From positions 17,744 to 70,898 of the forward strand of contig OMOG01000165.1 of assembly GCA_900290305.1 (NCBI GenBank): a stretch of DNA of 53,155 nucleotides. The letters run 5' to 3'. The notes under the pieces are model-generated. The model made no database searches, was not told the DNA's origin, and worked only from the letters and a program-made list of their open reading frames with translations. The position numbers and the translations under genes were made by a program. This stretch comes from Candidatus Sulfopaludibacter sp. SbA4. Its GTDB lineage: Bacteria; Acidobacteriota; Terriglobia; Bryobacterales; Bryobacteraceae. This document shows, one piece after another, positions 1 to 53,155 of this stretch (position 1 is the first letter of the stretch; each line of letters opens with the position of its first letter).

Positions 1-93
1 CGAACCCCCGCGAGCTGCTGTGCACAACCTCAGCGTCTCACAGTTTCGGCGGCCGTGCTGCTGAAGGCTCCTCTTAGCGATACGATAGATGCC

Positions 94-1608
94 ATGAAGT
101 TCGTCTGCTGTCTTGTGCTCGTAGCCGCCATCCTCGGTCCGCCGGCGGCCATGGCCTCCTGCGAAAGCCTGTCCGCGCTGGCACTGCCCGATTCGAAGAT
201 CACCCTGGCCCAAGCCGTGGCCGCCGGCGAATTTACTCTGCCTGGCGCGGCGCCCGCCGCTGCGCGGCAGTACAAGGATCTGCCCGCCTTCTGCCGCGTG
301 GCCGCCACACTGAAACCCACCAGCGACTCGGATATCAAAATCGAAGTCTGGCTGCCGGCCTCCGGGTGGAATGGGAAATTTCAGGCCGTCGGCAACGGCG
401 GCTGGGCCGGGTCCATCAGCTACCCCGCCATGGGCCAGGCGCTGCGCCGCGGCTACGCCACCGCTTCCACCGATACCGGCCACACCGGCGGCAGCGCGAG
501 CTTCGCCCTGGGCCATCGCGAAAAGCTGATCGACTTCGGCTATCGCGCGGTCCACGAGACGACCCTGAAATCCAAGCTGGTTGTCGCCGCCTTTTATGGC
601 GACCCCGCCAAACTCTCGTACTGGAACGGCTGCTCCACCGGCGGCCGCCAGGCACTCAAAGAGGCGCAGCAGTATCCCGCCGATTTCGACGGCATCATCG
701 CCGGTGCGCCCGCCAATTTCCGCACCCACCTGCAGGTCGGCCAGATCTGGACCGCCAGCGCCACTCTGAAAGATCCCGCCAGCTACATCCCGCCCGCCAA
801 GTATCCGCTTATCCACAAGGCCGTGCTGGAGGCCTGCGACTCACTCGACGGCGTCAAAGACGGGGTCATCGAGAATCCCCTGCGCTGCCACTTCGATCCC
901 AAGACCATCGAGTGCAAGGGCGAAGATACTTCGGCATGCCTTACGCCGCCGCAGGTCGAAGCGGCCCGCAAGATCTACGCCGGCGCCACCAATCCGCGGA
1001 CCGGACTGCGCATCTGGCCCGGCGTGATGCCCGGCAGCGAGCTGGGGTGGGCGCAGACCGCCGGCGGTCCGGAACCCATCGGATTGGCCATGGAGTATTT
1101 CAAGTACGTGGTCTTCGAGGACCCCAACTGGGATTGGAAGACGTTCAACTTCGATACCGATACCGCGCGCACCGACAAGCTCGAATACGGCATGAACGCC
1201 ACCGATCCGAACCTGAAGGAATTCGTGGGCCACGGCGGAAAGCTGCTGCTCTATCACGGCTGGAGCGACCCGTTGATCTCGCCCCAGAACAGCATCAACT
1301 ATTACAGGAGCGTGGAAGACACCATGGGCGGGCCGGCCAGAACCGCGGGCTTCGCGCGCCTGTTCCTGGTGCCGGGGATGGGCCACTGCGGGGGCGGAGA
1401 AGGGCCGAACAGTTTCGACATGGTGGGCGCCATCGAGCAGTGGGTGGAGAAGTCCAAGGCGCCCGAGCAGATCGTGGCGTCGCACCTCACTGGCGGCGCC
1501 GTGGACCGGACGCGGCCGCTGTGTCCTTACCCGCTGGCCGCGGTCTGGAAGGGCTCGGCCAGCACTGACTCGGCCTCCAGCTTTGTATGCGCCGCCGACA
1601 CTCACTAA
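94..1608 (+). CDS. Secreted tannase/feruloyl esterase-family hydrolase
   Basis: A 504-residue alpha/beta hydrolase of the tannase/feruloyl esterase family, which cleaves ester bonds of plant phenolics such as gallate or ferulate esters. The ATG at 94 is chosen over an in-frame start at 55 because it directly begins a signal peptide (MKFVCCLVLVAAILG, cleavage likely near AMA-SC), so the enzyme is probably periplasmic or secreted. The family signature is visible: the nucleophile in GCSTGG (Ser about 181), the acid in HGWSDPLI (Asp about 392) and the base in GMGHCGGG (His about 431). The Cys beside the Ser and the Cys beside the His match the family's disulfide that ties the catalytic residues together. 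Length is typical. Substrate cannot be read from sequence; tannase, feruloyl esterase or a related aryl esterase are all possible. Confidence 0.9.
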   Translation: MKFVCCLVLVAAILGPPAAMASCESLSALALPDSKITLAQAVAAGEFTLPGAAPAAARQYKDLPAFCRVAATLKPTSDSDIKIEVWLPASGWNGKFQAVGNGGWAGSISYPAMGQALRRGYATASTDTGHTGGSASFALGHREKLIDFGYRAVHETTLKSKLVVAAFYGDPAKLSYWNGCSTGGRQALKEAQQYPADFDGIIAGAPANFRTHLQVGQIWTASATLKDPASYIPPAKYPLIHKAVLEACDSLDGVKDGVIENPLRCHFDPKTIECKGEDTSACLTPPQVEAARKIYAGATNPRTGLRIWPGVMPGSELGWAQTAGGPEPIGLAMEYFKYVVFEDPNWDWKTFNFDTDTARTDKLEYGMNATDPNLKEFVGHGGKLLLYHGWSDPLISPQNSINYYRSVEDTMGGPARTAGFARLFLVPGMGHCGGGEGPNSFDMVGAIEQWVEKSKAPEQIVASHLTGGAVDRTRPLCPYPLAAVWKGSASTDSASSFVCAADTH

Positions 1609-1626
1609 TGCTATGAGCTGCAAGAG

Positions 1627-2697
1627 ATGCTGCTAGTCCGCATTTCTCACGCCCGGCAGGCCGATGTCGCGCAGGCACTCGTGCCTGCCGTGTCGAGACT
1701 CGTCTCGACACTTGTTCGCGCTCGTGCTGCAGTACCGAAGGCAGGCGTCGGCATGAGTGCCGACGCGGCAGGCACGAGTGCCTGCGCCACGTCACTGCCC
1801 TTGCTCCTCGTCATGGCCCTAACCGCGGCCGCGCAGGACCAACCCGTCATCTCAGTGGATGTCGACCTGGTCAACGTGTTCTGTTCCGTCCGCGACGCGC
1901 GCGGGGAGTATGTCAGAGATCTCTCGAAAGACGATTTTGAAATACTGGACGACGGCCAGAGGCGCGAGATTACTCACTTCGCCCGCGAGGCCGATTCTCC
2001 ACTCACTGTGGCTCTGCTGCTGGATGTCAGTGGGAGCGTCATTCATATTCTGGAAACTGAAAAGCGGGCCGCCGCGCGATTCTTTAGAGAAGTGCTGCGC
2101 CCGGGCGACAGGGCCATGCTGGCCGGTTTTGCTCAATCTGTGGCCGTCTGGCAGGACGTGACGCCATCCAAGAGCATGCTCGAAATGGCGCTCAACCGCG
2201 CCGGACCGCTCGTCATGCGCTCCGCCGAAACCCTGGAGGTGAGGTGGAGGGGCGGAACGCTGCTATATGACGCGGTGAACCTGGTCGCGGTAGAGAAGCT
2301 GAAGCGGTTGCCGGGCCGGAAGGCGATTGTCATCATCACCGACGGCGAGGATTACGGCAGCCTGGTCACCCTGGCAAACGCCGGAAAAGCCGCGCAGGAA
2401 GCCGACGCCGTGGTCTACGGTATCCACTACGAAGAAAGGCCCGGACGTTACCGCGGCGGCGGACTCTCGGCCCTCGAGAAACTGGCGGAGCCCACCGGAG
2501 GCCGCACGTTTCACGTGGACCAGGCACTGCCGCTCGAGTCGGTCTTCGACGCCATCGGCGGCGAGATGCGCAACCAGTACAGCCTGGCCTTCACACCCGG
2601 CGGCCCGGAGAAGGCCGGCGAGTTTCACCAACTGGAAGTGAAGGTTTCGAGACCCGGCCTGAAGGTTCAGGCGCGATCGGGCTACTTCGGAAAGTGA
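1627..2697 (+). CDS. VWFA-related domain protein (acidobacterial type), secreted
   Basis: Encodes 356 residues of the 'VWFA-related Acidobacterial domain' type. The MIDAS metal site is seen as DVSGSV (first Asp about 133), and the fold continues through a VIIITDGEDYG strand to a C-terminal Ig-like strand region (SLAFTPGG...). Such proteins are thought to bind ligands outside the cytoplasm. A hydrophobic signal-like core (SLPLLLVMALTAAAQ) sits unusually far in, at about residues 57-71. The first 55 codons are almost entirely a palindromic repeat (1663-1790) that stays open in this frame. Translation may start at ATG 1627 or at ATG 1753, which lies inside the repeat and would give a normal-length signal peptide. 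The stop lies 1 bp before the kinase gene, suggesting one operon with 2699-4704. Confidence 0.85.
   Translation: MLLVRISHARQADVAQALVPAVSRLVSTLVRARAAVPKAGVGMSADAAGTSACATSLPLLLVMALTAAAQDQPVISVDVDLVNVFCSVRDARGEYVRDLSKDDFEILDDGQRREITHFAREADSPLTVALLLDVSGSVIHILETEKRAAARFFREVLRPGDRAMLAGFAQSVAVWQDVTPSKSMLEMALNRAGPLVMRSAETLEVRWRGGTLLYDAVNLVAVEKLKRLPGRKAIVIITDGEDYGSLVTLANAGKAAQEADAVVYGIHYEERPGRYRGGGLSALEKLAEPTGGRTFHVDQALPLESVFDAIGGEMRNQYSLAFTPGGPEKAGEFHQLEVKVSRPGLKVQARSGYFGK
1663..1790. repeat. Long nested palindromic repeat, copy A (in VWFA gene)
   Basis: A 128-bp element whose ends form an inverted repeat (GCGCAGGCACTCGTGCCTGC at the left, GCAGGCACGAGTGCCTGCGC at the right). It also contains two internal hairpins (GTGTCGAGACTCGTCTCGAC near 1690 and GTCGGCATGAGTGCCGAC near 1747). 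A closely related copy lies at 44722-44840 and a left-half copy at 41077-41122. It lies within the 5' end of a coding region and is stop-free in that frame. Confidence 0.9.
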
Positions 2698-2698
2698 C

Positions 2699-4057
2699 AT
2701 GCCCACAGCCCCGCCAGCCTACAAGATCGTCAACAGCCGCCTGGTCCTGACGGCGGGCTTTGGCGGCCTCCTGCTGCTGATGGCGTTCGCCGGATTCGAC
2801 GGAATCCAGGCGCTCCAGCAGATCCAGACCGCCAACGACAGCATCCGCGAAGAATTCCTGCTGCGCACCCGGGTGCTGGAGCGCATCCGCGCCGACGTCT
2901 ACGTCTCCGGCACCTACGTCCGCGACTATTTGCTGGAACGGGAGAGCGGCAAGGCGCAAGGCCACCAGTACAGCCTGCGCGAGACCCGCAGCGACATGGA
3001 CGCGGCCCTCCAACAGTACCGAGCTCTGCTGAACGCCGAAGAGTCCCGGCCGTTTCAGGTACTGACCCAGGAATTGGGCGCCTACTGGGGCGTGCTGGAA
3101 CCGGCTTTGCGATGGACCGCCGCACAGAGGCAGCGCGACGGCTATACCTTTCTCCGCGACGAAGTCTTCCCCCGCCGCACATCCATGCTGGGGATTGCCG
3201 ACCAGATCGGCGCCATCAACGAATCGCAATTAAAGGCCGGCCGGCTGAAGGTCGAAGAGACCTTCCGGCAATCGCGGCGGCGGCTCACCATCACCATCGG
3301 ACTGACTATCGCCCTGGGCCTGCTGCTGGCCGCCTTCAGCACGCGCCACATCCTGCGCCTGGAGAACGAGACAGCCGAGCGTTACCGGGAGATCTCCGGC
3401 GCACGGGCCGAATTGAAATTGCTCTCCGCGCGCCTGGTGGCGGCCCAGGAAAACGAGCGCCGCTCCATTTCGCGGGAGTTGCACGACGAAGTGGGCCAAG
3501 CCCTCACCGGCGTGCTGGTGGAGATGGCCAACCTTTCCACCCTCATTCGCGAGAAAGACACGGATCGCGTGGCCGCCAAGGCCGACGAAATCAAGAAACT
3601 CGTCGAGAACTCCATCAGCGTGGTCCGCAATATGGCGCTGTTGCTGCGGCCATCCATGCTCGACGACCTGGGCCTGGTGCCGGCATTGCAATGGCAGGCG
3701 CGCGAGGTCTCGAAGCGCAGCGGTATCTGGGTCAAGGTCTCGGCGGAACAGGTGTCCGAGGAGCTTCCCGAGGAGCACAAGACCTGCATCTACCGCATCG
3801 TGCAGGAAGCCCTGCACAATATCGTGCAGCACGCGGCGGCCCGCCACGTGAGCGTCACCGTGCGGCAGGAGCCGGGCCGCCTGCTGCTGGCCATACAGGA
3901 TGACGGCAAAGGATTCCAGCCGCAACAGGAGAGGGGCATGGGACTGGTGGGAATCGAGGAAAGAGTCAGTTATCTGGGGGGCAAATTCGAGGTAGACTCC
4001 GCGCCGGGGCGCGGCGCCACACTCAACGTCATGCTGCCCCTCGCGGAGGCCGCATGA
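2699..4057 (+). CDS. NarL-type sensor histidine kinase (HisKA_3)
   Basis: A 452-residue membrane sensor kinase. There are two membrane segments (about residues 12-30 and 195-215) around a helical periplasmic sensor region resembling 4-helix-bundle/CHASE3-like sensors. A short cytoplasmic coiled coil follows, then a HisKA_3 dimerisation box, ISRELHDEVGQALTG, with the phospho-acceptor His at about 262. The ATPase domain has an N-box (EALHNIVQHAAARH), a G1 box (DDGKGF) and a G2 box (GMGLVGI). It should autophosphorylate and pass phosphate to the regulator whose start overlaps its stop by 4 bp (ATGA). The ATG begins 1 bp after the VWFA stop. The signal is unknown; the secreted VWFA protein could be part of the sensing or the output. 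Confidence 0.92.
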   Translation: MPTAPPAYKIVNSRLVLTAGFGGLLLLMAFAGFDGIQALQQIQTANDSIREEFLLRTRVLERIRADVYVSGTYVRDYLLERESGKAQGHQYSLRETRSDMDAALQQYRALLNAEESRPFQVLTQELGAYWGVLEPALRWTAAQRQRDGYTFLRDEVFPRRTSMLGIADQIGAINESQLKAGRLKVEETFRQSRRRLTITIGLTIALGLLLAAFSTRHILRLENETAERYREISGARAELKLLSARLVAAQENERRSISRELHDEVGQALTGVLVEMANLSTLIREKDTDRVAAKADEIKKLVENSISVVRNMALLLRPSMLDDLGLVPALQWQAREVSKRSGIWVKVSAEQVSEELPEEHKTCIYRIVQEALHNIVQHAAARHVSVTVRQEPGRLLLAIQDDGKGFQPQQERGMGLVGIEERVSYLGGKFEVDSAPGRGATLNVMLPLAEAA

Positions 4058-4704
4058 AGACCATTCGGATTCTGCTGGGCGACGACCACACCGTAGTGCG
4101 CAAAGGTCTGCGCCTGTTGCTCGAAAGCCAGCCCGGCCTGACCGTGGTTGGGGACGCCGCCAATGGCCGCGAGACCGTGGCGCTGGCCGAGGAGCTGAAA
4201 CCCGACGTGGTGGTGCTGGATGTCGCCATGCCCATCCTGAACGGCATCGAAGCGGCCCGCCAGATATCGGCCAAGCTTCCGCAGACCGCCATCGTCTTTT
4301 TGAGCATGCATTCCGACGAAGGCTACGTGCTGAAGGCCCTGAAAGCCGGGGGCCGCGCGTATTTGCTGAAAGACTCCGCCGAGGCCGATCTCATCAACGC
4401 GGTGAAGGCGGTCAGCGACGGCAAGGCTTACTTCAGCCCGGCCATCAGTAAGATGCTGGTGGAGGACTACGTCCGCCAGATGCAGGAGCGCAAGGTGGAG
4501 GACAGCTACGATTTGTTGACCACCCGCGAGCGCGAAATCCTTCAGTTACTCGCCGAAGGTAAGAACAACAAGGAAGTCGCCGGCATTCTGAATCTGAGTC
4601 TCTACACCGTGGAGACGCACCGCAGTAATATCTTTCAGAAGCTGAACCTGCACAGCGGCGCCGAGCTGATTCTGTACGCCATCCGCAAGGGAGTGATCAG
4701 CTAA
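4054..4704 (+). CDS. NarL/FixJ-family response regulator
   Basis: A 216-residue two-domain regulator. The N-terminal receiver has the phospho-acceptor Asp at about 56 (VVVLDVAMPI), an acidic pocket (GDDHTVV) and the conserved Lys (YLLKDSA). The C-terminal LuxR/GerE helix-turn-helix runs from about 153 to 200 (LLTTREREILQLLAEGKNN ... VETHRSNIFQKL). It is the partner of the HisKA_3 kinase immediately upstream, with a 4-bp ATGA overlap that implies translational coupling. It probably binds DNA as a dimer when phosphorylated. Target genes are not evident. Confidence 0.95.
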   Translation: MKTIRILLGDDHTVVRKGLRLLLESQPGLTVVGDAANGRETVALAEELKPDVVVLDVAMPILNGIEAARQISAKLPQTAIVFLSMHSDEGYVLKALKAGGRAYLLKDSAEADLINAVKAVSDGKAYFSPAISKMLVEDYVRQMQERKVEDSYDLLTTREREILQLLAEGKNNKEVAGILNLSLYTVETHRSNIFQKLNLHSGAELILYAIRKGVIS

Positions 4705-4710
4705 GCGAAG

Positions 4711-4737
4711 GTGGGGCAGGCGCTTTCGCTTGCCAAC
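4711..4737. repeat. Short palindromic repeat (GGCAGGC hairpin family)
   Basis: GTGGGGCAGGCGCTTTCGCT followed by TGCCAAC forms a hairpin with a GCGC/TTTC loop, 6 bp after the response-regulator stop. It is the reverse complement of the copies at 26121, 39390 and 50461. No T-run follows, so it is not a typical intrinsic terminator. The rest of the gap to 5110 shows only a second repeat-like piece near 4752-4780 (GGAGCCGCGACCGTAAGGGA) and no convincing gene. Confidence 0.75.
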
Positions 4738-5110
4738 TCACTGGCTCCATGCCATCTCTGGTCGGAGCCGCGACCGTAAGGGAGCGGACTTGGCCAACTA
4801 TCTCATACTCACTTCGATCAACGCCGCCATTCCGGAGCTGACACCGGCCTTGAAACTCTCAATCGACGCCCTCGTCATCTGCGCGCGAGTCAGGGCTGCC
4901 CGTAAGTTGTTGATTTGCGCAGAAAAATGCGGGAAAGGAGGAGGATTTGGTGAAAATAAAGGAGTTACAAAATTTCCGCGCGTTTTTTCCGCGGGACGGT
5001 GGGGGGCCTTAGAACGCGTGCTTCCTACCGATTTAAGTCTCGCACGGAACGGCCGGGGAATCAAGTCAACACGACTTCGGCTGTATTGTCTTCCAAATAC
5101 AATCCATTAT

Positions 5111-5126
5111 ACGTGACCGCTCACGT
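5111..5126. promoter_or_regulatory. Operator-like palindrome upstream of 5171 gene
   Basis: ACGTGACCGCTCACGT is a perfect inverted repeat (ACGTGA-CCGC-TCACGT). A near copy, CGTAACCGCTCACGTA, lies 34 bp downstream (5145-5160), between the -35 and -10 boxes of the promoter at 5136-5164. Two spaced palindromes overlapping a promoter are what a dimeric repressor would use. The binding protein is unknown. Confidence 0.6.
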
Positions 5127-5135
5127 GTAAATCAA

Positions 5136-5164
5136 TTGACATTTCGTAACCGCTCACGTACAGT
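5136..5164 (+). promoter_or_regulatory. Sigma70-type promoter, apparently leaderless
   Basis: TTGACA (5136-5141), a 17-bp spacer and TACAGT (5159-5164). The start codon of the next gene is at 5171, only 6 bp after the -10, so transcription would begin at or next to the ATG. No Shine-Dalgarno is possible, so the mRNA would be leaderless. The spacer holds the second operator-like repeat. Confidence 0.65.
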
Positions 5165-5170
5165 GATCCC

Positions 5171-5566
5171 ATGGCCCACAAAAAGAATCCCGCCGCCGTC
5201 GCTTTGGGGCGAAAGGGCGGAAAGAAAGGCGGTCCCGCGAGAGCCGCGGCCTTGACGCCAGAACAGCGTAGCGCAAGTGCTCGAAAGGCGGTCCAGGCCC
5301 GTTGGGTAAAAGCGAAAGCGGGCAAGGACTACATCGTTCTTAAGAGTAAGAATAAGAAAATGGGCATCAAGACATTCAGCCAGTTCCGCAAAGAAGAAAT
5401 GAGTGAAGCCGCTCCCGATACTCCTGCCCTCGACACGTCAAAGAAGGCTCTCCATCTTTGTTTGAAGCGCGTCAAGAACGCCAAGGATGAAAATGAACTC
5501 CGTCGCCTGACCGAAGAGCTTCAAAAGATCGTGTTCCACAAACAGTACCAAAATGCCGAAAATTGA
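5171..5566 (+). CDS. Small basic hypothetical protein
   Basis: A 131-residue protein of unknown function. The N-terminal half is strongly basic and Ala/Gly/Lys-rich (GRKGGKKGGPARAAALTPEQ, then RSASARKAVQARW), a composition seen in small nucleic-acid-associated proteins. The C-terminal half (about 75-131) looks like a charged helical region (KRVKNAKDENELRRLTEELQ). The start is fixed by the promoter 6 bp upstream, which leaves no room for a leader. The gene overlaps the next by 14 bp, so the two are probably translated together. The region is more AT-rich than its neighbours. A regulator plus partner pair is possible, but no toxin-antitoxin family could be recognised. Confidence 0.7.
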   Translation: MAHKKNPAAVALGRKGGKKGGPARAAALTPEQRSASARKAVQARWVKAKAGKDYIVLKSKNKKMGIKTFSQFRKEEMSEAAPDTPALDTSKKALHLCLKRVKNAKDENELRRLTEELQKIVFHKQYQNAEN

Positions 5567-5789
5567 GCCGCCGCCCCACTTGATGGACCATCTTGTTCAA
5601 CGCTTTCGTGATGGTCGCATTTCGGTTGCGGATTTCAGCGTATTGCAGAATTGGCTCTCCTCTAATCCAGAGGTACCAAATGGAGAGTGGTACAAGCGCT
5701 TTCCAAAATTCATTTTGGCTGGTGAGGGTTCGATGCCCAAGACGTTTCTCACACCGGGCATGGCGCCTCACGGCAAAGAAGTGAAGTAG
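5553..5789 (+). CDS. Small hypothetical protein, coupled to upstream gene
   Basis: A 78-residue protein beginning inside the last 14 bp of the previous gene. Visible features are a helical N-terminal half (HLMDHLVQRFRDGRISVADF) and a conserved-looking C-terminal motif (FILAGEGSMPKTFLTPGM). I do not recognise the family. The overlap and shared promoter argue for a functional pair with the basic protein upstream. It carries no signal peptide or membrane segment, so it is probably cytoplasmic. Confidence 0.6.
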   Translation: MPKIEPPPHLMDHLVQRFRDGRISVADFSVLQNWLSSNPEVPNGEWYKRFPKFILAGEGSMPKTFLTPGMAPHGKEVK

Positions 5790-5934
5790 GTTTGGCGGCG
5801 GCAACACGAACTTTAGCTGAAACACCCGGTTTTTGGGTTCCTTGAAATATCGCGATAAATCCAAAGGCCGTTGTTCTCAAGGGCCCAACCATCGTTGTCC
5901 TTACAATAATTCGCATTTGTCCATACTTATGTTT

Positions 5935-6390
5935 TCAAGGCCAACGCTGACGATTTGACCGCGAAGTGTTATTCTCGAACCGCGCCGCAATGTAGACAAC
6001 TGCTCCTCCCCTTCCAAGAAGCAATCTGTTGGCTTGGTCCGTCGTATAAGTCCTGAGGATTTTCGCGAGATGTTTCAGGGTGCAACTGTGGATCGCCCGT
6101 CCGCCTGGCAATATTGTGGGCTGGGGTAGCACAGGCGGCGTATCGCTGTCCGCGCCGCCAACCCACCGAATAAGAAACCATAGGTCAATTACCCCAACAA
6201 CTGCCGCGACTCCCCACGCAAGCGGCGCGGTAAGAATAAGAAAACACCACGCCCCAAAGAGTGCGGAGGCTGCAATACCGAGGCACCTAGCCAAGGGCCG
6301 ATTCCGCCAATCTCCGAGACGCTGTGCGAGTCCAAGCATTCCGACGATCAACGCCAGAGCCCCGATTTCAAGTTGAGCGGGGGTCATCAT
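5935..6390 (-). CDS. Hypothetical membrane protein
   Basis: A 151-residue protein with three hydrophobic segments in the first 90 residues (IGALALIVGMLGLA, LGIAASALFGAWCFLILTA and WGVAAVVGVIDLWFLI) and a basic, soluble C-terminal tail. The start is placed at the double ATG at 6390, because an AGGGAG Shine-Dalgarno sits 4 bp upstream. A longer frame to 6474 lacks such a site. I do not recognise the family. It lies alone on the minus strand between unrelated genes. Confidence 0.55.
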   Translation of the reverse strand: MMTPAQLEIGALALIVGMLGLAQRLGDWRNRPLARCLGIAASALFGAWCFLILTAPLAWGVAAVVGVIDLWFLIRWVGGADSDTPPVLPQPTILPGGRAIHSCTLKHLAKILRTYTTDQANRLLLGRGGAVVYIAARFENNTSRSNRQRWP

Positions 6391-6495
6391 CGCTCCCTTC
6401 AGCGATCCCCTTGAGACGGATCGGCTGCCACTGAAGAAATATCCCAGATTGCAATGAACGCGCCTTTTGGACACCTACTCAAGACTTCCGAGCCC

Positions 6496-7908
6496 CTAAC
6501 GCTTGAGCGGATCCTCTACCCAAGGAGGCGTCGCTTGAATCAGCCGCCCCAACTCCGGCTCCACAACCTCCATCTTGCACTTCATTTCCCAGGCGATCTC
6601 CCGGTAACTGAAGTGCCCCTTCACCCCGCTGCGCAGACGCGAAATATATTCCGCCTCCGCAAAATCCATCTTGAACAGGAATCGCGACCGCGCCCCGAAC
6701 GGCAGCAGGTAGTGAGCTGCGGGCGCGGGCAGACGCCGCATGGTGTCCATGGCCGCGCGCATCGCCCGATCATAAATCTCGACGGCACCCGCATCCGCCA
6801 CCAGCGCGGGCGTGTCGTACCCCAGCCCGCCGGAGTAAGCCTGGCGAAACTTCTGGCAGCGGCGGTGCCGGTGCAAATCGCGATATGCCCCGACGTCGAT
6901 CACCATGTCGTAGGCATACAGGCCGCCGCGGAATCCCGCCAGGATCTCGTCGCGCCGCGTTCGCGATCCCAGCGCCACGTCGATCACCTCGGCGCGCTGC
7001 GCCGCGCTCCATCCACGGGCCAGCTCGTACAGCTCGCGGAACGGCCGGTCGGTCGCCGAATAGAGCAGCGTGGCAGCGATATCGGCCGGCACATTCGTGG
7101 GACGCACCAGGTCCACACGCTCCGCAGTGCCGCCCGCCGCCGCCGGCAGATTCTGCTCCGCCCAGCGCTTCAAATCCTGGCGCGACCGCGCCGCGTGCTC
7201 GTCCGGGTCGGCGTGCCGCGCCAGCGTGGGGGCCAGGGCTTCGGCCGCCGCGTTGAGGTCCCAGCGGCAGTCCGGCTCCGCCGCGCAGGCCTGCGCGATC
7301 TCCTCGCCGATCTCGCGCACCTCCGCGTATTCCGACGATTTCAGCCGCCGGATCTGCTTCTCGAGCGTGCGAATGCTGGTCACCTGCCCCACGTTGGTCG
7401 GCACGCCCCAAAACAGCAGGTAACGGCCCACGTCGAACGCGCGCGCCGCCAGATTGCGCCGGTAAGCCTCCGGCTTCATGTCGCCGGGACGCGGCAGACG
7501 CTCGGACAGGCACTGGAACGCCAACTCGTTCACCTTACCGTATGCCGCCAGCAACGCCTCGCCAGCCGAATGGTAGGCCGCGGCGTCGCCGCCCGTCAGT
7601 TCCGGCGGCGTGATGAAGCCCGACTTCGAAAAGTCCTGGTAGCGCGACGATTTCGCCTGCCCGTCCCACAGCGGCTCCTCTTCGATTTCCGTGGCCGCCA
7701 GCTCCGAAATGCCTTCGAAGCAGACCACGCTGTGCCCCAGGTCGGCAATCGAGGCGTGGCCGTACTGGAAGTAGAAGCTCTCCAGGAACTTCTGCGAGTC
7801 GTGCGTGCGCACCCATTCGATCGAGTCGCGGATGGAATCGGGCGAGCGGCTGTAACGGGCCAGCGCGTAGGCGCTCTTCTCCGGGGGCATGGGCGCCACC
7901 GCGATCAC
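6496..7908 (-). CDS. ThyX-like protein with two tandem domains
   Basis: About 470 residues, roughly twice the length of a standard ThyX (flavin-dependent thymidylate synthase, which makes dTMP from dUMP with FAD and folate). The N-terminal half has a ThyX-like start (PPEKSAYALARYSRS, FQYGHASIADLGH), but the usual RHR active-site segment is replaced by acidic residues before SSRYQDF. The C-terminal half keeps an Arg/His cluster (HRHRRCQKFRQ, about 346-356) and a second ThyX-like tail (HYLLPFGARSRFLFKMDFAE). The canonical RHRxxSxNE motif is not fully present in either half, so catalysis is uncertain. The start is ambiguous: GTG 7908 keeps the first beta strand (VIAVAP), with TTG 7923 and ATG 7890 as alternatives. 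It is divergent from dut, about 21 bp away, which supports a dUMP/dTMP role. Confidence 0.8.
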   Translation of the reverse strand: MIAVAPMPPEKSAYALARYSRSPDSIRDSIEWVRTHDSQKFLESFYFQYGHASIADLGHSVVCFEGISELAATEIEEEPLWDGQAKSSRYQDFSKSGFITPPELTGGDAAAYHSAGEALLAAYGKVNELAFQCLSERLPRPGDMKPEAYRRNLAARAFDVGRYLLFWGVPTNVGQVTSIRTLEKQIRRLKSSEYAEVREIGEEIAQACAAEPDCRWDLNAAAEALAPTLARHADPDEHAARSRQDLKRWAEQNLPAAAGGTAERVDLVRPTNVPADIAATLLYSATDRPFRELYELARGWSAAQRAEVIDVALGSRTRRDEILAGFRGGLYAYDMVIDVGAYRDLHRHRRCQKFRQAYSGGLGYDTPALVADAGAVEIYDRAMRAAMDTMRRLPAPAAHYLLPFGARSRFLFKMDFAEAEYISRLRSGVKGHFSYREIAWEMKCKMEVVEPELGRLIQATPPWVEDPLKR

Positions 7909-7929
7909 GCGTTTCGTAGGCAAGACGCT

Positions 7930-8373
7930 ATGATAACGAGGATGCAGATCCGAATCCAGCGCGTCCATCCCGCAGCCGTCCTGCCCTCCTATGCCCATGG
8001 ACCCGGCGAAGACGCCGGCATGGATCTGCGCGCGGTCGAGGACGCGACCCTGGAGCCGGGAGTGCCACGCCTGGTGCCCACCGGCCTCACCATCGAGCTG
8101 CCTCCCGGTTACGAAGCCCAGGTGCGGCCGCGCAGCGGGCTCGCGCTGCAGCACGCCATCACCTCGCCCAATGCGCCCGGCACCATCGACCCCGGGTACC
8201 GCGGAGAAATTCGCGTGATCCTGCTCAACCTCGGGCGCGAGCCCTACACGGTGCATGCCGGAGATCGGATCGCGCAGATGATCGTGTCGCGCTACGAAGC
8301 CGTCGAGTGGGTGGAAGGTGGTCTGGCCGATTCGCAGCGCGGAGCCGGCGGGTTTGGCTCATCGGGGCGGTAA
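7930..8373 (+). CDS. dut: Deoxyuridine 5'-triphosphate nucleotidohydrolase
   Basis: A 147-residue trimeric dUTPase that hydrolyses dUTP to dUMP and pyrophosphate. This keeps uracil out of DNA and supplies dUMP for thymidylate synthesis. All five motifs are visible: AGMDLRA (about 29-35), RPRSGLAL (67-74), GTIDPGYRGEI (84-94, with the catalytic Asp), GDRIAQMIV (111-119) and the flexible C-terminal RGAGGFGSSG (137-146), where Ser replaces the more usual Thr. Start at ATG 7930 or ATG 7942; the second has GAGG directly before it. It is divergent from a ThyX-like gene with almost no intergenic DNA, so each promoter must lie within or against the other gene's 5' end. Confidence 0.93.
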   Translation: MITRMQIRIQRVHPAAVLPSYAHGPGEDAGMDLRAVEDATLEPGVPRLVPTGLTIELPPGYEAQVRPRSGLALQHAITSPNAPGTIDPGYRGEIRVILLNLGREPYTVHAGDRIAQMIVSRYEAVEWVEGGLADSQRGAGGFGSSGR

Positions 8374-8507
8374 ATGCCTAGGACCGACTCGGATTTTTCC
8401 GGGTGCGTACTTGGTACTCTATCGGTACAAATCCTTGATAATTAGGACTTTGCGCGTCGGACTCTCAGTTTACAATGATGATTCATCGAAGGTTGAGGAG
8501 ACGCACG

Positions 8508-9146
8508 ATGCGACATGCCTTAATTCTCGCTGCCTTGGTTCTGCTGGCGATCACACTGCCGGCCGGAGCGGATACCATTTTCAATTTAGACAGCCCTACG
8601 GGGAATCTCGGGTCGAGTCACACTTACACCGTGAATGGCTTCAGCCTGGTTGCCTACGCCGAGAAGATCGGCAGTGCGTTACAACCCAGTCTGGTTGGCG
8701 TGAATAGCGGTAACCCCGACGAAAGCGGATTGGGGCTCACCTGCGCTACTTGCCCTGGCGACGACGAAATCCAAAGCTACAACTACGTGCAGGTCGACTT
8801 CGCGAACCCCCAGGCCAACGGAGTCACGGGAGCCCAATTTGTGATCGGAAGTGTCCAGACCAATCCCCAAGAGGGATGGGCGATCTACGGGTCCAACACT
8901 TTGGGATCTATCGGAACTGATCTCCTGAACAGCACTGCCGATCAGACTCTGACGTCCATCCCGTCCGCGGCTTTTTCGACGTATCGGTATTTCAGCATCA
9001 CGGCAACCGCCTATGATGTGTTCCTCAGCGAGATCAACCTCAAAGGCGGGACCTCGGGGGTGCCGGAACCAGGCACGTTCCTGCTGGTCGGGCTCGTGCT
9101 GGTGGGCGCCGGCACGGCCAAATACCGGGCGCGGAAGCCCTGCTGA
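8508..9146 (+). CDS. PEP-CTERM sorted secreted protein
   Basis: A 212-residue exported protein of unknown function. It has an N-terminal signal peptide (MRHALILAALVLLAITLPAG, then ADT) and a C-terminal PEP-CTERM tail: VPEPGTFLLVGLVLVGAGTA followed by a basic end (KYRARK). In other bacteria this tail targets proteins to an exosortase for sorting to the cell surface. The middle (about 25-185) is a Ser/Thr/Asn-rich beta-type domain. ATG 8508 is chosen because GAGGAG (8495-8500) lies 7 bp upstream; an earlier ATG at 8475 lacks a ribosome site. A TACAAT -10-like box at 8471-8476 would suit this start. No exosortase gene is in the window. Confidence 0.8.
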   Translation: MRHALILAALVLLAITLPAGADTIFNLDSPTGNLGSSHTYTVNGFSLVAYAEKIGSALQPSLVGVNSGNPDESGLGLTCATCPGDDEIQSYNYVQVDFANPQANGVTGAQFVIGSVQTNPQEGWAIYGSNTLGSIGTDLLNSTADQTLTSIPSAAFSTYRYFSITATAYDVFLSEINLKGGTSGVPEPGTFLLVGLVLVGAGTAKYRARKPC

Positions 9147-9151
9147 CGGCC

Positions 9152-10054
9152 TCACGGCGCCGTATAGCCCCGGCGCCACGCCACACGAACCCGCCCCGAT
9201 TCGGTGGGCGGCTCGACTTCTACCCGGACTCTGTGATAGCGCCCGTCGTTCCGCTGCGAAAAGTAGCCGATGCGGTATTCGTTGCGGATCTCGGCGCTGA
9301 GCCGTTGGATGGCTTCGGGCAGTTCGCTCAGTTTGTGGACCCAGACCACGCTGCCGCCGGTTTCGTCGGCCAGTTTCTCCAGGTAATGCGGGCGTTCCAG
9401 CAGGCCGATGGCGTAGATCCGCACGTCCGACTCCCGCACCAGTGAAAGCAGCTCGGCCTCCGAATAGCGGCTGTTGTTATCCCCGCCGTCCGAAAGAATC
9501 AGCAGCACCTTGCGCGAGTTCGCCGCCTTGCGCATCTCGCCGAGCGAGCGCGCGATGGCATCGATCATGGCGGTCCAGCCGTGCGACTGCACCAGGCTCA
9601 GCCGCCGTGAGATCGCGCCGGTGTCGGTGGTGAACGGGCTGATCAATTCCGGACTGTCGCTGAACGTCACCAGGGAGAACTCGTCGCCCTCGACCGCCGT
9701 GGTGAAGAACTGCTCCACCGCAGCGCGCGATTCCTGGATGCGGTTCCGCATGCTGCGGCTGGTGTCGAAGACGAGGCCCGCCGAGATGGGCGCGTCCGAC
9801 CGCGAGAACGATACGATCTGCTGCTCGGCATCGTCTTCGAACAGGCGGAAACGGGTCTCCGGCAAACCGAGCACGGGACGGTCGCGCAGATCGTTGACGC
9901 TCACCGGAATTTCGATCAGCTTGACATCCAGCCGGAAGGTCGAGCGCGGCAGTTCCTCCGGATGGGCGGGACGGGTCCGCGGCACCACCGATACCATTTG
10001 GCCGTAGCACACTGCGCAACAAACTGCGGAAAGAAAGAAACCCGTAGCCCGCAT
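9152..10054 (-). CDS. VWFA-related domain protein (second copy), secreted
   Basis: A 300-residue secreted protein of the same VWFA-related family as 1627-2697. It has a signal peptide (MRATGFFLSAVCCAVCYGQ), a short beta region (FRLDVKLIEIPVSVND), then a von Willebrand A fold with a MIDAS start DTSRSM (Asp about 97) and a later LLILSDGGDNN strand. The ATG at 10054 has GAGGGG 3-4 bp upstream. It lies 62 bp after glcF on the same strand and converges on the PEP-CTERM gene with only 5 bp between stop codons. Unlike the first copy it has an ordinary signal peptide with no inserted repeat, which shows that the repeat there is an addition. Confidence 0.85.
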   Translation of the reverse strand: MRATGFFLSAVCCAVCYGQMVSVVPRTRPAHPEELPRSTFRLDVKLIEIPVSVNDLRDRPVLGLPETRFRLFEDDAEQQIVSFSRSDAPISAGLVFDTSRSMRNRIQESRAAVEQFFTTAVEGDEFSLVTFSDSPELISPFTTDTGAISRRLSLVQSHGWTAMIDAIARSLGEMRKAANSRKVLLILSDGGDNNSRYSEAELLSLVRESDVRIYAIGLLERPHYLEKLADETGGSVVWVHKLSELPEAIQRLSAEIRNEYRIGYFSQRNDGRYHRVRVEVEPPTESGRVRVAWRRGYTAP

Positions 10055-10116
10055 ATTCCCCTCGCTCGGACGAATTTCAACCAGTATACGCCGATCGAGG
10101 GTTCTGCGGGGTGTAG

Positions 10117-11407
10117 TTACTCGCGGGCCCGGCCGTATGCCAAGTCGAGAATCTCCACCACGTGCATGACGCTCTGGCCGGATCCGTGCAAGCGAACGCC
10201 GGCCTGCAGTTGCAGCATGCATCCGGGGTTGGCGGTGGCGACGATGGCGGCGCGCGCGGCGTTCACCGATTCCATCTTGCTCTTGAGCAGGGCGGTCGAC
10301 ATCTCGTTCTCGACAAGGTTGTAGATCCCCGCGCTTCCGCAACAGAGATCGGCGCCGGGCAGCTCCACGAAGGTCAACCCGGGCACGGCGGCGAGCAGCT
10401 TGCGGGGAGCGGTGCGGACGCGCTGCCCGTGCGCCAGGTGGCACGAATCCTGGTAGGTCACGGTAGCGTCGACAGCCCCCATCCTGGGATTCAGCTCGAT
10501 GGACGCGAGGAACTCGGTGACGTCGCGCATGAGGCTGGAAAACTCGCGCGCCTTGGCGGCATATTGCGGATCGCCTTCGAGCAGCTCGCCATACTCCTTG
10601 AGGGTGGACCCGCATCCCGCGGCATTGGTGATCACCGCCCGCCAGCACCGCGTCGATATTGCGGCGGGCCAGCCTGCGCGCGTCCTCGGGCAGGCCCGCA
10701 TGGACGTGCAGCGCGCCGCAGCATCCCTGGTCCTTGGGGATCGTCACTTCGCAGCCGTTCTGCTGGAGCACCCGCACGGTAGCTTCGTTCAAGCGCGCAA
10801 ACGCCACGTTGGCGATGCATCCTGCCAGGAACGCCACGCGGTGCCGCCGTTCGCCGATCGGTGGAAACGTGCGGCCCACCTGGCTGAAGAAGAACGGCGG
10901 ATCGGCCGAAGGCGCAAGCTGCTCCAGGTCTCCCAGGCGGCCCAGCAGCTTGAGGAAGCCGAGGGCGCGCACCAGGGCCTTCATGCGGCTGGCCTCGTAC
11001 AGGTAGAGCAGGATTCCGGCGAGCGTGAGGGCGCGGCGCGATTGCAGCATGCCGAAGGCCAGCCGGCGCACCTGCCGCATGAACCAGCCCCGGTGGACCT
11101 GCGCTTCGATCTGCGCCCGCGCATCCTCCACCATGCGGCCATAGCGCACGCCCGAAGGGCAGGCCGATTCGCAGCCGCGGCAGGCCAGGCACAGGCCGAT
11201 GTGCTCCACGTAGGAGGGCGTGATGGGAGCGCCGTTGGCCACCTGCACCATCTGGTAGACGCGGCCGCGCGGCGAATCCATCTCGAGCCCCAGCTCGCGA
11301 TACGTCGGGCAGGCGTTGAGACAGAGGCCGCAATGCACGCAGCGGTCCAGGTCGAACTGGCGCGGTCCCAACGCGGCTTGTTCAGATGCGGCTATAGAGT
11401 CGGCCAC
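10117..11407 (-). pseudogene. glcF: Glycolate oxidase iron-sulfur subunit, frameshifted
   Basis: Encodes a GlcF-type subunit that would carry electrons from glycolate oxidation through two 4Fe-4S clusters. The N-terminal part has both ferredoxin motifs (CVHCGLCLNACP and CLACRGCESACP) and the first CCG domain (DQGCCGALHVHAG). Near 10635 the frame breaks: IDAVLAGG runs into unrelated sequence, while the expected continuation AVITNAAGCGSTLKEYG and the second CCG domain (DLCCGSAGIYN) follow one base out of frame, to the stop at 10117. It is either a real one-base-class frameshift or a sequence error. The GTG start at 11407 overlaps the end of glcE by 26 bp. Without repair the downstream frame reads through into the VWFA gene, which is not a genuine fusion. 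Confidence 0.85.
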
Positions 11408-12530
11408 GATTCAACACGTTTCCCGGGTCAAACAGGTTCTTGACGCGGCGCATGAGTTCCAGGTCTCGACCGGGAGCGGGCCACAGGTCCAGGTCCGGCT
11501 TCGACTCTTCCGGCGAGAACTCGATCACGATCTTCCACCCGCGCCCGGCGGCTTCGGCGGCCCATCGGGCGGCCTCCGCGGACTGCTCGAAATATCCGTA
11601 GCACACCCCGGTCGCGGCGCGCGCCAGCGCCGGGACCTCGAAGGATGCCATGACGGCCTCCAACTCTTTCAGCGTACACGACGCGCGCACCACCGCGCCA
11701 TCGGGGCGGGTTTCGAGGAAGCGCGGCGTGAACTCCGCGATATGCTGCCAGAGGGTCTGCTGGCGATCGCCATCGAAGGCCACTCCCTCGCCGAGCGTCG
11801 ACATCTCGCGCTCGTAGCGTTCCACGGCGGCCGCGTTACCCACGGTCGCGACCGCCAGCAGCCACGCGCGATTTCCGATGGTGGCCCCGGCCGCGGGATT
11901 CAGCAGGTCGATGGCGGCGGGCTGGAGCGCGCTCTTGAGGAGGCGGTCGCGCGCGGCCATGGCGTCTGCCAGAGACTGGAACGCGAGGACAAAGCTGCGC
12001 TCCAGTTCGGGCATCGGCGCCAGCTTGAAGTTGACCACCGTGATAGCGGCCAGGGTGCCGAACGATCCGATCATGAGCTTGGCCATATCCAGGCCGGCCA
12101 CGTTCTTGACCACCATGCCGCCGGATTGCACGATCTTACCCTGGAGCGTGGCAAATTTCATACCGATTACGAGGTCGCGGGCCGTGCCGTAGAGGCGGCG
12201 CCGCGGTCCGCTGGTGTTGGCGGCGATGACGCCTCCGACGGTCGCCTCGGCCGCGAAGGGAGGGTCGAGCGGCACCATCTGCCGGTTTTCGGCCAGCAGG
12301 CCGGTCAACTCGCGCCACGGGAGCCCCGCCTCCACGCTGATGGTGAGGTCGCGCGGCTCGTACTGCAGAACGCTGCGGAGGCCGGCGGTGGAGACGGATT
12401 CGTCCGCCCGACGGATGGGGCCGGCCATGAGACGTTTCGTCCCGTGGCCCGTGAGCGCGATGGTGCGATCGTGCAGCGCGGCGCGGCGCAGGGCCTCGGC
12501 CAGCTCTTCGGCGGTGGGCGGAGACGTCAC
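11382..12530 (-). CDS. glcE: Glycolate oxidase FAD-binding subunit
   Basis: A 382-residue FAD-linked subunit of the GlcDEF glycolate oxidase complex, in the PCMH/FAD_binding_4 family. The FAD-binding core is visible (ISVEAGLPWRELTGLLAENR, then EATVGGVIAANTSGPRR and GGMVVKNVAGLDMAKL), followed by the substrate-side domain and the C-terminal FDPGNVLNRGR typical of this family. The GTG at 12530 is chosen because it forms a 4-bp GTGA overlap with the stop of the upstream membrane-protein gene. The glcF frame follows with a 26-bp overlap. No glcD is present nearby, so the flavoprotein catalytic partner must be elsewhere or missing. Confidence 0.88.
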   Translation of the reverse strand: MTSPPTAEELAEALRRAALHDRTIALTGHGTKRLMAGPIRRADESVSTAGLRSVLQYEPRDLTISVEAGLPWRELTGLLAENRQMVPLDPPFAAEATVGGVIAANTSGPRRRLYGTARDLVIGMKFATLQGKIVQSGGMVVKNVAGLDMAKLMIGSFGTLAAITVVNFKLAPMPELERSFVLAFQSLADAMAARDRLLKSALQPAAIDLLNPAAGATIGNRAWLLAVATVGNAAAVERYEREMSTLGEGVAFDGDRQQTLWQHIAEFTPRFLETRPDGAVVRASCTLKELEAVMASFEVPALARAATGVCYGYFEQSAEAARWAAEAAGRGWKIVIEFSPEESKPDLDLWPAPGRDLELMRRVKNLFDPGNVLNRGRLYSRI

Positions 12531-12901
12531 AGGTGGAAAACCAACCACCGCAGAAAGGAACTGAGGATGGTCAGGACCAGGGAACCTAGCACGGCCGGCA
12601 GGAATCCGTGGACCTTGAAGCCAGGCGTAAACAGCGACGCCAGCTTCAGCAGCAAAGCGTTGATCACCAGCAGGAAGAGTCCCAGCGTGAGGATCGTCAA
12701 GGGAAATGCGATCAGTCTGAGAAACGGCCCGACGGTGACGTCCACGAGGGCGAGGACGGCAGTGGCGACCAGCGCGGACACGAAGTCCCGGACCATGATT
12801 CCCGGGATGATCTGCGCCACGATCCACAGCGCCAGGGCGCTGACGAGCCAGCCTACAATAAGGTGCATCAGCATAAACGACCAGAGATAATGATAAGCCA
12901 T
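12527..12901 (-). CDS. YvlD/phage-holin-IV-like membrane protein
   Basis: A 124-residue integral membrane protein with four hydrophobic helices (LIVGWLVSALALWIVAQIIP, VSALVATAVLALVDVTVG, LTILTLGLFLLVINALLLKL and VLGSLVLTILSSFLRWL). This matches the four-helix YvlD/'phage holin superfamily IV' group, whose exact role is unknown. Starts at 12901, 12874 or 12868 are possible; none has a strong ribosome site. The first start shares CCATGG with the divergent DUF72 start (ATG 12900). The stop overlaps glcE by 4 bp, so it is first in that operon. There are no phage genes nearby, so holin function is unlikely. Confidence 0.75.
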   Translation of the reverse strand: MAYHYLWSFMLMHLIVGWLVSALALWIVAQIIPGIMVRDFVSALVATAVLALVDVTVGPFLRLIAFPLTILTLGLFLLVINALLLKLASLFTPGFKVHGFLPAVLGSLVLTILSSFLRWLVFHL

Positions 12902-13616
12902 GGCGACATTGTTTGCCGGAACATCCGGTTTCGCATACGCGGCCTGGAAGCCGGGCTTCTATCCGGCCAAGCTCCCGGCCAACCAGTTTCTGAAACACTA
13001 CGCCGAGCACCTGAACTGCGTGGAGATCAACTACACCTTTCGGCGGCTGCCTTCGGCCGGCACGCTGCAGAATTGGGTGGAGGCCACGCGCCCGGGCTTC
13101 GTGTTCGCGGTGAAGGCCAACCAGCGGATCACCCACATCCTGCGGTTGAAGAACGCCGGGGAGGCCACCGAGCTTTTCCTGAAGATGATCGATCCGCTGC
13201 GCACCTCGCGCCGGCTGGGCCCGATTCTGTTCCAGCTCCCGCCGCAGTTGAAATGCGACGTGGGGCTGCTCACCAGTTACCTCGACCTGCTGCCCAAGGG
13301 GATGCGGTATGCGTTCGAGTTCCGGCACCAGTCGTGGCTGGCGGAAGAGGTCTACAGCGTCCTGCGCGAGCGTAACGTGTCGCTGTGCGTGGCGGAATCG
13401 GAGAAGCTGGAGGTGCCCGAAGTGATCACCGCCGACTTCGTCTACTACCGCCTGCGGAAGGCCGAGTACACGGAGCAGGACGTGGACGCGATCGCCGCGC
13501 GCGCCAGGGATCTGCTGGCCGCCGGGCGGGATTTGTACCTGATGTTCAAGCACGAAGAGACTCCCGAAGGGGCGCTGAATGCGGAGCTGCTGCTGCGGAA
13601 GGCGGGGAGTGCATAG
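12900..13616 (+). CDS. DUF72 (YecE-like) TIM-barrel protein
   Basis: A 238-residue full-length member of the DUF72/YecE family, a TIM-barrel fold of unknown biochemical role. Family features are the start (LFAGTSGFAYAAWKPGFYP), CVEINYTFRRLP, GFVFAVKANQRITH, GPILFQLPPQLK, YAFEFRHQSWL and the C-terminal YLMFKHEETPEGALNA. The last 126 codons plus 15 bp after the stop are repeated almost perfectly at 21246-21638. The gene starts back-to-back with the minus-strand membrane-protein gene and is followed after 64 bp by the helicase of the putative defence module. Confidence 0.92.
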   Translation: MATLFAGTSGFAYAAWKPGFYPAKLPANQFLKHYAEHLNCVEINYTFRRLPSAGTLQNWVEATRPGFVFAVKANQRITHILRLKNAGEATELFLKMIDPLRTSRRLGPILFQLPPQLKCDVGLLTSYLDLLPKGMRYAFEFRHQSWLAEEVYSVLRERNVSLCVAESEKLEVPEVITADFVYYRLRKAEYTEQDVDAIAARARDLLAAGRDLYLMFKHEETPEGALNAELLLRKAGSA

Positions 13617-13631
13617 CGGCGGAGGCGATGG
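13239..13631 (+). repeat. Direct repeat, left copy (DUF72 3' end)
   Basis: These 393 bp are repeated in the same orientation at 21246-21638 with about eight differences by eye (near 98% identity). The repeat begins at CCGCCGCAGTTG inside DUF72 and ends 15 bp after its stop. Together with the ku fragment it marks a tandem duplication around the helicase/methyltransferase module. Confidence 0.95.
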
Positions 13632-13680
13632 ACGGAAATCGATCCAACTTCGCGACGCAATCTTCGCTATAACAGAGTGG

Positions 13681-16600
13681 ATGCCGCGCATTTTCGATAA
13701 TATCGAGCAGCAGCTTCTCCCGGCCTTGCGCCAGGCGGTGGACCTTTCGGATCGAGCTGATTTTTGCGTCGGCTACTTCAACCTGCGAGGCTGGAAACAG
13801 ATCGCCTGCAACGTAGAGCGCTGGTCCGGTGGAGAGGGCAGGTGTTGCCGACTGCTTATCGGGATGCAGCGCCTTCCCCAAGATGAGCTCCGCGAAGCTT
13901 TGAGTCTAGTTCATCCTCCAGCCGGTATGGACCTCCAGACTGCGGCGCGCCTGAAGAAACGGATGGCCGAGGACTTCCGCGATCAGCTCACTTTTGGAGC
14001 GCCCACCAATGAAGACGAGCACGGTCTGCGGCGCCTGGCGGGGCAGATTCGGGCCCAAAAGGTTGTCGTCAAGCTCTTTCTCCGGCATCCTCTCCACGCC
14101 AAACTCTACTTGTTCTTCCGTCCCGATCCCATCAATCCCGAGGTCGGCTATCTCGGGAGCAGCAACCTCACCTGGGGCGGTCTCCAAAACCAAGGCGAAT
14201 TAAACATCGATGTGATGGATCGCGATGCGTGCCGCAAACTGGCTACTTGGTTCGAAGAGCGCTGGAATGACATCTGGTGCCTTGACATTTCCGACGAACT
14301 GGCCGGCGTCATTGACCAGAGCTGGGCGCGAGAGACTCAGATACCGCCATACCACATTTACGTCAAGATCGCCTACCACCTCTGCCAGGACGCCCGTGAG
14401 GGGCTCGTTCAATTTCGCATACCGAAGACCTTTGGCGCCAAGCTTTTCGCCTTTCAGGTGGCCGCGGTCCAACTCGCTGCGCGGCACGTGACCCGGCGCG
14501 GCGGGGTTCTTCTGGGTGACGTTGTCGGGCTCGGCAAAACGCTGATGGCTACCGCGCTGGCGCGCATGCTCGAAGATGAGCAGGATCTGGAAACCTTGAT
14601 TCTCTGCCCCAAGAACCTCATGTCGATGTGGCAGGACTATCGCGAGCGGTACGGGCTGCGGGGAAGGGTGATGTCGTACACCCGCGTGCTCCAGGAACTT
14701 CCCTCGCTCAAGCGGTATCGTCTCGTCATTCTCGACGAAAGCCACAACCTGAGGAATCGGGAGGGGCGCCGCTATCGGGTGATTTACGATTACATTCAGC
14801 AGAACGAATGCCGCTGCGTGCTTCTATCCGCAACCCCCTATAACAAGGCGTTCACCGACCTCTCGACGCAGCTCCGGCTGTTTATTCCCGATGACAAGGA
14901 CCTCGGCTTCCGTCCCGATGCGCTCCTCCGGTCCCTTGGCGGGGAAGCTGAGTTCACTCGACAGCACCAAGCTTCCGTCCGATCCCTCGCCGCCTTCGAA
15001 AAAAGCACTTGCGCCGACGACTGGCGCGAATTGATGCGTCACTACATGGTCCGCAGAACCCGCAGTTTCATCCGGGACATGTACGCCGAGCCGGACCCGG
15101 ACAACGGCCGCAAGTTCCTCCGTTTTGAGGATGGCACGCGGTCCTATTTTCCGGACCGAATCCCCAAGACGATCAAATTCCCGATCGACGAGAAAAATCC
15201 CAAGGACACCTACGCGAAGCTGTACGATCGGCCGGTTGTGGATCTGGTGAACGCCCTGAAGCTGCCTCGGTATGGCCTTGGGAACTACGTCGCACCCGCC
15301 CCGGATTCCCCACCGACCCAAGCCGAAGCACGGATCTTGCAGGACCTGTCCCGCGCCGGTCGCCGCCTGATGGGTTTTTGCCGCACCAATTTGTTTAAGC
15401 GGCTCGAAAGCAGCGGACACTCCTTCCTGCTCTCCGTGGAGCGCCACATTCTGCGAAACTACGTCTTCCTCCACGCACTCGAAAACGGGCTTCCCGTTCC
15501 AATCGGCTCGCAGGACGCGGACGTGCTCGACACACGCTTTACGGACGATGACCGCTCCAATGCACTCGATGAGATGGTTTCCGGGGAGGCCCCAGACACC
15601 GAACTCAACGCACACCCACTCCGTACCGAACAGGACTTCCGTACACGCGCGGCGCTGGTTTACCGGGAGTACGCGACCTCTATGAAGAGGCGCTTCAACT
15701 GGCTGTCTTCTTCGCTATTCACCCGCAAGCCCCTCGCCGATGCGTTGAGCGCCGATTCGATTGCGCTGCTTCGAATCTTCGATGCTTGCCCCGGTTGGAA
15801 TCCAGATAACGATGCCAAGCTCCAGGCCCTCTATCGCCTCGTGACCCAGATTCACCCGAGCGAAAAGGTGCTGGTCTTCACCCAATTTGCGGATACCGCC
15901 TGCTACCTGGGGGCGGAGCTTCGGAAGAAGAATGTGAAATCCGTGAGCGCGGTGACCGGGAACGACGACGATCCCACGGCGCTCGCCTGGCGCTTTAGCC
16001 CGGTGAGCAACGAAAAACGCGATAGGGTCAAGGCGTCTGAAGAACTACGTGTTCTCGTCGCTACGGATGTCCTCAGCGAGGGCCAGAACCTGCAGGATTG
16101 CGCCATTGTTGTCAACTTCGACCTGCCCTGGGCGATTATCCGGCTCATTCAGCGCGCCGGCCGCGTCGACCGCATTGGCCAGCAGGCGCAGAACATCCTC
16201 TGCTACTCTTTCCTTCCGGCCGAGGGCGTCGAACGCATCATTCGCCTGAGAAATCGCGTTCGACAGCGCTTGAGCGAAAACGCCGAGGTGGTCGGATCGG
16301 ACGAAGCTTTCTTCGAGGGCGAGAGCAACTTAGCCGCCATGCTCAACCTGTACAACGAGCGCTCCGGCGTCCTTGATGGCGACGACGATGGAGAGGTCGA
16401 TCTCGCGTCGTACGCGTATCGGATATGGAAAGAGGCGATCGAGCGCGATCCTACCTTGCAGAAGACTATTCCAGATTTGCCTGCCGTTGTGTACTCCACG
16501 CAGCCTCATTCGCCTTCTCCCGGCCGCCCGGAGGGCGTACTGGTTTATATGCGGTCGCCGTCAGATAACGATGCGCTCGTCTGGATGGATCGCGATGCGA

Positions 16601-17076
16601 ACGCCGTAACAGAGTCTCAATTGGCGATTCTGAGAGCGGCGGAATGCGGCCCTGACACGGTCCCCGTGCCGCGCCTCGAATTCCACCACGAACTGGTCCA
16701 GCGCGCCGTCGAGTTGGCCGCTTCGGAGGAAAAGACGCGCGGCGGCGCGCTCGGCCGCCCCTCGGGCGCCCGCTTCCGCACCTACGAGCGCCTCAAGAAG
16801 TACGCGCTGGATGTGTACGGCACCCTGTTCGACACCCTCGAGCTTCGGAAGACCATTGACGAGATTTACCGGTTTCCTCTGCAGCAGATGGCAATCGACC
16901 AACTGAATCGCCAGATGAAGGACTCAAGCGACATCCAGCAGCTCGCGCAGCTTGCCGTGGCGTTGCGCGAAGAGGGCCGTCTCTGCCTGGTTCAGGAAGA
17001 GGCTACCGTTCAGGAACCCAGGATCATCTGCTCACTCGGCCTATCCGGATCGGCGAACGGCGGGGGCCTCAAGTAA
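13681..17076 (+). CDS. PLD-nuclease/SNF2-type helicase fusion (putative defence effector)
   Basis: 1131 residues. The N-terminal 250 residues are a phospholipase-D-type nuclease domain with the His-Lys motif HAKLYLF (His about 139) and GSSNLTWGGL (about 159), ending in GELNIDV. The SF2/SNF2 motor follows: Walker A GDVVGLGKTLM (about 279-289), Walker B VILDESHNL (349-357, DESH), motif III SATPYNK (about 383), and a C-terminal helicase lobe with LVATDVLSEGQNLQ and arginine-finger motif QRAGRVDRIGQ (824-834). The C-terminal 300 residues are unassigned. The ATG at 13681 follows a TATAAC box by 7 bp. The stop overlaps the methyltransferase start (TAATG). The pairing resembles restriction-type helicases such as DrmD of DISARM, but drmA, drmB and drmC are absent. 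It probably translocates on and cuts foreign DNA. Confidence 0.88.
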   Translation: MPRIFDNIEQQLLPALRQAVDLSDRADFCVGYFNLRGWKQIACNVERWSGGEGRCCRLLIGMQRLPQDELREALSLVHPPAGMDLQTAARLKKRMAEDFRDQLTFGAPTNEDEHGLRRLAGQIRAQKVVVKLFLRHPLHAKLYLFFRPDPINPEVGYLGSSNLTWGGLQNQGELNIDVMDRDACRKLATWFEERWNDIWCLDISDELAGVIDQSWARETQIPPYHIYVKIAYHLCQDAREGLVQFRIPKTFGAKLFAFQVAAVQLAARHVTRRGGVLLGDVVGLGKTLMATALARMLEDEQDLETLILCPKNLMSMWQDYRERYGLRGRVMSYTRVLQELPSLKRYRLVILDESHNLRNREGRRYRVIYDYIQQNECRCVLLSATPYNKAFTDLSTQLRLFIPDDKDLGFRPDALLRSLGGEAEFTRQHQASVRSLAAFEKSTCADDWRELMRHYMVRRTRSFIRDMYAEPDPDNGRKFLRFEDGTRSYFPDRIPKTIKFPIDEKNPKDTYAKLYDRPVVDLVNALKLPRYGLGNYVAPAPDSPPTQAEARILQDLSRAGRRLMGFCRTNLFKRLESSGHSFLLSVERHILRNYVFLHALENGLPVPIGSQDADVLDTRFTDDDRSNALDEMVSGEAPDTELNAHPLRTEQDFRTRAALVYREYATSMKRRFNWLSSSLFTRKPLADALSADSIALLRIFDACPGWNPDNDAKLQALYRLVTQIHPSEKVLVFTQFADTACYLGAELRKKNVKSVSAVTGNDDDPTALAWRFSPVSNEKRDRVKASEELRVLVATDVLSEGQNLQDCAIVVNFDLPWAIIRLIQRAGRVDRIGQQAQNILCYSFLPAEGVERIIRLRNRVRQRLSENAEVVGSDEAFFEGESNLAAMLNLYNERSGVLDGDDDGEVDLASYAYRIWKEAIERDPTLQKTIPDLPAVVYSTQPHSPSPGRPEGVLVYMRSPSDNDALVWMDRDANAVTESQLAILRAAECGPDTVPVPRLEFHHELVQRAVELAASEEKTRGGALGRPSGARFRTYERLKKYALDVYGTLFDTLELRKTIDEIYRFPLQQMAIDQLNRQMKDSSDIQQLAQLAVALREEGRLCLVQEEATVQEPRIICSLGLSGSANGGGLK

Positions 17077-20000
17077 TGCCCATTCAACCGGCGCGCGTCA
17101 AGGAATGCCTGGGAAGCTTCGATTTCCTCCGCCTCTTCGTGGATCAGTTGGGGTGGTCACAGCCAGCGTCAGAAAAACCGGTGACGTTTTCGGTCGCCGG
17201 CGAAGAATTCTCGCGCCGGGAGATCGCGCAACTTGGAGGCGTCTCCGTGTTGGAAGTCACCGCCTCCACGGGAACAATCCCGGCCGCCAAGGCGCGCGCC
17301 GCCGTTCACAAGGAGATTGCGGGACTGCACCAGGAGAATCTCCTGATCTTCATCAATGGCGGCAGAAACGAAAGCCTGTGGTATTGGGTGAAACGGGATG
17401 ATGGCAAATCCTATGCTCGGGATCACTATTTTGAAATCCATCAGCCCGGCGATCTCTTCCTGAGCAAGCTCAGCTCCCTGGTCTTCGAGATCGGCGAACT
17501 CGATCCGACCGGCGACGTCTCCGTGCTCGAAGTCGCCAAGCGGCTACGCGAAGCGCTCGATATCGAGCGGGTCACCAAGAAGTTTTACGACGAATTCCGC
17601 GCCCAGCACATCGCCTTCATTGAGCTGATCCGCGGCATCGCCGATGAGCGCGACCGGCGCTGGTACGCCTCGGTCATCCTCAATCGTTTGATGTTCATCT
17701 ACTTTCTGCAGAAGAAGGGATTCATCGACAACAACGACCAGGACTACCTGCAGCACAAGCTCGAAGCAACCCAGAAGCAGGGGCGCAACCTCTTCTACAC
17801 CAACTTTCTGAAGCTCCTGTTCTTCGAAGGGTTCGCGAAAACCGAAGACCAGCGAAGCGCCGCGGCCCGCAAGGTTCTGGGAAAGATCAAGTACCTCAAT
17901 GGTGGCCTGTTCCTGCCGCACAAGATTGAGATCGACAATCCGAATATCGCTATCCCCGACAAGGCCTTCGAAAACATCTTCGCCCTTTTCCGCCGTTACT
18001 CGTGGAACCTGAACGACGTGCCGGGCGAGGACGACGACGAAATCAATCCCGACGTGCTCGGGTACATCTTCGAGAAATACATCAACCAGAAGGCCTTCGG
18101 CGCCTACTACACACCGCCCGAAATCACTGAGTACCTCTGTGAGCGGACGATTCACCAGGTGATCCTGGAGAAGGTGAGGAGCACGCCGTTTCCCGGACCG
18201 AAGAACCGCGACTACGCTTCTATCAATGAACTGCTGATGGATCTCGACAACGACCTTTGCCGTGTCCTGATCCACGAAATCCTACCGAATCTCAGCGTTC
18301 TCGACCCTGCCTGCGGTTCCGGCGCTTTCCTTGTATCCGCGATGAAGACGCTCCTCAAGATCTATGGGCCAGTGGTCGGCAGGATTAAGTTCGGCACCAG
18401 CGCTAACTTGAAGAAGTGGCTGCGCGATGTTGAGCGCGACCATCCCAGCATCGGCTACTTCATTCGTAAGACGATCATTACGGACAACCTGTTCGGCGTG
18501 GACATCATGGAGGAAGCGACCGAAATCGCCAGGCTGCGTCTATTCCTCGCATTGGTCGCTTCAGCCGACGACGTAGAGCAACTCGAGCCGCTGCCCAATA
18601 TCGACTTCAACATCCTTTCCGGCAATTCCCTCATCGGATTGATGCGAGTGGATGACCAGGACTTCGACAACCGGCACAAGCAAGGCGAGATGTTCCAGAA
18701 GTCCTACCGCGATTTGCTCGCCGAAAAGAACCGTCTGATCGGGACCTACCGCCATACGGCGAGCTATTCAGACGACTTGCGGGGATTGCGCGACAACATC
18801 CAGGAGATGCAGGAGGAAGCCGAAGCGACCCTTGATGAAATCCTGCTGAAGGAATTTACCGGACTCGGGATTAAATACGAACAGCCTACGTGGGATCCGA
18901 AGCGGAGCGAGCTTGGAAAGGCCTCTAAACGCCAGCTTAAGCTCGCCGACATCCGCGCGCTGCGGCCATTCCATTGGGGCTACCAATTCGACGAGATTCT
19001 GAATGGCCATCGCCGCGGCTTCGACGTCATCGTCACCAACCCGCCGTGGGAAGCTTTTAAGCCTAACGCCAAGGAGTTCTTTGAGGAGCATTCGGACCTG
19101 GTCAGCAAGAACAACATGATCATTCACGATTTCGAGGCCGAACAATCGAAGCTTCTCAAGAACCCTGCCATACGTGGAGCGTGGATGGCGTACCTGGCTG
19201 GCTATCCCCATCAGGCGGACTATTTCCGTGGGGCCGCCCAATTCGAGAATCAGACTAGTGTGGTCAATGGAAAGAAGGTCGGCACCGACACCAACTTCTA
19301 CAAGCTCTTTGTCGAGCAGTCCCATAACTTGTTGCGCAATGGCGGCCGCTGCGGAATGATTGTCCCGGGCGGAGTCTATGCGGATCTGGGCGCGAAGCGC
19401 CTCCGTGAGATGCTGCTGTTCGAGTGTAAGGTGGACAGCCTGTTCGGCTTGAACAATGAGCGTCACATATTCGAAGGCGTGCACCATTCCGTGAAGTTCT
19501 GCATTCTCGCATTTGAGAAATCAGGGTCGACAGAAGCTTTTCGCGCGGCATTTCGGATTAATCCGCGTGAAGCCATTTCACGGGATAAGCTCGACGAGTT
19601 TTTGAACTCCGGTAAGGCAGACCTCCGTCTGACCACCAACCTTATCCGCCGCCTCTCTCCCGACTCGCTCTCAATCATGGAGTTCAAGAATGAGATGGAC
19701 CTGCGCGTTGCAGAGAAGATGGTCGGCTTCCCCCTTTTAGGGGATCAACTTCCGGGAACCTGGAATGCGCGGCTCACGCGCGAGTTTGACATGACGAACG
19801 ACAGCGACCTATATCTGGAGAAACCTGGTGCGGGTCGTTTGCCCCTGTTCGAGGGGAAGATGATCAATCAGTTCACTGCCAGCTTTGGTGATCCGAGATA
19901 CTGGGTTCGTATTAAGGAGGGCCGGCAGCGAAGCATTGGGACCGCTACCGACTCAGGGCAACGGATTGATGCCGATTTCTACCGTGTTTGCTTCCGTAGT

Positions 20001-21035
20001 GTGGCCCGCAATACCGATGAGCGGACAATGATTTCCGCGGTCTTGCCTCCCTGCTTCTTCGGACACTCACTCTCTGCGGTGCGCGTGACCGACGCTGACG
20101 GAAGCCAAATCGTTTCTGCGCCAGTTCAACTTTTCCTCTGCGCAATCTGGAATAGCTTCGCGGTGGACTATCTGATCCGGGCTAAGGTGGCAGCTAATAT
20201 CAGCTTCTTTTACATTTATCAAGTACCAATTCCGCGCCTCAATGAAAAGGACCCAGGATTCAAGACGATCATTGACCGCGCAGCGAGGCTGATCTGTACG
20301 GAACCGGCATTTAACGATTTTGCCCAGCAACTTGGCCTCAGAAGTCACGAGGACGGCGCTTCAGACCCAGCCGAGCGCGCACGTCTCCGCGCCGAACTCG
20401 ACGGCATCATTGCCAATCTCTACGGACTCACTGAGGAGGAGTTCGCCTACATCCTGACGACTTTCCCCGTAGTGCCCGAGGCGGTCAAAGACGCCGCCTT
20501 GGCCGCCTTCAAGGAGTTCGCTCCTAAATCCATCGACCAGCAAATCGCCGCGCTCATCGCCGCGGGCGAGAGTTCCACCGTCGAATTCAAGTCCTCGGTC
20601 CGCTGGGACATGCGCGAGAATCGCCTGAACGAGCCTCTCAAGTACGGCGTCATCAAGACCGTCGCCGCATTTCTGAATTCCAACGGAGGCACGCTCCTTA
20701 TCGGTGTCGACGACGAGCGCAAGGCGGTCGGCTTGAAGGGGGACTACAGCCAATTCAAGAAGTCCGATTCCCGCGACGCATTCGAGAATTGGCTGACTAC
20801 GCAGTTCATCGATCAGTTCGGAAAACCGGCATCGCGCCTGTACTCGGTCTCGTTCCACGACGTGCAGGGTCAAGACGTCTGCCGGATCGAGGTGCAGCCC
20901 TCTCCCAGCCCCGCCTACGTCGACGAGAAAGGCGGCAAGCCCGTACAACTCTACATCCGTACGGGCAATGCGAGCCGGGCGCTAGAAACTCGTGAGATTA
21001 TCGAGTACTCGCGTCATCGCTGGCCCAATAGCTGA
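17076..21035 (+). CDS. Eco57I-type DNA adenine methyltransferase fused to AlbA_2 domain
   Basis: 1319 residues. The methyltransferase core has motif X (YYTPPEITEYL, about 343), the SAM-binding motif I (LDPACGSGAFL, 409-419), an acidic motif II region (DNLFGVDIMEEA) and the catalytic NPPW (about 655). These are typical of N6-adenine methylases of the Eco57I/PglX/DrmMI type. A target-recognition-like region spans about 830-1100. The last 165 residues form an AlbA_2/Schlafen-like domain: ESSTVEFKSSVRWDM (about 1165), NSNGGTLLIGVDDE and LYIRTGNASRALE. The gene is coupled by TAATG to the helicase and probably marks self DNA. The AlbA_2 fusion is unusual to me and could be a regulator or an RNA/DNA-binding effector. 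Base composition looks more AT-rich than in the flanking genes. Confidence 0.9.
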   Translation: MPIQPARVKECLGSFDFLRLFVDQLGWSQPASEKPVTFSVAGEEFSRREIAQLGGVSVLEVTASTGTIPAAKARAAVHKEIAGLHQENLLIFINGGRNESLWYWVKRDDGKSYARDHYFEIHQPGDLFLSKLSSLVFEIGELDPTGDVSVLEVAKRLREALDIERVTKKFYDEFRAQHIAFIELIRGIADERDRRWYASVILNRLMFIYFLQKKGFIDNNDQDYLQHKLEATQKQGRNLFYTNFLKLLFFEGFAKTEDQRSAAARKVLGKIKYLNGGLFLPHKIEIDNPNIAIPDKAFENIFALFRRYSWNLNDVPGEDDDEINPDVLGYIFEKYINQKAFGAYYTPPEITEYLCERTIHQVILEKVRSTPFPGPKNRDYASINELLMDLDNDLCRVLIHEILPNLSVLDPACGSGAFLVSAMKTLLKIYGPVVGRIKFGTSANLKKWLRDVERDHPSIGYFIRKTIITDNLFGVDIMEEATEIARLRLFLALVASADDVEQLEPLPNIDFNILSGNSLIGLMRVDDQDFDNRHKQGEMFQKSYRDLLAEKNRLIGTYRHTASYSDDLRGLRDNIQEMQEEAEATLDEILLKEFTGLGIKYEQPTWDPKRSELGKASKRQLKLADIRALRPFHWGYQFDEILNGHRRGFDVIVTNPPWEAFKPNAKEFFEEHSDLVSKNNMIIHDFEAEQSKLLKNPAIRGAWMAYLAGYPHQADYFRGAAQFENQTSVVNGKKVGTDTNFYKLFVEQSHNLLRNGGRCGMIVPGGVYADLGAKRLREMLLFECKVDSLFGLNNERHIFEGVHHSVKFCILAFEKSGSTEAFRAAFRINPREAISRDKLDEFLNSGKADLRLTTNLIRRLSPDSLSIMEFKNEMDLRVAEKMVGFPLLGDQLPGTWNARLTREFDMTNDSDLYLEKPGAGRLPLFEGKMINQFTASFGDPRYWVRIKEGRQRSIGTATDSGQRIDADFYRVCFRSVARNTDERTMISAVLPPCFFGHSLSAVRVTDADGSQIVSAPVQLFLCAIWNSFAVDYLIRAKVAANISFFYIYQVPIPRLNEKDPGFKTIIDRAARLICTEPAFNDFAQQLGLRSHEDGASDPAERARLRAELDGIIANLYGLTEEEFAYILTTFPVVPEAVKDAALAAFKEFAPKSIDQQIAALIAAGESSTVEFKSSVRWDMRENRLNEPLKYGVIKTVAAFLNSNGGTLLIGVDDERKAVGLKGDYSQFKKSDSRDAFENWLTTQFIDQFGKPASRLYSVSFHDVQGQDVCRIEVQPSPSPAYVDEKGGKPVQLYIRTGNASRALETREIIEYSRHRWPNS

Positions 21036-21049
21036 CTCGGGTCCGGATG

Positions 21050-21240
21050 GACAGGGCCGGGAGGGCTATCCCACGTTGCCTTGCGGGCGCGCTTCTTCGG
21101 CGATTCCTCGAGCGGCGGTCTTTCCTGATCGGCCGCGGCCGGGGCCACCGCGGTGGTGATCTGGGTGAGATTACACGCTTCTTGGTGAGGCTGCGCTTCA
21201 GCGCCTCCATGATATCGATAACCGGGGCGATGTGCTCGGC
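21050..21240 (-). pseudogene. ku 3'-end fragment (decayed)
   Basis: 191 bp that align, at roughly 80% by eye, to 22265-22453, the end of the intact ku gene plus the hairpin that contains its stop codon. One reading frame still gives the Ku-like piece EALKRSLTKKR before the frame breaks. It is in the same orientation as intact ku, is not expressed as a functional product, and is joined at 21241-21246 to a DUF72 3' fragment. Confidence 0.85.
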
Positions 21241-21245
21241 CGTCG

Positions 21246-21623
21246 CCGCCGCAGTTGAAATGCGACGTGGGGCTGCTTACCCGTTACCTCGACCTGCTGC
21301 CGAAGGGGATGCGGTATGCGTTCGAGTTCCGGCACCAGTCGTGGCTGGCGGAGGAGGTCTACAGCGTCCTGCGCGAACGCAACGTGTCGCTGTGCGTGGC
21401 GGAATCGGAGAAGCTGGAGGTGCCCGAAGTGATCACCGCCGACTTCGTCTACTACCGCCTGCGGAAGGCCGAGTACACGGAGCAGGACGTGGACGCGATC
21501 GCCGCGCGCGCCAGGGATCTGCTGGCCGCCGGGCGGGATTTGTACCTGATGTTCAAGCACGAAGAGACTCCCGAAGGGGCGCTGAATGCGGAGCTGCTGC
21601 TGCGGAAAGCGGGGAGTGCATAG
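21246..21623 (+). pseudogene. DUF72 3'-end fragment
   Basis: The last 126 codons of the DUF72 gene, copied from or sharing ancestry with 13239-13616. Similarity continues to 21638, past the stop codon. It lacks the first half of the TIM barrel and has no start signal of its own, so it should not make a working protein. The open frame remains intact and only about 2% diverged, so the duplication is young or is kept uniform by gene conversion. Confidence 0.9.
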
Positions 21624-21679
21624 CGGCGGAAGCGATGGCGCAGGAATTGTGTTTTACTGGTTATGGACTCGCACGGTCT

Positions 21680-21694
21680 GTACGAGCGGTACGA
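21680..21694 (+). promoter_or_regulatory. Direct repeat before toxin-antitoxin operon
   Basis: GTACGA occurs twice with a 3-bp gap (GTACGAGCGGTACGA), ending 5 bp before the antitoxin ATG. Phd/YefM antitoxins usually repress their own promoter, so this may be an autoregulatory site. Evidence is position and repetition only. Confidence 0.35.
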
Positions 21695-21699
21695 CACCA

Positions 21700-21966
21700 A
21701 TGGCACGCCTCAATGTTTCGAAAGCCCAGGAAGAGTTTCCCGAAGTCGTGAACCGCGCCGCCTCCGGAGGGGAGCGGACCATCGTTTCCCGGCGCGGAAA
21801 GGACGTAGCCGCGGTGATCCCGATAGAAGATCTCCGTCTCCTGGAGCGCCTGGCCCGCGAGGAAATGGACCGAATCGACATCGAGGAAGCCCGCGCCGCT
21901 CTGAAAGAGGCGGAAGAGAAGGGGACCATTCCCCTTGAAGAGGTGAGGCGGCGACTGGGCCTGTAG
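21700..21966 (+). CDS. Phd/YefM-family antitoxin
   Basis: An 88-residue type II antitoxin. The N-terminal half is a Phd/YefM DNA-binding fold (LNVSKAQEEFPEVVNRAASG, then ERTIVSRRGKDVAAVIPIED). The C-terminal half is charged and helical (about 50-88) and would wrap the toxin. The ATG at 21700 matches the usual family start; the longer open frame upstream belongs to the DUF72 fragment. It is followed after 4 bp by its RelE-type partner. The pair occupies the space between the DUF72 fragment and ku. Confidence 0.9.
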   Translation: MARLNVSKAQEEFPEVVNRAASGGERTIVSRRGKDVAAVIPIEDLRLLERLAREEMDRIDIEEARAALKEAEEKGTIPLEEVRRRLGL

Positions 21967-21970
21967 GGTG

Positions 21971-22264
21971 ATGACAGATCCGAAGAAGCTGTCATACACC
22001 CTGGAGTTTACTCCTGCCGCTCTCCGCGAGCTTGAGAAGTTGGACCCGCCTGTAGGCCGGAAGGTCTTCTCCGACATAGAAAAACTCAAGGAGAATCCAC
22101 GGCCTTACGGAGTGCAGAAGATGGAGACGAAAGAGAAGCTCTATCGCATCTACGTAGGGCCGGGAAAGGGTTACCGCGCCATCTATCAGATACGGGACGA
22201 AGCTCTCCTCGTCCTGGTAGTGAGAGTTGGAGACCGGAAGGAAGTGTACCGCCGGGTGAAGTGA
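21971..22264 (+). CDS. RelE/ParE-family toxin
   Basis: A 97-residue RelE/ParE-superfamily toxin. Family features are the start (LEFTPAALRELEKLDPPVGR), a basic middle (GVQKMETKEKLYRIYVG), YRAIYQIRDEALLVLVV and the C-terminal VGDRKEVYRRVK. Arg and Tyr in the last motif correspond to the residues that RelE-type mRNases use on the ribosome. Start at ATG 21971, with GTG 21968 as an alternative. The stop sits against the hairpin that ends ku on the other strand. Whether it is an mRNase (RelE) or a gyrase inhibitor (ParE) cannot be settled from sequence alone. Confidence 0.9.
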   Translation: MTDPKKLSYTLEFTPAALRELEKLDPPVGRKVFSDIEKLKENPRPYGVQKMETKEKLYRIYVGPGKGYRAIYQIRDEALLVLVVRVGDRKEVYRRVK

Positions 22265-22288
22265 GACAGGCCGGGAGGCCTATCCCAC
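22265..22288. repeat. Palindromic repeat at ku 3' end (GACAGGCCGGGAGGCC type)
   Basis: GACAGGCCGGGAGGCCTATC followed by CCAC. It forms a GGCC-centred hairpin, and the ku stop codon lies inside it. A related copy at 21050 begins the ku fragment, so homology between the two ku ends starts at this element. A third relative is inside ligD at 23892. Confidence 0.8.
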
Positions 22289-23149
22289 TTTGCTCTTGCG
22301 GGCGCGCTTCTTGGGCGATTCTTCGAGCGGCAGTTCTTCCTGATCGGCCGAGGCCGAGGCCACGGCGGTGGCGGCCTGGGCGGGCTTGCGCTTTTCGGCG
22401 AGGCTGCGCTTCAGCGCTTCCATGATGTCGATCACGGGGGCGATGTGCTCGGCGGGCGCCTCCACCACCTTCTTGCCTTCGATCTTGGCCTCGATCATCT
22501 TCTGCAGGTTGTCGCGGTATTGGTCGTGGTACTTCTGCGGCTCGAACTCGGCTTCGAGCGAGGAGATCAGCATCTTGGCCATGGCGAGCTCTTTGTCCTT
22601 CACCAGGCTGGTGTCGGTGCGGAACTCATCCACCTGCCGGATCTCGTCCTGATAGTACATGGTGTGCGAGAGAATTCCCTTGGCGCCAGGCCGGAGCACG
22701 ATGATGTGCTCGCGATTGTGCATCGCCACCTTGGCCAGGGCGTAGTATTTGGATTCGCGCAGGGCCTGGAACAGCAGCGCGTAGGGCTTCTCGCCGCCCT
22801 CGTCGGGGGCCACGTAGTAGGAGCTTTCCAGGTAGATCGGGTCCACCTGGTCGGCCGCCACGAATTCGAGGATCTCCATTACCTTCGCGGTCTTGGGCGC
22901 GACCTTCTTGATATCCTCGTCGTCGATCTCCACGTAGTGGTCCTTCTCGTACTCGTAGCCTTTGACGAGCTCGCTGCGGGGGACCGCCTTGTCCTCCGCC
23001 TGACAGAAAATGACCTGCTTGATGCGGGAGTGGTCGGCTTTATGCAGGAGGTTGAAGCTGACGGTTTCGCTGCGCGCGGCGCTGAAGAGCCGAATGGGGA
23101 ACGAAACCAAGCCAAAAGTGAGATGGCCTTTCCAGACGCTCGATGCCAT
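22280..23149 (-). CDS. ku: Ku protein, non-homologous end joining
   Basis: A 289-residue bacterial Ku homodimer subunit, which encircles broken DNA ends and recruits LigD. The conserved Ku beta-barrel core is seen (MASSVWKGHLTFGLVSFPIR, then SFNLLHKADHSRIKQ, KGYEYEKDHYVEIDDEDI and YYQDEIRQVDEF). The C-terminal tail (about 240-289) is rich in Lys, Glu and Ala and ends PKKRARKSKVG, as in Ku proteins that bind DNA with a basic tail. It is divergent from ligD, with 82 bp between starts that must hold both promoters. The stop codon is formed within a palindromic repeat shared with a ku fragment at 21050-21240. Confidence 0.96.
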   Translation of the reverse strand: MASSVWKGHLTFGLVSFPIRLFSAARSETVSFNLLHKADHSRIKQVIFCQAEDKAVPRSELVKGYEYEKDHYVEIDDEDIKKVAPKTAKVMEILEFVAADQVDPIYLESSYYVAPDEGGEKPYALLFQALRESKYYALAKVAMHNREHIIVLRPGAKGILSHTMYYQDEIRQVDEFRTDTSLVKDKELAMAKMLISSLEAEFEPQKYHDQYRDNLQKMIEAKIEGKKVVEAPAEHIAPVIDIMEALKRSLAEKRKPAQAATAVASASADQEELPLEESPKKRARKSKVG

Positions 23150-23231
23150 AGGTAAACCTCAAAAAAACAGTGCGGCTTCCAAGATACTACAAACCTGGAT
23201 AAGATGTAAATGGAAGGATGCAAAGGGACTT

Positions 23232-26015
23232 ATGCCTCTGGAAGAGTATGCCGCGAAACGCCGTTTCGAGAACACGCCCGAGCCTCCTCCCGGCACGCAT
23301 ACCAGCAAGCCCGGGGCCAACTATTTCTGTGTGCAGCGGCACGATGCCACGCGGCTGCACTACGACTTTCGCCTCGAGATCGATGGCGTGCTGAAATCGT
23401 GGGCGGTGCCGAAGGGGCCGACGCTCGATCCGGGGCTGAAACATTTTGCGGCACACGTGGAGGATCACCCCATCGAGTACGGCGGCTTCGAGGGCACGAT
23501 CCCCAAGGGAAATTACGGCGCGGGCAGCGTGATGCTGTGGGACCGCGGCACCTTCGAGTTGCTGGGCGATGCCTCGGGCGCGGAGCAGATTGCGCGCGGC
23601 GATTTGAAATTCCGGCTGCATGGCGAAAAGCTGAAGGGCGATTTCGCGCTGGTCCACATGAAAGGGCGCGGCAAAGGGAACGACTGGCTGATCATCAAGA
23701 AGCGCGACGAGTTCGCAGTGCCCGGCTGGGACGTGGAGAGCCACGCGTACAGCGTGCTCTCGGGACGGACGCAGGAGGAGATTGCGAGGAACCTGCCGGC
23801 TCGCGAGACCAAGCGAGAGACGGCGGGCGCGGCGGACCGCACGTGGGAGAGCCGTCCGGCGAAGCGGGCGGGAAAAGCGGGGCCAGCGACAACACAGGCC
23901 GGGAGGCCTGTGCCACCAGAACGGGCGGGAGAAGCGGGAGAGGAGGCAACACAGGCAAGAATGCCTGTGCTGCCAAAAAAAAAAAAAAAAAAAACGGTTG
24001 ATGCCGGGGGCGTGAAGGGCGCGCGGCGGGCGGAGATGCCTGCGTCCATCGAGCCGATGATGGCGAGCTTGGCGGACCGGCCTCCGCGCGGCGACGAGTG
24101 GCTGTTCGAGGTGAAGTGGGATGGCGTCCGCGCCATCGCGTTCGTGGAGCACGAAGAAGTGCGGCTGCAATCGCGCAGCGGGCTGCGATGCGAACGGCAG
24201 TATCCGGAGCTGGCGGTGATCCATCACCAGATTGCGGCGGACACGGCGGTGCTGGATGGCGAGATCGCGGTGCTCGACCCGAAGGGCGTTTCGCGCTTTC
24301 ACCTCATCCAGCCGCGGATAGCGATCAGCGATCCGAACACCATCGCCCACCTGGTGCGATCGACTCCCGTGGTGTACTTCATCTTCGACCTGCTGTACCT
24401 GGATGGCTACGATCTGCGCGACGTGCCGCTGGCCACGCGAAAGGAGCTTTTGGAGACGGTGGTCACGCCGGGCGCGGTGATGCGGATCTCGGCGGCGTTC
24501 CCGGGGGCTGGAACGGAGATGCTGGAGGCGGCGAAGGAGAACAGCCTTGAAGGCATCCTCGCCAAGCACGCTTCGAGCCGCTATGAATCCAAGCGGAGCC
24601 GCGACTGGCTGAAGATCAAGATTGTCGGCGAGCAGGAGTTTGTGATCGGCGGATTCACCGAGCCGCAGGGCGACCGCGACTATTTCGGCGCGCTGGTGCT
24701 GGGAGTGTACGACGAGGGCAAGCTGCGGTGGGTGGGCAACGTGGGAACGGGATTCGACCAGAAACTGCTGGCGAGCCTCCACGCGCGGCTCGAGCCGCTG
24801 ATCATGGAGCGGTGCCCGTTCGCCGAGCGTCCCAAGCCCGACAAGGGGATGACGTGGGTGAGGCCGGAGCTGGTCTGCCAGGTGAAGTATGCTAACTGGA
24901 CGCAGGACAACCGGCTGCGCGCGCCGGTGTTTCTGGGGCTGCGCGACGATGTGGGGTCACTGCAGGTTGTACGGGAGATAGCCGTACAAGAGGAAGGACC
25001 GCTCGCTGACGGGGTGCCCTCTGGGCCCGGCTCCGATGCGAGGCGCGCGCACGCGGAGGGCTCGGCGGTGGTGGCGGCAGATTTGTTGCCGGAGAGCGCC
25101 AAGGAAGCGACCCTCGCCATTAACGGCCGCACGCTGAAATTCACGAACCTGAAGAAGGTCTACTATCCGGACGAAGGCTACACCAAGCGCGAAGTTCTGA
25201 ACTACTACGATGGCGTGGCGGGGCTGATCCTGCCTCATTTGAAGGATCGGCCGCTTTCGCTGAAGCGGTATCCCAACGGCATCAAGGAGGAGTTTTTCTT
25301 CCAGAAGGATACGCCGGAGAGCTACCCGGATTGGTTGCGCACCGAGTCGATCGACTCGGACCATACGCAGAAGCCCATCCGCTACGTGTTTGCGGAGGAC
25401 CGCGCCAGCCTGCTGTACCTGGTGAACCTGGGCTGCATCGACCACAACCCGTGGATGAGCCGCTCGCAGAGCCTGGACCATCCGGACTTTGTGCTGATCG
25501 ACCTGGACCCGCAGGAGTGCCCGTTCGATTTGATCGTGGACGCGGCGCTGATGGTGAAGCGCGTGCTGGACCAGATCGGATTGCGGGGCCATCCCAAGAC
25601 GACGGGCGGCGATGGGATGCACATTTATATTCCGATCGAACCGGTCTATACGTACGAAGAGGCGCGGCAGTTCGCCGACCTGATCTCGCGGCTGGTGATT
25701 CACGAGAAGCCGGAGATGTTCACGACGCCGCGGAGCGTGTCGAAGCGGCAAAGGAACCGCGTGTACTTCGATTACCTGCAGATCGGGAAATCGAAGACTA
25801 TTGCGGCGCCGTACGTGCTGCGGGCTTATGGCCGAGCTCCGGTGGCCACGCCGCTCGAATGGAGCGAGGTGAAGCGGGGATTACATCCGAGTCAGTTCAA
25901 TATTACGAATGCGCGGGCGAGGTTCGCGGAGAAGGGAGATTTGTTCGCGGGTGTGCTGAAGGCGCCGCAGCGGCTGGAGGAGGCGCTGGAGAAGATGGAG
26001 AAGCTGTTCCGGTAG
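23232..26015 (+). CDS. ligD: Multidomain DNA ligase D (PE-ligase-POL)
   Basis: A 927-residue LigD that seals double-strand breaks with Ku. Domain order is phosphoesterase (about 40-190: DATRLHYDFRLEIDGVLKSW, HPIEYGGFEGTIPKGNYG), ATP-dependent ligase (about 270-570: motif EVKWDGVR with the adenylated Lys about 295, DGEIAV, LKIKIVGEQEFV) and archaeo-eukaryotic primase/polymerase (about 630-927: FVLIDLDPQE, HPKTTGGDGMHIYIP). ATG 23232 has AAGGGA 4-5 bp upstream. The linker between phosphoesterase and ligase is swollen by two palindromic repeats read in frame (TQAGRPVPP and TQARMPVLP) and by a 20-A run encoding PKKKKKK. The second linker (about 24985-25050) also contains repeat-like sequence. Slippage at the A-run could separate the domains. 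Confidence 0.95.
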   Translation: MPLEEYAAKRRFENTPEPPPGTHTSKPGANYFCVQRHDATRLHYDFRLEIDGVLKSWAVPKGPTLDPGLKHFAAHVEDHPIEYGGFEGTIPKGNYGAGSVMLWDRGTFELLGDASGAEQIARGDLKFRLHGEKLKGDFALVHMKGRGKGNDWLIIKKRDEFAVPGWDVESHAYSVLSGRTQEEIARNLPARETKRETAGAADRTWESRPAKRAGKAGPATTQAGRPVPPERAGEAGEEATQARMPVLPKKKKKKTVDAGGVKGARRAEMPASIEPMMASLADRPPRGDEWLFEVKWDGVRAIAFVEHEEVRLQSRSGLRCERQYPELAVIHHQIAADTAVLDGEIAVLDPKGVSRFHLIQPRIAISDPNTIAHLVRSTPVVYFIFDLLYLDGYDLRDVPLATRKELLETVVTPGAVMRISAAFPGAGTEMLEAAKENSLEGILAKHASSRYESKRSRDWLKIKIVGEQEFVIGGFTEPQGDRDYFGALVLGVYDEGKLRWVGNVGTGFDQKLLASLHARLEPLIMERCPFAERPKPDKGMTWVRPELVCQVKYANWTQDNRLRAPVFLGLRDDVGSLQVVREIAVQEEGPLADGVPSGPGSDARRAHAEGSAVVAADLLPESAKEATLAINGRTLKFTNLKKVYYPDEGYTKREVLNYYDGVAGLILPHLKDRPLSLKRYPNGIKEEFFFQKDTPESYPDWLRTESIDSDHTQKPIRYVFAEDRASLLYLVNLGCIDHNPWMSRSQSLDHPDFVLIDLDPQECPFDLIVDAALMVKRVLDQIGLRGHPKTTGGDGMHIYIPIEPVYTYEEARQFADLISRLVIHEKPEMFTTPRSVSKRQRNRVYFDYLQIGKSKTIAAPYVLRAYGRAPVATPLEWSEVKRGLHPSQFNITNARARFAEKGDLFAGVLKAPQRLEEALEKMEKLFR
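23892..23917. repeat. In-frame palindromic repeat in ligD linker (1)
   Basis: ACACAGGCCGGGAGGCCTGT followed by GCCACC. It is a hairpin read as TQAGRPVPP between the phosphoesterase and ligase domains, and is related to the elements at 21050 and 22265. Confidence 0.85.
23949..23974. repeat. In-frame palindromic repeat in ligD linker (2)
   Basis: ACACAGGCAAGAATGCCTGT followed by GCTGCC, read as TQARMPVLP. Near-identical elements are at 33192-33217 (same frame, TQAGMPVLP) and at 43171-43199 (opposite orientation). Confidence 0.9.
23975..23994 (+). repeat. Homopolymer A20 in ligD
   Basis: Twenty consecutive A residues directly after the second palindrome, coding for a Lys run. The reading frame is open at this length. 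Gain or loss of one base would stop synthesis after the phosphoesterase domain. Confidence 0.95.
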
Positions 26016-26029
26016 AGGGGACTACTTCA

Positions 26030-26147
26030 CCGCGGAGACGCGGGGGAACGGAGATAAACGCGGAGAAAAACAGAGTCAAAACCACGGCCGAACGTCTCGG
26101 GCAGCAGAAACATAGCCGGGGTTGGCAGGCGAAAGCGCCTGCCCCAC
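26030..26147. repeat. Composite intergenic repeat after ligD
   Basis: The space between ligD and the pdxA-like gene contains two pieces. One is a purine-rich CGCGGAGACGCGGGGGAACG-type segment (26030-26083), similar to the one near 47693-47723. The other is a hairpin, GTTGGCAGGCGAAAGCGCCT followed by GCCCCAC (26121-26147), identical to the copy at 39390-39416. No T-run follows the hairpin. No gene is seen in 26016-26178. Confidence 0.75.
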
Positions 26148-26178
26148 GGCCTGCAAATTGACGGGTATTTGGATTTGA

Positions 26179-27159
26179 TCAGGATGCAGCGAGGCGGGCG
26201 GCGTATTCCAACGCCCGCACCAGGCTCACGGTGGAAGCGACTCCTTTTCCCGCGATGTCGAATGCGGTGCCGTGGTCCACGGAGGTGCGGATGATGGGAA
26301 GTCCCAGGGTGATGTTGACGCCTCCTTCGAAATCGAGGAGCTTCAGCGGGACGTGGCCCTGGTCGTGGTACATGCACACGACCGCGTCGAATTGTTTGCG
26401 GCGGACGGCCATGTAGAAGACCGTGTCGGGCGGGAACGGACCGTCCACGGGCATTCCCTGCTGCTGCGCCCATTCGACCGCGGGCCGGATCTCCTGGATT
26501 TCCTCGTCGCCGAAAAGGCCGTTCTCGCCGGCATGGGGATTCAGGCCGGCTACCGCGATGCGCGGGTTGGTCCTGAGACGGCGCATAGCGTCCGTGGTGA
26601 GGCGGAGAATAGTGCAGATGCGGTCCTTCTTGGCGGCGAGGATCGCGTTGCGGAGCGATACGTGCGTGCTGACGTGAGTGACGATGAGTTGCTCGGAGGC
26701 CAGCATGATGGTGACGTCCTTTACGCCGCAAAGCTCTCCAATCAATTCGGTGTGGCCGGTGAAGCCGGGGTCCGAAAGGCGGGTCGCTTCCTTATTCATG
26801 GGGAGGGTGACCATGGCCGCGATGTGGCCCGACTGGGCGGCGCGGGTGGCGGAGATGACATACTCGCGAGCCGCATGACCGGACTGGGCATTCAGGATTC
26901 CGGGTGTGACCGTGTCGGCACGCATCAGGCCGTGGTCGATGACGCCGAGCCAGCCGGGCCGATACTCGGAGGCGGACGCGATGCGGCGCAAGTCGGCGCC
27001 GTAGTCCAGGAGATGGTTGTAGCGCTCGAAGGCTTCCAGGTCGCCATACGCCACGGCGGGCCAGTGAATCTCACCGCGGGTGTAGGCCGCAAGAAGGATC
27101 TCGGGGCCGACTCCGCTGGAGTCACCCATGGTGATGCCGAAGATCTTACTGTCAGTCAT
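26179..27159 (-). CDS. PdxA2-like 4-phospho-sugar-acid dehydrogenase
   Basis: 326 residues of the PdxA family (NAD-dependent, metal-requiring oxidative decarboxylases). Family motifs are ITMGDSSGVGPEI, TLPMNKEA, GFTGHTELIG with a metal-binding His, HVSTHVSLR, GLNPHAGENGLFGDEE and MYHDQGHVPLK. The neighbour on the same strand is a four-carbon acid sugar kinase, so this is better read as PdxA2, which oxidises 4-phospho-D-threonate or 4-phospho-D-erythronate to dihydroxyacetone phosphate, than as the vitamin B6 enzyme. ATG 27159 overlaps the kinase stop by 8 bp; a longer frame to 27207 would overlap more and has no ribosome site. Substrate stereochemistry is inferred. Confidence 0.85.
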   Translation of the reverse strand: MTDSKIFGITMGDSSGVGPEILLAAYTRGEIHWPAVAYGDLEAFERYNHLLDYGADLRRIASASEYRPGWLGVIDHGLMRADTVTPGILNAQSGHAAREYVISATRAAQSGHIAAMVTLPMNKEATRLSDPGFTGHTELIGELCGVKDVTIMLASEQLIVTHVSTHVSLRNAILAAKKDRICTILRLTTDAMRRLRTNPRIAVAGLNPHAGENGLFGDEEIQEIRPAVEWAQQQGMPVDGPFPPDTVFYMAVRRKQFDAVVCMYHDQGHVPLKLLDFEGGVNITLGLPIIRTSVDHGTAFDIAGKGVASTVSLVRALEYAARLAAS

Positions 27160-28186
27160 TGGCATGGAGCAATTGCTTCGCGGCTGGGATGAGTGACTCA
27201 TCGCCAAACCCGCCGGCCTTCGTGATGAAGTACAGATTCCGATTCAGGACTCGCGACACTGGCACCCCCGTGACGACCTCGCCGATTGGTTCGAGCGGCG
27301 GGCATCCGAGCGCTTTCAGTATGCCAAATGCGGTGTCGCCGCCGAAGACCATGACGGCATCGAGTTCGGTTTCGGACAGGCATTGGAGCACCAGGCGGCC
27401 CGTGGCGGCAGCGATTTCGAGGGGGCGCGTGGCGGCCGGAATCGGAAGGTGCAGGATGCGCCAGCCTGCGGTCGCGGACGTCGACAGGCAGCCGTGGGCT
27501 TCGGCGAAGGCCATCTGACCCACGGAGACCTCGTGCAGGCTGCCGTTCACGATCAGGCATTTCCGGATGCGCGGCCAGTGAGTTGGTGCGGGTGCGCGCG
27601 GTTGTGCGAACTGCGCGGCGATCTCCGCAGCCACGGAGGCGGGTCCGGCGATGATGCGGCAATGAGGGTCGGCGAGTGCGGCGGCGGTGGCGCGGGCCAC
27701 GTCGGCGTCGGTTTCCCCGTCGTGCACGGTACAGCGCGAGACATCGCGGACGAGGCGCCGGATGGAGCTATCGGTGACCGGATCGAGCGGATCGGCGGCG
27801 AAGGCGGTGCGGTGGACGGGGATGCCGTAGACATAGAGCACGCCGTCTTTCACGGTGCGGCCGAGAGCCGGATAGGCGGGCATGTAAGCGATGGTCGACT
27901 CGGGCCGGGCGCGGGCGAGCGCCTGCAGTTCGGCAGCGATGTTTCCGCGCAGCGTGGAGTCGGTCTTCAGGTAGATGATGCGGGCGGGGGTGTCGGCAAA
28001 GGCGGTGACCGCTGTAGCGGATGCTTCCTGCGAGAGGTGGCGGCTCTCGATGTCGATCACTTCCACGGGATGGGCGGTGGGGTGGGAAGAGGTGGTCACC
28101 AGCGACGGTATGCCCCGGCCGGCGAACTTGGCGCCGACTTCGAGTGCGCCGGTGAGGTCGTCTGCGAGGGCCAGGAGAGCGGACAT
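27152..28186 (-). CDS. Four-carbon acid sugar kinase (DtnK/DenK-like, DUF1537)
   Basis: A 344-residue kinase of the four-carbon acid sugar kinase family. It phosphorylates D-threonate or D-erythronate at the 4-OH for the adjacent PdxA2-like enzyme. The N-terminal substrate domain has the family start ALADDLTGALEVGAKFAGRG, IDIESRHLS, YLKTDSTLRGNIAAEL and PAYPALGRTVKDGVLYV. The C-terminal nucleotide domain has VMVFGGDTAFGILKALG and the end KAGGFGDES. There is no Shine-Dalgarno; a TATAAA box (28192-28197 on the minus strand) lies 5 bp before the ATG, so the message may be leaderless. It is the first gene of a two-gene operon. No isomerase, transporter or sugar-acid regulator is adjacent. Confidence 0.85.
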   Translation of the reverse strand: MSALLALADDLTGALEVGAKFAGRGIPSLVTTSSHPTAHPVEVIDIESRHLSQEASATAVTAFADTPARIIYLKTDSTLRGNIAAELQALARARPESTIAYMPAYPALGRTVKDGVLYVYGIPVHRTAFAADPLDPVTDSSIRRLVRDVSRCTVHDGETDADVARATAAALADPHCRIIAGPASVAAEIAAQFAQPRAPAPTHWPRIRKCLIVNGSLHEVSVGQMAFAEAHGCLSTSATAGWRILHLPIPAATRPLEIAAATGRLVLQCLSETELDAVMVFGGDTAFGILKALGCPPLEPIGEVVTGVPVSRVLNRNLYFITKAGGFGDESLIPAAKQLLHAND

Positions 28187-28317
28187 GGATATTTATATCT
28201 TAATGCCTTAAAGATGTAGACAGTGGCGCAAGCGGCGATTGGCCGTTGGGGGATTTCGTTTGTTCAGCCGCCAACGCCGCTGAGGTGAGGTGGGAGGCGA
28301 GAAGCTGTAAAAGAAAC

Positions 28318-28400
28318 CATATGGCCACCGATGAACGCAGATTAACGCCGATAGCTCCATCTTTTTTATCAGCGTTCATCGGTGTTTATCCGCGGCCAAT
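28318..28400. repeat. Interspersed imperfect palindrome
   Basis: TGGCCACCGATGAACGCAGA ... TTATCAGCGTTCATCGGTGT and CCGCGGCCA form long imperfect inverted arms around a short T-rich loop. It lies in the 244-bp gap between the kinase gene and the frameshifted NucS-like gene, where no coding sequence is seen. Confidence 0.7.
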
Positions 28401-28430
28401 TCTTTCACGCCTCCTCAGCTCAGGGGCCAA

Positions 28431-29344
28431 TCAGCTATCTTCGTAGCTTTTCACCAGCAGCGACTCCGCCTTTTTGAGGTCGGCATCGGATTTGATGCGG
28501 ATCTCCAAGTCGCCGGTTCCATAGTGTCCAACCTTGGTCACGTCTTTCGTGAAGCCGGGTTCGAGGGCAATGGAGCTGGGGTCTACCTTTACATATGCCA
28601 GAATCTGGCCATTTTGTGGGTGAACCTCCACGCACGCGAAATTCTTCAGGCGGCGGAATGCGACGTAATATTTGAGTTGCTTGAACTGCACGTCGTCGCC
28701 CAGGGCGGTGAGGAATGCCTTTAGCGCCTCATAGCGGTCGCGGAGTTCAGTGGATGCTTGGGCCAGCAGCTCCTCAAAACGTTTGTAGACGACTTTTGGC
28801 TTGACGGAATTTCCGCTGCCGGTGTCGTCTATCGGATCTCCGGTTGTGGCATTCACCAGTTCGAGCAATAGCAATGGATCACCGTAACGCTTGTACCGAA
28901 TCAGTTCGATGTTTCGATTGATCTGCTGAACCGCGTGCTCATCGTACTTGGTGAAATCGCCCGCGATGCAAAGTAGGCGCGGGCCCGACCATTCAATCGC
29001 GTCTGCGACCTCCTGACCCAGTTGCTTCTGCACAAGCAAGGTGAACTCACCCTTGTGATCAAGAAGCCAATCCAGATAAAACAGGCCCTGGTTGATGACG
29101 TTCTGTTTAATGCCCGTTTGTACTCGATGATGACGGGGGAGCCATTCTCGTCGATGCCAAGGGTGTCGATCCTCCCACCGTACGCCTTGCCAGTGGAGTA
29201 TTCCGAGGCCAGAAAGCGGACACTCAGAAACGCATCCAGGTGCCTCTCGATTAACACTTGAAGCGACTTTTCGATGGCGACGGACCGGCCGGGAATCTCC
29301 TGGACTTCCTTCGGGCCAATCTGGAAGAGCTTAATATCACTCAC
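28431..29344 (-). pseudogene. NucS-like PD-(D/E)XK / DUF5655 protein, frameshifted
   Basis: Two frames join to make one protein of about 300 residues. The first part, from GTG 29344, has IKLFQIGPKEVQEI, FLASEYSTGKAYGGRID and the nuclease-like motif TLGIDENGSPVIIEYKR (a D...ExK arrangement as in NucS). After YKRALN near 29107 the frame is lost. The DNA then continues in another frame with NVINQGLF, then LLVQKQLGQEVADAIEWSG, to the DUF5655-type end (VGHYGTGDLEIRI) and stop at 28431. Restoring one base between codons for ALN and ENV repairs the frame. This is a recent mutation or a sequence error. If active, it would be a DNA-end or mismatch-type nuclease or DNA-binding protein. Confidence 0.8.
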
Positions 29345-29422
29345 TGGGAGTCTGGAAGCCACTGTAACCGACTGCACTTTGATGTGCAAAGCCGGCAACC
29401 CGGCGCGGCGAGACCACCGGCG

Positions 29423-30199
29423 TTACCTTCCGCTCCAGCAGGGGGAACGCTTACCGAGGAATGCGCCGATACCTTCCTGCGCGTCGGCAGCGAGGGCGTT
29501 CATCGACATCACTTCCTTGGCGTAGGCGTAGGCTTTGGGCTGGTCGAGATCGATCTGCGTGTAGTAGGCCTGCTTGCCGAGCGCGACCACCAGCGAACTG
29601 GCGCCGGCAATTTTCGCGGCGAGCTGGCGCGTGGCGGCGGAGAGCTCGGCGGCGGGCACCACCTGGTTGACCAGTCCCCAATCGGCCGCGGTGCGCGCGT
29701 CGACGAACTCGCCAGTGAGCAACATCTGCAAGGCGCGTTTGCGGCCCACGGCGCGGGTCAGGGCGACCATAGGGGTGGTGCAGAAGAGCCCGATCTTTAC
29801 GCCGGGGGTCGCGAAGGCGGCTTCTTCCGAGGCCAGCGCCAGATCGCAGGTGGCCACCAACTGGCAGCCGGCGGCGGTGGCGATGCCCTGCACCTCGGCG
29901 ATGACGGGTTGCGGGATGGACTGGATCTTGGTCATGAGCTCGGTGCAGACGTCGAAGATGCGGCGGTATTCGTTGATGTCGCGGCCGGTCATTTCGGCGA
30001 GGTCGTGGCCGGAGCAGAAGACCTTGCCGGCGGCGGCCAGGATTACGGCGCGAAGGTCGCGGTTGCGACCGATGTCGTCGAGGCAGCGGATCAGCTCCAG
30101 CATCAGGTCGAGCGAGAGCGCGTTGCGGCGTTGCGGACGGTTCAGGGTGACGACTGCTAACGGCCCCTCGTGCGTCACGCAGATGTGTTCGAAGGTCAT
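29423..30199 (-). CDS. Enoyl-CoA hydratase/isomerase family protein
   Basis: A 258-residue crotonase-fold enzyme, probably acting on an enoyl-CoA in fatty-acid or aromatic acid breakdown. Typical segments are AVVTLNRPQRRNALS, the first oxyanion-hole loop AAGKVFCSGHDLAEM, and AEVQGIATAAGCQLVATCDL with the second oxyanion Gly, then ATPGVKIGLFCTTPM. The usual catalytic Glu positions are not obvious (TPGVKIG lies where many have a Glu), so hydratase activity is uncertain; it resembles ECHDC3-type members. It is followed by nothing on the same strand for 78 bp. The upstream gene on the same strand is an acyl-CoA ligase, separated by a hairpin repeat. Confidence 0.85.
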   Translation of the reverse strand: MTFEHICVTHEGPLAVVTLNRPQRRNALSLDLMLELIRCLDDIGRNRDLRAVILAAAGKVFCSGHDLAEMTGRDINEYRRIFDVCTELMTKIQSIPQPVIAEVQGIATAAGCQLVATCDLALASEEAAFATPGVKIGLFCTTPMVALTRAVGRKRALQMLLTGEFVDARTAADWGLVNQVVPAAELSAATRQLAAKIAGASSLVVALGKQAYYTQIDLDQPKAYAYAKEVMSMNALAADAQEGIGAFLGKRSPCWSGR

Positions 30200-30258
30200 C
30201 TGCTTTTCATCATAGGACGATTTCCGCTTCCCTCAGTGCAAGGGCTAGGGAAAGACTG

Positions 30259-30294
30259 GTTGACAGGCGACAAAAAACGATCGCCTGTCCCACC
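30259..30294. repeat. Palindromic repeat between hydratase and ligase genes
   Basis: GTTGACAGGCGACAAAAAAC followed by GATCGCCTGTCCCACC. It is a hairpin of the GGCAGGC family with ACAGGCGA/TCGCCTGT arms and an A-rich loop. It lies just after the stop of the acyl-CoA ligase gene, which reads leftward, but no T-run follows on that strand. Confidence 0.75.
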
Positions 30295-30296
30295 GC

Positions 30297-31811
30297 TTAT
30301 TCGCGCGTGCGGGCGCGCAGCTCGTTCTTGCGGACCTTGCCGGTGGCGGTGCGGGGGAGCGGTCCGAATTCCACGTGGCTGGGACATTTGAAGTGCGCGA
30401 TGCGCTGGCGGCACCAGGCGATCAACTCCTCGGCCGTGGCCGAGGTTCCCGGCTTCAAACCCACGTAGGCTTTGGGTACCTCGCCCCATTTGGGATCGGG
30501 CGCGGCCACGATCGCCACCTCGGCCACCGCGGGATGCTCGGCCAGCACTTTTTCCACTTCGATGGAGGAGATGTTTTCGCCGCCCGAAATCACGATGTCC
30601 TTCTTGCGGTCGCGCAGTTCGATGTAGCCATCGGGATGGAGCACGGCGATATCGCCGGAGTGGAACCAGCCGCCGGTGAAGGCGTCGGCGGTGGCTTGCG
30701 GGTTGTCGTAGTACCCGAGCATGACGTTGTTGCCGCGCATGAGCACTTCGCCCATGGTGGCGCCATCGGCGGGGACGTCGCACATGTGGTCGTCGACCAC
30801 GCGGAGGCCGGTGCCGGCGACGAGGTAGGCGACGCCCTGCCGCGCCTTGAGCTGCGCCCGCTCGGCGGAGGGCAGTTGGTCCCACTCGGGCTTCCAGGCA
30901 CAGATGGTGTGCGGGCCGTAGGTCTCGGTGAGGCCATAGGCGTGGGCGATTTCGGCGCCGGTCTCTTCGGCGGCGCGGATTACGGCGGGCGGCGGCGGGG
31001 CGCCGGCGGTGACGATGCGAAGGGGCCGCGGGAAGCGGATTTGTCCGGTGGCGCAGTGTTGGGCGAGCGAGGCCACCACCACGGGCGCTCCGCAGAGATG
31101 CGTCACTCCTTCGGCCTCGATGAGCCGGACCACCTCGGCGGGCTCGGGCCGCGGCAGGCAGACGTGCCGGGCGCCGGCGGCGGTGACCGCCCACGGAAAG
31201 CACCAGCCGTTGCAGTGGAACAGGGGCAGGGTCCAGAGGTAGACGCTGCGCGGAGTCAATCCATGTTCGGTGAGCTCGCCGATGGCGTTGACCCAGGCGC
31301 CGCGGTGGGTGTACATGACGCCCTTGGGGAAGCCGGTGGTGCCGCTGGTGTAGTTGATGGCGATGCAGGCGTTTTCGTCGGTGACCGGCAGGGGCTCGGC
31401 GGGGGATGCGGCGGCGAGCAATCCTTCGTAGTCGTCGATGATGTGGGGTAAGGCGGCGTCGCTCACCAGGTGGCGCAGGGGCGGGTCGACAATCAGCACC
31501 TTGGCGCCGCAGTGCCGGAGGATCCAGCCGATCTCCTCGGACTGAAGGCGGGTGTTGAGCATCACCACGATGGCGCCAATGAGCATGGGGCCGAAGTGGG
31601 CCTCCAGGGCCGCGACGCCGTTCATGGCCAGGACCGCGACTCGGTCGCCGGGCTGGACGCCCAGGCTGCGGAGGGCCCCGGCGAGGCGGTGGACGCGGGC
31701 GTGGAACTCGGCGTAGGTGAAGCGGCGGCCGCCATCGACGACGGCGGTAGCGCCTGGATAGACCAGCGCGGTGCGGGCAAGGAAGTCGAGCGGGGTGAGG
31801 GGGGCGATCAT
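30297..31811 (-). CDS. Acyl-CoA synthetase (AMP-forming)
   Basis: A 504-residue ANL-superfamily ligase that activates a fatty or aromatic acid with ATP and coenzyme A. Motifs are the P-loop INYTSGTTGFPKGVMYTHRG, the aromatic/acyl pocket region GLTETYGPHTIC, the hinge and Asp motif YIELRDRKKDIVISGGENIS, and the C-terminal catalytic Lys in RTATGKVRKNELR. Length is that of medium/long-chain FadD or 3-methylmercaptopropionyl-type ligases. ATG 31811. It probably forms an operon with the hydratase-like gene 97 bp downstream, suggesting a short acyl-CoA degradation pathway. Confidence 0.92.
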   Translation of the reverse strand: MIAPLTPLDFLARTALVYPGATAVVDGGRRFTYAEFHARVHRLAGALRSLGVQPGDRVAVLAMNGVAALEAHFGPMLIGAIVVMLNTRLQSEEIGWILRHCGAKVLIVDPPLRHLVSDAALPHIIDDYEGLLAAASPAEPLPVTDENACIAINYTSGTTGFPKGVMYTHRGAWVNAIGELTEHGLTPRSVYLWTLPLFHCNGWCFPWAVTAAGARHVCLPRPEPAEVVRLIEAEGVTHLCGAPVVVASLAQHCATGQIRFPRPLRIVTAGAPPPPAVIRAAEETGAEIAHAYGLTETYGPHTICAWKPEWDQLPSAERAQLKARQGVAYLVAGTGLRVVDDHMCDVPADGATMGEVLMRGNNVMLGYYDNPQATADAFTGGWFHSGDIAVLHPDGYIELRDRKKDIVISGGENISSIEVEKVLAEHPAVAEVAIVAAPDPKWGEVPKAYVGLKPGTSATAEELIAWCRQRIAHFKCPSHVEFGPLPRTATGKVRKNELRARTRE

Positions 31812-31835
31812 GAGGGACGATTGTACAAGAAAAAA

Positions 31836-31867
31836 GGGGTTAGGGGTTGGGGTTTAGGGGTTGGGGG
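31836..31867 (+). other. G-quadruplex-like, telomere-like G-run repeat
   Basis: Five runs of four or five G separated by TTA, TT, TTTA and TT (GGGGTTAGGGGTTGGGGTTT, then AGGGGTTGGGGG). This fits a strong G-quadruplex motif on the plus strand, upstream of the acyl-CoA ligase start. A reverse-complement relative lies at 41225-41250 inside a coding region. Confidence 0.75.
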
Positions 31868-31906
31868 CAAGAACAGGACGGGCGCCCCACTAGTACCCGC
31901 CTCCGT

Positions 31907-31935
31907 TTGCAATGGTTGGGACACTCTGATACTAT
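31907..31935 (+). promoter_or_regulatory. Sigma70-type promoter for RRM gene
   Basis: TTGCAA (31907-31912), a 17-bp spacer and TACTAT (31930-31935). This leaves a leader of about 60 bases before the ATG at 32003. Such a leader could carry autoregulation by the RNA-binding product, but no structure is obvious. Confidence 0.55.
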
Positions 31936-32002
31936 CTAGTTGGCAGAGAATCCTTCCCTTGAAGTGCCGCAAATCCAACCGACGGAGCAAATAATCAACT
32001 GA

Positions 32003-32422
32003 ATGAGCTTCACCGTATTTCTTGGCAACCTCCCGACTTGGGTCACCGCTGATGACATCAAACAATGGCTCACCGCCGAGGGCTTGGTGGCCGACGCCGT
32101 TAAAGTGATCCGTAACCATGAAACGCAGGAATCCAAGGGCTTCGCATTTGTCGAAGCACCGACCGCCGACGAAATGCAGGCGATTATTCGCCGCTTCGAT
32201 CGCGCACCGCTGGAGGACCGGCTTCTGCGGGCCAACCCGGCACAACCCCCCAAAGGAAAAGACGCGCCGCGCACGCCGCCGGCACAGCAGCAACAGGCAG
32301 TCGCAGCTCCCAATGCCACTCGCAATATCCAGCCCCGTCCCGAGCGCCGAAAGCGCGGCGGAAGAGATCGCGAGCACACGCCCCGCAGCGCCTTCGCCAC
32401 CGAACTGGCCAAGGTCCTGTAA
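32003..32422 (+). CDS. RRM-domain RNA-binding protein
   Basis: A 139-residue protein with one N-terminal RNA recognition motif (about 1-82). RNP2 is seen as VFLGNL and RNP1 as KGFAFVEA. The RRM binds single-stranded RNA through the aromatic residues of these motifs. The C-terminal 55 residues are a Pro/Gln/Arg-rich, disordered-looking tail (PPAQQQQAVA, RRKRGGRDRE). Small RRM proteins of this shape occur in cyanobacteria and acidobacteria, often linked to stress or cold. The gene stands alone with its own promoter. Confidence 0.92.
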   Translation: MSFTVFLGNLPTWVTADDIKQWLTAEGLVADAVKVIRNHETQESKGFAFVEAPTADEMQAIIRRFDRAPLEDRLLRANPAQPPKGKDAPRTPPAQQQQAVAAPNATRNIQPRPERRKRGGRDREHTPRSAFATELAKVL

Positions 32423-32567
32423 GGCCGGACGCGCCGCGCCCCCGGATGCGGCCGCAGCGGTTCCCTATCAGTTCCACACCTGTGAACGCAGGGCACATTG
32501 GTCCTCAATCTATTCCATTTATTTTCAGTTATTTGCAATTGGCAGCGTGCGTGCTTTTTCGCACCGC

Positions 32568-33851
32568 ATGAAATATGCCTGGCTTGGCTGCCTGCTGTTT
32601 GGCGGCCTGCTCTTCGGGGGAACGCAGGATTCCGAGTTCAATGTCAACACGCGCTACACGGTGGAGAACGTGGTGGTGTCGGGTGACGGTTGGACCACCG
32701 ACGTCGGGGCCGGCGGCGCGAGCGACGAGCGGATCAGCTCGGGATTGCGGAAGGATATTGCGGCACTCATTGGGGAGAAGTTGAATCCGACGGTACTCGA
32801 CGAAATGGCCAGGCGGCTGCGGAAGGAATTTCACGCGCGCACGGTGGAGCAGCGGGTGCTGCGCGGCAAGAGCCCGGACTACGTGCAGGTGGTGTTCGAA
32901 GTGAAACTGCGGCCCACGCGCTTTGACATATCGGTTCCCAAATTTCTCTACAGCGGCAAACAGGGCTGGAGCGGGGCGGTGGAAGGGACCGCCACGGTGA
33001 AGCAGAACGGCTTCACGCTGGGGCTGGTGAGCGACGGCGATGAACTGGTGGAGCGCTACGCGGGAATCGTGGCGCGATACGAGAATACGCGGCTGGGCAC
33101 GGACCGGGTGCACTTCCGCTTCGCGTTCGAGAGCTACCACGAGCAGTGGAACAGCAACACGGTGGATCGGGCGGACGCGACACAAGAAAGAACACAGGCA
33201 GGAATGCCTGTGCTACCCTACCGCGCGCGCCAGAATTTCGAGCCCGAGGTGACGTTTGTGCTGTCCAGGCCCCTGACCCTGAGCGTGGGGACCAGCTTCC
33301 AGAGATTTCAAGAACAGTTTCCGGCCGCGCAGACCGAGTCCGCTAACGCCTTTGTTACAACTCTGCGCTATCATCGGCGGCTGGAGGATTCGGAAAACCA
33401 GCAAGACCTGGACGCAGGCTACAACCTGCGCGCGGCCACCAGAATTTTGGGCAGCGACTTCGCGTACGCCCGGCACCGCTGGGAACTGCGCTACATGCTG
33501 ACTCACGGCAAGAGCGTGGTGATCGACGACTTGACCAGCGGGATGATCACGGGCCGGGCTCCGCTGTTCGAGCGTTTTGTACTAGGCAACAGCAGTACTC
33601 TGCGGGGATGGAACAAGTACGAACTGGATCCGCTGGGCGGAAACCGCATGGTGCATAACACCGTCGAGTATCGTTACGGCGTATTTCAGCTCTTTTACGA
33701 CAGCGGCGCGATTTGGGACGACGGTGAAGCCGCGGTGGTAAGGCATTCGGCCGGGGTGGGGCTGCGGCAGGGCAATTTCTCGCTGGCCGTGGCGTTTCCC
33801 ATTCGCGAGGGGCATATCGACCCGATCTTCATGGTGGGCATGAACTATTGA
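32568..33851 (+). CDS. BamA/TamA-like outer-membrane surface antigen
   Basis: A 427-residue protein with a signal peptide (MKYAWLGCLLFGGLLFGG), one POTRA-like N-terminal domain (about 25-125) and an Omp85/surface-antigen (D15) beta barrel ending in VGMNY. The barrel has the Omp85 loop-6 motif variant LRGW (about 345-348). It should sit in the outer membrane and move or insert proteins or lipids. It has fewer POTRA domains than BamA and is shorter, so it is a secondary Omp85 family member. At about residues 209-217 a palindromic repeat is read in frame (TQAGMPVLP), probably in an exposed loop. The ATG at 32568 is chosen for the signal peptide; the longer frame upstream is not coding. Confidence 0.8.
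   Translation: MKYAWLGCLLFGGLLFGGTQDSEFNVNTRYTVENVVVSGDGWTTDVGAGGASDERISSGLRKDIAALIGEKLNPTVLDEMARRLRKEFHARTVEQRVLRGKSPDYVQVVFEVKLRPTRFDISVPKFLYSGKQGWSGAVEGTATVKQNGFTLGLVSDGDELVERYAGIVARYENTRLGTDRVHFRFAFESYHEQWNSNTVDRADATQERTQAGMPVLPYRARQNFEPEVTFVLSRPLTLSVGTSFQRFQEQFPAAQTESANAFVTTLRYHRRLEDSENQQDLDAGYNLRAATRILGSDFAYARHRWELRYMLTHGKSVVIDDLTSGMITGRAPLFERFVLGNSSTLRGWNKYELDPLGGNRMVHNTVEYRYGVFQLFYDSGAIWDDGEAAVVRHSAGVGLRQGNFSLAVAFPIREGHIDPIFMVGMNY
33192..33217. repeat. In-frame palindromic repeat in Omp85-like gene
   Basis: ACACAGGCAGGAATGCCTGT followed by GCTACC. It is almost identical to 23949-23974 in ligD and is read in the same frame. Confidence 0.9.
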
Positions 33852-33884
33852 ACGAAACGCAGTATTGACGGGCATGAAATCTTG

Positions 33885-34520
33885 ATGGCGCTACCCGCGC
33901 GGGACATCCGGATCAGCCGAAGGAGCTGGCTTCTGGCCGGCTTGGCTATCCCTCTATCCGCGGCGCGGGGGGACGACCCGCTGGAGGTGACGTTCGACGG
34001 CGACAACATCCACGTGGCGGCTCCGGGCTTGCATTTTCTGACGGGCAAGCCTCTGGAACGGCTGAAGAATGCGGCTACGGTGGTGTTCGTTTCGCAGATC
34101 ACGTTATTCAGCGACGATCGTGGAACGATCTTCCGGCGGCCGGTGGCGGAACGGCTGATCGTGAGTTACTCCCTGTGGGAGGAGAAGTTCTCCGTAACCA
34201 TCCGCGGCGGCGATTCGAACCGCACCACGCCGCGGCTGCTTACGGCGCAGCAGGCCGAATCGTGGTGCATCGAAAACCTCGCGATCAGTTCGTTGGGGAT
34301 GGCGCCGGAACGTCCGTTCTGGCTGCGGTTCGAGCTGCGCGCGGCGGAACAGAAGGACCTGGGCAGCCTGTTGGGCGATACGGGCATCAGCCTGGGCGGC
34401 CTGATCGCGTTCCTGGGCCAGAAGCGCGGCGCCAACGATCCGTACTGGAGACGAGACGCGGGCCCGTTGCGTCTGATGGACCTGCCCCGCTTGTTTTCCG
34501 TCCGCGGGCGAATCGGGTGA
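33885..34520 (+). CDS. DUF4390-like exported protein upstream of NtrY
   Basis: A 211-residue exported protein. The N-terminus has an RR-containing signal (ISRRSWLLAGLAIPLSAARG) that could be Tat- or Sec-type. The rest is beta-rich (LEVTFDGDNIHVAAP, SVTIRGGDSN, PFWLRFELRAAEQKDL). Position and size fit the DUF4390-type proteins often encoded just before NtrY-like kinases, but family membership is inferred. ATG 33885 is used; TTG 33882 is in frame too. The stop overlaps the kinase start by 4 bp (GTGA). It may act as a periplasmic accessory or signal protein for the kinase. Confidence 0.65.
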   Translation: MALPARDIRISRRSWLLAGLAIPLSAARGDDPLEVTFDGDNIHVAAPGLHFLTGKPLERLKNAATVVFVSQITLFSDDRGTIFRRPVAERLIVSYSLWEEKFSVTIRGGDSNRTTPRLLTAQQAESWCIENLAISSLGMAPERPFWLRFELRAAEQKDLGSLLGDTGISLGGLIAFLGQKRGANDPYWRRDAGPLRLMDLPRLFSVRGRIG

Positions 34521-35920
34521 ATCGGCTTCGCAACAGACTGATCCTGATATTCCTGGCTGCCACATTAGTGCCGCTTGCGGCCACCGTGTGGATCACGACT
34601 TCGCTGCTGGAATGGAGCCTGGATTTCTCGGCGACCGGCAAGCTGGAGAAGCTCTCCCAATCGCTGGAACGCACCGGTAAGGAGCTGTATCAGCGGCAGC
34701 GCGCCGATCTTAAACGGCAGGCGCAGGACGGCAGCCTGACGCCGCGGAAATACACCGCCCGCGATCGGGCCACCTGGCCGGCCGAAGTGAAGCGCTTCGC
34801 GGAGGGCGGCCAGGCGGACGATTTGGTGCCCGCGGGCCACGACGGCGATCGCCTGGATTACTTTGTCCGGCATGGCGATGACGTCTGGTCGTATTCGGCC
34901 AGCCTGGGGGAAGTGGCGATGGACCGGCTGACGCGCGAGATCGCGGATGCGCGTGGCCTGGTCAGCGCATCCCAGGAACTGGATTTGAAGCACGGATTGA
35001 AGCTGGTGTACATCCTGGGGGCGACGGCTATCTGGCTGGTGTCGCTGGCGCTGCTGGTGTACCTGGCGCATCGCATCAGCCGGCCCATCCAGCAGTTGAC
35101 CGCCGGATTGACGGAGCTGGCCGGCGGGGACTTGAATGCGCGGGTCGAGACCCAGCGCGACGACGAAATCGGACGCGCCATCCAGGCCTTCAATCACATG
35201 GCCGGCAAGCTGCAGGAGAGCACGGAGCGGCTGGTGTACCTGCGGCAGCTTGCGAGCTGGCAGACGCTGGCGCGCAAGATGGCGCACGAGGTGAAGAATT
35301 CTCTGACGCCCATCCGGCTCACGGTGGAAGAGATGCTGGCGCGGTACGACGATGCGGACCGCGGGTTCATGGAACAGGCCACGCAGATCGTGTGTGACGA
35401 GATCGAGACCCTGGAGCGGCGCATCCGCGCCTTTTCGCAGTTCGCCACGGAGCCGCCGGTGACGCCGCTGCCGATGGACGTGAATTCGCTGCTGCAGGAG
35501 CGCATCGCGTTTCTCAGGAATGCGCACCCGGAAGTGGCGTACGAGTGCCGCCTGGAGGACCGCGTGCCGCCCATCCTGGCGGACCAGGACCTGGTCAAGG
35601 GGATTCTCACGAACCTGCTGGAGAACGCGGCCGAAGCGGCGGGCGAGGGCGGCCGCATCCTGGGAGTGACGGCGGAGGAGAACGGGCGCGTGGCCATCGA
35701 GGTTCACGATTCCGGTCCGGGGCTGAGCGAGCAGGCGCGGGCCTCGCTGTTCCAACCGACCATTTCGTTCAAGAAGAGGGGCATGGGGCTGGGGCTTTCG
35801 ATTGCGCGCAAGAGCGCGCTGCTATCGGTGGTGGTGAAAGGAGAACTGGGCGGCGCAGGCTTCCGCGTGCTGCTGCCGGTTGTGACCAATGGCTTCCAAA
35901 CGCGTGCTGATCGTGGATGA
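34517..35920 (+). CDS. NtrY-like sensor histidine kinase
   Basis: A 467-residue membrane kinase. There are two membrane helices (about 5-25 and 160-180) around a periplasmic region, a HAMP domain (about 184-235: RISRPIQQLTAGLTELAGGD) and a HisKA box, KMAHEVKNSLTPIRLTVEEM, with the phospho-acceptor His at about 257. The ATPase domain has LLENAAEAAGEGG, DSGPGL and GMGLGLSIARK. The GTG start at 34517 is fixed by the GTGA overlap with the upstream stop and gives the first membrane helix directly. The next gene (NtrC/NtrX-type regulator) overlaps by 32 bp. The pair probably controls sigma-54 promoters; the signal is unknown. Confidence 0.9.
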   Translation: MNRLRNRLILIFLAATLVPLAATVWITTSLLEWSLDFSATGKLEKLSQSLERTGKELYQRQRADLKRQAQDGSLTPRKYTARDRATWPAEVKRFAEGGQADDLVPAGHDGDRLDYFVRHGDDVWSYSASLGEVAMDRLTREIADARGLVSASQELDLKHGLKLVYILGATAIWLVSLALLVYLAHRISRPIQQLTAGLTELAGGDLNARVETQRDDEIGRAIQAFNHMAGKLQESTERLVYLRQLASWQTLARKMAHEVKNSLTPIRLTVEEMLARYDDADRGFMEQATQIVCDEIETLERRIRAFSQFATEPPVTPLPMDVNSLLQERIAFLRNAHPEVAYECRLEDRVPPILADQDLVKGILTNLLENAAEAAGEGGRILGVTAEENGRVAIEVHDSGPGLSEQARASLFQPTISFKKRGMGLGLSIARKSALLSVVVKGELGGAGFRVLLPVVTNGFQTRADRG

Positions 35921-37235
35921 CGAAGAGAATATCGGGCGCTCCCTGCGGATGATTCTGGAACGCGAAGGCTACGGAGTGAACGTGTGCAAATCGGTGGCGG
36001 AATTCGGGCGCCATCCGGACGCGCACCGGGCCGACGCGTACCTGTTCGACATGAAGCTGCCGGACGGCAACGGGATCGACCTGCTGCGGGCGGTGAAGCA
36101 GAACGGCGCGTCGTCGCCGGCCATCATGATTTCCGGGCACGGCACCATTGCGGACGCGGTGGAGGCCACGCGCGCCGGAGCGTTCGATTTCCTGGAAAAG
36201 CCGCTGAGCCGCGACCGCGTCCTGCTGGCGGTGAAGAATGCCATGGAGCACGCCACGCTGCGGCAGGAGAACGAGCGGCTGCGCGACCTGGTGGGCGGCG
36301 CGTCGAAGATGATCGGGACCAGCCCGGCTTGGCTGCGCGTAGTCGAGCAGGCGTCCATGGCGGCGCGGTCGGATGCGCGCGTGCTGCTGATCGGCGAATC
36401 GGGGACGGGGAAGGAGCTGCTGGCGGCGCACATTCACGCCTCCAGCCCGTTCGCCGCGGGGCCGTTCGTGAAGGTGAATTGCGCGGCCATTCCGACGGAG
36501 CTGATCGAGACGGAGCTGTTCGGGCACGAGAAGGGATCGTTCACCGGCGCCACGGCCTCGCGGCGCGGCAAGTTCGAGATGGCCGACGGCGGCACGATTT
36601 TCCTGGACGAAGTGGGCGACCTGCACGGGGCGTCGCAGGCCAAGCTGCTGCGCGTGCTGCAGGAGGGCGAGTTTCATCGCGTGGGCGGCGAGCAGATCAT
36701 CCGCGTGAGTGTGCGGGTGATTTCGGCGACCAATCGCGATCTGAGCGGGATGGTGATGGCGGAGAAGTTCCGCGAGGACCTGTACTACCGGTTGAGCGTG
36801 GTGCCGATCCGGGTGCCGTCGCTGCGCGAGCGGCCGCACGACGTTCGCCAGTTGGCCGAATATTTCCTGGAGGATTTCTGCGCGCGCAACAATTTCAAGA
36901 AGAAGACGCTGGACGAAACGGTGTATCCGCTGCTCGAGAGCTATGCGTGGCCGGGGAACGCGCGGGAGCTGCGCAACGTGATCGAGCGCATGGCCATTTT
37001 GACGGCGGGCGAGCGTCTGACGCGCGATTCGATTCCGGTGGAGGTGCGGGTGCAGCGCGAGGCGGGGCCGAAATCGACCATCCAAGAGGCGCGGGAATCG
37101 GCCGAGCGCGAGCACATCCTGCGGGCGCTCGAGGAATCCAACTGGAACGTCTCGGGAGCGGCGCGGGCGTTGGGGATGGAGCGGACGAATCTGCACAAGC
37201 GCATTAAGGCGCTGGGGCTCACGCGGGGGCAGTAG
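35889..37235 (+). CDS. NtrC/NtrX-family sigma-54-dependent response regulator
   Basis: A 448-residue regulator. The receiver domain has Asp at about 54 (LFDMKLPDGNG). The AAA+ domain has Walker A GESGTGKE (about 169-176), the sigma-54 contact loop GSFTGA (216-221; Ser replaces Ala of the usual GAFTGA), Walker B GGTIFLDEVGDL and the arginine-finger region FREDLYYRLSVVPI. The FIS-type DNA-binding helix-turn-helix is at the C-terminus (ALEESNWNVSGAARALGMER). It should activate RNA polymerase with sigma-54 when phosphorylated by the overlapping NtrY-like kinase. No -24/-12 promoter was identified in the window. Confidence 0.93.
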   Translation: MASKRVLIVDDEENIGRSLRMILEREGYGVNVCKSVAEFGRHPDAHRADAYLFDMKLPDGNGIDLLRAVKQNGASSPAIMISGHGTIADAVEATRAGAFDFLEKPLSRDRVLLAVKNAMEHATLRQENERLRDLVGGASKMIGTSPAWLRVVEQASMAARSDARVLLIGESGTGKELLAAHIHASSPFAAGPFVKVNCAAIPTELIETELFGHEKGSFTGATASRRGKFEMADGGTIFLDEVGDLHGASQAKLLRVLQEGEFHRVGGEQIIRVSVRVISATNRDLSGMVMAEKFREDLYYRLSVVPIRVPSLRERPHDVRQLAEYFLEDFCARNNFKKKTLDETVYPLLESYAWPGNARELRNVIERMAILTAGERLTRDSIPVEVRVQREAGPKSTIQEARESAEREHILRALEESNWNVSGAARALGMERTNLHKRIKALGLTRGQ

Positions 37236-37255
37236 GTTTGAGCGGGGTGCGGCAC

Positions 37256-37606
37256 TTACTCTGGGAAGTCGGTCTCGAGGATCCCGGAGATCTGCCTTCG
37301 TAGGACAGGTACCTCGTCTGCCGCCGCTACCCACAGGATTTGCCAGTCCAAATCGAAATAGGCATGCACAATGCGGTTCCTCACGCTTACAATTTGATGC
37401 CAAGGCACTTCGGGGTGTCCGTCTCGCACAGACGGCGAGAGCCGATTGATAGCCTCACCGATTACGGTCAGGTGATGGAGCACGGCCGCCTGTAAAATCC
37501 CATCGTTTAGAAACGACTGTTCCGATGTGGTCGCGACGATCGCTTCGATCTTGCGGGCGGCTTCCAGAATATCATTGAGGAACGACGAGTCACGCCGTAT
37601 AGACAA
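37256..37606 (-). CDS. hepT: HepT-like HEPN toxin (DUF86)
   Basis: A 116-residue HEPN-domain RNase-type toxin. The active-site motif RNRIVHAYF (an Rx4HxY form) is visible at about residues 76-84. In type VII systems the Tyr after the His is AMPylated by the MntA antitoxin. The start is TTG 37606, supported by GAGAGG 6 bp upstream; no ATG or GTG is suitably placed. It overlaps the antitoxin gene by 17 bp, so the two are coupled with the antitoxin first. It converges on the NtrC gene. Confidence 0.88.
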   Translation of the reverse strand: MSIRRDSSFLNDILEAARKIEAIVATTSEQSFLNDGILQAAVLHHLTVIGEAINRLSPSVRDGHPEVPWHQIVSVRNRIVHAYFDLDWQILWVAAADEVPVLRRQISGILETDFPE

Positions 37607-37895
37607 GCTGGGCCTCTCGCAAAACGTGAGGACGCACCCGCGGCTTCAGTCCGGTTTTTGTGACGAGGTCCACCCTTCTCCCGAGCAGACCCTGAAGCTC
37701 ATCATTCAACGACTCGAATTTGACTAGCCCAATCCGGGCACCTGGTTTGAAATCAACCAGGATGTCGATGTCGCTTTCGGGCAGCATATCCCCGCGGGCG
37801 GCCGAGCCGAAGACGGAGAGCTCCTGTACATCATAGCGCCGACACACGTCCGCGATACGGTCGATTGGGAGTTCGATTCCCGAGGTCAGGATCAT
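37590..37895 (-). CDS. mntA: MntA-like nucleotidyltransferase antitoxin
   Basis: A 101-residue minimal nucleotidyltransferase. The catalytic signature is complete: SVFGSAARGD followed by ESDIDILVDF, giving the GSx-RG and DxD metal-binding motifs, with a later Asp in GRRVDLVTK. It neutralises HepT by transferring AMP to a Tyr of the toxin. The ATG at 37895 has AGGAGA about 5 bp upstream. A TAATAC box lies about 25 bp before the start, with a weak -35. The gene is first in the operon. It lies between the NtrYX operon and the secretory operon at 38102. Confidence 0.9.
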   Translation of the reverse strand: MILTSGIELPIDRIADVCRRYDVQELSVFGSAARGDMLPESDIDILVDFKPGARIGLVKFESLNDELQGLLGRRVDLVTKTGLKPRVRPHVLREAQLVYTA

Positions 37896-38062
37896 CCGAT
37901 TCTCCTAGTTCGTATTATCGGGGATCTCGAATGGAAATGTGACAGGTCGGGCCCGGTCGATTATGCTCCGAACCCCTGGCTCACCCTCCCCTCCGCAACC
38001 CACAGAAGCGGAAGAGGTTAAGTCGCGACAAAAGACCCCCGGCTACACCACTGCTCAAAAAC

Positions 38063-38093
38063 TCTACACTTCTGCCCGGAAGTCGTTTATAAT
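38063..38093 (+). promoter_or_regulatory. Promoter of the 38-46 kb operon, near-leaderless
   Basis: A perfect TATAAT at 38088-38093, with TCTACA (38063-38068) as a possible -35 at 19 bp. The ATG at 38102 is only 8 bp after the -10, and the sequence between has no Shine-Dalgarno, so the first gene is probably read from a leaderless mRNA. Confidence 0.5.
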
Positions 38094-38101
38094 TCGGTGT
38101 A

Positions 38102-39442
38102 ATGGGTCCTGTATTCCTTTTCCGATCTTCCTGCTGGCTGACGATGCTCATGGGGTGTAGCACGGTCCGGGCACAGGGAGTAATTCCGGTCCCATACATC
38201 TACACCGAGGCGTCCCGCTTCGATCCCGCGGCCACCTTAAAGGGCGGCGAGCGCTTTCCCGCCGGCGCCACGCTGCAACTCGTGGCCGCAGGCCGCAAAC
38301 GCGCCCTGGTACCGGGCTTCGCGGCTTCCGCCGATGCCACCGTCTCCTTTGACGGTCAGCGCGTGCTCTTCTCGGGCAAACAGAAACCGGCCGACCCGTG
38401 GCAAATCTGGGAGATCCCGGTAGCCGGCGGCGCCGCGCACCGCATTGTCGCGGACAGAGCCGACGTCATCGCGCCCTTCTACCTGCCCGGCGACCGGATC
38501 GTCTACTCCCGGCGCACGCCGGCCGGCTTTCAACTGGTCACGCTGGGCCTCGATGGCGGCGCGCCGCTTCAGCTCACCTACGGGCCTGGAAACCGCGTGG
38601 CCTGCGATGTACTTCGCGATGGCCGCGTCCTGTTCGAGGCAGCGCACGAGCTTTACACCGTGTACTCCGACGGCAGCGGAGTGGAGAGCTACCGCTGCGA
38701 TCACGGTCCCGACCGCCGCGGCGCGCGCGAGCTCTCTTCCGGCGACATTCTGTTTGAGAGCGGCGGCCGTTTGGCGCGATTTACTTCCGCGCGCGCCGTC
38801 CAACTCGCGGTGCCACTGCCGACAGGGGAGTTCGCCGGTCCGGTGGCCGAAGTCTCACCGGCCGCCTGGCTGATTTCCTACCGGACCGCTGCCACGTCTC
38901 CGTATGGACTTTATCTCTGGAGCCTGGCGGAGACTTCGCCGGAGAAGCTCCTGGCGCCCGCCGCCGAAGCGGTCCAGCCGGTGCTGGTCCAGCCGCGCCC
39001 GGTTCCCAAGCGCCATCCTTCCGGATTGGGCGATCGACAGGGCGCCAACCTCCTGTGCCTGAACGTGTACACGTCCAAGCTGCCCATCGCCGAGGGCTCC
39101 GTGGCCAAGGTACGCGTCTGGGCTCTGAGCGACGCCGGTGCTGCCGTGATGCTCGGCGAGGCTCCCGTGGAAAAGGACGGGTCATTCTTCGTCAACCCGC
39201 CCAGCGAGACGGCCATCCGCTTCGAGCTGCTGGACCGCTCCGGCAAAATCGCCGCGGCTGAGAAAGGCTGGTTCTGGGCGCGCCGGGGCGAGCAGCGCGT
39301 GTGCGTCGGCTGCCACGCTGGTCCGGAGCGGGCACCTGAAAATGCCGTCCCCCAAGTGCTGTTGCGGAGTACGAACCCGGTGAAGATGGGTTGGCAGGCG
39401 AAAGCGCCTGCCCCACAAGGCGTGCCTGGAGGCTCGAAATGA
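38102..39442 (+). CDS. Secreted beta-propeller protein with C-terminal CxxCH haem motif
   Basis: 446 residues with a signal peptide (SCWLTMLMGCSTVRAQG), a TolB/WD-like beta-propeller region (about 40-290; repeats such as DGQRVLFSG and GDRIVYSRR), and a C-terminal domain resembling the middle region of hydrazine-synthase-alpha-type proteins (LLCLNVYTSKLPIAEGSVAK, VEKDGSFFVNPPSETAIRFE). A single haem c motif, CVGCH, with PERAPENAVP after it, lies near the end. The last 18 codons include a palindromic repeat (read GWQAKAPAPQ), which has replaced or extended the natural C-terminus. It is first in an operon of six genes with ATGA overlaps. It probably transfers electrons or binds a substrate in the periplasm; function is otherwise unknown. 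Confidence 0.75.
   Translation: MGPVFLFRSSCWLTMLMGCSTVRAQGVIPVPYIYTEASRFDPAATLKGGERFPAGATLQLVAAGRKRALVPGFAASADATVSFDGQRVLFSGKQKPADPWQIWEIPVAGGAAHRIVADRADVIAPFYLPGDRIVYSRRTPAGFQLVTLGLDGGAPLQLTYGPGNRVACDVLRDGRVLFEAAHELYTVYSDGSGVESYRCDHGPDRRGARELSSGDILFESGGRLARFTSARAVQLAVPLPTGEFAGPVAEVSPAAWLISYRTAATSPYGLYLWSLAETSPEKLLAPAAEAVQPVLVQPRPVPKRHPSGLGDRQGANLLCLNVYTSKLPIAEGSVAKVRVWALSDAGAAVMLGEAPVEKDGSFFVNPPSETAIRFELLDRSGKIAAAEKGWFWARRGEQRVCVGCHAGPERAPENAVPQVLLRSTNPVKMGWQAKAPAPQGVPGGSK
39390..39416. repeat. In-frame palindromic repeat at a gene 3' end
   Basis: GTTGGCAGGCGAAAGCGCCT followed by GCCCCAC, identical to 26121-26147. It is read GWQAKAPAP and lies a few codons before the stop of the haem/propeller gene. 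Confidence 0.9.
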
Positions 39443-41061
39443 ACCCTCGCTACTTCTTTATACCCCTCCTTCTCGGCGCCGCGCTGGCCCAGCAGCCCGC
39501 CGGACCCATCCGCTTCGAGGAGGTCTCAACCCAGGCCGGCATCCAATTCACCCACAGTTTCGGCGCGGAGAAACTCGGCTCCCTGCTGGAAAGCACCGGC
39601 GGAGGCGCTGTCTGGTTCGACTACAATAACGACGGCCTCCTGGATCTCTTCGTGACCAGCGGCAAGCCCCTCGGCCCCGGCATCCATCCGTATCCGTTGC
39701 GCAAGCCGCCCCAAACCCCGCCTTCCAACCACCTCTTCCGCAACGACGGCAAGGGCCATTTCAGCGACGTCACCCAGCAGGCCCACGTCGCGGGCGATCT
39801 CTTCAGCATGGGCGCCATCGCCGCCGACTACGATAACGACGGCCACACCGACCTGCTCGTCACCGGTTACGGGCGCGCCATCCTCTACCGCAACAAAGGC
39901 GACGGCACCTTCGAAGACGTCAGCGAGAAGGCCGGCCTCAAGGTCCCCGGCTGGTCCATCGGTGCGGCCTGGCTGGATTACGATCGCGATGGCTGCCTGG
40001 ACCTGTTCATCGGCCGCTACGTCAAGTTCGACCCCGAATACCGCTCCTACTACGCCGCCGACAACTATCCCGGTCCGCTGGATTACGAGCCCCAAACAAA
40101 CCTCCTGTTTCACAACAACTGCAACGGCACCTTCACCGACGTCAGCGAGAAGGCCGGCATCTCGAAGTTCAAGAGCCGCGCCATGGGCGTCACCGCCGCT
40201 GATTTCGATCTTGACGGCTATCCCGACATCTTCGTCGCCAACGACAAGACGGAGAACTTCCTGTTCCACAACGAGAAGAACGGAACCTTCAAGGAGATCG
40301 CCGTGCCCGCCGGGGTGGCATACGGGCAGAACGGCGAAAACACGTCGGCCATGGGACCGGTGTTCGCGGATCTGGATGGCGATGGCCGGCCGGACCTGTG
40401 GGTGTCGGATTCGAAGTTCAACCGCCTCATGAAGAACACCGGCAAGCTGCAGTTCGAGGATGTGACCGAACGCGCCGGCATCTCGCAACTCGCCGCGCAG
40501 TACGTGAGCTGGGGCACCGGCGCGCACGATTTCGATAACGACGGCCGCGACGACATCTTCATCGTCCATGGCGGGCTCATTCACCTCATTCCGCAGGAGC
40601 ACTCGGTCTTCCGCAACGCCGGTGCCATGAGGTTCGAAGATGTGTCGCGCGCGGCCGGGCCGTTTTTCGAGGTGAAGAGCGTGGGTCGCGGCGCCGCGTT
40701 CGCCGATTACGACAACGACGGCAAGATCGACGCGTTCATCGTGAACCTGGGCGGTCCGGCCTTCCTGCTGCACAATACTTCGCAGAACGCGAATCACTGG
40801 ATTTCCGTGAAGCTGGTGGGGCACAAGTCCAACCGCGATGGCATAGGAGCGCAGGTGGAGGTGGTCGCGGGCGGCCTCCGGCAGCAGCACGAGCGGGTGG
40901 CCGGATCGGGCTATCTCTCGGCGGACGATCCGCGCGTGCATTTCGGGTTGGGAACGGCGGCCAAGGTCGACAGACTGACGGTGACGTGGCCCGGCGGCGG
41001 CAAGCAGGTGATCGAGAACCCGCCGGTGGATCGCGTGATCACCGTTGAGGAGAAGCCATGA
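39439..41061 (+). CDS. FG-GAP/VCBS repeat protein with ASPIC/UnbV domain
   Basis: A 540-residue secreted protein. After a signal peptide (MNPRYFFIPLLLGAALAQ) there are at least six FG-GAP/VCBS calcium-binding blades (DYNNDGLLDLF, DYDNDGHTDLL, DYDRDGCLDLFIG, DFDLDGYPDIF, DLDGDGRPDLW, DYDNDGKIDAF). An ASPIC/UnbV domain is at the C-terminus (NHWISVKLVGHKSNRDGIGA, HFGLG, LTVTWPGG). This CRTAC1-like layout is very common in acidobacteria and planctomycetes and is thought to bind partners or polysaccharide outside the cell. The ATG overlaps the previous stop (ATGA), and its own stop overlaps an ATG at 41058, so it is central to the operon. Confidence 0.92.
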   Translation: MNPRYFFIPLLLGAALAQQPAGPIRFEEVSTQAGIQFTHSFGAEKLGSLLESTGGGAVWFDYNNDGLLDLFVTSGKPLGPGIHPYPLRKPPQTPPSNHLFRNDGKGHFSDVTQQAHVAGDLFSMGAIAADYDNDGHTDLLVTGYGRAILYRNKGDGTFEDVSEKAGLKVPGWSIGAAWLDYDRDGCLDLFIGRYVKFDPEYRSYYAADNYPGPLDYEPQTNLLFHNNCNGTFTDVSEKAGISKFKSRAMGVTAADFDLDGYPDIFVANDKTENFLFHNEKNGTFKEIAVPAGVAYGQNGENTSAMGPVFADLDGDGRPDLWVSDSKFNRLMKNTGKLQFEDVTERAGISQLAAQYVSWGTGAHDFDNDGRDDIFIVHGGLIHLIPQEHSVFRNAGAMRFEDVSRAAGPFFEVKSVGRGAAFADYDNDGKIDAFIVNLGGPAFLLHNTSQNANHWISVKLVGHKSNRDGIGAQVEVVAGGLRQQHERVAGSGYLSADDPRVHFGLGTAAKVDRLTVTWPGGGKQVIENPPVDRVITVEEKP

Positions 41062-41076
41062 GAAGGGCCCTGGCCC

Positions 41077-41122
41077 GTGGCGCACGCTCTCAGCGTGCCG
41101 CGTCGACATTCGTGTCGACGCC
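41077..41122. repeat. Half copy of the long palindromic repeat
   Basis: GTGGCGCACGCTCTCAGCGT, then GCCGCGTCGACATTCGTGTC and GACGCC. The two adjacent hairpins have the same layout as the left half of the elements at 1663 and 44722. It lies at the very start of the propeller/cytochrome gene. Confidence 0.75.
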
Positions 41123-43095
41123 TTCTTGCCCCCAACCCACTCGCGCTTTGGCGAGCACTCGCGCTTTGGCCCACTCGCGCTTTGGCGAGCACTCGCGCTT
41201 TGGCGAGCACTCGCGCTTTGGCGAGCCTAACCCCTACCCCCAACCCCCTTTTCCTGCTTGTCGCCCTCGCCCTCACCGCTCTCGCCGCGGACCGTCCGAC
41301 GCCACCGCGCTTTCCCTCCCCCATCGAGCTGGCATTTTCCAAGGACGGCGCCCGCCTCTTCGCGCTCTGCGAGGGCACCGACGAAGTGGTCGCGTACGAT
41401 GCCCGCTCCGGCTCGATCGTCCGGCGGATTCCGGTAGGGCGTGTGCCCAAGGGCCTGGCGCTTTCTCCCGATGGAAAGCACCTCTACGTGGCGAACTCCT
41501 GGAGCGATTCGGTCTCCGAGATCGATACCGCGGCGCTCGAAGCAGTGCGCAGCCTGCCCGCGGGGTTCGAGCCGAACTCGGTAGTCACCGACCTCGCCGG
41601 CCGTTTCCTCTACGTGGCCAACCGCATCAGCAACGATGTATCGGTGGTCGACCTGGTGACGGGCGCCGAAGTCAAACGCCTGGTGGCGGGCCGCGGCGCC
41701 GCCTATCTCGCTCTCTCTCCCGATGGCGCCAGCATCTATTGCACCCACATCTACCCGAACCCAGGCCTACACCGCACGCCGCCCGAATCCGAAATCACGG
41801 TCATCGACACCGCGCGCCAGGTCGTCAAGGACCGCTATCGCCTGCCCAACGCCGCGGGCGTGTTCCATGTGGCGTTGTCCGCCGACGGACGCCTCGGCAT
41901 GGCGGCGCAACTGCGTCCCAAGAACCTGGTTCCCCTGGCGCACGTGGAGCACGGCTGGGTCTTCGGCAATTCCATTTCGGTGTTCGGTGAAGACGTCGGG
42001 AACGCCGTCGGCGAGGTCGTGCAGATCCCCATCGACGAGCTGGATCGCTACTTCACCCCACCCTTCGCCATCGTGCTGGCGCCCGACAAGACCGCCGCCT
42101 ACATCTCCACCACGGGGTCCGACAGCGTGACCGTGATCGATATTCCGAAGCTGCTGGAGTGCATCCGCTCTGCAACTCCGGCGGAACGGCGGACCATGGC
42201 CAACGACCTCTCGGCTTCGGCCAACTACGTGGTGACCCGCATCCCCGTCGGATCGGCGCCCAAGGGGATGGTTCTCTCTCCCGATGGCAAGCGGCTGTAC
42301 GTGGCGAATCGCACCGACGACACGATCTCCGTGATCGACACCGCGTCCCGCAAGGTGACGGCCACGCTTTCGCTCGAAGGGCCGGCAGCCCCGACTGCCG
42401 AGCGCCGCGGCGAGCGTCTCTTCTTCAGCGCGCGCTTCGCCTTCCAAGGTCATTTCGGATGCGCCAATTGCCACCTCGAATCGACCTTCGACGGCCTGCA
42501 GTGGGACCTGGAGCCGGACGGTTTCGGCAAGGACATCGTGGACAACCGCCTCCTCGAAGACGTCGCCGAGACCGCGCCATTCAAGTGGAATGGATCGAAT
42601 CCCAATCTCGAAACCGAGTGCGGCCCGCGCACCGAGAAATTCTTCTATCGCTCCGAAAGCTACGACGGCTGGCAACTGGCCGACCTGGTGGCTTACATCA
42701 AAGCGATGCCGCTCCGCCCCAACCGCTACCGCCTGGCGTCCGGCGAACTGACGCCCGCCCAGGAGCGCGGCAAGGCGATCTTCGAGCGCACCCGCACCAG
42801 GAGCGGCGCGCCCATTCCGGAATCGAACCAGTGCGCGGTGTGCCACTCCGGGCGGCACTACACCAACCAGCAATTGGCGGACGTGGGCAGCGGCAAGCCC
42901 ACCGACCGGTCTCCGCTGATCGACGTGCCGCAGTTGACCAATGTGTTTCTGACCGCGCCGTATTTGCACGATGGCTCGGCGCGAACGCTCGAAGAGATCT
43001 GGACCGTGTTCAATCCCAAGGACACGCACGGGGTGACCAACGACCTCCAGAAGGACGAGCTCAACGATCTGATCGAGTATCTGAAAACGCTATGA
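41077..43095 (+). CDS. YVTN/YncE beta-propeller fused to dihaem cytochrome c peroxidase-like domain
   Basis: About 672 residues. A seven-blade YVTN propeller (about 75-450: SPDGKHLYVANSWSDSVSEI, SPDGKRLYVANRTDDTISVI) is followed by a MauG/cytochrome-c-peroxidase-like part with two haem motifs, CANCH and CAVCH. A periplasmic electron-transfer or sensing role is inferred. The native start is probably ATG 41058, which overlaps the upstream stop as ATGA like other genes here. It is now out of frame, because the second of five 18-bp tandem repeats (41138-41225) has lost 2 bp. With that unit restored, 41058 reads straight into the signal peptide (PNPLFLLVALALTALAAD). As it stands, translation must begin at GTG 41077, inside repeat sequence. 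Confidence 0.82.
   Translation: MAHALSVPRRHSCRRLLAPNPLALWRALALWPTRALASTRALASTRALASLTPTPNPLFLLVALALTALAADRPTPPRFPSPIELAFSKDGARLFALCEGTDEVVAYDARSGSIVRRIPVGRVPKGLALSPDGKHLYVANSWSDSVSEIDTAALEAVRSLPAGFEPNSVVTDLAGRFLYVANRISNDVSVVDLVTGAEVKRLVAGRGAAYLALSPDGASIYCTHIYPNPGLHRTPPESEITVIDTARQVVKDRYRLPNAAGVFHVALSADGRLGMAAQLRPKNLVPLAHVEHGWVFGNSISVFGEDVGNAVGEVVQIPIDELDRYFTPPFAIVLAPDKTAAYISTTGSDSVTVIDIPKLLECIRSATPAERRTMANDLSASANYVVTRIPVGSAPKGMVLSPDGKRLYVANRTDDTISVIDTASRKVTATLSLEGPAAPTAERRGERLFFSARFAFQGHFGCANCHLESTFDGLQWDLEPDGFGKDIVDNRLLEDVAETAPFKWNGSNPNLETECGPRTEKFFYRSESYDGWQLADLVAYIKAMPLRPNRYRLASGELTPAQERGKAIFERTRTRSGAPIPESNQCAVCHSGRHYTNQQLADVGSGKPTDRSPLIDVPQLTNVFLTAPYLHDGSARTLEEIWTVFNPKDTHGVTNDLQKDELNDLIEYLKTL
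41138..41225 (+). repeat. Five tandem 18-bp repeats at a gene start
   Basis: Unit CACTCGCGCTTTGGCGAG, each itself a small hairpin (CTCGC/GCGAG). Units are at 41138, 41156, 41172, 41190 and 41208. Unit 2 is 16 bp (ends GGCC instead of GGCGAG), giving 88 bp in total and changing the reading frame. Confidence 0.93.
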
Positions 43096-44222
43096 AACGC
43101 ATCTTCCCACTCCGTGGGGCAGGCCATCGCTTTTTGTGGCCTGCCTTGTCTGGAAGTTTGGCCCGTCTTGGTGACACAGGCATTCCTGCCTGTGTTGCCT
43201 TTCTGTTTTTGGCCTCAACTGCCCCCGCCGCAACGCCGGACATGCCCCGCTTCCGCTGGGAGAATTTCACCAAGGCCGACGGCTTGCCGGACGACCACGT
43301 CTTCAACGTCTGCGTGGATGGCGACCGCGTCTGGGCGGCTACGGAGAACGGGCTCGGCTTGTACCAGAAGGGCAAGTGGAAGGTCTACCGGCCGCAGGAT
43401 GGACTCGCTCACCGCGCGGTCCTGGGAGTGGCCGTCGATCCGCGCACCGGAGATGTCTGGGTCGCAACCATGGGCGGATTGAGCCGCTTCTCGGCGGGGC
43501 GCTTCGACAATTTCACGCAGCTCTCGAGCGGGCTTTCGAACGACGTGGTGTACGGCGTCGGGGTGGGAGGCGACTACGTGTGGACCGCGACCGCAGCGGG
43601 CGCCAGCCGCTTCGACACGCGCACCGGCCAGTGGGCCCTCTTCAACGAGCGCAACACCCCCATGTACGAGATCTGGACGTACAACGTGAGCGTCGGCAAG
43701 GACAAAGTCTATTACGCGGTCTGGGGCGGCGGCGTGCTCGAGTACGACGTGAAGACCGAGCGCTGGAAGGACTACAACGACCCGGACGGCGAAACCGAGA
43801 TGGTGGTCCTCAGGGACCAGGGGCTCATCCACGAAATCACTACATCCGTGAGCTATGCGGAGAAGGACAAGATTCTGTGGGTGGCCACTTACTTCGGAGC
43901 GAGCCGCTATGACGGGCGCAACTGGAAGAACTTCCTCGAGAAGGATAGCGGGCTGCCCAGCAACTTCCTCAACCAGGTGAAAGCGTTGGACGGAAGCCGC
44001 GCCTGGTTCTCCACCGACAAAGGGCTGGCCTATCTCGATGGCGAGAATTGGGCCGTCTATCGCCCCTCGGAAATGCTGGTCCGTGACGCGGCAGGCAAGG
44101 TTACGAGGATCGCGACGGACACTTCGCCCGCGCACCAGTATGTGCTGGCGGTGGATTTTCAGGGAGACGATATCTGGGTGGCGACGGCCAAGGGCCTGAG
44201 CCATGGGATCAGAATCAAATGA
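43092..44222 (+). CDS. Two-component-regulator-type beta-propeller protein, secreted
   Basis: A 376-residue protein made of 'two-component regulator propeller' repeats (about 60-376: GDRVWAATENGLGLYQKGKW, GDVWVATMGGLSRF, DYVWTATAAGASRF, ILWVATYFGASRYDGRNW, DDIWVATAKGLS). In hybrid sensors such propellers bind sugars; here no kinase is attached. The N-terminus has a hydrophobic stretch (ACVAFLFLASTAPAA) interrupted upstream by two palindromic repeats (43114-43145 and 43171-43199), which make the signal peptide unusually long. The ATG overlaps the previous stop (ATGA), and the stop overlaps the next gene's ATG. It is probably exported if the long leader is tolerated. Confidence 0.85.
   Translation: MKRIFPLRGAGHRFLWPALSGSLARLGDTGIPACVAFLFLASTAPAATPDMPRFRWENFTKADGLPDDHVFNVCVDGDRVWAATENGLGLYQKGKWKVYRPQDGLAHRAVLGVAVDPRTGDVWVATMGGLSRFSAGRFDNFTQLSSGLSNDVVYGVGVGGDYVWTATAAGASRFDTRTGQWALFNERNTPMYEIWTYNVSVGKDKVYYAVWGGGVLEYDVKTERWKDYNDPDGETEMVVLRDQGLIHEITTSVSYAEKDKILWVATYFGASRYDGRNWKNFLEKDSGLPSNFLNQVKALDGSRAWFSTDKGLAYLDGENWAVYRPSEMLVRDAAGKVTRIATDTSPAHQYVLAVDFQGDDIWVATAKGLSHGIRIK
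43114..43145. repeat. In-frame palindromic repeat in propeller signal region (1)
   Basis: GTGGGGCAGGCCATCGCTTT followed by TTGTGGCCTGCC. It is a hairpin of the GGCAGGC family in the reverse orientation relative to 26121. Confidence 0.75.
43171..43199. repeat. In-frame palindromic repeat in propeller signal region (2)
   Basis: GTGACACAGGCATTCCTGCC followed by TGTGTTGCC. It is the reverse complement of the elements at 23949 and 33192. Confidence 0.88.
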
Positions 44223-44683
44223 CAATCATCGATACATCCGTTGAGAAGAAGGCCGTCAGCGCCGTGGAAGCGCTGAACGAAGCGTTCCACTATGCACGCC
44301 CCAGTTCGTTTTCGCGCGCCCTGCGGCTGGACCTGAACGGGATTTCGATCCTGCTGATTTCCGGAACCGCCAGTATCGGCCCTCACGGCGAAACGCTTCA
44401 CGTGGGCGATTTCCGCGCGCAGTTGCGGCGCACCTTCGCCAACATCACCGCCTTGCTGGAGGCCGAAGGCGCCACCTGGAAGGACATCGTGCGCACCACC
44501 TGCTACCTGCGCGACATCGAGCGGGACTACGCCGTGTTCAACGAGGAGCGCACTGCCTTTTACCAGAAACAGGGCCTCGATCCGTTGCCCGCCTCCACAG
44601 GCATCCAGGCCATCCTGTGCCGCCCGGAGTTGCTCGTGGAGATCGAGGCGATCGCCCTGTTCCGCACGCAGTCCGAGGAGTGA
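44219..44683 (+). CDS. RidA/YjgF-family protein
   Basis: A 154-residue member of the RidA/YjgF/YER057c group, trimeric proteins of which several deaminate reactive enamine/imine intermediates. Visible family features are ILLISGTASIGPHGETLHVG, FRAQLRRTFANITALLEAEG, VRTTCYLRDIERDY and the end ILCRPELLVEIEAIALF. The Arg that binds the carboxylate in RidA (usually R105) may be the one in CRPELLVEIE. The ATG overlaps the propeller stop by 4 bp. It has no signal peptide, unlike every other gene of this operon, so its link to the exported products is unclear. Confidence 0.85.
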   Translation: MTIIDTSVEKKAVSAVEALNEAFHYARPSSFSRALRLDLNGISILLISGTASIGPHGETLHVGDFRAQLRRTFANITALLEAEGATWKDIVRTTCYLRDIERDYAVFNEERTAFYQKQGLDPLPASTGIQAILCRPELLVEIEAIALFRTQSEE

Positions 44684-44685
44684 TT

Positions 44686-46632
44686 ATGGGATTGCATACT
44701 GTAGCCCGCATTCCGCCAGCCGATGTGGCGCAGGCACTCCTGCCTGCCGTGTCGAGACTCGTCTCGACACGTGTTCGCGCAGTTCCGAAGCCAAGCGTCG
44801 GCATGAGTGCCGACGCGGCAGGCACGAGTGCCTGCGCCACGCAACTGTTGCTTGTCCTGCTCTCCGCCGCCATCCTCCACGCTCAAACCTGCTCCTGCGG
44901 AGCCAACCCGCCCGGACCCCCACCGAACCGCGAGCAGCGCCCCTACGCCAACACGCCCGAAGACATGCGGCCGTTTTCCAAATTCACCGTCCCATACTAC
45001 GAGAACTACGACAAGCTCGTGGAATACAACGGAGCGGCCCGCGACGTCCCCACCGTGAAGCCCGCAGACGTGGACGAGGTGCGGATCGGCTTCCTCGGCC
45101 CGGTGGAGAACCACCCCGACCAGCGCCTCGGCCAAGCCATGCTCCACGGCGCGCAGCTTGCCATCGAAGAGGCCAACGCCCGCGGCGCCTACGGCGGCAA
45201 GCCCTTCAAGCTGATGGTGCACAATGACCAGGCGGTCTGGGGCGCATCCAGCAACGAGATGGTCAAAATGGCCTACGACGACAAGGTCTGGGCCATGCTG
45301 GGCAGCATCAGCAGCGATTCCACCCACATCGCCTTGCGCGTGTCGCTGAAGGCCGAGGTGCCCATCGTCAACAGCGCGTCCACCGATCCCACCATTCCGG
45401 AAACCATCATCCCCTGGTACTTCACCACCATCCAGGACGATCGCGTGCAAGGCTACACGCTGGCGCGCCGGATCTACACCGAGGTGGGCCTGCACAAGGT
45501 CGCGCTGCTGCGAGCGAACGACCGCTACGGCCGCTTCGGAGTGCTCAAATTCAAGGACGCCTCGCGGCGGCTGGGCCATCCGGTGGTCATCGAACAGAAG
45601 TACCAGCCCGGCGATTCGGATTTCCGCCGCGAATTGCGCATCATCAACGAATCGGACGCCGACGGCATCGTGATCTGGGGCGACGCGGCGCCGGCCGGTA
45701 CGATCCTGAAGCAGATGCGCGATATGGGGATGAAGCAGCGCGTCTTCGGCAGCTTCCGCGTGCTGGGCGACGACCTGCTGGCCAACGCCGGAGACTCGGC
45801 GGAAGGGCTGGAGATCGTGTTTCCCTTCGACCCGACACGCGACGACCCGGGCTGGCTGGCCTTCAACCAACGCTTCGAGAAGCGCTTCGGCGCCCACCCC
45901 GACGTGTTCGCGTCGCTCGCCTACGACACCATGAACATCCTGGTGCAGGCGATCTGCCGCGCAGGGTTGAACCGCGGCAGAATCCGCGACGTCCTCACCG
46001 GCCTGGAGAATTACAAAGGCGTCACGGGCGACATGGTCTTCGACCCCAACTGCAAGAACATGGTGCCCATGTACCTGGCGACGGTCCACGGCGGCAAGTA
46101 CCAGTTCCGCCGCTATCCGATGCAGGCGCCCTACGCCAAAGTGGGGGAAGGGAGCGTGAAGTACAACGGTCCGCCGCTGCCTGACGCCGCTGCCGGCCCG
46201 GTGCGCATCGGCATCTTCGGTCCGGATGCCGAGGCGGTGGTCGCCCGCATTTCGCCGCTGCTGGCGCCGTATCAAGGGCGTTACTCGCTGGTCGCGGTGC
46301 CGTCGGATGTGCCGTGGGGCCAGGCTTCCACCGGCCTGGTCAACCTGATCTACGATCAGGAAGCCTTGGGGCTGATCGCGACCGGCCGCAACGCGAGCCA
46401 CCTGGCGGAGCAACTCGCCGCCAAATCGTTTGTGCCGTTGATTGCCGTCACGGCGGACCATGACGTGACCTCGGTCAATATCCCCTGGGTGATTCGTCTG
46501 CCCGCCGACACGCCGATCGAGGACGCGCTCGGCCGCTTTCTCGCCGCCGCCGAAAAATCGGGACCCAATCGCGGACGGTTGCGGGAAGTGCTGGTGGGGC
46601 AGCCGGCGGCCGCATCCCCGGCGCCCAGGTGA
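44686..46632 (+). CDS. ABC transporter substrate-binding protein (Peripla_BP_6 type), orphan
   Basis: A 648-residue branched-chain-amino-acid-type binding protein. The first binding fold is at about 120-480 (VRIGFLGPVENHPDQRLGQA, GGKPFKLMVHNDQAVWG, ALLRANDRYGRFGVLKFKD, YDTMNILVQAICRAGL). A second, shorter fold at the C-terminus (VRIGIFGPDAEAVV, LIATGRNASHLAEQLAAK, VPLIAVTADHD) makes it longer than usual. Similar proteins occur with PQQ-dependent alcohol dehydrogenase systems, but no dehydrogenase is here. No permease or ATPase is adjacent. The signal-like core (LLLVLLSAAILHA, then QTCSCG) is preceded by a long palindromic repeat (44722-44840) read in frame. The start at ATG 44686 is 3 bp after the RidA-like stop. 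Confidence 0.85.
   Translation: MGLHTVARIPPADVAQALLPAVSRLVSTRVRAVPKPSVGMSADAAGTSACATQLLLVLLSAAILHAQTCSCGANPPGPPPNREQRPYANTPEDMRPFSKFTVPYYENYDKLVEYNGAARDVPTVKPADVDEVRIGFLGPVENHPDQRLGQAMLHGAQLAIEEANARGAYGGKPFKLMVHNDQAVWGASSNEMVKMAYDDKVWAMLGSISSDSTHIALRVSLKAEVPIVNSASTDPTIPETIIPWYFTTIQDDRVQGYTLARRIYTEVGLHKVALLRANDRYGRFGVLKFKDASRRLGHPVVIEQKYQPGDSDFRRELRIINESDADGIVIWGDAAPAGTILKQMRDMGMKQRVFGSFRVLGDDLLANAGDSAEGLEIVFPFDPTRDDPGWLAFNQRFEKRFGAHPDVFASLAYDTMNILVQAICRAGLNRGRIRDVLTGLENYKGVTGDMVFDPNCKNMVPMYLATVHGGKYQFRRYPMQAPYAKVGEGSVKYNGPPLPDAAAGPVRIGIFGPDAEAVVARISPLLAPYQGRYSLVAVPSDVPWGQASTGLVNLIYDQEALGLIATGRNASHLAEQLAAKSFVPLIAVTADHDVTSVNIPWVIRLPADTPIEDALGRFLAAAEKSGPNRGRLREVLVGQPAAASPAPR
44722..44840. repeat. 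Long nested palindromic repeat, copy B (in binding-protein gene)
   Basis: 119 bp closely matching 1663-1790. The outer arms are GCGCAGGCACTCCTGCCTGC and GCAGGCACGAGTGCCTGCGC, with the same two inner hairpins. Again it lies between a start codon and the hydrophobic core of a signal peptide, and is read in the same frame (ADVAQAL...SACAT). Confidence 0.92.
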
Positions 46633-46876
46633 CCGCTGTCGATCCTCGCGGTGCAGTATCCGTTGACCGTGGCAATCGACACCGCCGAGCGGCCGGTACT
46701 GACCGGGGGAGAGGTCAAGCAGCCGGTTGTCAATCCACCAGAGAAGTAGTTGGCTTGCAATTCTCGCATCGGGGCCGGCTGACCGCCTGTCCGGCTTGCT
46801 TTCACCCAGGCCGGCTGATAGATTCGTAACAGATATTAAGAGACCCTAATCACTTAATACAAGGAGGAGTCGGCCG

Positions 46877-47578
46877 ATGCAGCTTTTCATCCTCGGTATT
46901 CTCCTGGCCGCAGGCGCCGCCTACTCCCAGACGCTAAATCTTGCAACGAATGCACCCACTGTCGCTCAATTCGGCGGCACTGTGACCCTCACCGCGACAG
47001 TCACTCCCGCCGGCGCTACCGGAAAAGTGACCTTCTACGATGGCACGACCATCCTGGGAATCGGGACACTCTCGGGGTGTGGCATCGCTTTCGACGGCCT
47101 TGCTGCCTGCCGGCAATCGGAAGCTGAGGGCGTACTATGGCGGCGATAGCAGTCACTCCGGCGTGAGCTCGAATATCCTCACGTAGACGGTGAAGGCGGC
47201 AGGTGGCACGACATTCACCGTGGCCCCTCCGATCGCGGCAGGCGATGACCCGGTTTCCGTTGCGGTGGCAGATTTCAACGGAGATGGCATCCTGGATCTT
47301 GCAGTCGTCAGTGACGGGGATCTGAGCATCCTCTTGGGTAAGGGCGATGGCACGTTCCAACAGGCGCGCAACTTCACGAGCGGAGTCGGCCTGTAGTCGG
47401 TCGCTGCAGGCGGTTTTAACCGAGCCGGAAAGACGGATTTGGTAGTCGCCGATCTCGGCGGCAACAGCGTCGATGTTCTGCTGGGTAACGGGGACGGCAC
47501 GTTTCAACCCCTATCAACTATCCTGTGGACCCCGTTCCAACGTCGGTGGCGGTAGCCGATTTCAATGGACCGTCCGGG
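46877..47578 (+). pseudogene. Decayed Ig-like/FG-GAP repeat protein
   Basis: The start is good: AAGGAGGAG 9 bp before ATG 46877, then a signal peptide (MQLFILGILLAAGAAYSQ) and an Ig-like repeat (TVTLTATVTPAGATGKVTFY). The frame is lost near 47080-47110. Downstream pieces in other frames still read LRAYYGGDSSHSGVSSN, VAVADFNGDGILDLAVVSDG, LLGKGDGTFQQARNF and VLLGNGDGTFQ, which are FG-GAP/VCBS repeats broken by several stop codons. Intact relatives are large secreted Ig/FG-GAP proteins of acidobacteria. The upstream gap 46633-46876 holds no other gene that I can support. Confidence 0.8.
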
Positions 47579-47933
47579 GGCCTTCCCCCAAATGGGTGGG
47601 GGAAATCTGCCGCCGGGGAAATTTCCATGGCGAAGCCGGAACCAAGGGAAGACGTGTACTTGACGGACCCAGAGGGTACCCCGGCCCAGAGCCGCGGAGA
47701 GAAACGCGGAGGGAGGAGCGAGAGAAACGACCCGAAAGCACGGAGGAAGCGGGGGTACGAGGGGTTGCCTCCGGGGGAATCGACTTCTGTGCTGCAAGCG
47801 GGACGAGGGCGTCGTCCCCAGAGGGGCCCCCAGGACCAGGCGGTCCGTCCCACCGATACGGCGACACAGCGGCCCGCGGCCCTGAGACTAACCTTTCCGC
47901 TCAGGCGGCGTCCCATGAGACAGACGGAGGTAA
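47579..47933. other. Non-coding stretch before ADOP permease
   Basis: About 355 bp with no gene that I can support. It contains a purine-rich CCGCGGAGAGAAACGCGGAG-type repeat near 47692-47715, related to the one after ligD, and GC-rich palindromic pieces (CCCCCAAATGGGTGGGGG at 47580-47597). It ends with the Shine-Dalgarno GGAGG (47926-47930) of the next gene. No clear promoter was found. Confidence 0.5.
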
Positions 47934-47939
47934 TTGGCG

Positions 47940-50456
47940 ATGAGTACGTTTGCCCGGCTGAAGGACCTGTGGCAGGATCTTCGCTATGGCGGCCGCCTGC
48001 TGCGAATCAGCCCGGGCTTCTTCGCCGTTGCCACCATCTCACTGGCATTGGGGATTGGCGCGAACACCGCGATTTTCGAATTATTGAACGCGGTGCGGCT
48101 CCGCATGCTGCCGTTGGCGCATCCCGAGCAGTTGGCGGAGCTGGAGATTGCGGAGAACGAGCATTGCTGCTCGGGGAACTTCTCGGATCGGAGACCGAAT
48201 TTCACCTACGCGCAATGGGAGCAGATTCGCGATCGCCAGCAGGCCTTCTCGGGCATCTTTGCCTTCGGCGACACGCAGTTCAACCTCACGGAAGGCGGCG
48301 AGGTCCGCTTCGCCGAAGGGCTATGGGTGAGCGGACAGTTCTTCCGGACGCTGGCAGTCCGGCCGGAGCTCGGCCGCCTGATCGACGAGGGAGACGATCA
48401 CCCGGGCTGCGGCTCGCCCGCAGCGGTAATCAGCCACGCATTCTGGCAGCGCGAGTTTGCCGGAGATCCGGAGGCGGTGGGAAAGAAGCTGTCACTCGAC
48501 GGACATCCGGTGGTGGTGGCAGGAGTCACTCCAGCGGGCTTCTTTGGGGTGGAAGTAGGACGTAATTTCGACGTTGCGGTTCCGCTATGCGCCGAGCCAT
48601 GGATCAATGGCGAGCAAAGCCACATGGCGAAGAGACATCACTGGTGGCTGGCCGTCATCGGCCGCCTCAAGCCCGGTTGGAGTGTGGCGCGCGCTGGGGC
48701 GCAGGCGAATGCCATGTCGCCAGCGGTCTTCGAAACCACGGTGCCGCCGAATTACCGGCCGGACGCCGCCAAGTATTACACCGAGTACAAACTGACCGCG
48801 AAGCCGGCGGGCTCGGGCGTGTCCTCGTTGCGCAAGCAGTATCAACAGCCCCTGGTGCTGCTGCTGGGGATCGCGGGACTGGTGCTGCTGATCGCTTGCG
48901 CGAACCTGGCCAACCTCACGCTGGCGCGGGCCAGTGCGCGCGAGCGCGAAATGGCGATTCGGCTCGCCGTGGGCGCCGACCGAGGACGCCTGATCCGCCA
49001 GTTGCTGGCCGAAAGCCTGCTCTTGACCATGATCGGCACGGCATTCGGCGCCGGCCTCGCGCGCTGGTTGAGCGACGGCCTGGTGTCTTTTCTGACGACC
49101 GCCGGCAATCCCCTGTTTCTGGAGCTTGAACCGGACTGGAGAGTGCTGGCTTTCACCGGCGGAGTCGCGGTACTGACCTGTATGCTTTTCGGCTTGACCC
49201 CCGCGCTTCGGGCGGCGCGGACTGCTCCCAGCGCGGCGATGCGGAGCGCCGGCCGCGGCCTGACGTCGAACTCCGAGCGGTTCGGGCTGCGCCGGCTTCT
49301 GGTGATCAGCCAGGTGGCGCTTTCGCTGGTGCTGCTGGTGGGCGCTCTGCTGTTCGTTGGCAGCTTGCGAAAGCTGACCATCCTGGACGCGGGCTTTCGG
49401 CAGGATGGGCTGCTCATCGCTGGAATGAATATCTCACGGCTGAATTTTCCCGCGGCGCGGCGGGAGGTTTTCTACCGCGAACTGCTGGCGGCGGTGCGCG
49501 GGACTCCAGGCGTGGAGCAGGCGGCCAGCGCCGATATCGTGCAGATCAGCGGAGACGGCTGGAACGATGCAATTGAAATACTCGGCGAAAAGAAGCAGGA
49601 TCGAATGGTTCCGTGGTTTGATGCGGTAAGCGCGGGCTATTTTCGAACCATGGGCACGCCGCTGGTTGCGGGCCGCGACTTCGACGATCGCGACACGCCT
49701 TCATCGCCGGAGGTTGCGATTGTGAACCGGGAATTCTCCGATAAGTTCCTGGCGGGAGCAGACCCGATCGGCCGGCAATTTCGAATTCTCTCGGGGCCGG
49801 GAGAGCCTGAGCACGTCTATCAGATCGTCGGCGTGGTGAAGAACTCCAAGTATCAGAACCTGCGCGAGAACTTCAAACCGCTGGTTTACGTCGCCGCCGC
49901 GCAGCGCAAGGAGCCGGCGATGGGAACCAATCTGATCGTTCGATCTTCGCTTCCCATCGGTTCCCTGATGTCCAGGCTGAAGAAGACCATCCACGACCAG
50001 AACGCCGGAACCCCGTTCCAATTCCAGGTGTTCAAGACACAGGTAGAGGAATCGCTGCTCCGGGAGCGGCTCATGGCGACGCTGTCCGGCTTCTTTGGTT
50101 TTCTGGCGGCGATACTCGCCACCGTGGGTTTGTACGGCGTGATTTCGTACGTGGTCGCGAAGCGGCGAAACGAGATCGGGATCCGGATCGCACTGGGGGC
50201 GGACCGGCGGACCGTGATTCGACTCGTCCTGGGCGAAGCGGGGTTGCTGGTCGCCGCCGGACTCGTAATCGGCACCGCGCTGGCGATTGCCGCGGCCCGG
50301 ACCGCGGCGTCGCTTCTCTACGGATTGCAGCCGGGCGATCCCTTCATCATCGGCGCGGCCGACGCGCTGCTGGCGGTGGTGGCGCTGATGGCCAGCTTGC
50401 TTCCGGCGTTGCGGGCGTCACGTCTCGACCCGATGGCGGCGTTGCGCGAAGAGTGA
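47940..50456 (+). CDS. MacB-type permease, acidobacterial duplicated orphan permease (ADOP)
   Basis: An 838-residue inner-membrane protein with two FtsX/MacB-type halves. It has a short N-terminal cytoplasmic lead (LKDLWQDLRYGGRLLRISPG), the first helix (FFAVATISLALGIGANTAIF) and a large periplasmic MacB_PCD domain (about 50-280). A first FtsX triplet follows (LVLLLGIAGLVLLIACANLA; AIRLAVGADRGRLIRQLLAE), then a second periplasmic domain (about 480-690) and a second FtsX triplet (GIRIALGADRRTVIRLVLGE). This fits the ADOP family, which lacks an adjacent ATPase. ATG 47940 is preceded by GGAGG 9 bp away; TTG 47934 is possible. Substrate is unknown. It stands alone. Confidence 0.92.
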   Translation: MSTFARLKDLWQDLRYGGRLLRISPGFFAVATISLALGIGANTAIFELLNAVRLRMLPLAHPEQLAELEIAENEHCCSGNFSDRRPNFTYAQWEQIRDRQQAFSGIFAFGDTQFNLTEGGEVRFAEGLWVSGQFFRTLAVRPELGRLIDEGDDHPGCGSPAAVISHAFWQREFAGDPEAVGKKLSLDGHPVVVAGVTPAGFFGVEVGRNFDVAVPLCAEPWINGEQSHMAKRHHWWLAVIGRLKPGWSVARAGAQANAMSPAVFETTVPPNYRPDAAKYYTEYKLTAKPAGSGVSSLRKQYQQPLVLLLGIAGLVLLIACANLANLTLARASAREREMAIRLAVGADRGRLIRQLLAESLLLTMIGTAFGAGLARWLSDGLVSFLTTAGNPLFLELEPDWRVLAFTGGVAVLTCMLFGLTPALRAARTAPSAAMRSAGRGLTSNSERFGLRRLLVISQVALSLVLLVGALLFVGSLRKLTILDAGFRQDGLLIAGMNISRLNFPAARREVFYRELLAAVRGTPGVEQAASADIVQISGDGWNDAIEILGEKKQDRMVPWFDAVSAGYFRTMGTPLVAGRDFDDRDTPSSPEVAIVNREFSDKFLAGADPIGRQFRILSGPGEPEHVYQIVGVVKNSKYQNLRENFKPLVYVAAAQRKEPAMGTNLIVRSSLPIGSLMSRLKKTIHDQNAGTPFQFQVFKTQVEESLLRERLMATLSGFFGFLAAILATVGLYGVISYVVAKRRNEIGIRIALGADRRTVIRLVLGEAGLLVAAGLVIGTALAIAAARTAASLLYGLQPGDPFIIGAADALLAVVALMASLLPALRASRLDPMAALREE

Positions 50457-50460
50457 AGTG

Positions 50461-50487
50461 GTTGGCAGGCCAAAGGGCCTGCCCCGC
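50461..50487. repeat. Palindromic repeat after ADOP gene
   Basis: GTTGGCAGGCCAAAGGGCCT followed by GCCCCGC, 4 bp after the permease stop. It belongs to the same family as 26121 and 39390. No T-run follows. Confidence 0.85.
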
Positions 50488-50644
50488 TTTGGGAATGATG
50501 CCTCCTTGTAGTTTTTACTATCCCATCGAATTGATTTTTGTTATTCTGACTTTTACCGGAGATCGGGTTATCCTGCGCCCCGCAGCGCAAGCTTGCTTAA
50601 GTTCAATCAATCGTAATGCTTAGCAGTCTCAACGGGGGATTAAA

Positions 50645-53155
50645 ATGCGTACGTCGAAAGTGTTTCGCGGATTTCTTGCGGCCGGCGGAATGCTGGCCCT
50701 ATTGATGGCGTTGCCAAATCACGCTTATTCCCAGCTTGCCGGTTCGGGTACCATTACCGGAAGCGTAACCGACCCCAGCGGGGCGGTGGTGCCAGCGGCG
50801 GATATCACGATCCGTAATACCGATACGGGCATCGACCGCAAAATTGGAACCACTGACGCGGGGTTGTACACCGCGGCGTTTCTGCCGCCGGGCCATTATG
50901 AAGTGGAGGCGCGCAAGACGGGGTTTGCCAGCGCGCTGCGCAAGGAACTGATGCTGCAAGTGGGGCAAACCCTAACCGTCAACCTGCCACTGGCGGTGCA
51001 GACGTCAACGGAGCAAGTGACGGTCGTAGCAGGGGCATCGATAGTGGATACGGAGAAAACGGATGTGTCGCAGGTGGTCAGCGCCGACCAGGTGAGCAAC
51101 CTGCCGATCGGCGGACGGCGCTGGGATCAACTGGCTCTCACATCTCCCAATGCCACCACGGACGGCACCAGCGGGCTGATTTCCTTCCGCGGCATCTCGG
51201 GTTTGTACAACAACAACATGGTCGATGGCGCCAATAACAACCAGGCGCTATTCTCGGAAGCGCGCGGCCGGGCGACCAGCGGCGCGTACGTCTTCAGCAT
51301 GGATTCGATGCTGGAGTACCAGGTCAGCACGAGCAATTACAGCGCGGAACTGGGCCAGGCGGCGGGCGGCGTGGTGAACGCGGTCACGAAGTCGGGTACC
51401 AACGACATCCATGGAGACCTGTTCTACTATCTGCGCTATCCCACCTGGAACGCGCTCGACTCGTACCCCAAATCGACGGGCAACTACAGCCAACCCATCC
51501 ATCAATGGCAGCAGTTCGGGGGCAGCGTAGGCGGGCCGATCGTCAAGGATAAGCTCTTCTACTTTGGAACGTATGACGGGTCGCGCAAAGTGAACCCGAT
51601 CGCCTACACCAGCAGCAGCTACAACTCCACCACGAGAGCGTTGCCGTGCCCGGCGCAGGTGACGGCCACGCAGTGTACCAATGCGAATGCGTACCTTTAT
51701 GGCCTGCTGGGAACATTCCCGCGCGCCACGAATCAGGACGTGGGCTTCGGCAAGCTGGAGGGCCTGATTACGCCACGCAACCGCGTGACGGCATCGTTCG
51801 ACTTCATGAACTACCGCGCGCCCAATGCGTATCAAACGGCGCCTTCGTACAACAACAGCTCGGTGAGCAGCAACGGAAGCTACATCTTCCACGAACGCAT
51901 TTTCGTGGCCAACTGGGATTCGACCATCTCACCCACGGTGCTGAACAACGTGCGTTTCCAGTGGGGCCGCGACCTGGAAGCGGCGGGGGCCAACGGGACC
52001 GCGCCCTATGTCAGCCTGGCCAGCATTGCGACCTATGGCGAGAACTACGCGCTGCCGCGCACGGCGGAGCCGGACGAACACCGCATCCAGATTTCGGACA
52101 CGCTTTCCGTCAGCCGCGGGCGCCACACCATCAAGACGGGATTCGATTTGAATATCATCCATGAAGTGATGATCAACCTGTATAACGGCACCGGCCAGTA
52201 CTCCTATAGCGGATCGGCCACGGCGGCTTTTCAAAACTGGGTTCTCGACACGTACGGGATCAACACCGGCGACGGGTTGACGGGCAAGCACTGGACCAGC
52301 TTTACGCAGGTGAATGACCCGGTCACGCACGTCGGCAAAGACGATTTTTGGGAAAAGGACTTCGCCGGCTTCGTGGAGGATACCTGGAAGGCGAATTCCC
52401 GGTTGACGGTGAACGCGGGCCTGCGCTACGACATCTTCGAGATTCCTCAGCCGGCGATGCCCAATACGCTGACGCCGCTGACCACCTACTACACGTCCAC
52501 CATCAATATCCCCAAGGGCCAATTCATGCCCCGTCTCGGGCTGGCGTTTCAGTTGACGCCGAAGACGGTGGTGCGGACAGGCTACGGCATGTTCTACGGG
52601 AAGACGAGCAATTCCACCTACTACGCCACCCGCGTGGAAAACGGCGTGATCCAGCAGACGTTCAATTGCTCCGTTACCACCTGTCCGGCTCTGTCGTTCC
52701 CCAACGTCATTTTTTCCCCGCCGGGACCGACGATGGTCGCGCCGTTTTCGGGCGCGCTGACGCCGCAAGTGACAGCGTTCACTCCGCCGTCGGCCACCCA
52801 GGTCACGCGCGGCATGTCGCCCAACTGGCTCGACCCGCTGGTCCACCAAGGCGACGTAACCGTGGAACGGCAGTTGCCGGGCAGCCTCAGCGCCTCGGTG
52901 GCATACGTGGTGAGCCGGGGCCTGCACCTGCCGATTTTCTACGACTCCAACCTGGCTCCTTCGACCACCACCAAGAGCTACGATATTCTCAATTCCACCA
53001 ACCAGACGGCGCAGACGGTTACCTTCCCGTTCTACACCAGCCGCATCGACACGAATACCGGAGAGGTTTTTATCGGCCAGACCGACGTCAACTCCTGGTA
53101 CAACTCGATGGTCATCACCTTCCGCCGGCCGATGCGGCACGGCCTGGAATTCACC
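50645..53155 (+). CDS. Oar-like TonB-dependent receptor with CarboxypepD_reg-like domain (3' truncated by window)
   Basis: At least 837 codons without a stop; the gene runs past the window end. It has a signal peptide (MRTSKVFRGFLAAGGMLALL, cleavage near AYSQ), then a carboxypeptidase-regulatory-like beta domain (about 35-120: GTITGSVTDPSGAVVPAADI, YTAAFLPPGHYEVEARKTGF). A TonB plug follows (VVSADQVSNLPIGGRRWDQL, YNNNMVDGANNN) and then a long outer-membrane barrel (QFGGSVGGPIVKDKLFYFGT, FAGFVEDTWKANSRLTVNAG). Such Oar-like receptors are greatly expanded in acidobacteria and probably import carbohydrates or other large ligands. The ATG at 50645 has a G-rich ribosome site (GGGGGATTAAA) upstream. 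No partner gene is visible. Confidence 0.93.
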   Translation, partial: MRTSKVFRGFLAAGGMLALLMALPNHAYSQLAGSGTITGSVTDPSGAVVPAADITIRNTDTGIDRKIGTTDAGLYTAAFLPPGHYEVEARKTGFASALRKELMLQVGQTLTVNLPLAVQTSTEQVTVVAGASIVDTEKTDVSQVVSADQVSNLPIGGRRWDQLALTSPNATTDGTSGLISFRGISGLYNNNMVDGANNNQALFSEARGRATSGAYVFSMDSMLEYQVSTSNYSAELGQAAGGVVNAVTKSGTNDIHGDLFYYLRYPTWNALDSYPKSTGNYSQPIHQWQQFGGSVGGPIVKDKLFYFGTYDGSRKVNPIAYTSSSYNSTTRALPCPAQVTATQCTNANAYLYGLLGTFPRATNQDVGFGKLEGLITPRNRVTASFDFMNYRAPNAYQTAPSYNNSSVSSNGSYIFHERIFVANWDSTISPTVLNNVRFQWGRDLEAAGANGTAPYVSLASIATYGENYALPRTAEPDEHRIQISDTLSVSRGRHTIKTGFDLNIIHEVMINLYNGTGQYSYSGSATAAFQNWVLDTYGINTGDGLTGKHWTSFTQVNDPVTHVGKDDFWEKDFAGFVEDTWKANSRLTVNAGLRYDIFEIPQPAMPNTLTPLTTYYTSTINIPKGQFMPRLGLAFQLTPKTVVRTGYGMFYGKTSNSTYYATRVENGVIQQTFNCSVTTCPALSFPNVIFSPPGPTMVAPFSGALTPQVTAFTPPSATQVTRGMSPNWLDPLVHQGDVTVERQLPGSLSASVAYVVSRGLHLPIFYDSNLAPSTTTKSYDILNSTNQTAQTVTFPFYTSRIDTNTGEVFIGQTDVNSWYNSMVITFRRPMRHGLEFT

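Follow-up and report, generated by a model that had tools for sequence, protein, structure and literature searches.

The window, which is the whole stretch of 53,155 bp analysed here, belongs to the genome of a soil acidobacterium of the Ca. Solibacter/Bryobacteraceae group (10.1 Mb, 790 contigs, 84% complete). Downstream of an FG-GAP/ASPIC gene lies a gene whose body encodes a YNCE/lactonase-like β-propeller followed by a di-haem cytochrome-type domain. The nearest named relative is Candidatus Solibacter sp. GL140_5, with a body 86% identical. The signal-peptide region of this gene carries, between the native start codon (ATG 41058) and the hydrophobic core, an insert of ~170 bp composed of two dispersed repeats. 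The edges of the insert are good to within a few bases; a multiple alignment of the N-terminal DNA has too many gaps for exact placement. The features of this gene, and of similar inserts in other genes of the window, are as follows.

41058–41060, + strand: native start codon ATG, overlapping the upstream stop TGA (41059–41061) and out of frame with the body; insert-free orthologues start here.
41077–41122, + strand: REP-type element (family A) with two hairpins, beginning with GTGG, a tag that supplies the GTG from which the body frame is open; identified from genome copies and DNA folding.
41122–41247, + strand: second dispersed element (family F), consisting of a C-rich flank, five 18-bp units and another C-rich flank; identified from genome copies.
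41136–41203, + strand: perfect 34-bp tandem duplication (41136–41169 identical to 41170–41203), taken as the source of the apparent 16-bp unit and of the frame shift.
41248–41289, + strand: hydrophobic core and cleavage region of the native signal peptide, LFLLVALALTALAA, from orthologue comparison.
41290–43095, + strand: gene body, β-propeller then cytochrome-type domain, from Pfam and orthologues.
43113–43200, + strand: REP-like palindromes, in frame in the next gene, within the n-region of its signal peptide; from repeat search, DNA folding and orthologues.
44719–44841, + strand: inverted REP pair (BIME-like) in the n-region of the third gene, which encodes a periplasmic binding protein, in frame; DNA fold z = −9.7.
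1660–1797, + strand: BIME nearly identical to the pair at 44719–44841, in frame in the n-region of a secreted-protein gene starting near 1627; from repeat search.

The window also contains a 300-bp direct repeat of 98% identity, with copies 8 kb apart (13239–13538 and 21246–21545).

As described in the first-pass annotation, ATG 41058 overlaps the upstream stop codon as ATGA and is out of frame with the body. It lies 19 nt from GTG 41077 and is thus one base off the body frame. The ATG is well placed, with the sequence GAGGAG 5 nt upstream of it. The body frame opens at GTG 41077. A dispersed repeat begins with this codon, which may rescue the body after the loss of frame; the AGAAGG upstream of this GTG is weaker than the GAGGAG that precedes the ATG.

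Clean and inserted versions of the signal peptide

ATG 41058 had been proposed as the native start, and orthologues bear this out. G035 (79% identical), G028, G019, G001 and several others start directly behind the same upstream stop; their signal peptides are short, of the type MRWAALWLAFCAVSRA or VRRALTFAAVTAAVA, and contain no insert. None of the orthologues starts naturally at the GTG with the same sequence; the frame was disturbed later. The window retains MRRAL at the start position of the orthologues, with the core located ~170 bp further on. The stretch between the two is an insert.

Other orthologues carry inserts of their own. In the nearest relative, L145 (86%), a repeat of another type enlarges the n-region, and the L145 genome contains 45 matches to it. 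The n-region of L148 (76%) contains a family-A-like element in reverse orientation (four matches), and that of G036/L181 (63–64%) contains an inverted REP pair. Through all three inserts, the start that follows the upstream stop keeps the body frame. Since the n-region of L145 is also enlarged, the ancestral n-region of the window/L145 pair is uncertain.

These orthologues bear on the alternative that the insert is an untranslated leader, with translation starting at a TTG in the last units (e.g. 41219) to give a signal peptide of normal length. TTG codons are indeed in frame in units 3–5, and such an arrangement would match intragenic GTAG/CGTC REPs, some of which lie at annotated N-termini and many of which may be untranslated (PMC3733652). 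However, the TTG starts have little Shine-Dalgarno support, and three other insert-bearing orthologues keep the native start in frame through the insert. We regard an untranslated leader as possible but doubtful.

The neighboring genes show the same pattern. REP inserts are present in the next gene of the window and in G020/L150, while in 13 of 14 orthologues the signal peptide is short and free of inserts. The inverted REP pair of the third gene is absent from the three orthologues compared. We read REP insertion into these genes from presence or absence relative to orthologues, a sequence comparison by which repeat insertion into signal-peptide n-regions is recurrent.

Repeat families and RAYT genes

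The family A element of the insert comprises 46 bases beginning exactly at GTG 41077 (DNA fold z = −5.1). A 61-base query finds at least 40 matches in its own genome, and 12 of 60 further genomes searched contain relatives of the element. The 18-bp unit of the second element, CACTCGCGCTTTGGCGAG, has 19 exact copies in the genome and none in a reversed control. Its copies elsewhere are mostly single, often intergenic, and lie between C-rich flanks (CCCCAACC-unit-CCTAACCCC) like those at the locus. The reverse strand of window positions 41226–41248 reads GGGGGTTGGGGGTAGGGGTTAGG, a possible G-quadruplex, and the same C-rich flank is found at other copies of the 18-bp unit.

Altogether, seven families of dispersed repeats were defined, with counts taken from a 1.11-Mb sample of the 10.1-Mb genome; they account for 145 hits in this sample, the majority beside genes rather than inside them. 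Families A, B, C and E are high-copy palindromes of 20–50 bp that lie mostly between genes. Their 5′ tag is generally GTGG, with GTAG in some copies, including those beside the RAYT genes L120 and L122. Families A/B, C and E accompany four of the seven Y1 transposase genes, which carry a YI(E/D)xNPV motif. Family E lies on both sides of the RAYT genes L119 and L121, and A/B-like elements lie on both sides of L120. L122 has a family C REP at its 5′ end and another in frame inside the ORF (L122:1349–1372, G000:C289). Judged by these sequence features, most of the repeat families, seen in part beside the seven Y1 loci, are REPs. No copy of family F, which contributes the 18-bp element, lies close to any of these seven loci, and we therefore call it only a dispersed repeat.

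Two copies lie in other coding contexts. A family C REP is located at window 33193–33216 within the ORF at 32118–33851, ~358 codons past its first start. The other is a family A REP at L279:5353–5381 (G000:C450), which seems to contribute coding sequence to a signal peptide's hydrophobic core (MSTCGARSQRAAS-RLVSTLVLISATALAQ).

REPs precede signal-peptide cores in 10 of 105 elements, compared with a mean of 4.4 under random placement (sd 1.9, maximum of 100 sets 11). Internal membrane segments or antisense frames account for several of these 10, and targeting of REPs to signal peptides is not claimed. The strict test for a signal-peptide core also missed real cases (43171; L142 19456). It is conceivable, if improbable, that REPs in these acidobacteria act as portable modules of translation start and n-region, favored by or targeted to signal-peptide DNA, that would repeatedly remodel how secreted proteins start and are marked for export by bringing a GTG and arginine-rich codons (e.g. 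VAHALSVPRRHSCRR) before hydrophobic cores.

The 34-bp duplication and the reading frame

The five copies of the 18-bp unit, one of them irregular, occupy 41138–41225 (~89 bp) between ATG 41058 and the signal-peptide core, where 5 matches were found allowing up to three mismatches (0.12 expected by chance). This array folds no better than shuffled sequences (DNA fold z = 0.5), and we do not assign it a role as a hairpin. The first-pass annotation had described five units, one of 16 bp, and had attributed the frame shift to the loss of 2 bp. There are indeed four perfect 18-bp units and an irregular one, but the latter is not merely 2 bp short: the change from GGCGAGCACTCG to GGCCCACTCG involves a 2-bp deletion and one substitution. 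A 34-bp tandem duplication, in contrast, reproduces the whole array with zero substitutions, and TRF also gives a 34-bp period in it. When one 34-bp copy is removed, exactly three perfect units remain and ATG 41058 comes into frame.

Restoring the missing 2 bp also brings the ATG into the body frame, as had been calculated, and the frame outcome of the two schemes is identical. The duplication is favored because it is one event rather than two and leaves no mismatch, the 2-bp loss being less economical in its need for an extra substitution. A recent lesion in unit 2 (2-bp loss plus substitution), with the history of the insert otherwise as proposed below, is thus unlikely. The single duplication also agrees with an insertion that was initially in frame, as the inserts of the relatives are.

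Tandem repeats are prone to assembly error, and the contig is metagenome-derived and part of a fragmented genome. Common read lengths, however, exceed the 89-bp array, and the rest of the insert is independently backed by repeat copies elsewhere in the genome; an assembly error is quite unlikely as the explanation.

We consider it very probable that a repeat insert of ~170 bp in the signal-peptide n-region was followed by a 34-bp duplication that displaced the frame of the native ATG. Two dispersed repeats, the REP double hairpin and the C-rich element with the 18-bp unit, would have landed between ATG 41058 and the core. The insert would have been tolerated because the site is a signal-peptide n-region, and it probably preserved the frame at first, as in the relatives. 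A later 34-bp tandem duplication within the 18-bp array would then have pushed ATG 41058 out of frame, leaving the body to be read from the REP-supplied GTG 41077 or from TTG codons in the units. We infer this order of events, and translation from GTG 41077.

Repeat-driven on/off switching had been suggested for this gene, and the array does present a perfect 34-bp direct repeat among five units near a start codon. Six of ten unit-to-unit deletions (16, 34, 52 or 70 bp) alter which start is in frame, by putting ATG 41058 in frame; after the other four (18 or 36 bp), the frame of GTG 41077 is still that of the body. Both starts are closed in none of the ten single-deletion alleles, and array changes would therefore exchange start codons rather than turn the gene on and off. 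Unit-number change does not switch the start frame as it would in a contingency locus: the unit is 18 bp long, so its gain or loss leaves the frame unchanged, and changes of 18 and 36 bp are neutral. An array change would swap the well-placed ATG with the GTG and its weaker upstream sequence. Moreover, once lost, the irregular junction is not readily restored, as this takes a new rare event; the irregular array therefore looks more like a one-way relic than a switch. A phase-variable contingency locus is highly unlikely here, and we found no support for on/off switching.

A run of 20 A residues at window 23975–23994, unusual in a GC-rich genome, encodes lysines in frame in the ORF at 23010–26015. 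It lies just before a DNA ligase-like stretch and adjoins two family C REPs (23893–23973). This run is a better slippage candidate than the 18-bp array at 41138–41225.

Relation to known repeat systems

The account given here replaces a story of phase variation with a traceable one, in which mobile repeats enter tolerant N-terminal coding DNA and the same genes are hit repeatedly in related genera. Clean, inserted, and inserted and frame-shifted versions form a natural series for asking how long an n-region can grow and how start codons are replaced. A further warning is that the N-termini set by gene callers may be wrong in such genomes.

Phase-variable simple-sequence contingency loci resemble this locus in having a tandem repeat next to the start codon. 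The locus differs in that the 18-bp units are frame-neutral and no tested allele loses both starts.

High-copy DNA hairpins are known from a relative, Solibacter usitatus Ellin6076, in which ~600 structures associated with class 3 TnpA have been reported (PMC6006769); many short repeats have also been described in S. usitatus (PMC3174227). The TnpA-associated structures have the 5′ foot CnGA, whereas the elements here carry GTGG or GTAG and lie beside Y1 transposases with the YI(E/D)xNPV motif.

Conserved or exported proteins can include stretches read from small palindromic repeats. Rickettsia palindromic elements (RPE) are translated in conserved proteins, and the signal peptide of Yersinia YPO1552 is partly made by a MITE (reviewed in PMC2229807). 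In the two genes that follow the one at 41058, the elements are in frame and absent from orthologues, and may be translated; in the gene at 41058, the element would share the body frame only if translation began at GTG 41077 or beyond. The cases here involve other repeat families and another phylum, and the gene retains its native start and hydrophobic core, with the repeat between them.

There is also a likeness in form to the GTAG/CGTC REPs of PMC3733652, which are short, high-copy palindromes tagged with GT(A/G)G, with RAYT genes flanked by the same repeats and some copies within ORFs or at N-termini. The elements described here differ in their recurrence: one operon has them in the signal-peptide n-regions of several genes, and they return there in several related genera, as comparison with insert-free orthologues shows. 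One of them has put its own GTG before the body frame. Among the papers searched, there was no direct match for REPs in signal peptides of acidobacteria. What is new here is that repeats have entered the stretch between the start codon and the hydrophobic core more than once, and that one REP provides an in-frame GTG.
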